Source of the DNA: Clostridia bacterium
Lineage (GTDB): Bacteria; Bacillota_A; Clostridia; Christensenellales; Aristaeellaceae
Direction of reading: 5' to 3'
Assembly: GCA_017464225.1 (NCBI GenBank)
Contig: JAFUDW010000108.1
Location: 1 to 25,800, forward strand
Length of the DNA: 25,800 nucleotides
Positions 1 through 25,800 of the stretch are shown here, piece by piece. The notes under the pieces were generated by a model that made no database searches, was not told where the DNA came from, and saw nothing but the letters and a program-made list of their open reading frames with translations. Within the stretch, counting starts at the first letter, position 1, and the number at the start of each line of letters is the position of its first letter. The translations under genes and the position numbers were made by a program.

Positions 1-410
1 AGGCCAGTGCCGACAGATTGGAGCAAGCTCCATCTGTCGTCCCTTGCCTTTTTCGGGATTGCTGCGCAATCCTCGGCCCGCTGCGCGTGCCTACCTCAGA
101 CTGGGGCTTTGGATTAAAGTTTTCAACGCTTTACCTTGCACCGGAAATGACGGCGGCTTGCCGACGTCAATGACGCGATAGCGTCATAGCCGCATAAACA
201 AAACGGCTGGATCGAGCTTGCTCGAATCCAGTCGTGTTTGTGTTGCGGCGTATTTCCGGAGCGCTCTTTGCGGCAACCCCACTTCAATCAACTGCGGGAA
301 GTTGCCTGTTTATGGCGCTAAGTAATATCCGCAACTGGCGGGTTCAGGGAGGCACTGCCTCCCTGGCAGGGTTTTTAAGGGGCGGCGCCCCTTAACGTTC
401 CCCTCCCTCA
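1..410 (-). repeat. Intergenic modular hairpin-repeat element, copy A (cut by window start)
   Basis: This gene-free stretch is a reverse-oriented copy of the element seen complete at 13385-13940. Read on the minus strand from 410 down, it has four parts. First, terminal hairpin 1 (TTAAGGGGC at 375-383 with GCCCCTTAA at 387-395) and terminal hairpin 2 (CAGGGAGGC at 345-353 with GCCTCCCTG at 357-365). Second, a conserved segment whose reverse complement is TTCCCGCAGTTGATT (about 287-301). Third, a multi-stem module between ATTTCCGG (252-259) and GCACCGGAAAT (138-148). Fourth, part of a second module (GTCTGAGG arm at 94-101, GGATTG/CAATCC hairpin at 56-72) that runs off the window. It begins about 40 bp after the stop codon of the minus-strand SDR gene. 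Small ORFs inside it are not convincing. No hairpin is followed by a proper T-run, so it is not a set of ordinary terminators. Confidence 0.8.
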
Positions 411-448
411 TCTGCCAACTCTGGTTTATACAATGATTAGAAAAGTCG

Positions 449-1324
449 TTATCCCAGCATGACTTGGCCGCCGGTGACCGGAATGGCCTGGCCGGTTTCA
501 TACTGCTGCTCCACGGCGTACATCACGGCGCGGGATACGTCCTCCGGGGTGACGCCGCGGCCCATGGGCACCTTGGATTCATAGTAACGGCGCACGTCGG
601 CCACGTTTTGGGCGCCGGGCACCTTGCCTGCCCGGAGATACTGGACGAAGAGACCGCGTTCAGGGTCTGACCAGAGCGGGCCGTCCAGGTAGTTGCCGGG
701 ACAGACCGCGTTGACCTTGATACCGTCGCCGCAAAGCTCCAGGGCGAAGCTCTGCACCAGGCCGATGCCGCCGAACTTGGAGCCCGCATAGGCGAAGTTG
801 CGGGAGGAGCCCGCCAGGCCGCTTTTGGAGTTGATTTCCACGATATCGCCTGTCCAGGCGGGATCGGCGGCATGCTGGGCGCGCATGAGCGCGGCGGCGT
901 AGCGGACGCAGAGATAAAAGGCGGTATAATTGACGGCGGTGACCCGGTCAAAATCTTCCTTTTCCAGCACGCTCAGGCTGCCTGAGCGCACGATGCCGGC
1001 GTTGCTGACCAACAGGTCAATACCGCCAAACAGCTCCGCGGTCTTCTGCATGAGCGCTGCCACATCGTCCTCCCGGGCGACGTCGACGGCTACGGCGGCA
1101 GCGCGGCTGCCCAGCAGTTTGGCCTGGCGGCGGGCCAAATCAATATGAAGATCGGCCAGCACCACGGCGGCGCCTTCCCGATGGAGCGCCTGGGCGATGC
1201 CCAGCCCCAGCCCCTGGGCCGCGCCGGTAACGACGGCGATCTTGCCGCGCATGCGGCCGGGAGCGTCCGGGCGGTCGTGGACGCGGCGGGCGGCGATCTG
1301 CTGCCAGGTGGACATATCGATCAT
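449..1324 (-). CDS. SDR-family dehydrogenase, sorbitol-6-phosphate 2-dehydrogenase-like
   Basis: The 291-residue protein is a classical short-chain dehydrogenase. It shows TGAAQGLG (residues 33-40) for dinucleotide binding, Asp58 at the end of beta-2 (favouring NAD over NADP), NAG at 108-110, Asn132, and a catalytic Ser166-Tyr179-Lys183 with the usual 13 and 4 spacings. The stretch INSKSG...Y...KFGG and the ending TGGQVML closely resemble Escherichia coli SrlD and Klebsiella SorD as I remember them, which interconvert glucitol-6-phosphate and fructose-6-phosphate; the substrate remains inferred. The open frame extends 74 codons further upstream, but the start at 1324 has AAGGAAGG just ahead and gives a normal SDR length with about 25 extra N-terminal residues. 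A sorE homologue lies at 12113, which fits a shared L-sorbose/glucitol route. The gene appears monocistronic, and its 3' end meets repeat copy A. Confidence 0.85.
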   Translation of the reverse strand: MIDMSTWQQIAARRVHDRPDAPGRMRGKIAVVTGAAQGLGLGIAQALHREGAAVVLADLHIDLARRQAKLLGSRAAAVAVDVAREDDVAALMQKTAELFGGIDLLVSNAGIVRSGSLSVLEKEDFDRVTAVNYTAFYLCVRYAAALMRAQHAADPAWTGDIVEINSKSGLAGSSRNFAYAGSKFGGIGLVQSFALELCGDGIKVNAVCPGNYLDGPLWSDPERGLFVQYLRAGKVPGAQNVADVRRYYESKVPMGRGVTPEDVSRAVMYAVEQQYETGQAIPVTGGQVMLG

Positions 1325-1468
1325 AAGGTATCCTTCCTTTCGGCAGGCGGCGGAGAAATTTATGATAACTTCTGCAAGCGCCTGGGAGTTTTGAATCGTT
1401 GATTGAGCATAAATGCGCGTGTGTTGGACAGCATACAATTTTTTCCCCGGTTTGTCAAGAATCGTCGG

Positions 1469-1497
1469 TTGACGTCTGTCGCCGAAAGCATTACAGT
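1469..1497 (+). promoter_or_regulatory. Sigma-A type promoter for the zinc-ribbon/ArpU-like pair
   Basis: A -35 TTGACG (1469-1474) and -10 TACAGT (1492-1497) are separated by 17 bp. Transcription would begin near 1504. That makes a start at 1505 leaderless and favours the ATG at 1538. Prediction by motif only. Confidence 0.55.
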
Positions 1498-1537
1498 AAA
1501 AGCGATGCAGGACATGGACAGGCCGGAGATCCGGCAA

Positions 1538-1705
1538 ATGGAGCACTTTGGCGCGGCGCGGCGGGAACAGGAACCCCGCTGCCCGGTGTGCGGCGCAGAA
1601 TGCGAATGGATCTACAGGTACAGAGGATTGGACGCTGCGGGGTGCGAGCGCTGCCTGGAGCGGACTGACGCGTGGAAGGAGGACGCATGCGGAGAGAACA
1701 GGTAA
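1538..1705 (+). CDS. Small zinc-ribbon-like protein
   Basis: A peptide of about 55 residues carries CPVCGAEC followed 18 residues later by CERC, the two CxxC-type knuckles of a treble-clef or zinc-ribbon fold, so it very likely binds one zinc ion. In-frame ATGs exist at 1505, 1514 and 1538. I prefer 1538 because GGAG lies 9 bp upstream and a promoter at 1469-1497 would start transcription about at 1504. The stop overlaps the start of the next gene by 19 bp, so the two are probably translationally coupled. The function is not known to me. Short Cys-rich proteins of this kind can act as adaptors or regulators, but nothing here shows a partner other than the overlapping regulator-like gene. Confidence 0.6.
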   Translation: MEHFGAARREQEPRCPVCGAECEWIYRYRGLDAAGCERCLERTDAWKEDACGENR

Positions 1706-2193
1706 AGCGGATGCTGGAGAGCTACCGGCAATGCAAAGCGCGGCGGGAGAGCCTGGCGCTGGAGATCGATCTGGCCGAGCGGCAGCTCAGCGAGGCCCGA
1801 GAGCGGATGACCGAGGACGCCGTGCTGCCGGGGCACGACCTGGCGCGGGCTCCGGGCGGCGGCGCGGGCGATCCCACGGCGCGGCTGGCGGTGAAGTTCG
1901 CCTCGGGCTATCAGCCCCGCTATATCCTGGAAATGGCGGGGGATATCAGGCGCATGCGGGATGAAATGCGGGAGTGCGAAACGGTGTGCCGGTGCGTGGA
2001 GGCCTGGCGCGGCGTGCTGAACGAGCGGGAGCTGCTGGTGATCGACAGGCATGTGATCGGCGGGGAGAGCTATGCCGACGTGCTGGAGGACTATGCCCGG
2101 CGGTTCCCGGCCACGGCGCTCACCAGCCTGGACGGCGTGAAATGCGTCAATAAACGCGCTATCGGAAAGATCTTCGCCGCGGCGGGCGCATAG
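1687..2193 (+). CDS. ArpU/phage-type sigma-like transcriptional regulator (putative)
   Basis: This 168-residue protein is rich in Arg and Glu, with a helical N-terminal half and the stretch GDPTARLAVK at about 60-70. A similar S/GDPT...A.K segment is typical of ArpU/RinA-like phage late-gene activators and related small Firmicute regulators. The C-terminal third (LNERELLVIDRHVIGGESYADV) reads like a sigma-70 region-4-type helix-turn-helix, in which a 'reach the end, then bind' helix pair is common. The start at 1687 is chosen for AGGAGG at 1677-1682 (spacer only 4 bp); a GTG at 1672 has no Shine-Dalgarno. No structural phage genes lie nearby, so this may be a domesticated regulator. DNA binding is inferred, and the target is unknown. 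It ends before a strong bidirectional terminator. Confidence 0.6.
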   Translation: MRREQVKRMLESYRQCKARRESLALEIDLAERQLSEARERMTEDAVLPGHDLARAPGGGAGDPTARLAVKFASGYQPRYILEMAGDIRRMRDEMRECETVCRCVEAWRGVLNERELLVIDRHVIGGESYADVLEDYARRFPATALTSLDGVKCVNKRAIGKIFAAAGA

Positions 2194-2209
2194 CGTTTGG
2201 GGCAACAAA

Positions 2210-2254
2210 AAGAAGGAAAACGGCGGGATGCTGATCCCAATCGTTTTCCTTCTT
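2210..2254. terminator. Bidirectional intrinsic terminator between convergent genes
   Basis: A 13-bp stem, AAGAAGGAAAACG (2210-2222) with CGTTTTCCTTCTT (2242-2254), encloses a smaller GGGAT/ATCCC pairing. On the minus strand it is followed by TTTTTGTTG and on the plus strand by TATTTG. It lies between the ArpU-like gene (+) and the DUF3267 gene (-), and should mainly serve the latter. Confidence 0.8.
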
Positions 2255-2275
2255 TATTTGCGTATATATGCCGGG

Positions 2276-2857
2276 TCAGGGCACGTAAAAGGTTTGTTTG
2301 GGCCCGGTATCCCGCATCAGGGTGCGCGGATCGCGGAAGCGCAGCAGGTACAGCCCGGTATCGTACAGATCGCCGGCGCAGCCGCCCACGTGCACGGCCA
2401 GGGCCATGGCGGCAAGAAAGCGGTCGGAGGGGTTGGACAGCCCCAGGGTCAGGCCGCCGAATACCAGCGTGAATACCGTAAAGGGCGCCAGCAAAGCGAT
2501 CATGGAGGCCAGGCGGTATACGTAAATATCGGGCACGCCGCAATAGGCTACCGTGGCTGTAAAGCCAAAGGTCAGCTTGCGCCCGGTGAGCAGCTTATAG
2601 GCGGCGCCGTGCGTCAGCTCGTGAAGCACCATGTACGCGATGAGCCCCGCGCCCAGAATGCCCAGGCGCAGCGCCGAGGCAAAGCCTTCGCCCAGCAGAT
2701 CTTTGGGGCGGATGATCATCAGCGCCGCCAGCCCGATGATGACCGCCATAACGATGCCTGCTGCGATGTTGAGGCGGACGCCGGTTTTTTTGTCGGCGGC
2801 GTCAATGATAAAGGCCGCCCGGTAGCCCGCGGGCAGCTCCGTTTCATAATGCTTCAT
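2276..2857 (-). CDS. DUF3267 integral-membrane putative zinc metalloprotease
   Basis: The 193-residue protein has hydrophobic segments at about 31-49, 63-79, 117-140 and 147-162 and the zincin motif HELTH (residues 79-83) at the end of the second one. Asp163 in GGCAGDLYD could be a third metal ligand. This layout matches the DUF3267 family of putative membrane zincins related to site-2-type proteases; no substrate is established for the family that I know of. The start at 2857 is supported by AAAGGAG 7-8 bp upstream. It stands alone on the minus strand, with a terminator downstream and the divergent peptidase gene's promoter upstream. Activity as a protease is inferred from HExxH only. Confidence 0.82.
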   Translation of the reverse strand: MKHYETELPAGYRAAFIIDAADKKTGVRLNIAAGIVMAVIIGLAALMIIRPKDLLGEGFASALRLGILGAGLIAYMVLHELTHGAAYKLLTGRKLTFGFTATVAYCGVPDIYVYRLASMIALLAPFTVFTLVFGGLTLGLSNPSDRFLAAMALAVHVGGCAGDLYDTGLYLLRFRDPRTLMRDTGPKQTFYVP

Positions 2858-2907
2858 AAAAAGGCTCCTTTCTTCGCAACTTTATCATTTTATCATGGAC
2901 TGGGGAT

Positions 2908-2936
2908 TTGTGCAACGCGGCGTTCTGTGGTACAAT
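2908..2936 (+). promoter_or_regulatory. Promoter of the secreted peptidase gene
   Basis: The -35 TTGTGC (2908-2913) and -10 TACAAT (2931-2936) have a 17-bp spacer. TGTGG precedes the -10, giving an extended -10 like others in this window. The start codon at 2970 has GGAGG in front. Confidence 0.65.
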
Positions 2937-2969
2937 AGCGGGGTACAAAGGTTTTTTCGGAGGAACGAC

Positions 2970-4769
2970 ATGAAACTGCGCGTTTTATTGCCTCTCGCCG
3001 TCCTTCTTTGCATATTGACCGCAGCGTGCCGGGCGGAGATCGCCTGGGTGCAGACGCCGGGCGGCGCGCTGAACATGCGCAAGACCCAGAGCGCCAAGGC
3101 CACCGTGGTGGCCAACGTGCCCAACCACAGTCAGGTGGAGGCCGACGAGGTGGGCGAGACCTGGACGAAGATCACCTATAAAAAGAAAAGCGGCTATGTG
3201 AAAACCGAATACCTGCTTTTGTCCTCCTCCCTGGCGGGCCGGACGGGATATCCCGGGGCCGAAGGCCTGATCGCCTACGCCGCGCCCGATGCGGACGCGG
3301 CTGTCGCGGCGGTGTTCAACAGCGATGAAGCGCTGTATGTAGAGAGCGTTGAAGGCGAATGGGCTGCGGTGAGCCGGGAGGGGCGGTGGGGCTACGCGCC
3401 CGTGGCCGATATCGCGGCTCTGCGGCAGGAGCCCGCGGATATGCTGGGCTTCATTCCTCAGTCCGGCGTGACGGCGCAGGATTGTGAAGCGAAACTGACC
3501 GACGTGCAAACGGTCTCCCTTCCCGCCGGCACGGCGCTGACCGTGGGCCCGCTGAAGGGCGGGCGCTGTCTGGCTGAAACGCCGCAGGGCTGGGTCTGGC
3601 TGGACTGCGCGGCGATCAGCCTGGAGGAGTATCCCGATCAGGCTGTCAGCCTGATGGGCGGGCTGACCTCGGGCGAGGCCGTTTCAAAGGCCGAGGCGGC
3701 GCTGAAAAAAGCCTATAAAGCCTATGGCAAGCAGCGCATGTACGCCGTGCCCACCCTGCACAGGGAGGAAGCGTACCGCTGCGGATTTTTCAACGATGAG
3801 GGCAAGCTTTTGTACTGCGCCGTGATCGGCGAAAACGGAAACGTGATGGCGCTGGCCGATTATACGGCCTTCGCCGCGCCTGTGCGCGCCGCGCAGCTGC
3901 TGCCCTACGGCGAAATCATGCTGGAGCTGAGCCAGGATACGCTGGCGGCGGGCGACGTGCTGGATATTGCCGTCTCCGCCTGGACAGAGCGCCAGTGCCA
4001 GTACGCGCTGGAGGGCCCCGTGACTGTGGAAACAGCCCCCGGCCCGCATTTTGCCGCCGCCTGGCGGCCCAGGGTGCCCGGGGAATATACCCTGACCGTT
4101 ACCGTCACCGATGAGGACGGCCACAGCGCCGCCGGCAGCCGGGTGATCACCGTGACGCCCAGCGGCGAGGAAACGCTGGATGAGATATACAGCCAGAAGG
4201 ACGGCTGGTGGCTGGACGTGCCCTACCGGGACAGCAGCCTGGATAAATCGGGCTGCGCCATCTTTACGCTGAGCCACGCCCTTTCTCGCATGGGCCTGAC
4301 GGGAAGCGATCTGCTGCCCCGGAGCCTGGCCAAAACCTTCGCTCTGTGTCTGACGCCCGACGGCACCAATAACGAGCGCCTGATCCGGGAAGCAGCCGCG
4401 GCCTACGGGTTCTCTACCAAAAGCGGCCTGATTAACGACGCCAAGCAGATCGCAAGCTACCTGCGCAACGGTTCCATGTTCAGCTTTTCCATCGCCCGGG
4501 GGCATATCGCCCTGGCGATTGGCGTCAGCGAGGATGGAACGATGGTGCGCGTGGTGGATTCGGCGCCCCACGCCACCTTTGAGCGCATCGTGAACGACAG
4601 CCTGTACTATATGACCCGCAGCGGCGGCTTCCGGGCGGCTGTGCGGCTGGAGGATATTCCCGGGGCCCGCTGGTATCTGGATACCGACGATTACGGCGGG
4701 CTGGAATACTGGCTGCGGCTCAGCTATGTGGCCAAGCGCGGCGCGCGGCTGATCCAGCCGGCGGAATAA
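2970..4769 (+). CDS. Secreted SH3-domain protein with C39-like cysteine peptidase domain
   Basis: The 599-residue protein opens with a signal peptide (basic start, hydrophobic core to about residue 20, then AACRA). The Cys at the end of it could be a lipobox-like site, but the preceding residues fit poorly. Residues about 24-85 form a bacterial SH3 domain (LNMRKTQSAKATVV...GYVKTEYL), followed by a second SH3-like repeat at about 95-150. Residues about 330-410 look like an Ig/PKD-type beta domain (GEYTLTVTVTDEDGH). The C-terminal 170 residues resemble a C39-like (Peptidase_C39_2) papain fold, with candidate catalytic Cys429 (SGCAIF), His512 (RGHIALAIG) and Asp530 (VVDSAP). Likely role: peptide or cell-wall cross-link hydrolysis outside the cell, with SH3 domains anchoring it to peptidoglycan. 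The start at 2970 is chosen for GGAGG and the signal peptide; the frame is open 25 codons further upstream. Confidence 0.8.
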   Translation: MKLRVLLPLAVLLCILTAACRAEIAWVQTPGGALNMRKTQSAKATVVANVPNHSQVEADEVGETWTKITYKKKSGYVKTEYLLLSSSLAGRTGYPGAEGLIAYAAPDADAAVAAVFNSDEALYVESVEGEWAAVSREGRWGYAPVADIAALRQEPADMLGFIPQSGVTAQDCEAKLTDVQTVSLPAGTALTVGPLKGGRCLAETPQGWVWLDCAAISLEEYPDQAVSLMGGLTSGEAVSKAEAALKKAYKAYGKQRMYAVPTLHREEAYRCGFFNDEGKLLYCAVIGENGNVMALADYTAFAAPVRAAQLLPYGEIMLELSQDTLAAGDVLDIAVSAWTERQCQYALEGPVTVETAPGPHFAAAWRPRVPGEYTLTVTVTDEDGHSAAGSRVITVTPSGEETLDEIYSQKDGWWLDVPYRDSSLDKSGCAIFTLSHALSRMGLTGSDLLPRSLAKTFALCLTPDGTNNERLIREAAAAYGFSTKSGLINDAKQIASYLRNGSMFSFSIARGHIALAIGVSEDGTMVRVVDSAPHATFERIVNDSLYYMTRSGGFRAAVRLEDIPGARWYLDTDDYGGLEYWLRLSYVAKRGARLIQPAE

Positions 4770-4797
4770 TCAAACGCGATACGGGAGCGTGATATTG

Positions 4798-6009
4798 ATG
4801 CCTATTTTTCAGCCTTTTGACGTGCTGATCCCCCGGGAGGAATTCCTGGACCGCTGGCCGGTGATCGCCTGCGATCAGTTTACCTCCCAGCCTGAATACT
4901 GGCAGCGGCAGCGGGAAATCGTTGGCGACGCGCCTTCGGCCCTGCGCTGCGTGCTGCCCGAGGCTGAGCTGACGTCGGCGGACGATCAGACCTACCGGGA
5001 AATCAGACGGACGATGGAGCGCTACCTGGCGGAAGGCGTTTTTGCCGGGTACGCCCAGTCCTTTGTATACGTGGAGCGCACGCTGACCGATGGAACCGTT
5101 CGGCCTGGGGTGGTGGGCGTGATCGATCTGGAAGCCTATGATTACGGCAGCGACGTGGTTTCGGCCATCCGCGCCACCGAGCGCACGGTGGTTGAGCGCA
5201 TCCCGCCGCGGATGCGGGTGCGGCGCGGCGCGGCGCTGGAGCTTTCCCATGTGCTGCTGCTCTGCGACGACGAGCGCCGCGCGCTGATAGAGCCGCTGCG
5301 GGCGGAGCTTGCTTCGCCGCTGTATGATCTGCAGCTCCCCCAGGACGGGGGACGCCTGATCGGCTGGCTGGTGAACGGTGCGGCGGCCCGGGCCTTTGAG
5401 GAACGGCTCGCGGACTACTGCCGGCGCAAGGAGGGCGAGTTGAACGGTATGCTCTTCGCCGTGGGCGACGGCAATCATTCGCTGGCTACCGCCAAGGCCT
5501 GCTACGAGGAGCTGAAAAAAACATCGGCGGACGCAGGGGCCATCGCCCGGGCGCGGTACGCCATGGCCGAACTGGAAAACATTCACGACCGCTCGCAGCG
5601 GTTTGCCCCCATTCATCGATTGGTCAGCGGCGTTGACGCGTCCGGGCTGATCGCGTACCTGCGGGAGCGCTGCTGTGCAGAGGGCGGGTATCCGGTGCCC
5701 TGGGTTTCAGGCCAGTGCGAAGGCGTGCTTTTACTGAACAGGGAGCTGGGCGTACTGCCCGTGGGCATCCTGCAAAGTGCGCTGGACGATTATCTGGCTG
5801 CGCATCCCGGAGAGATCGATTACATCCATGGCGAAGACAGCCTGCGGACGCTGGCCGGGCGCGGCGACGCTGTGGGCTTCCTGCTGCCCGCCATCCCCAA
5901 GGATGATTTTTTCCGGGGCATCGCCCGGGACGGCGTGCTGCCGCGCAAAACCTTTTCCATGGGCGAGGCCCGGGAAAAACGCTATTATCTTGAGGCAAGA
6001 AGGCTGTAA
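4798..6009 (+). CDS. DUF1015 family protein
   Basis: The protein has about 403 residues, close to the usual DUF1015 length. It opens with the typical PxFxPFDVLIP segment and carries the family hallmark GDGNHSLATAK in its second half, which in the related ParB/SerK-like fold lies at a nucleotide- or phosphate-binding site. The biochemical role of this clade is not established; kinase or phosphotransfer activity would be inference. GTG (4789), TTG (4795) and ATG (4798) are all in frame. GGGAG at 4783-4787 is too close to the GTG, so TTG or ATG is likelier, and I took ATG. It follows the peptidase by 28 bp, so the two may share a transcript. A 96-bp gap with a small CTGGC/GCCAG dyad (6074-6088) but no clear promoter separates it from the next gene. 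Confidence 0.82.
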   Translation: MPIFQPFDVLIPREEFLDRWPVIACDQFTSQPEYWQRQREIVGDAPSALRCVLPEAELTSADDQTYREIRRTMERYLAEGVFAGYAQSFVYVERTLTDGTVRPGVVGVIDLEAYDYGSDVVSAIRATERTVVERIPPRMRVRRGAALELSHVLLLCDDERRALIEPLRAELASPLYDLQLPQDGGRLIGWLVNGAAARAFEERLADYCRRKEGELNGMLFAVGDGNHSLATAKACYEELKKTSADAGAIARARYAMAELENIHDRSQRFAPIHRLVSGVDASGLIAYLRERCCAEGGYPVPWVSGQCEGVLLLNRELGVLPVGILQSALDDYLAAHPGEIDYIHGEDSLRTLAGRGDAVGFLLPAIPKDDFFRGIARDGVLPRKTFSMGEAREKRYYLEARRL

Positions 6010-6105
6010 AGCGGAAAAACTCAAATTTGGGCGTCGCGCCGGACGCGGTGCGAGCTTTGCAATGAGAATTGAACTGGCGATAAGCCAGATAAGGAGGAGA
6101 AGCAT

Positions 6106-7098
6106 ATGACGTACATTCCCGCGGAGGATCGCTACCAGAACATGGAATACCGACGCTGCGGCAACAGCGGAATCAAGCTGCCCGCCATTTCGCTGGGGCT
6201 GTGGCACAACTTTGGCGATATCACACCCTACGGCACGCAGCAGGCCATCCTGCGCACGGCCTTTGATCATGGCATCACGCATTTTGACCTGGCCAACAAT
6301 TACGGCCCGCCCTACGGCGAGGCGGAGCGCAATTTCGGCCGCCATTTCCTGCAGGACTGGAAGCCTCACAGGGATGAGCTGATCATCTCCACAAAGGCGG
6401 GCTATGATATGTGGCCAGGCCCCTACGGCAACTGGGGAAGCCGCAAATATCTGGTGGCCAGCGTTGACCAGAGCCTGAAACGCATGAACCTGGATTATGT
6501 GGATATCTTCTATCATCACCGGCCCGATCCCGAGACGCCGCTGGAGGAGACCATGAGCGCGCTGGATTATATCGTGCGCTCGGGCCGCGCGCTGTACGTG
6601 GGCATTTCCAATTACAAGCCCGCCGAGGCGCGCCAGGCCATCCGTATCCTGCGGGAGATGGGCACGCCCTGCCTGATCCACCAGCCGCGCTATAATATGT
6701 TTGATCGGTGGATCGAGGACGGACTGACCGACGTGCTCCGGGAGGAGCAGGTGGGCTGCATCTGCTTTGCGCCGCTGGCCGGCGGACTGCTGACCGATCG
6801 CTACCTGAACGGCATCCCCGCCGATTCCCGGGCGGGCCACGATCCGCGCTTCCTGAAGCCCGACGCCATCACCGAGGAGAAGCTGGGCAAGATCACCGCG
6901 CTGAACGATTTGGCCCAGGCCCGCGGGCAGAAGCTTTCGCATATGGCGCTGCAGTGGGTGCTGCGCGATCGGGTGGTGACCTCGGCGCTGATCGGCGCAA
7001 GCCGTCCCCAGCAGGTCATCGATAACGTGCAGGCCGTCAGCGGCCCCGCCTTTACCGAAGAGGAGCTGAGCCGGATCGAACAGATCATCGCGGAGTAA
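6106..7098 (+). CDS. gpr: Aldo/keto reductase, YghZ/Gpr type (L-glyceraldehyde-3-phosphate reductase-like)
   Basis: The 330-residue protein is an AKR TIM barrel very like E. coli YghZ (AKR14A). Shared segments are LPAISLGLWHNFG, HFDLANNYGPP, ELIISTKAGYDMWPGPYG and YVDIFYHHR. The catalytic tetrad is Asp61, Tyr66, Lys97 and His138, and the C-terminal LIGASRPQQ segment binds the NADPH phosphate. YghZ reduces L-glyceraldehyde-3-phosphate and methylglyoxal; the true substrate here could be another aldose phosphate. The start is secured by AAGGAGG 8-9 bp upstream. It is 16 bp before the MocA-type oxidoreductase, almost certainly in one operon, pointing to catabolism of an unidentified sugar or polyol derivative. 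Confidence 0.9.
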   Translation: MTYIPAEDRYQNMEYRRCGNSGIKLPAISLGLWHNFGDITPYGTQQAILRTAFDHGITHFDLANNYGPPYGEAERNFGRHFLQDWKPHRDELIISTKAGYDMWPGPYGNWGSRKYLVASVDQSLKRMNLDYVDIFYHHRPDPETPLEETMSALDYIVRSGRALYVGISNYKPAEARQAIRILREMGTPCLIHQPRYNMFDRWIEDGLTDVLREEQVGCICFAPLAGGLLTDRYLNGIPADSRAGHDPRFLKPDAITEEKLGKITALNDLAQARGQKLSHMALQWVLRDRVVTSALIGASRPQQVIDNVQAVSGPAFTEEELSRIEQIIAE

Positions 7099-7114
7099 AA
7101 AGGGAGAAAGCGAT

Positions 7115-8269
7115 ATGGATAAGGTGCGTTTGGGCGTGATCGGCGTGGGCAACATGGGCACGGGCCATTGCCGGAACATCCTGGCGGGCATGTGCCCGGA
7201 GATCGAGATCACCGCCGCGGCGGATCGACGGGAATCCCGCCGGGCGTGGGCCCGGGAAAACCTGCCCGGCGCCGCGATCTTCAGCGAGGGCGAGGAGCTG
7301 ATCGCCTCGGGGACGTGCGACGCCGTGATCATCGCCGTGCCGCATTATCAGCATCCGCCGCTGGCGATATCGGCCTTTCGGCACGGACTGCACGCCATGG
7401 TGGAAAAGCCCGCGGGCGTATATACCCTGCAGGTGCGGGAGATGATCGACGAGGCCGACAGGCATCCCGAGCTGACCTTCGGGCTGATGTTCAACCAGCG
7501 GACCAACTGCGTATACCGCAAGATGAAAGAGATGATCGATGGCGGCGAGCTGGGCCGGATGAAGCGCATGAGCTGGCTGATCACCGACTGGTATCGCACG
7601 CAGTTCTATTATGATTCCGGCGCCTGGCGGGCCACCTGGGCAGGGGAGGGCGGCGGCGTGCTGCTCAATCAGTGCCCGCATCAGCTGGATCTTTTGCAGT
7701 GGCTCTGCGGGCTGCCCGTCAAGGTGCAGGCGCACTGCCATGTGGGCAAGTGGCACGATATTGAGGTGGAGGACGACGTAACGGCCTACCTGGAGTTTGA
7801 AAACGGGGCCACCGGCGTATTTGTCACCACCACGGGCGACGCGCCGGGCACCAATCGCCTGGAGGTATCGGGCACGCTGGGCAAGCTGGTCTGCGAGAAC
7901 AACGAGCTGACCTTCTGGCGCAACGCCGTGGACGAACGCCAGTGGTGCCTGGAATGCAAGGAGGCTTTCGCCGCGCCGCCCGTGGAGAAGATCACGGTGG
8001 AAACCGACGGAGAGAATCCCCAGCACCCGGCGGTGCTGAACGCCTTCGCCGCGCATATCCTCCGGGGCGAGCCGCTGGTGGCCGACGGGCGCGAAGGCAT
8101 CCGCGGACTGATGCTTTCAAACGCCATGCACTTATCGGCCTGGCTGGGCAGGGAGGTTTCGCTGCCCATTGACGAAAAGCAATTCTACGACCTGCTGGCG
8201 GAAAAGCGCAAGAGCTCCCGCCTCAAGGAGGACAGGGATATTACCGTGAACACCGAGGGGAGCTACTAA
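7115..8269 (+). CDS. Gfo/Idh/MocA family oxidoreductase
   Basis: The 384-residue protein has an N-terminal Rossmann fold with GVGNMG (residues 10-15), the family signature EKPAG at about 97-101, and a C-terminal alpha/beta domain with CPHQLDLLQWL, whose His is the usual active-site residue. These NAD(P)-dependent enzymes oxidise sugars, inositols or amino-sugar derivatives at one carbon; the sequence does not reveal the substrate. GGGAG lies about 8 bp ahead of the ATG. It is the second gene of a tight pair with the YghZ-like reductase. Downstream, after repeat copy B, comes a sugar isomerase of the type often linked to MocA enzymes, so the three may serve one pathway. Confidence 0.92.
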   Translation: MDKVRLGVIGVGNMGTGHCRNILAGMCPEIEITAAADRRESRRAWARENLPGAAIFSEGEELIASGTCDAVIIAVPHYQHPPLAISAFRHGLHAMVEKPAGVYTLQVREMIDEADRHPELTFGLMFNQRTNCVYRKMKEMIDGGELGRMKRMSWLITDWYRTQFYYDSGAWRATWAGEGGGVLLNQCPHQLDLLQWLCGLPVKVQAHCHVGKWHDIEVEDDVTAYLEFENGATGVFVTTTGDAPGTNRLEVSGTLGKLVCENNELTFWRNAVDERQWCLECKEAFAAPPVEKITVETDGENPQHPAVLNAFAAHILRGEPLVADGREGIRGLMLSNAMHLSAWLGREVSLPIDEKQFYDLLAEKRKSSRLKEDRDITVNTEGSY

Positions 8270-8640
8270 AGGGAAGGGGAGAGCGCTTTGCCCCGCGCTC
8301 GGAAGCCAAGCCCATAAAGCTTAATCGCTTTTTAAGGCCAGCTTTGAAAATGAAATAAGATAAAGCGATCTCCGCGTCCGGGGTCAGCCCGCACAGCGGG
8401 CTGAGACTTGCAAAGCAAGTCCGAAAAAGCAGTTGCCCGGCCGATGATGCTTGCATCGATTGGGCGGGAGACGGCTTTTTCACAGCCCCGGACGCGCTCT
8501 TTGCGCCAACCTCAAACCAACCTGGCGGAAACAACATGGAAGAACACGCCAACACAGTTCGCCCGTTGCTTCTTTGCAGCTTTCTTCTCAGAAGAAAGCG
8601 CGTAATCCCCCTCTTTCTTCCTCTTTGCTATACCAATAAA
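8270..8640 (+). repeat. Intergenic hairpin-repeat element, partial copy B
   Basis: The 385-bp gap between the MocA and isomerase genes contains the second module of the repeat family (8374-8495) plus its right flank, but not the first module. The right flank shares CTGGCGGAAA and GTTCGCCCG words with 13820-13880. The left part has its own hairpins: GAGCGC (8281-8286) with GCGCTC (8295-8300), and an ATCGCTTT/AAAGCGAT pairing further right. Near 8580-8600 a GCTTTCTTCT/AGAAGAAAGC hairpin takes the place of the terminal hairpins. The short ORFs here overlap these structures and are not credible genes. No promoter for the downstream gene was clear. Confidence 0.7.
8374..8495 (+). other. Structured module 2 of the repeat family (copy B)
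   Basis: A closing stem GCGTCCGGGG (8374-8383) with CCCCGGACGC (8486-8495) encloses three structures: TCAGCCCG/CGGGCTGA (8384-8391/8397-8404), GACTTG/CAAGTC (8405-8410/8416-8421) and a long arm GAAAAAGC/GCTTTTTC (8423-8430/8474-8481). The arm is topped by CCGAT-GATGC-TT-GCATC-ATTGG-type pairings. The equivalents at 13687-13804 have different sequences in the first three stems but the same pairing. It could be a structured RNA or a DNA cruciform; no family is recognised. Confidence 0.6.
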
Positions 8641-8654
8641 AGGAGCGATCAATC

Positions 8655-9410
8655 ATGCAAATCGGCGCGCAACTCTATACGCTTCGGGCGTATTGCCAGA
8701 ATGAGCGCGACCTGGGCCGCAGCCTGGAGCGGGTGGCCGGGATGGGCTACGGCTGCGTGCAGCTGTCCGCCATCGGGCCCATTGCGCCCGGGCGCGTCAA
8801 AGCGCTCTGCGATGAGAACGGCCTGAAAATCGTATTGACCCATAATCCCGAAAGCGATTTTTTGCAGAATACCGACGCGATGATCGAAAGGCATCAGCTG
8901 TACGGGTGCGGATATGTGGGGCTGGGCTATCTGCCGGACAGGTATCACGCGCCTGATTTTCTGCCGTATTTTGCCGAGGACTATGGCCCGGCGGCGGAAA
9001 AACTGCGGGCCGCGGGCATGAAGATGATGTACCATAACCATGCCTTTGAGTTTGAGCGCATGCCCGACGGCAGACCCATGATGGAGCACCTGCTGGAAAT
9101 GCTGCCCGCTGATCTGATGGGCGTTACGGCGGATACCTACTGGCTGCAGTACGCGGGCGTGGACGTGCGGGAATGGCTCAAGGCGCATGCCGAAAGGCTG
9201 CACTGCGTCCACTTGAAGGATTACGCCGTCCGGGGCTTTGATATCCGCATGGCTGCCGTGGGGCAGGGCAACCTGAACTTCTCGGCCATCATGGGCGATC
9301 TTGAAAAGAACGGCGTAACGGAGTACGCCCTGGTGGAGCAGGACGAATGCTACGGCCAATCGCCCTTCGATTGCCTGCGGCGCAGCGTGGAATATCTGAA
9401 AGCGCTGTAA
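8655..9410 (+). CDS. Sugar phosphate isomerase/epimerase (xylose isomerase-like TIM barrel)
   Basis: The 251-residue protein belongs to the AP-endonuclease-2/IolE-like TIM barrel family. It opens with IGAQLYTLR, and has MYHNHAFEF (about residues 125-133), VTADTYWLQYAG, VHLKDY and VEQDECYG near the C-terminus. These Glu, His and Asp residues line the usual divalent-metal site. Members isomerise, epimerise or dehydrate ketoses and inositols and often sit beside Gfo/Idh/MocA oxidoreductases, as here (one gene upstream, with repeat copy B between). The exact reaction is unknown. AAAGGAG lies about 8-11 bp before the ATG. A terminator follows at once, so this ends the plus-strand run. Confidence 0.9.
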   Translation: MQIGAQLYTLRAYCQNERDLGRSLERVAGMGYGCVQLSAIGPIAPGRVKALCDENGLKIVLTHNPESDFLQNTDAMIERHQLYGCGYVGLGYLPDRYHAPDFLPYFAEDYGPAAEKLRAAGMKMMYHNHAFEFERMPDGRPMMEHLLEMLPADLMGVTADTYWLQYAGVDVREWLKAHAERLHCVHLKDYAVRGFDIRMAAVGQGNLNFSAIMGDLEKNGVTEYALVEQDECYGQSPFDCLRRSVEYLKAL

Positions 9411-9417
9411 AAAAAAC

Positions 9418-9456
9418 ATCCGCGCAAAGGGCTGCCCAAGCGCCCTTTGCGCGGAT
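9418..9456. terminator. Intrinsic terminator between convergent isomerase and lysR genes
   Basis: A stem of 15 bp pairs ATCCGCGCAAAGGGC (9418-9432) with GCCCTTTGCGCGGAT (9442-9456). The A-run at 9409-9416 gives a T-run on the minus strand, so it serves the lysR gene best. On the plus strand the tail is weak. Confidence 0.8.
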
Positions 9457-9472
9457 CATACCGTTGATCGGA

Positions 9473-10423
9473 TTACCTGGTCCCGTCCTGCCCGGTTTCG
9501 CAGGCGGCCAGGTATTTTTTCATTTCTTCAATGTACCGCGTTCCGGCGGGGCTGAGGACGCTGTTTTTGCGGGTGATATAGCCGATCTCCATGGGCCCGG
9601 CGGCGTTATCGGCGTCGGCGGCGAAGGGGATGGCGATATAATCGCCGCCGTTGCCGTTGAGTTCCTCGCAGATCACGCTGCTGCAGATGGTATAGGCGTT
9701 GAGTCCCACCATGAGATTGAGCACGGTGGCGCGGTCGCAGCATTTGATGATGCGGGGATATTCGCTGGTGGAGAGCAGTTCCTCGGCGAAATAAAAGCTG
9801 CTGTCGTCGCCCTGCTCAAAGGACAGACAGGGGTAAGGCGTCAGCTCCTCAAAGGTGATGGCGCTGCGCTTTGCCAGCGGATGCTCCCGCCACAGGTACA
9901 CGTAAGCGCTGCAGCCGATGAGCGGGGTAAAGGTGAGGTTGGCGGCAGCCATCAGCTTTTTCAGCGCTTTGCGGTTGAAATCGTTCAGGTACAGGATGCC
10001 GATCTCGCTGCGGGATGAGGCCACGTCGTCCAGCACGGCCTTTGTGCGCGTTTCGCGGATGGCAAACTCGTATTCGGCCACGTCAAAGCTCCGAGCCATT
10101 TCCACAAAAGCCTTGACGGCGAAGGAATAATGCTGGGTGGATACGGCAAACTGCTGCCGGCGAGCGCCCTGCTTGCCATATACGTCCAGCAGGTTCAGGT
10201 ATTGACCGTATACCTGCCGCGCGTAGGGCAAAAAGGCCATGCCCTCGGCTGTCAGCGTCACGCCGCGGCCCGTGCGGTTGAATATGGTGATGCCGATCTC
10301 CTTTTCCAGCTCCTGTATGGCGCTGGTCAGCGAGGGCTGGGCCACGTAGAGCCTATCGGCGGCCTTGTTCAGCGATCCGGCTTCGGAAATGGTGATCACG
10401 TAATTGAGCTGCTGCAGCGTCAT
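9473..10423 (-). CDS. LysR-family transcriptional regulator
   Basis: The 316-residue protein has the N-terminal LysR winged helix-turn-helix (residues 1-60: LNYVITISEAGSLNKAADRLYVAQPSLTSAIQELEKEIG) and a C-terminal periplasmic-binding-like effector domain (about 90-300). Effector and targets cannot be read from the sequence. ATG at 10423 has GGAGG 5 bp upstream and a near-consensus promoter, TTGACA / TATGAT with a 17-bp spacer. It is divergent from the Rrf2 gene, and a perfect 7-bp inverted repeat overlaps both -35 boxes, so autoregulation and cross-regulation with Rrf2 are plausible. A related sequence lies upstream of the amino acid ABC operon (see findings). Confidence 0.95.
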   Translation of the reverse strand: MTLQQLNYVITISEAGSLNKAADRLYVAQPSLTSAIQELEKEIGITIFNRTGRGVTLTAEGMAFLPYARQVYGQYLNLLDVYGKQGARRQQFAVSTQHYSFAVKAFVEMARSFDVAEYEFAIRETRTKAVLDDVASSRSEIGILYLNDFNRKALKKLMAAANLTFTPLIGCSAYVYLWREHPLAKRSAITFEELTPYPCLSFEQGDDSSFYFAEELLSTSEYPRIIKCCDRATVLNLMVGLNAYTICSSVICEELNGNGGDYIAIPFAADADNAAGPMEIGYITRKNSVLSPAGTRYIEEMKKYLAACETGQDGTR

Positions 10424-10450
10424 ACCGTCCTCCGGAAAAGCGTTTTTTGT

Positions 10451-10479
10451 ATCATAGTTTTTTTGACTGTTTTTGTCAA
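10451..10479 (-). promoter_or_regulatory. lysR promoter
   Basis: On the minus strand, -35 TTGACA (10474-10479) and -10 TATGAT (10451-10456) are 17 bp apart. This is one of the best sigma-A promoters in the window. Confidence 0.75.
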
Positions 10480-10496
10480 TCGGAATTTGCCGATTG
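10477..10496. promoter_or_regulatory. Candidate shared operator (dyad) between lysR and rrf2
   Basis: CAATCGG (10477-10483) and CCGATTG (10490-10496) form a perfect inverted repeat around a 6-bp spacer. It overlaps the lysR -35 (10474-10479) and the rrf2 -35 (10494-10499), so one bound protein could block or modulate both promoters. Which protein binds is inferred; either neighbour is a candidate. Confidence 0.55.
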
Positions 10497-10522
10497 AAAA
10501 CCTACAAAACATATGGTATTAT
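10494..10522 (+). promoter_or_regulatory. rrf2 promoter
   Basis: -35 TTGAAA (10494-10499) and -10 TATTAT (10517-10522) have a 17-bp spacer, with TATGG just before the -10. The same TATGGTATnATAGATA block recurs at the fruK-like promoter. Confidence 0.7.
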
Positions 10523-10548
10523 AGATAACGGATAAAGGAGATGATGGC

Positions 10549-10986
10549 TTGAAGATTTCTACCAAGGGACGCTATGCGCTGCGCATGCTCATTGACCTGG
10601 CCGAGCACGGCAGCGAAGGCTATGTTCCGCTCAAGGATATCGCCGAGCGCCAGAATATCAGCAAAAAATACCTGGAGCAGATCATTCCGCTTTTTAACCG
10701 CACCGATATGCTGCGCACCAACCGCGGCGCGCAGGGCGGCTATATGCTGGCGCGCACGCCCGATAAGTATACCGTGGGCGAGGTGCTGCGCCTCACCGAA
10801 GGCTCCCTGGCTCCAGTGGCCTGCGCGGAGCAGAGCCCCGTGCAGTGCGACCGCAGCGTGGATTGCGCCACCCTGCCCATCTGGCGCGGGCTGAGCAAGG
10901 TGATCAATGAATATCTGGATGGCATCACCCTGCAGGATATTCTGGATCAGCAGCGGGAGCGGTATGCCAACGATTATGTGATCTGA
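10549..10986 (+). CDS. Rrf2-family transcriptional regulator with three-cysteine cluster site
   Basis: The 145-residue protein starts MKISTKGRYALRMLIDLA, the standard Rrf2 opening, with the recognition helix in ISKKYLEQIIPLF (about 37-49) and the wing GAQGGYMLAR (60-69). Cys92, Cys100 and Cys106 (C-x7-C-x5-C) resemble the [2Fe-2S] ligands of IscR (C-x5-C-x5-C), so it probably senses iron-sulfur status, redox or NO. The start is TTG at 10549, set by AAAGGAG 8 bp upstream; the nearby ATG at 10541 leads straight to a stop. No isc/suf genes follow, so the regulon is unknown. It is divergent from lysR with a shared dyad, and a weak hairpin follows the stop. Confidence 0.93.
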   Translation: MKISTKGRYALRMLIDLAEHGSEGYVPLKDIAERQNISKKYLEQIIPLFNRTDMLRTNRGAQGGYMLARTPDKYTVGEVLRLTEGSLAPVACAEQSPVQCDRSVDCATLPIWRGLSKVINEYLDGITLQDILDQQRERYANDYVI

Positions 10987-10990
10987 TTTG

Positions 10991-11020
10991 CGCCGTACAT
11001 TTGACGTGGAACGGCGTTTT
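10991..11020 (+). terminator. Weak candidate terminator after rrf2
   Basis: CGCCGT (10991-10996) pairs with ACGGCG (11011-11016) and is followed by TTTTCGCTTTCT. The loop is long and the stem short, so efficiency is doubtful. Confidence 0.4.
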
Positions 11021-11062
11021 CGCTTTCTGTCCCTCTTCAACGGGGGATTTGTTTTGCCGCCC

Positions 11063-11091
11063 TTGAACCGCTCCATTAAATATGGTATGAT
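11063..11091 (+). promoter_or_regulatory. Promoter of the fruK-sorE operon, with leader dyad at 11113-11128
   Basis: -35 TTGAAC (11063-11068) and -10 TATGAT (11086-11091) have a 17-bp spacer, with TATGG before the -10. In the leader, CGCTAA and TTAGCG (11113-11128, 4-bp loop) form a dyad that could be an operator just downstream of the start site. The regulator is unknown. Confidence 0.7.
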
Positions 11092-11144
11092 AGATAGGCT
11101 GAATCGGATGAACGCTAAAATATTAGCGGAAAGAGGCGAGGTTT

Positions 11145-12077
11145 ATGATCGTCACCGTCACGCTGACGCCCGCGCTGGATAAAACGGTGGTTTTGCCGGG
11201 GTTCCGGGTGGATCAGGTGAACCGCATCGAAAGCCTGCGGCTTGATCCGGGCGGAAAGGGCATCAATGTGTCCAAGGTGCTGCGCTCGCTGGGCACAAAA
11301 AGCCTGGCCACGGGCATCCTGGGCGGCGGCACGGGCAAATATATTGAGGACAGCCTGACGGCGCTGGGCATCGCCTGCGATTTTGTGCATGTGCCCCAGG
11401 AGACCCGCACCAACCTGAAGGTGGTGGATCCGCAGCTGCATACCAATACCGATATTAACGAGCCCGGCGCGCCGGCGGACGAGGATACGCTGGAGGCCGT
11501 GTTCCAAACGGCCCAGGCCGCCGCGGCGGCGCCGGGAAGCATCGTGGTGCTGGCCGGCAAGGCGCCCGCGGGGACGCGGGATACGGTGTTTGCCGAATGG
11601 ATCGCCCGGCTGAAGGAGAAGGGCGTTCGGGTTTATATGGACGCCGACGCCGGGCTGCTCGCCGAGGGCGTTAAGGCGCGCCCCGCGCTGATCAAGCCCA
11701 ACGACGCCGAGCTGGGCCGCCTGACGGGCCAGAGCTTTGCAAGCGTGGACGATATAGCCCAGGCTGCCCGGGAGCTGGCAAGCGGAGGTATTGAAACCGT
11801 GGTGGTGTCGCTGGGCGGCGAGGGCGCGCTGTTTGTTACCGCGGAGCAGACGATACGCGGATACGGCCTGCGGGTGCCGGTGCAGAGCACGGTGGGCGCG
11901 GGGGACAGCATGATGGCCGCCATGGCCCACGGCGCGGCCACGGGCATGACTTTCCGCGATACCTGCGCGCTGGCTATGGCCGTCAGCGCCGCCGCCGTTA
12001 CCACGCCGGGCACTCAGCCCGCCGATGCCGATATTGTGGCCGGCCTGCTGAAACAGGTGCGGCTTGAAGAAATATAA
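11145..12077 (+). CDS. fruK: PfkB-family 1-phosphofructokinase-like hexose-phosphate kinase
   Basis: The 310-residue ribokinase-fold enzyme opens with VTVTLTPALDKTV, has PfkB signature 1 (GGKGINVSKVLRSLG, about 36-50) and signature 2 with STVGAGDS, in which Asp254 is the catalytic base. The overall pattern fits FruK/LacC: ATP-dependent phosphorylation of fructose-1-phosphate or tagatose-6-phosphate to a bisphosphate. No PTS fructose gene is next to it. Instead it lies 35 bp ahead of a sorE homologue, so it may act on a ketose phosphate linked to sorbose or fructose metabolism; the substrate is inferred. It has its own promoter and a leader dyad. GAGG sits about 5-8 bp ahead of the ATG. Confidence 0.85.
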   Translation: MIVTVTLTPALDKTVVLPGFRVDQVNRIESLRLDPGGKGINVSKVLRSLGTKSLATGILGGGTGKYIEDSLTALGIACDFVHVPQETRTNLKVVDPQLHTNTDINEPGAPADEDTLEAVFQTAQAAAAAPGSIVVLAGKAPAGTRDTVFAEWIARLKEKGVRVYMDADAGLLAEGVKARPALIKPNDAELGRLTGQSFASVDDIAQAARELASGGIETVVVSLGGEGALFVTAEQTIRGYGLRVPVQSTVGAGDSMMAAMAHGAATGMTFRDTCALAMAVSAAAVTTPGTQPADADIVAGLLKQVRLEEI

Positions 12078-12112
12078 GCGCTGTCAGTCAAAGGATAAAG
12101 GAGGAAACCGAT

Positions 12113-13375
12113 ATGAAAACCCGCGCGCTGCGCCTGCATGCCGCCAACGATCTGCGGCTGATGGAATTTGAACTGCCTGAAATCAAGGACGATGAAATCC
12201 TGGTCAAGGTCATATCGGACAGCATTTGCATGTCCACCTATAAATGCGCCATGCTGGGCACCAAGCATAAGCGGGTGCACGCCGACGTGGCCGAGCATCC
12301 GGCCATCATGGGGCATGAGTTTGCCGGCATTATCGAAAAGGTGGGCAAAAAGTACGAGGGCAAGTTTTTCCCGGGTACCAAGTTTACCCTGCAGCCCGCG
12401 CTGAATTATAAGGGCACCATGTGGAGCCCGGGATACAGCTATCCCTATTTCGGCGGCGATTGTACCTATTGTATTATCCCGCAGGAGGTCATGGAGCTGG
12501 GCTGTTTTCTGGAATACAAGGGCGACGCTTTCTTTGAGGCTTCGCTGGCCGAGCCCTACAGCTGCTGCATCGGCGCGGCCCATGCCGCCTTCCATACAAA
12601 AATGGGCGTGTATCAGCATGATATGGGCATCCGTGAGGGCGGCAAAATGGCCATCCTGGCGGGCGCTGGGCCCATGGGCCTGGGCATGGTGGAATACATC
12701 ATCAATTGCGACCGCCGTCCCGGCCTGCTGGTGGTGACCGATATCAACGAGCAGCGTATCGCCCGGGCCCGGCAGCTGTTCCCGGAGGAGATGCAGGAAA
12801 AGACCGGCGTTAAGGTGCTGTTTGTCAATACCACCGGCATGGAAGCGCCTGCCGAGTACCTGAAGGAGCTGGCGGGCGGCGGCTATGACGATGTGTTCGC
12901 CTACGCGCCTGTCACCAGCGTGGTGGAAATGGCCTCCGATATCCTGGGCCGCGACGGCTGCCTCAATTTCTTTGCGGGTCCCCAGGATGCCAAGTTCAGC
13001 GCTAAGCTGAATTATTACGACGTGCATTATAACAGCACCCATGTGATCGGCACCACCGGCGGCAATACGGCGGATATGATCGAATCGCTGGAGCTCACCG
13101 CCGCGGGCCGCATCCGCCCCGCTGTGATGGTGACCCATATCGGCGGCCTGGACGCCGCGGGCGAGACCACGCTGAACCTGCCCAAGATCCCCGGCGGGAA
13201 AAAGCTGATCTATACCCATATCAACATGCCGCTGACCGCCATTGACGATTTTGCCGAAAAGGGCAAGGAAGACCCGCGCTTTGCCGATCTGGCGGAGATC
13301 GTGGGCCGCAACAACGGCCTATGGTGCCTGGAGGCGGAGAACTATCTGCTGTCGCACTGGGAGAATGTGGAGTGA
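12113..13375 (+). CDS. sorE: Zinc-dependent L-sorbose-1-phosphate reductase (SorE-like)
   Basis: The 420-residue medium-chain dehydrogenase closely follows Klebsiella SorE as I remember it. Shared stretches are LRLMEFELPEI, GHEFAG, PGYSYPYFGG, CLNFFAGPQD, YDVHYNSTH and AAGETTLNLP. Cys39 and His68-Glu69 are the expected catalytic zinc ligands, and GAGPMG (about residues 183-188) is the Rossmann glycine motif. SorE reduces L-sorbose-1-phosphate to D-glucitol-6-phosphate with NAD(P)H. With the SrlD-like SDR at 449-1324 this would give fructose-6-phosphate. AAGGAGG lies 8 bp upstream, and the gene is probably cotranscribed with the kinase 35 bp before it. There is no sorbose PTS in the window, so the sugar source is unseen. 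Repeat copy C begins about 10 bp after the stop. Confidence 0.88.
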   Translation: MKTRALRLHAANDLRLMEFELPEIKDDEILVKVISDSICMSTYKCAMLGTKHKRVHADVAEHPAIMGHEFAGIIEKVGKKYEGKFFPGTKFTLQPALNYKGTMWSPGYSYPYFGGDCTYCIIPQEVMELGCFLEYKGDAFFEASLAEPYSCCIGAAHAAFHTKMGVYQHDMGIREGGKMAILAGAGPMGLGMVEYIINCDRRPGLLVVTDINEQRIARARQLFPEEMQEKTGVKVLFVNTTGMEAPAEYLKELAGGGYDDVFAYAPVTSVVEMASDILGRDGCLNFFAGPQDAKFSAKLNYYDVHYNSTHVIGTTGGNTADMIESLELTAAGRIRPAVMVTHIGGLDAAGETTLNLPKIPGGKKLIYTHINMPLTAIDDFAEKGKEDPRFADLAEIVGRNNGLWCLEAENYLLSHWENVE

Positions 13376-13527
13376 GAGAAGAGGGGGAGGGGAACGTTAA
13401 GGGGCGCTGCCCCTTATAATCCCTGCCAGGGAGGGAGGCCTCCCTGGACCTGCCAGCAGCGGATGTTGCTTACATATTCTTTCCAGCAACTTCCCGCAGT
13501 TGATTGAAATGGGTTGGCGCAAAGCGC

Positions 13528-13652
13528 GCACCGGAAATACGCCGCAACACAAAAACGACTGGAAACGAGCAAGCTCGATCCAGCCGTTTTGCTTATGCGG
13601 CTATGACGCTGATGCGTCATTGACGTCGGCAAGCCGCCGTCATTTCCGGTGC
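13528..13652 (+). other. Structured module 1 of the repeat family (copy C), multi-branch fold
   Basis: An outer stem, GCACCGGAAAT (13528-13538) with ATTTCCGGTGC (13642-13652), encloses three hairpins. They are a long arm GCCGCA...TGCGGC (13541-13546/13596-13601) capped by CGAGC-AA-GCTCG (13566-13577); TGACGC-TGAT-GCGTCA (13604-13619, counting the closing bases); and GACG/CGTC with inner CGGC-AA-GCCG (13622-13641). This is a four-way junction. Copies at 138-261 (reverse) and 20380-20503 share the plan with compensatory changes. It has no tRNA landmarks. Confidence 0.6.
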
Positions 13653-13686
13653 AGGTAGCGTATCGAAAATTTTCTAACAAGCCCAA

Positions 13687-13804
13687 GTCTGAGGTCGGTA
13701 CGCGGAGCGGGCCGAGGATTGCGCAGCAATCCCGAAAAAGCAGGCGGGCGGCTGATTGAGCTTGCTCAAATCAGACGACAGACGGCTTTTTCATTGCCTC
13801 AGAC
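13687..13804 (+). other. Structured module 2 of the repeat family (copy C)
   Basis: The outer stem is GTCTGAGG (13687-13694) with CCTCAGAC (13797-13804). Inside are GGATTG/CAATCC (13716-13721/13727-13732), then GAAAAAGC/GCTTTTTC (13734-13741/13785-13792) enclosing CTGATT...AATCAG with a GAGC-TT-GCTC cap. Compare 8374-8495, which keeps the pairing with other bases. Confidence 0.6.
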
Positions 13805-13971
13805 GGCCTTAATACGTCAGCCCTTCCAACTTAACTGGCGGAAATTGCTTTATAGTGTCATCAAGCTTGTTCGCCCGATGAGGTCCAGGAGGCGAAGTCT
13901 CCTGGCGCGGGTTTGGGCCGCGGAGGCCCAACGTTTCCAACGTCTCTAACGTCTCTTATCAGTTAAAAATT

Positions 13972-14733
13972 TCATTTTGCCCTGAGCTTTTTGCCAAGGG
14001 CCTGCAGCTCTTCGCCGGGCGCGCCGTTCAGCATTTGAAAGCTCATGCGCACGGCCTGAGCGTATTCCCGCCGGGCATCCTCGGGGCGGTTCATGGCCAG
14101 CAGAGCGCGGATGAGCGCGGCGCGAAAAACCTCGGCCAGGGGCTCCTGGTCCAGGGCCTTGCGGCAAACCTCGGCCAGGGCGGCATAATCGTTCCGGCTT
14201 TCCAGCAGGCGCGCGTATCCGGCGGCGATATCCAGAAAGCCGCGGCGCAGCCAGCTGGACTGTTCCACGTCGCCCACCAGCTCGCCCGTTGTGAAAAGCT
14301 CGCCGTTGTAGAGCTCCATGGCCCGCTGATAGTATGCCATATAGGTATCCTCGGGCAGGTCAGGGTCCCCCGACAGCAGATCTATGATATCCAGCAGTTC
14401 CAGCGCGTCCACCTCCACGCCGGGGAGCGCCAGGTAGGAATAGCCGCCGGGCTCGGAAAAGATGCAGCGGCCCAGCCTGGGTGCAACGCTGTTCAGCAGC
14501 GCGCGCAGACGGCATATGCGGGTCTTGAGGGCGTTTTCGGGACGTACGCCGGGGGAGGCGCCCCAAAGGTCGTGGATCATCTGCTGAACGGTGGCGCACT
14601 TGCCGCGGCGCAGGATCAGATAAATCAGCAGGGTCACGCCCTTGCGGCTTCGAGATGACAGGGCTTCTGTCTTCTGCCCGTCCACGGTGATGGTGAAATT
14701 TCCCAGGATTTGTATGCTGATCTGCTGCGGCAT
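13972..14733 (-). CDS. SARP/BTAD-type transcriptional regulator
   Basis: The 253-residue protein has an N-terminal OmpR-like winged helix (about 5-95: SIQILGNFTITVDGQK...SRSRKGVTLLIYLILRRG...ALKTRICRLRALL) and a C-terminal bacterial transcriptional activator domain of TPR-like helices (about 105-250; YYQRAMELYNGEL and the EPLAEVFRAALIRALLAMNRPEDA repeat). This is the SARP/BTAD plan without an ATPase module. It probably activates nearby or remote operons; targets are unknown. The start at 14733 is preferred over 14754 because a G-rich Shine-Dalgarno lies 8 bp ahead. It is divergent from the XRE-receiver/kinase pair, and a GTGAC/GTCAC dyad between the promoters may couple them. Confidence 0.88.
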   Translation of the reverse strand: MPQQISIQILGNFTITVDGQKTEALSSRSRKGVTLLIYLILRRGKCATVQQMIHDLWGASPGVRPENALKTRICRLRALLNSVAPRLGRCIFSEPGGYSYLALPGVEVDALELLDIIDLLSGDPDLPEDTYMAYYQRAMELYNGELFTTGELVGDVEQSSWLRRGFLDIAAGYARLLESRNDYAALAEVCRKALDQEPLAEVFRAALIRALLAMNRPEDARREYAQAVRMSFQMLNGAPGEELQALGKKLRAK

Positions 14734-14765
14734 CCGCTTTACCCCCCCTTTCATCTATGCTGGTT

Positions 14766-14794
14766 ATTTTATGCTCAAAAATTGGCGCGTGCAA
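14766..14794 (-). promoter_or_regulatory. Promoter of the BTAD regulator
   Basis: On the minus strand, -35 TTGCAC (14789-14794) and -10 TAAAAT (14766-14771) are 17 bp apart. Confidence 0.65.
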
Positions 14795-14800
14795 GGGGGT

Positions 14801-14815
14801 GTGACAGAGCGTCAC
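14801..14815. promoter_or_regulatory. Candidate operator between divergent regulators
   Basis: GTGAC-AGAGC-GTCAC is a perfect 5-bp inverted repeat. It lies between the BTAD promoter -35 and the -35 of the XRE-receiver gene (14831), a good place for an XRE or BTAD protein to act on either promoter. Binding is inferred. Confidence 0.4.
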
Positions 14816-14830
14816 CAGCGATAACGATGC

Positions 14831-14859
14831 TTGCATATTCTGAAAAGCGCATATATAAT
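14831..14859 (+). promoter_or_regulatory. Promoter of the XRE-receiver/kinase operon
   Basis: -35 TTGCAT (14831-14836) and -10 TATAAT (14854-14859) have a 17-bp spacer. GGAGG follows at about 14871-14875, ahead of the ATG at 14886. Confidence 0.75.
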
Positions 14860-14885
14860 GAACTGTATACGGAGGATAAATCAGC

Positions 14886-15485
14886 ATGAATCAGTCGTTT
14901 GCGGATACGCTTCGCCGGCTTCGGACAGAGAAAGGGCTTTCCCAGCAGCAGCTGGCAAAACTGCTGTTTGTGGATCGTTCCAGCGTGGCACACTGGGAAA
15001 ACGGCCGCCGTGTGCCGGACGCCATCCTGATATCGCAGATCGCCAACGCGCTGGGCGTGGATGTGAGCGTTCTGCTGAACGCCGCGGCCGAAAGAGACGC
15101 GGACAAGCCTGCCGTGATCCTGCTGGATGACGAGCGGATCATCCTGGAGGGCGGACTGCCCATCCTGAAAAAGGTGATGCCCGGCGCGGAGGTCACCGGG
15201 TTTACCCGGCCCTCGGAGGCCTTGCAGTTCGCGCAGGACAAGCGGATCGATCTGGCCTTTCTGGATATTGAAATGGGCAAGGTCAACGGGCTTGAGCTTT
15301 GCCGGATACTGCTGCGGCTCAATCCGCGCTGCAACGTGGTATTTTTAACGGCGTACATGGATTATTCCTACGATGCCTGGAGTACCGGCGCCTGCGGCTT
15401 TTTGATCAAGCCGCTCACCGCCGACGCGGTGCGCGGGCAGCTGCGGCTTTTGCGCTATCCGGTCAGGGGGCTGAACATACAATGA
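14886..15485 (+). CDS. XRE helix-turn-helix / receiver-domain fusion response regulator
   Basis: The 199-residue protein joins an N-terminal XRE/Cro-C1 helix-turn-helix (about 7-62: LRRLRTEKGLSQQQLAKLL...SSVAHWENGRRVPD) to a C-terminal receiver domain (about 76-195). The receiver keeps the acidic pair Asp81-Asp82, phosphoacceptor Asp127 (FLDIEMG), the Thr of FLTAYMD and Lys175 (LIKPL). Most response regulators carry the receiver first and an OmpR, LuxR or LytTR output second, so this order and output are unusual. Its stop overlaps the start of the histidine kinase by 4 bp (ATGA), a strong sign that they are cognate partners. Phosphorylation probably changes dimerisation and so operator binding; targets may include the divergent BTAD gene. 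Confidence 0.9.
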   Translation: MNQSFADTLRRLRTEKGLSQQQLAKLLFVDRSSVAHWENGRRVPDAILISQIANALGVDVSVLLNAAAERDADKPAVILLDDERIILEGGLPILKKVMPGAEVTGFTRPSEALQFAQDKRIDLAFLDIEMGKVNGLELCRILLRLNPRCNVVFLTAYMDYSYDAWSTGACGFLIKPLTADAVRGQLRLLRYPVRGLNIQ

Positions 15486-16801
15486 AAAATTGGCAGCAAA
15501 CGCTGAATTACGCGCTGACCGCTGCCAGCATCATCATCATATTGCTGGGGTTTCTGTTGGCGCTGAGCAGCATGACCATGGAAAAAAGGACCAAGCGGTT
15601 TTTTACCGTCTTTTTTCTGACGATGCTCCTTTATTTGGGGTCAAGCCTTACGGGACAGACGGTCAATATACTGTTGGGCAATTCGTCCGCGGATCAGCCT
15701 CTGCTGTTTTTTGAATCGCTGTTTTCCTCCATGCTGATGCCCATGCTGACCGGCTACCTGCTCAGCTGCTGCGGGGAGCGCCTGCGCGGCAGCCGGGTTT
15801 TATACTGCATGCTGGGGCTGTGGGCGGCATACTTCATCCTGCTGATGATCACGCAGTATACCACGGCGATCTATTATTACGACGATGAATACGTGTATCA
15901 TCGCGGCCCCATGTATCCGCTGCTGCTGGCGCTGCCGGTGGCGAGCATGGCGGTCAATCTGTTTGCGCTGCTGCGCCGGAGAAAGCTGCTGACGCGCAAG
16001 CAGTTTGTGGCATTCCTGCTGTTTTTTCTTCTGCCCATGCTGGGCATGTTGGCGCAGATGCTCCTGTTTGGGATACGGTTCATCGTGTTTGCCAGCGCGC
16101 TTTCGGCAGTCGCCATGTTCGTTTTCATGCTGAGCAATGAAGCCGAGCAGTTCTACCTTCAAAAGGAGGAGAACGCCCGCCAGCGGGCCAGCATATCGGT
16201 GCTGCAGATGCGCCCGCACTTTATCTATAACACCATGACCAGCGTTTATTACCTGTGCCGGCAGGACCCGGAGAAAGCGCAGCAGGTCATCCTGGATTTT
16301 ACCAGCTACCTGCGGAAGAACTTTACCGCCATCGCCCGGGAAGGCACCATTCCCTTTGATGAGGAGCTGGAGCATACCCGGGCTTATCTGGGGGTGGAGC
16401 TGGTGCGCTTTGCGGACAGGCTGACGGTGGCCTTCGATACGCCCTATACCCGGTTCCGCGTACCGCCGCTGACGCTGCAGCCCATTGTGGAAAACGCGGT
16501 CAAGCACGGCGTTGATCCCGAGCTTGCCCCGCTGCATATTGACGTTTCCGCCGGCGCGGTCGAGGGCGGCAGCCTGATCACCGTGGCCGATACCGGGCCG
16601 GGCTTTGCCGCGGCGGATGACAACGCGCCGCACATTGCCCTGGCCAATATTCAGGAAAGGTTAAAAATGATGTGCGGCGGCAGGCTGGAGATCGCTCCGC
16701 GAGCGGGCGGCGGCACCGTGGTGAAAGTTTTTGTGCCGGACATTTACCCCCCCCCGAAAAATAAAAAAAACCGTGGTGCGCAGGACGGCGCTATGGTATA
16801 A
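15482..16801 (+). CDS. LytS/YehU-like sensor histidine kinase
   Basis: The 439-residue protein has about six or seven hydrophobic segments in residues 8-220. A cytoplasmic His_kinase-type core follows, with phosphoacceptor His246 in QMRPHFIYNTM, N-box Asn338 (PIVENAVKHG) and G1 box Asp370 (DTGPGF), the pattern of the LytS/YpdA class. No separate sensor domain is visible, so the membrane part is the likely sensor. It overlaps the XRE-receiver gene by 4 bp. The normal end of the ATPase fold is near KVFVP; after that come nine C residues and an A-rich tract encoding PPPKNKKN and a stop inside the -10 of the next promoter. One extra C would bring a stop almost at once (PPPEK), so the last dozen or so residues are doubtful. 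Confidence 0.9.
   Translation: MKNWQQTLNYALTAASIIIILLGFLLALSSMTMEKRTKRFFTVFFLTMLLYLGSSLTGQTVNILLGNSSADQPLLFFESLFSSMLMPMLTGYLLSCCGERLRGSRVLYCMLGLWAAYFILLMITQYTTAIYYYDDEYVYHRGPMYPLLLALPVASMAVNLFALLRRRKLLTRKQFVAFLLFFLLPMLGMLAQMLLFGIRFIVFASALSAVAMFVFMLSNEAEQFYLQKEENARQRASISVLQMRPHFIYNTMTSVYYLCRQDPEKAQQVILDFTSYLRKNFTAIAREGTIPFDEELEHTRAYLGVELVRFADRLTVAFDTPYTRFRVPPLTLQPIVENAVKHGVDPELAPLHIDVSAGAVEGGSLITVADTGPGFAAADDNAPHIALANIQERLKMMCGGRLEIAPRAGGGTVVKVFVPDIYPPPKNKKNRGAQDGAMV
16747..16755 (+). repeat. Nine-base poly-C tract at the kinase 3' end
   Basis: An uninterrupted run of nine C precedes GAAAAATAAAAAAAA. It lies beyond the conserved kinase core, so a slip would alter only the tail. It may be a slippage site or a sequencing-length uncertainty. 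Confidence 0.7.
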
Positions 16802-16802
16802 T
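16794..16802 (+). promoter_or_regulatory. Extended -10 promoter of the etf operon
   Basis: TGGTATAAT gives a consensus -10 TATAAT (16797-16802) with the TGn extension. The -35 position (about 16774-16779, TGGTGC) is poor. The kinase stop codon lies within the -10 element. Confidence 0.65.
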
Positions 16803-16849
16803 CTATGCAGCCACCCTCCGGCCCAAGCCGGAAAAAAGGAGCATGAAGG

Positions 16850-17629
16850 ATGAATATTTTTGTATGCATCAAGCAGGTGCCCGCCACCAATAAGGTGCAG
16901 GTGGACGAGAAAACGGGCGTGCTCAAGCGCAGCGGCGTGCAGAGCAAAATGAACCCCTACGATCTGTACGCCCTGGAAACCGCGCTCCGCCTGCGGGAAA
17001 AGCACGGCGGGCGGGTGACCGTGGGCACCATGGGGCCGCCCCAGGCCCAGGCCATCGTTCGGGAGGCATATATGATGGGCGCGGACGAGGGCTATGTGTT
17101 TTCCGACCGGCGGCTGGGCGGCGCCGACGTGCTGGCCACCAGCTATACGCTGAGCCAGGCCATCCGCAGCGTGGGCGATTTTGACCTGATCCTCTGCGGA
17201 CGCCAGACCACCGACGGCGATACCGCCCAGGTGGGCCCGGCCATTGCCGAGCATATGGGCATTCCCCATGCCGCCTGGGTATCAAAGCTCACGGTGAACG
17301 GCGACGGCGTGGACGCCGAGCAGCAGCTCCAGGATGTGATCGAGACCGTGCACATCCCCTTTCCCTGCCTGATCACGGTGGAGCAGGATATCTGCATGCC
17401 CCGCCTGCCCTCGCTGAAAACGGCCCGGGAGGTCAAGGACAGGGAGATCCATATCCAGGGCCTGGACAGCTTTCTGGATACCGATGAAAACCATTACGGG
17501 CTGGCCGGCAGCCCTACTCAGGTGGAGCGGATATTCCCGCCGGAGAACGACGCCGTGCGCGAAACCTGGCAGGCGGGCGGCAACGATCGGCGATTGCGCG
17601 ACCAGCTGAAAAAATGGAAATTTATATAA
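16850..17629 (+). CDS. etfB: Electron transfer flavoprotein beta subunit (LctB-like)
   Basis: The 259-residue protein is EtfB: MNIFVCIKQVPATNKV opening, GTMGPPQA at about 58-65, GRQTTDGDTAQVGPAIAEHMG (about 121-141) and the family signature VEQDICMPRLPSLKTAR (about 178-194). With the alpha subunit it binds FAD and splits electron pairs from a flavin dehydrogenase. The GRQTTDGDTAQVGP region is the type found in bifurcating Etf proteins. AGGAG lies 8 bp ahead of the start, and an extended -10 promoter lies close upstream. The alpha subunit follows after 15 bp. The three-gene order etfB-etfA-glcD matches Acetobacterium woodii lctB-lctC-lctD. Confidence 0.93.
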   Translation: MNIFVCIKQVPATNKVQVDEKTGVLKRSGVQSKMNPYDLYALETALRLREKHGGRVTVGTMGPPQAQAIVREAYMMGADEGYVFSDRRLGGADVLATSYTLSQAIRSVGDFDLILCGRQTTDGDTAQVGPAIAEHMGIPHAAWVSKLTVNGDGVDAEQQLQDVIETVHIPFPCLITVEQDICMPRLPSLKTAREVKDREIHIQGLDSFLDTDENHYGLAGSPTQVERIFPPENDAVRETWQAGGNDRRLRDQLKKWKFI

Positions 17630-17644
17630 GGGAGGTACGCGGCG

Positions 17645-18832
17645 ATGGCAAAGATAGCGATCCTGGAACGCAAGTGCACGGGCTGCGGCCTCTGCCGGGA
17701 CAACTGCCCCTTTGGGGCCATCGATATGAAGGATGGCAGGCCCGAATTGAACGCGGCCTGTAAGGTATGCGGCATCTGCGTAAAAAACTGCCCGGAGAAG
17801 GCCATTCTTCGGCTGGAAACCAAAACCAGCAACGTGGATAAATCCGAATGGCGGGATATCCTGGTGTTTGCCGAGGTCAGCGGCGGGCGGCTGCATCCGG
17901 TTTCGCTGGAGCTGATCGGCAAGGCCCGCGAATTGGCCGCGCCCCTGGGCTTTGCGGTGAAGGCGGTGCTCATCGGCAGCGGCGTGGCCGGGCATGCCGA
18001 GGAGCTGCGGCATTACGGCGTCAGCCAGATCGCGGTTTACGACGACGCGGCGCTCAGCTTTTTCCGGGCCGACGCTTACGCCGCCTGCGCCGAGGACTAT
18101 ATCAAGGCGATCAAGCCCAGCGTGGTGCTGGTGGGCGCCACCAGCCTGGGACGCTCGCTGGCGCCCCGGCTGGCCACGCGCTTCCATACCGGCCTCACCG
18201 CCGACTGCACAAAGCTGGAGCTGCGGGAGAACACCGATCTGGTGCAGATCCGCCCGGCCTTTGGCGGCAACATCATGGCCCAGATCATCACCACGCACAC
18301 CCGGCCGCAGTTTGCCACCGTGCGCTATAAGATCATGACCGCGCCCGAGCGGAGCGGCGACGCGGCGGGCGAGATCGTGACGCGCAGGATCCCCAAGGCT
18401 GTGGCGCAATCGCCGGTGCAGTGCGTCAGCGTGACGCCCGTTCCGCCCCGGAAGAGCATTTCCGACGCTGAGATCCTGGTGGTGGGCGGCCGCGGCCTGC
18501 AAAAGGAAAGCGATCTGGGCATGATCCGCGAGCTGGCCGCGCTGCTGGGCGGAGATTGGGCGGTGTCCCGTCCGCTGGTGGAAAAGGGCTGGGCGACCAA
18601 CGAGCGGCAGATCGGCCTTTCGGGGCGCACGGTGCGCCCGCGGCTGATCATTACCTGCGGCGTCAGCGGAGCCATTCAATTTGCCGCTTGCATGAACGGC
18701 AGCGATCATATCGTATCCATCAATACCGATCCCGAGGCGCCCATCTTTAACGTGGCGCACGTGGCCATCGTGGACGACCTGTACACCGTGGTGCCCGGGC
18801 TGATCCGCCTCTTGAAGGAGGAAAATGCATGA
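17645..18832 (+). CDS. etfA: Electron transfer flavoprotein alpha subunit with N-terminal 2[4Fe-4S] ferredoxin domain (LctC-like)
   Basis: The 395-residue protein begins with a ferredoxin domain holding two CxxCxxCxxxC sets (Cys11, 14, 17, 21 and Cys39, 42, 45, 49). The EtfA body starts at about residue 70 (DILVFAEVSGGRLHPVSLELIGKAREL) and ends with the FAD-binding segment CGVSGAIQFAACMNGSDHIVSINTD (in two parts). An EtfA with fused clusters is the form seen in A. woodii LctC and CarE-type proteins, where it belongs to complexes that reduce NAD and ferredoxin by bifurcation or confurcation. GGGAGG lies just ahead of the ATG. It overlaps the dehydrogenase gene by 4 bp. Confidence 0.93.
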   Translation: MAKIAILERKCTGCGLCRDNCPFGAIDMKDGRPELNAACKVCGICVKNCPEKAILRLETKTSNVDKSEWRDILVFAEVSGGRLHPVSLELIGKARELAAPLGFAVKAVLIGSGVAGHAEELRHYGVSQIAVYDDAALSFFRADAYAACAEDYIKAIKPSVVLVGATSLGRSLAPRLATRFHTGLTADCTKLELRENTDLVQIRPAFGGNIMAQIITTHTRPQFATVRYKIMTAPERSGDAAGEIVTRRIPKAVAQSPVQCVSVTPVPPRKSISDAEILVVGGRGLQKESDLGMIRELAALLGGDWAVSRPLVEKGWATNERQIGLSGRTVRPRLIITCGVSGAIQFAACMNGSDHIVSINTDPEAPIFNVAHVAIVDDLYTVVPGLIRLLKEENA

Positions 18833-20226
18833 AATATAATCCTGTGACCGAGGCCGATCTGGCTTATTTTCGTGAATTGCTGCCGGGCCGCGTGTTTTCC
18901 GGGGCTGATATTTCCACCGATTATGATCATGATGAAATGACCGAGTACGGCCATTATATGCCCGAGGCCGTGCTGCAGGCGGCCAGCACCGCCGACGTGC
19001 AGGCTGTGCTCAAATACTGCAACGATCGCCGCATCGCCGTGACGCCCCGGGGGGCAGGCACCGGGCTGTGCGGCGGCTGCGTGGCCATTCACGGCGGCGT
19101 GGTGCTGAGCACCGAAAAGATGAAAAAGGTGCTGGAGGTGGATACCCGCAACATGACGGCCACCGTGGAGCCCGGCGTGCTGCTGATGGAATTCCCCAAA
19201 TCCCTGGAGGGCACCGGGCTGTTTTATCCCCCGGACCCGGGCGAGAAGACCGCCACCATGGGCGGCAACGCCATGACCAACGCCGGCGGCATGCGCGCCG
19301 TGCGCTACGGCGTGACCCGGGATTACGTGCTGGGCATGGAAGTGGTATTGGCTGACGGCAGCCTTTTGACGCTGGGCGGAAAGACCGTGAAGACCTCCTC
19401 GGGCTACAGCCTGATCGATCTGATGATCGGCAGCGAGGGCACGCTGGGCATACTGACCAAGCTGACCGTCAAGCTGGTGCCCGAGCCCAAGGTGAACCTA
19501 TCGCTGCTGATGCCCTTTGACGATCTGGACGCCTGCATTGGCGCCGTGCCCCAAGTGCTGGGCTGCGGCTGCGATCCCACGGCGGTGGAGTTTATGGAGC
19601 GCGAGGTGATCAGCTGCGCCGAGACCTACCTGGGCAAGCAATTCCCGGACACCGCCGCCGACGCTTATCTGCTGGTGCGGCTGGACGGACCCAGCGCCGA
19701 AGCGCTGCAGCCCGCCATCGATACGCTGACCGATCTGGCGCTCTCCATTGGCGCCAAGGACGTGCTCCTGGCCGATACCGACGAGCGCAAGGAGAGCATC
19801 TGGAACGCCCGCGGCGCTTTCCTGGAGGCCATCAAGGGCAGCACTTCCACCATGGACGAATGCGACGTGGTGGTGCCCCGGGACAGGATCCCTGATTTTC
19901 TGCGCAAAACGGTGGAGATCGGCAAGTCGGCGGGCGTGCGCATCCGCTCCTTTGGACACGCGGGCGACGGCAACCTGCATATCTATGTCTGCCGGGATGA
20001 CCTGGCCGAGGACGCCTGGAAGCGGGCGGTGAACGATGTGATGCAGTCGCTCTACGATGCCGCCCGGGAGATGGACGGCGAGGTCAGCGGCGAGCATGGC
20101 ATCGGCCACGCCAAGCGCGGCTTCCTGCGCGAGAGCGTGGGGGACAGGCAGATAGAGATCATGGCTGGCATCAAGCGGGTGTTCGACCCTAACGGCATTC
20201 TGAACCCGGGCAAGGTGTGTACCTGA
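18829..20226 (+). CDS. FAD-binding 2-hydroxyacid (lactate/glycolate) dehydrogenase, GlcD/LctD-like
   Basis: The 465-residue protein is a GlcD-type flavoprotein: PCMH-type FAD domain with PRGAGTGLCGGC (about residues 72-83) and GEKTATMGGNAMTNAGG, the cap domain in the middle, and the C-terminal FGHAGDGNLHIY and GEVSGEHGIGHAKR motifs, whose His residues lie at the active site. Beside a ferredoxin-type EtfA it is most likely the lactate dehydrogenase of a bifurcating LctBCD complex, oxidising lactate with NAD while ferredoxin drives the endergonic step. Glycolate or another 2-hydroxyacid cannot be ruled out. There is no lactate permease or racemase in the window. The ATGA overlap with etfA indicates coupled translation. 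Repeat copy D starts about 10 bp after the stop. Confidence 0.9.
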   Translation: MKYNPVTEADLAYFRELLPGRVFSGADISTDYDHDEMTEYGHYMPEAVLQAASTADVQAVLKYCNDRRIAVTPRGAGTGLCGGCVAIHGGVVLSTEKMKKVLEVDTRNMTATVEPGVLLMEFPKSLEGTGLFYPPDPGEKTATMGGNAMTNAGGMRAVRYGVTRDYVLGMEVVLADGSLLTLGGKTVKTSSGYSLIDLMIGSEGTLGILTKLTVKLVPEPKVNLSLLMPFDDLDACIGAVPQVLGCGCDPTAVEFMEREVISCAETYLGKQFPDTAADAYLLVRLDGPSAEALQPAIDTLTDLALSIGAKDVLLADTDERKESIWNARGAFLEAIKGSTSTMDECDVVVPRDRIPDFLRKTVEIGKSAGVRIRSFGHAGDGNLHIYVCRDDLAEDAWKRAVNDVMQSLYDAAREMDGEVSGEHGIGHAKRGFLRESVGDRQIEIMAGIKRVFDPNGILNPGKVCT

Positions 20227-20379
20227 CCGAAGAGGGAGGGGACGTTAAGGGGCGCTGCCCCTTAAAAGCCCCGCCAGGTTGGGAAGCCCCACCCTGGACC
20301 CGGCTGCGGCAGATGTTACTTGGCGTCGTAAACAAGCGGCTTCCCGCAGTTGATTGGAAAAGGGGTTGTCGCAAAGAGC

Positions 20380-20503
20380 GCCCCGGAAATACGCGATCAA
20401 CAAAAAATACGCAGACTTGAGCAAGCTCAGTCTGCGATTTTTGTATGATCGTTATGACGCTGTCGCGCCATTGACGTCGGCAAGCCGCCGTCATTTCCGG
20501 TGC
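20380..20503 (+). other. Structured module 1 of the repeat family (copy D)
   Basis: The outer stem is CCCCGGAAAT (20381-20390) with ATTTCCGG (20493-20500). Long arm: CGATCA (20394-20399) with TGATCG (20446-20451), ACAAAAA with TTTTTGT, GCAGACT (20411-20417) with AGTCTGC (20429-20435), cap GAGC-AA-GCTC. Copy C has GCCGCA/TGCGGC and CTGGA/TCCAG at the same places, so both partners changed together. The 3' part TTGACGTCGGCAAGCCGCCG is identical in all three copies. Confidence 0.6.
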
Positions 20504-20645
20504 GGGTAACATATCATTTTTTTACAACTGATGAATGTTTGTTAAAGACCCTATGTCCTGCGGGACGCTGGATGGCACAGAAGGGGAAAACGTCGCCAAG
20601 TTATTGATACGTCACGCGACTTTTAACAGTTCAATTTCCACTGCG

Positions 20646-20719
20646 TGTCATTCTGAGCAGGCGTGCCAAGCAGCGCGGCACGCCGTCCGCGAAGAATCTT
20701 TTCGCCGGGAAGGGTGACA
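20646..20719 (+). repeat. TCATTCTGAGC...GAAGAATC type dyad repeat
   Basis: TGTCATTCTGAGC (from 20646) and GAAGAATCTT (about 20691-20700), closed by TGACA (20715-20719), enclose an 8-bp stem GGCGTGCC (20660-20667) with GGCACGCC (20677-20684). I recall similar 'TCATTCTGAGC / GAAGAATC' dyads from intergenic regions of many unrelated bacteria; their function is unsettled. Here it sits inside repeat copy D. Confidence 0.6.
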
Positions 20720-20794
20720 GAGGGGCTTTCAGCGTAGAGCGGGCCGGAAGGCCCCGGCCGCGGAGGCCCTTATCGTTCCCCCTATTTCTATCTA

Positions 20795-21583
20795 TTACTC
20801 CGCCGCGGTGATATCGATGCCGAAGTATTTTTCGGAAATGGCCTTCAGCGTGCCGTCTGCGCGGAGCTGCTGGATAGCGCCGTCAACGGCGGCCAGGAAG
20901 CTGGCGTTCTCCTCGCCTTTGCGCACGGGGATGGCCACGTCGCTGGCCTCGGCGCTCAGAGCGACCACCTTGAGATTGGCGTCGGGATGCTCCTTCATAT
21001 AATCGCTGAAGGAAAGCTCGGCATTGAGCGTGGCGTCGGCGCTGCCGGAAAGCACCAGATCCAGGGTCTGGGCCAGGGTGGAAACCACCACGGTTTCGGC
21101 GCCGAAGCCTTCAGCGGTCAGGGCATAGGTGCTGCCGGCGGAGTTGGCGGTTTTTTTGCCTTTCAGGTCCTCAAAGGCGTGGATATCCTCGTTATCGCCG
21201 CGGACGATCAGCGCGGTGCGCAGGTAAGCGTAAGGCACGCTGAAATCATACTTTTCGGCGCGCTCCTCGGTGATTTCCACGCCGTTGGCGGTGATATCGT
21301 ACATTTTGCTGTCAATGCCCATGAAAATGCTTTCCCAGGGGCACTCCACAAATTCGGGCTCCACGCCCAGCTGCGCGGCTACGGCGCGGGCCACTTCCAC
21401 ATCGAAGCCCACCAGCTCGTCGCTGTCAAAATCATGATACGTCCAGGGCGCCCAGGCGCCTTCGGTGGCAATGATCACCTTGCCGCGCTGCATCACCGTG
21501 CCCAGCAGATCGTCGGCCAGGGCGGCGGGAACGGAAAGCACCAGGAAACAGGCCAATAAAAGGGCGGTCAGTTTACGGATCAT
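20795..21583 (-). CDS. Family-3 ABC transporter substrate-binding protein (polar amino acid/cystine type)
   Basis: The 262-residue protein has a signal peptide (MIRKLTALLLACFLVL, cleavage probably after ALA at about 23) and the family-3 solute-binding fold. It shows GKVIIATEGAWAPWTY, LVGFDVEVARAVAAQLG, WESIFMGIDSKMYDITANGVEITEER in pieces, and ALIVRGDNEDI. The W...I..GI.S..YD...NGV.IT.ER pattern is common in cystine and polar amino acid binding proteins. The protein should be exported and feed the permease encoded upstream. It is unusual for having no lipobox Cys at the cleavage site, although Cys12 lies inside the hydrophobic core. GGAGG lies 6 bp before the ATG. It is last in the operon, 21 bp after the ATPase gene; repeat copy D lies at its 3' end. 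Confidence 0.92.
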   Translation of the reverse strand: MIRKLTALLLACFLVLSVPAALADDLLGTVMQRGKVIIATEGAWAPWTYHDFDSDELVGFDVEVARAVAAQLGVEPEFVECPWESIFMGIDSKMYDITANGVEITEERAEKYDFSVPYAYLRTALIVRGDNEDIHAFEDLKGKKTANSAGSTYALTAEGFGAETVVVSTLAQTLDLVLSGSADATLNAELSFSDYMKEHPDANLKVVALSAEASDVAIPVRKGEENASFLAAVDGAIQQLRADGTLKAISEKYFGIDITAAE

Positions 21584-21604
21584 AGTTTTCCTCCATATAA
21601 ATAA

Positions 21605-22345
21605 TTATTTTTCAGCGGAGATCGTCCGCAGAAAAGCCTGGGTGCGCGCCTCCCGAGGCGCGGAGAAGAAGGGGCCGGATTCGCCCTGCTCCACGATGAC
21701 GCCGTTTTCCATAAAGATGACCCGGCTGGAAACGTCGCGGGCAAAGCGCATCTCATGGGTGACCACCAGCATGGTCATGCCGCTTTTAGCCAGATCGCGC
21801 ATGACGGCGAGCACTTCGCCGATGAGCTCGGGGTCCAGGGCGCTGGTGGGCTCGTCAAAATAGATGATCTGGGGATTTGTGGCCACCGCGCGGGCAATGG
21901 CCACGCGCTGCTGCTGGCCGCCCGAAAGCTGGCTGGGATAGTGATCGGCGCGGTCTCTCAGCCCCACCCGATCCAGCGCCTGCATGGCGATATCGTTGGC
22001 CTGTTCCCGGGGCATCCGGCGGGCGATGATCAGTCCCTCGGTTACGTTTTGCAGCGCCGTTTTATTGCTGAACAGGTTAAAGCTCTGGAATACAAAGCCG
22101 GTTTTCATGCGCACGGCGGCGATATCGCGTTTGCTCGCGCGGCGCATGTCATAGCTTTTGCCGTCGAAAAGCATGGTGCCGCCGTCGGCCGTTTCCAGAA
22201 AATTGATGCACCGGAGCAGCGTGGTTTTTCCGCCGCCGCTGGGGCCGATGACGGCAGTCACATCGCCCTTTTCCATTTTCAGCGATACGTCCCGCAGCAC
22301 CGGCAGGCTGCCGAAGCTTTTTTTCAGGTTTTTGACCTCAAGCAT
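21605..22345 (-). CDS. Amino acid ABC transporter ATP-binding protein (GlnQ/TcyC-like)
   Basis: The 246-residue ATPase has Walker [10 protein letters not shown] (34-42), Q-loop Gln87 (FVFQSFNLF), signature LSGGQQQR (140-147), Walker [13 protein letters not shown] (160-171) and H-loop His197. Its size and [19 protein letters not shown] segment place it in the polar amino acid uptake group. It drives the permease with which it overlaps by 8 bp, as expected for a cotranslated pair. GGGAGG lies 6 bp before the ATG. All catalytic residues are present. Confidence 0.95.
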
Positions 22346-23018
22346 GGCGCGCCTCCCTTCCGCCCTGGGCGTTCAGCCGTTTTTCGCCCCAGCGCTGCAG
22401 CCAGGTGAGCACGGTGCAGAACATCAGATAGATCACCGCCACCTCCAGGTACAGCGCCAGCGGCTCGTAATACCGGGCGTTGATTCGCTGGGTGGCCATG
22501 AACATTTCGGCCACCGTGATATTGGCGGTGAGAGAGGTATCCTTCACCATGCTGATCAGGCCGTTGCTCAGGCTGGGAAAGGCCGTGCGCAGCGCTTGGG
22601 GCAGCACGATACGGCGCATGATCTGGGTATAGCTCATGCCCACGCAGTAGCCGGCCTCCATCTGCCCCGCGGGCACGCCCTCCAGCGCGCCGCGCATGGT
22701 TTCGGCGCAGTACGCGCCTTCGTTTACGGCAAACACCAATACCGCCGCCCAGAAGGGCGACATATACATGCCCGCCTTGAGGCCGTAAAACACAACGAAC
22801 AGCTGCACCAGCAGCGGCGTGCCGCGGATGACCCAAATGTAAAACCGGCAGATCTGGCTCAGCACCCTGACGCGCGCGAACTGAATCAGCGCCACCGCAA
22901 CGGCGATGATCATGGCCAGCACAAAGGCGACGGCTGTCAGCGGCAGCGTCATTTTCAGGCCGGGCAGCAGGATCTTGGGGAAGGATTCGACCAGGATGTT
23001 CCAAACGCGTTCGGTCAT
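22338..23018 (-). CDS. Amino acid ABC transporter permease (HisM/GlnP type)
   Basis: The 226-residue inner-membrane protein has about five hydrophobic segments and the EAA-loop region ...[23 protein letters not shown], the hallmark of the HisM/ArtM permease family. [13 protein letters not shown] is the family's conserved N-terminal stretch. The start at 23018 is chosen for AAGGAA just upstream; a start 23 codons earlier (23087) would lie inside the promoter. First gene of the permease-ATPase-binding protein operon, behind a TTGACA/TAAAAT promoter. A single permease gene implies a homodimer. The substrate is a polar amino acid, possibly cystine; this is inferred. Confidence 0.93.
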
Positions 23019-23058
23019 GGGATTCCTTTCAGAAAGGTCAATAACGTGATACCTAAGT

Positions 23059-23087
23059 ATTTTACTCGGAATTGCGGCGGCTGTCAA
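23059..23087 (-). promoter_or_regulatory. Promoter of the amino acid ABC operon
   Basis: On the minus strand, -35 TTGACA (23082-23087) and -10 TAAAAT (23059-23064) have a 17-bp spacer. A CAATCGG-containing partial dyad lies immediately upstream (23092-23111), around -50. Confidence 0.75.
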
Positions 23088-23091
23088 TGGG

Positions 23092-23111
23092 CAATCGGCA
23101 ATTGCGGTTGG
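23092..23111. promoter_or_regulatory. Candidate regulator site resembling the lysR/rrf2 dyad
   Basis: CAATCGG followed by CAATTGC and GGTTG matches the dyad at 10477-10496 at about 15 of 20 positions by eye, including all of CAATCGG. Its place just upstream of the ABC operon -35 suits an activator such as LysR. It could be chance. Confidence 0.3.
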
Positions 23112-23145
23112 CCGTATTTTGTCTTGATTGGTGCCAAAGCTTCCA

Positions 23146-23175
23146 TTGACAGGGGGTTTTGTTCCCTGCTACAAT
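23146..23175 (+). promoter_or_regulatory. Promoter of glgC-glgD
   Basis: -35 TTGACA (23146-23151) and -10 TACAAT (23170-23175) are 18 bp apart. The leader runs about 55 nt to the GTG start at 23238. Confidence 0.72.
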
Positions 23176-23237
23176 AGAAGCAGGTATACACACTTATCCT
23201 CTCACAACAAAATAGTATTGAAGGGAAGGAATACACC

Positions 23238-24410
23238 GTGATACGCAAAAAACAATGCGTCGCTATGCTTTTGGCAGGCGGCCAGGGCAGCCGCCTGGGC
23301 GTGCTGACCCAGCAGATGGCCAAACCGGCAGTGCCGTTTGGCGGCAAATATCGCATCATCGATTTCCCGCTGTCCAACTGCGTCAACAGCGGCATCGATA
23401 CCGTGGGCGTGCTGACCCAGTATCGGCCCCTGGAGCTCAACGCGTACATTGGCTCGGGCGCTCCCTGGGATCTGGACGTGAGCCAGGGCGGCGTTTATGT
23501 GCTGCCTCCTTATCATACCGGTTCCACCGGCGAATGGTACAAGGGCACGGCCAACGCCATCTATCAGAACCTGCCCTTCATTCAGCAGTTTGATCCCGAG
23601 TACGTGCTGATCCTCTCCGGCGACCATATCTATAAAATGGATTACGCCGCCATGCTGCGCCACCACATTGAGCACAAGGCCGACGCCACCATCGCCGTGC
23701 GCCAGGTGCCCTGGGAGGAGGCCAGCCGCTTCGGCCTGATGAACACCAACGAAAAGGGCGATATCATCGAGTTTGAGGAGAAGCCCAAGAATCCCAAGTC
23801 CAACAACGCCAGCATGGGCGTATACGTATTCACCTGGGAAAAGCTGCGCGATTACCTGACCCGCGACGAGCAGAACCCGAACAGCAGCAACGACTTTGGC
23901 AAAAACATCATTCCCATGATGCTGGAAGAGGGCTGCCTGCTGACCGCCTACAATTTCAACGATTATTGGAAAGACGTGGGCACCATCGACAGCCTGTGGG
24001 AAGCCAATATGGACTTGCTTACCACGCCGCTGCCCATTGATCTGCACGATAAAAAGTGGCGCATCTATGCCCGCAACTTCGGCTCCGGCCCCCAGTACGT
24101 GGCCGATACCGCCGAGATCAGCGACAGCCTGGTCACCGAGGGCTGCGAGGTGTACGGCCGCGTACAGCACAGCATCATCAGCACCGGCACCATCGTGGAG
24201 GCCGGCGCGCAGGTGATCGACAGCGTGATCATGCCCGGCGCCATCATCCGCCGCGGCGCTATCGTGCGGCGAGCCATCGTGGCTGAAAACGCCGTCATCG
24301 AGCCCGGCGCCCTGGTAGGCGCAAACGAAGGCTCCATTGCCGTGGTGGCTCAGAACGTGGTTGTGCCTGCGGGCGATACCGTACCGGCCGGCACCCAGCG
24401 CGAGCATTAA
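23238..24410 (+). CDS. glgC: Glucose-1-phosphate adenylyltransferase, catalytic subunit
   Basis: The 390-residue enzyme makes ADP-glucose for glycogen synthesis from ATP and glucose-1-phosphate. It has the nucleotidyltransferase motif [12 protein letters not shown] (13-24), [19 protein letters not shown] (about 29-47), the Mg-binding Asp in [11 protein letters not shown], the sugar-phosphate site FEEKP and a C-terminal left-handed beta helix of hexapeptide repeats (about 290-385). The start is GTG, set by AAGGGAAGGA 8 bp upstream. It is paired with glgD 13 bp downstream, as in many Firmicutes, where GlgC/GlgD heteromers are more active than GlgC alone. No glgA or glgP is in the window. Confidence 0.96.
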
Positions 24411-24423
24411 GGAGGAGAAAGCC

Positions 24424-25545
24424 ATGAATGATTTGATGGGCTTGATTTATACCGGCGATAACGGCGAACGCTTGGGCGAACTGACCGCCGTGCGCGCCGT
24501 GGCCGCGCTGCCTGTACTGGCGCGGTACCGTGTGATCGACTTTGTGCTTTCCTCCCTGGTTTCCAGCGGAGCGAAAAACGTGGGTATCATCCTGCAGAAA
24601 AACTATTCCAGCCTGATCGACCATCTGGGCAGCGGCAAGGAATGGGATCTGCACGGCAAGCGCCAGGGCCTGGTGCTGCTGCCCCCCTACCAGACGCCCG
24701 ATAACATCGGCGTATACAGCGGCCTGATGGACGCTATCCGCAGCAATATGGTATTCCTGCGCCGCAGCCGTGAGCGCTATGTGGTGGTGACCGACTCGGG
24801 CATCCTCTATACCGCCAATTATGACGATATGGCCGCCCAGCATATCCGCACCGGCGCTGATATTACCCTGATGTATACCAAAAATCCCGGCATGCGCCGC
24901 AGCGGCATCGGCCATTATATCAAGCTGGACGATGAAGGCCGCGTCATGGAGCTGGAGAACCATCCCGTGAACCCCAGCTTTGAAAACACTTATATGGAAG
25001 CCTTCCTGATCCGCCGCGAGCTGCTGATCGAGCTGGCTGACCGCGCCGTGAGCCGCGCGCAGTATCACTTTACCCGCGAGTTGCTCCAGCAGGCCATCCA
25101 TGAGGGCAGCCTCAAGGTTTACGGCTGGTGCAACGATACCCCGGCCTGGCGGCTGGACTCTGTGCAGGCGTACTTTGCCTGCACCAGCGACTTGCTCAAG
25201 CCCGAGATCCGCAAGCAGGTGCTCCGCGATGATCGCCGCGTATGGACGAAGATGCGCGATGAAATGCCCACCCGCTACGCTCCCGGCGCCAAGGTGAAGG
25301 ACAGCCTGCTGGCCGACGGCTGCGTGATTGAAGGCACGGTGGAAAACAGCGTGATCTTCCGCGGCGTGCACGTGCAGAAAGGCGCCGTGGTCAAGAACGC
25401 CATCATCATGCAGGACGGCTACGTGATGAGCGGCGCTCATGTGGAGGGCTGCATCCTGGACAAGCAGGTCACCGTCCGCGACGGCGTGAACCTCTGCGCG
25501 CCCGTTACCTATCCCGTGGTCATCGGCAAGGGCATGACGGTATAA
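24424..25545 (+). CDS. glgD: Glycogen biosynthesis protein GlgD (non-catalytic ADP-glucose pyrophosphorylase subunit)
   Basis: The 373-residue protein is a GlgC paralogue with a degenerate active site: where GlgC has GGxGxRL, this has TGDNGERLGEL, and LSGDHIYK is replaced by VTDSGILYT. It keeps the nucleotidyltransferase fold and the C-terminal beta helix (about 290-370). In Firmicutes GlgD forms heterotetramers with GlgC and raises its activity. ATG at 24424 with AAGGAGGAG about 7 bp ahead is preferred to the upstream open frame, which overlaps glgC. A strong terminator follows 20 bp after the stop. Confidence 0.95.
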   Translation: MNDLMGLIYTGDNGERLGELTAVRAVAALPVLARYRVIDFVLSSLVSSGAKNVGIILQKNYSSLIDHLGSGKEWDLHGKRQGLVLLPPYQTPDNIGVYSGLMDAIRSNMVFLRRSRERYVVVTDSGILYTANYDDMAAQHIRTGADITLMYTKNPGMRRSGIGHYIKLDDEGRVMELENHPVNPSFENTYMEAFLIRRELLIELADRAVSRAQYHFTRELLQQAIHEGSLKVYGWCNDTPAWRLDSVQAYFACTSDLLKPEIRKQVLRDDRRVWTKMRDEMPTRYAPGAKVKDSLLADGCVIEGTVENSVIFRGVHVQKGAVVKNAIIMQDGYVMSGAHVEGCILDKQVTVRDGVNLCAPVTYPVVIGKGMTV

Positions 25546-25564
25546 GCTGTCGCCGTAAAAGCAT

Positions 25565-25589
25565 TCCCCGCCTTCGGGCGGGGATTTTT
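25565..25589 (+). terminator. Intrinsic terminator of glgC-glgD
   Basis: TCCCCGCC (25565-25572), TTCG tetraloop, GGCGGGGA (25577-25584), then TTTTT (25585-25589). A textbook Rho-independent terminator. Confidence 0.95.
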
Positions 25590-25622
25590 AATGGCGGTTT
25601 GAAGGAGGGAAACAAAGAGGTG

Positions 25623-25660
25623 GGGGAACGATAAGGGCCTCCGCGGCCCTTATGATCCCG
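25623..25660 (+). repeat. Isolated terminal hairpin of the repeat family (copy E, cut off)
   Basis: GGGGGAACGATAAGGGCC...GGCCCTTAT repeats the terminal hairpin 1 of the repeat family; the inverted form is at 20756-20785. Stem ATAAGGGCC (25631-25639) pairs with GGCCCTTAT (25645-25653). It points away from glgD in the same sense as the other copies. After ATCCCGC the usual second hairpin is missing and different, AT-rich DNA begins. Confidence 0.65.
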
Positions 25661-25661
25661 C

Positions 25662-25800
25662 GGGGGCTGTTGCACTAACAAAAAGTGCAGCAGCCTCTTT
25701 TACATTAGAAAAAGAGAGAAATAGAGACCAATATCTTTCACATAACCATGGAAAATGGGCATACAAATAAGACTGTCATGATTTTGGATTGGACTTTTCC
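25662..25800 (+). mobile_element. Possible insertion-sequence edge (AT-rich, partial)
   Basis: GGCTGTTGCACT (25665-25676) pairs with AGTGCAGCAGCC (25684-25695) over a 7-bp loop. From there the base composition drops sharply, to about one third GC by eye. GGGGCTGTTGCAC-like ends remind me of some transposon termini. An ATG at 25748 opens a frame to the window end (17 codons), with no clear ribosome site. Alternatively the hairpin is a terminator, since TCTTTTAC follows. Nothing in view proves a transposase. Confidence 0.35.

Follow-up and report, generated by a model that had tools for sequence, protein, structure and literature searches.

What kind of element do the five hairpin-rich intergenic regions of one stretch of clostridial DNA represent, and are they versions of a single element at all? 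The stretch, called the window here, comprises 25,800 nt of contig JAFUDW010000108.1 (Clostridia bacterium, assembly GCA_017464225.1), has a GC content of 60.7% and carries ordinary bacterial genes. Among the 10 window proteins scanned, GlgC and GlgD pass the NCBIfam cut-offs and no transposase was found among the families matched. A protein 99% identical to GlgD is encoded on other contigs, and among the best 120 of 4667 matches, which include relatives at 75-92% identity, the closest that carry an organism name, 'Clostridia bacterium', reach 78% and 75%; the host is therefore regarded as belonging to the uncultured Clostridia. An earlier note on this DNA had proposed that the five regions share words, order and fold, forming one family of modular intergenic elements of about 555 bp.

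Interspersed repeats built of hairpins have been described in several bacteria. BOX elements, modular sequences of 67-637 bp that fold into stem-loops, are enriched in the gaps between convergent genes. They have been reported to carry inverted repeats at their ends, with target duplications, and those of Streptococcus suis to have alternative end modules (PMC3049150). The REP/BIME sequences, including the GTAG- and CGTC-tagged ones, are palindromic units placed mostly downstream of genes and often arranged as inverted dimers, a REP being a single hairpin of 20-40 bp (PMC3733652). A survey of human microbiomes describes 3161 candidate structured RNAs, 250 of them palindromic (PMC8040213), and the modules described below might be listed among these candidates.

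The five regions, designated A to E, and their parts are as follows.

1-412, minus strand: copy A, cut by the window edge
387-403, minus strand: terminal word of A (motif match with up to 3 mismatches)
138-301, minus strand: module 1 of A, from alignments
about 1-105, minus strand: module 2 of A, 5′ part only, from alignments
8270-8640, plus strand: copy B, module 2 only, paired region at about 8376-8493
8494-8509: inverted TTGGCGCAAAGAGCGC behind module 2 of B
13385-13940, plus strand: copy C, the sole copy seen end to end with both modules
13389-13447, plus strand: 5′ terminal word (13389-13405) and hairpins of C
about 13397-13416, plus strand: hairpin HP1 of C
about 13426-13447, plus strand: hairpin HP2 of C
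13490-13652, plus strand: module 1 of C, TTCCCGCAGTTGATT followed by a stem closing on three branches
13687-13804, plus strand: module 2 of C, a stem closing on three branches
13916-13938, minus strand: 3′ end of C, GGCCGCGGAGGCCC common to the end of D, the remainder degenerate
20235-20790, plus strand: copy D, 5′ hairpins and module 1 as in C, with another 3′ half
20340-20503, plus strand: module 1 of D
20646-20699, plus strand: second repeat motif in D, TGTCATTCTGAGC-N30-GCGAAGAATCT
20756-20782, minus strand: 3′ terminal hairpin of D, equal to E over 27 nt
25622-25648, plus strand: E, a solo terminal hairpin downstream of glgD

Comparison of the five regions by blastn showed that they are related part by part. 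Copy A, when reversed, is 84.7% identical to C over 405 nt (E about 1e-123). The similarity of D to A (79.6% over 280 nt) and to C (76.2% over 307 nt) covers the 5′ hairpins and module 1 only, that of B to C (69.0% over 158 nt, E about 1e-13) covers module 2 and a short tail, and that of A to B extends over 54 nt of module 2 (75.9%); the 3′ end of D and E are identical in 27 of 27 nt. The B-C alignment scores 59, where none of 300 base shuffles exceeds 19; past module 2 the similarity of these two copies is weak, its score being equalled or exceeded in 25 of 1000 base shuffles. With up to 2 mismatches TTCCCGCAGTTGATT has three matches in the window, in copies A, C and D, where 0.02 are expected; with up to 3 mismatches the terminal word GGGGAACGWTAAGGGSC has five (expected 0.22), in A, in C, at both ends of D and in E. 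D carries this word at both ends, in inverted arrangement, and in A and C it stands at the 5′ end; as to MITE-like terminal inverted repeats beyond D, the 3′ end of C is degenerate, B is devoid of the word and the other end of A lies outside the window. A search for MITE-like target-site duplications of at least 4 nt, in flanks of about 25-40 nt, gave none at C and one 4-nt word at D.

The branched module 1 with its 5′ hairpins is thus common to A, C and D, and the branched module 2 to A, B and C. Neither TTCCCGCAGTTGATT nor module 1 was found in B, and module 2 is absent from D, which leaves C and the cut copy A as the only ones with both modules together. The 3′ half of D resembles C or A, read on the same strand, only weakly if at all, and it has no convincing relation to the others: its same-strand score is reached by base shuffles in 4 of 300 cases for C, 2 of 300 for A and 79 of 300 for B, and its score in the reversed orientation in 56, 223 and 12 of 300, respectively. 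The sequence TTGGCGCAAAGAGCGC, a module 1 word in A, C and D, is found in B in inverted orientation after module 2, perhaps a remnant left by recombination between modules. The repeat is real, and it is a mosaic. A single 555-bp element in five copies was rejected, since in B, D and E the modules are separated from one another; what was found is separable modules in differing combinations at different sites, as in BOX-like modular repeats. Of the plan put forward in the earlier note, the family relation and the shared words are borne out, but no one plan is common to all five.

Copy D contains in addition a motif of another kind. The pattern TGTCATTCTGAGC-N30-GCGAAGAATCT has one match in the window and is therefore absent in that form from A, B, C and E. 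Of 100 genomes drawn from another phylum, the one to which the Chitinivibrionales MAG behind the database match L001 (see below) belongs, nine contain it and none contains its reversed-pattern control. We take this hairpin motif to be widespread in bacteria; a literature search by sequence words returned no title about it or about repeats among the matches listed. It is short and separate from the repeats described here, although one copy of it lies inside D, and since it is found also in another phylum, D combines two or more repeat families.

The copies were then considered as RNA folds. Each whole copy folds more stably than 100 of 100 dinucleotide shuffles, with z values of -8.1 (C), -5.3 (D), -6.1 (A) and -7.4 (B). 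A scan in 120-nt slices, which cut the modules, gave a contrast weaker than the whole-copy figures: over 14 element slices and 201 others the mean z was -1.73 versus -0.43 on the plus strand and -1.28 versus -0.38 on the minus strand, and values below -3.5 were reached by 2 of 14 versus 3 of 201 and by 1 of 14 versus 4 of 201 slices, respectively. In the RNAalifold predictions each module is a stem that closes on three branches, the longest branch of module 2 being itself interrupted; the modules are branched structures of about 120-165 nt. Stems inside both modules are flanked by A and T tracts. By eye, several hairpin tips in A to D are palindromic around GCAAGC or GCTTGC; of these, GAGCAAGCTC and CGGCAAGCCG are common to A, C and D and GAGCTTGCTC to A and C, with ATGCTTGCAT found in B.

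Base pairing is kept in the modules while the sequence drifts. In module 1, compared among A, C and D, eight of the 46 predicted pairs carry a change in both partners. Pairing is kept in 132 of 137 cells, the five failures including one A-C. None of 500 shuffles was as high in cells paired, double changes or covariation score, and the number of further pair types is unremarkable (reached by 109 of 500 shuffles). Module 2, compared between B and C, has 43 pairs with 10 changed on both sides, three on one side and none broken, all 86 cells being paired, a result reached by 2 of 500 shuffles. When the 3′ partner was slid by 1-3 columns, 31-50% of cells remained paired, with 0-2 double-change pairs. 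HP1 and HP2 together add 27 predicted pairs, three of them changed on both sides. Since the structures were derived from the same three (module 1) or two (module 2) sequences on which they were judged, the percentage of pairing is inflated and the double changes are the stronger evidence.

Covariation of this kind could reflect a functional RNA or the hairpins of the DNA itself, and the two strands were compared. Eight pieces were folded both ways, and G-U pairs number 20 among 367 for the element strand and 17 among 365 for its complement. The whole-copy energies of the two strands are -183/-191 (A), -153/-162 (B), -254/-255 (C) and -233/-218 (D). In three of three copies it is the opposite strand that gives the more stable module 1, and the element strand is more stable for module 2 in two of two and for the 5′ hairpins in three of three. 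As neither energy nor G-U content differs consistently between the strands, there is no consistent sign that one of them acts as a functional RNA. The double changes are clustered: eight are adjacent where 4.4 are expected (p 0.018 in 20,000 placements, with positions entered by hand). Template switching has been reported to generate perfect stems and to keep them up (PMC8794818), and the clustering is the pattern that it would leave; the same pattern could arise from variable helices. Compensatory change therefore speaks for hairpins and not, taken alone, for a selected RNA, and the data are explained equally well by template switching, by hairpins at the DNA level or by selection on RNA. The repeats resemble the template-switch-maintained hairpins of that report in their multibase compensatory changes and in pairing that is not lost, and differ from them in that the report concerns a mutational mechanism and not a repeat family (PMC8794818).

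A scan for terminators gave little excess (15 versus 11.8, s.d. 3.0, and 18 versus 12.6, s.d. 4.2). Its sites in the copies are all small (344-366, 355-369 and 94-106 in A, 8565-8580 in B and 13647-13665 in C) and none of them corresponds to a branch of module 1 or 2, and terminator arrays were rejected as a description of the repeats. Copy E is flanked by two terminator-like hairpins, at 25565-25584 and 25662-25698.

Two reading frames across module 1, searched as proteins, gave no homologue. The antisense open reading frame of C, used as a protein query, gave no candidate sharing three words, and the aligned sense-strand frame of A, C and D gave 180 candidates that share words, none reaching E 10. 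Hidden coding is rejected for these two frames, in keeping with the earlier statement that the copies encode nothing credible. A known Rfam RNA is likewise rejected: release 15 gave no match in the whole window at gathering threshold, and at loose thresholds two matches for copy C and two for the window, all far below the gathering scores and those of the window outside the copies. The comparison with Rfam that the earlier note had called for thus agrees with its view of an unnamed family.

Copies were also sought in other collections, by pattern scans that demand exact words, so that a diverged copy would be missed, and by alignment. An exact 23-base gapped pattern had one match in the species genome contigs (84,980 species), the stretch L001, judged to be due to chance as only 15 nt are similar. 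Five of six patterns had no match in the IMG/VR viral contigs, and the four stretches matched by the sixth were judged chance, only 21-23 nt matching the copies and one of them, L003, lying inside a predicted gene (the overlap with predicted genes refers to L003 only). Host proteins used as queries gave no relative in the viral contigs. Blastn of C, D and B against phages and plasmids, and of A against plasmids only, found no copy, one Streptomyces stretch with an E value of 0.5 being judged chance. The earlier note had named the possibility that similarity vanishes outside this window; it does so as far as the phage, plasmid, IMG/VR, species-genome and protein searches reach.

The position of the copies relative to genes was taken from a census of the gaps between 24 genes, some gene starts having been set by eye. 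Of 15 interior gaps of at least 20 nt, five are divergent, four convergent and six co-directional; repeats are held by two of the four convergent, one of the six co-directional and none of the five divergent gaps, numbers that are small and carry no statistical test. All three gaps longer than 200 nt are filled by repeats. The genes adjoining the copies differ from copy to copy, and a stop codon precedes all five, including A and E at the window edges. The combination of hairpin modules thus varies among five sites that each follow a stop codon, and the preference for gene 3′ ends and convergent gaps seen in known repeats is found here, in small numbers. Copies C and D take up nearly the whole gap between convergent genes, where either orientation puts one end behind a stop codon, so that only B is informative about orientation; B lies between co-directional genes in the orientation of its neighbours (one case) and also precedes the gene that comes next. 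In each of the two repeat-free convergent gaps, 2194-2275 and 9411-9472, a single hairpin, long and simple, can be seen by eye. The modular, hairpin-rich and intergenic nature attributed to these regions from the outset is supported.

The claim that the copies match no known family has to be divided. It holds at the level of sequence in the collections searched, including Rfam, and fails at the level of plan, since interspersed mosaic repeats already known are built in the same way, with hairpin modules that can be exchanged, lengths of up to several hundred bp and a place at gene 3′ ends. In Streptococcus pneumoniae and S. suis, BOX elements are likewise modular intergenic hairpin repeats with a preference for convergent gaps (PMC3049150). 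The modules described here differ in being multi-branched, in belonging to Clostridia and in a GC content of 61%, and they are likened to BOX by plan, not by boxA, boxB or boxC sequence; nor was a target duplication of the BOX kind or a repeated middle module seen. With REP/BIME they share palindromic units at the 3′ ends of genes (PMC3733652), and differ from REP in size and in branching, not being single short palindromes. CGTC words occur in module 1. Because their exchangeable hairpin modules, their terminal word, their position at gene 3′ ends and the absence of any recognisable gene agree with how BOX elements and REP mosaics are built, the copies are taken as a new family of that kind.

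On balance, and with somewhat more confidence than doubt, we favour the reading in which the copies form a family of modular, non-coding, BOX/BIME-like interspersed repeats, together with the spread and the two-way transcript tail proposed for them. The modules would spread through copying or through recombination, using machinery provided from elsewhere in the genome, in trans because they contain no transposase gene, and would survive where insertion harms least, between convergent genes and after stop codons. RNA polymerase entering from either side would give the transcript a compact tail of hairpins, by which it is ended or shielded and the two transcription units are kept apart, and the stems would be kept partly by template-switch mutation in the hairpins themselves. 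We infer both the spread in trans and the two-way separation of transcripts from the arrangement of modules and genes.

A selected structured RNA, present as 3′-UTR or stand-alone domains whose fold is kept on one strand, with the copies as paralogous RNA genes that might, for example, protect mRNA ends or bind a protein, is in our opinion unlikely. Compensatory changes in two independent modules, without a broken pair in module 2, strong whole-copy folds and the orientation of B with its co-directional neighbours (one case) would all suit it. Energies and G-U counts have no consistent strand bias, though, the modules occur apart from one another in B, D and E, there is no Rfam relative, and the clustered double changes fit template switching too (PMC8794818). 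We are similarly doubtful that the copies are native bidirectional gene ends, that is, long compound terminators that do not move, trade segments through gene conversion and retain their stems owing to template-switch mutation. Nearly full convergent gaps at C and D, the long simple hairpin in each repeat-free convergent gap (by eye) and the A and T tracts around module stems speak for such gene ends; against them stand the module branches, not picked by the terminator scan, the place of B between co-directional genes, and E, which follows a terminator-like hairpin. A and C, moreover, are 85% identical yet lie behind different genes, which requires recent copying. It is hardly credible that the copies are an artefact of chance similarity or assembly duplication: GC-rich hairpins can give spurious short matches, but the identities here are 69-85% over 158-405 nt with E values of about 1e-13 to 1e-123, and the genes next to the copies differ.

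A family of interspersed repeats, the reading preferred here, can be extended to a broader proposal to which we give a low probability: that large, multi-branched, exchangeable modules specific to a lineage fill most long gaps in a clade of uncultured Clostridia, act as two-way separators of convergent genes and have their stems kept by selection and template switching together. The finding would gain in interest from a genome with hundreds of branched, covarying copies. If true genome-wide, it would add a large, branched and covarying example to the modular interspersed repeats, and such repeats could be mistaken for non-coding RNAs in term-seq and RNA-family surveys of gut Clostridia. It would also provide a test of selection on RNA versus template-switch mutation as the source of compensatory change in bacterial intergenic hairpins, because with many copies and both strands comparable the two could be told apart.
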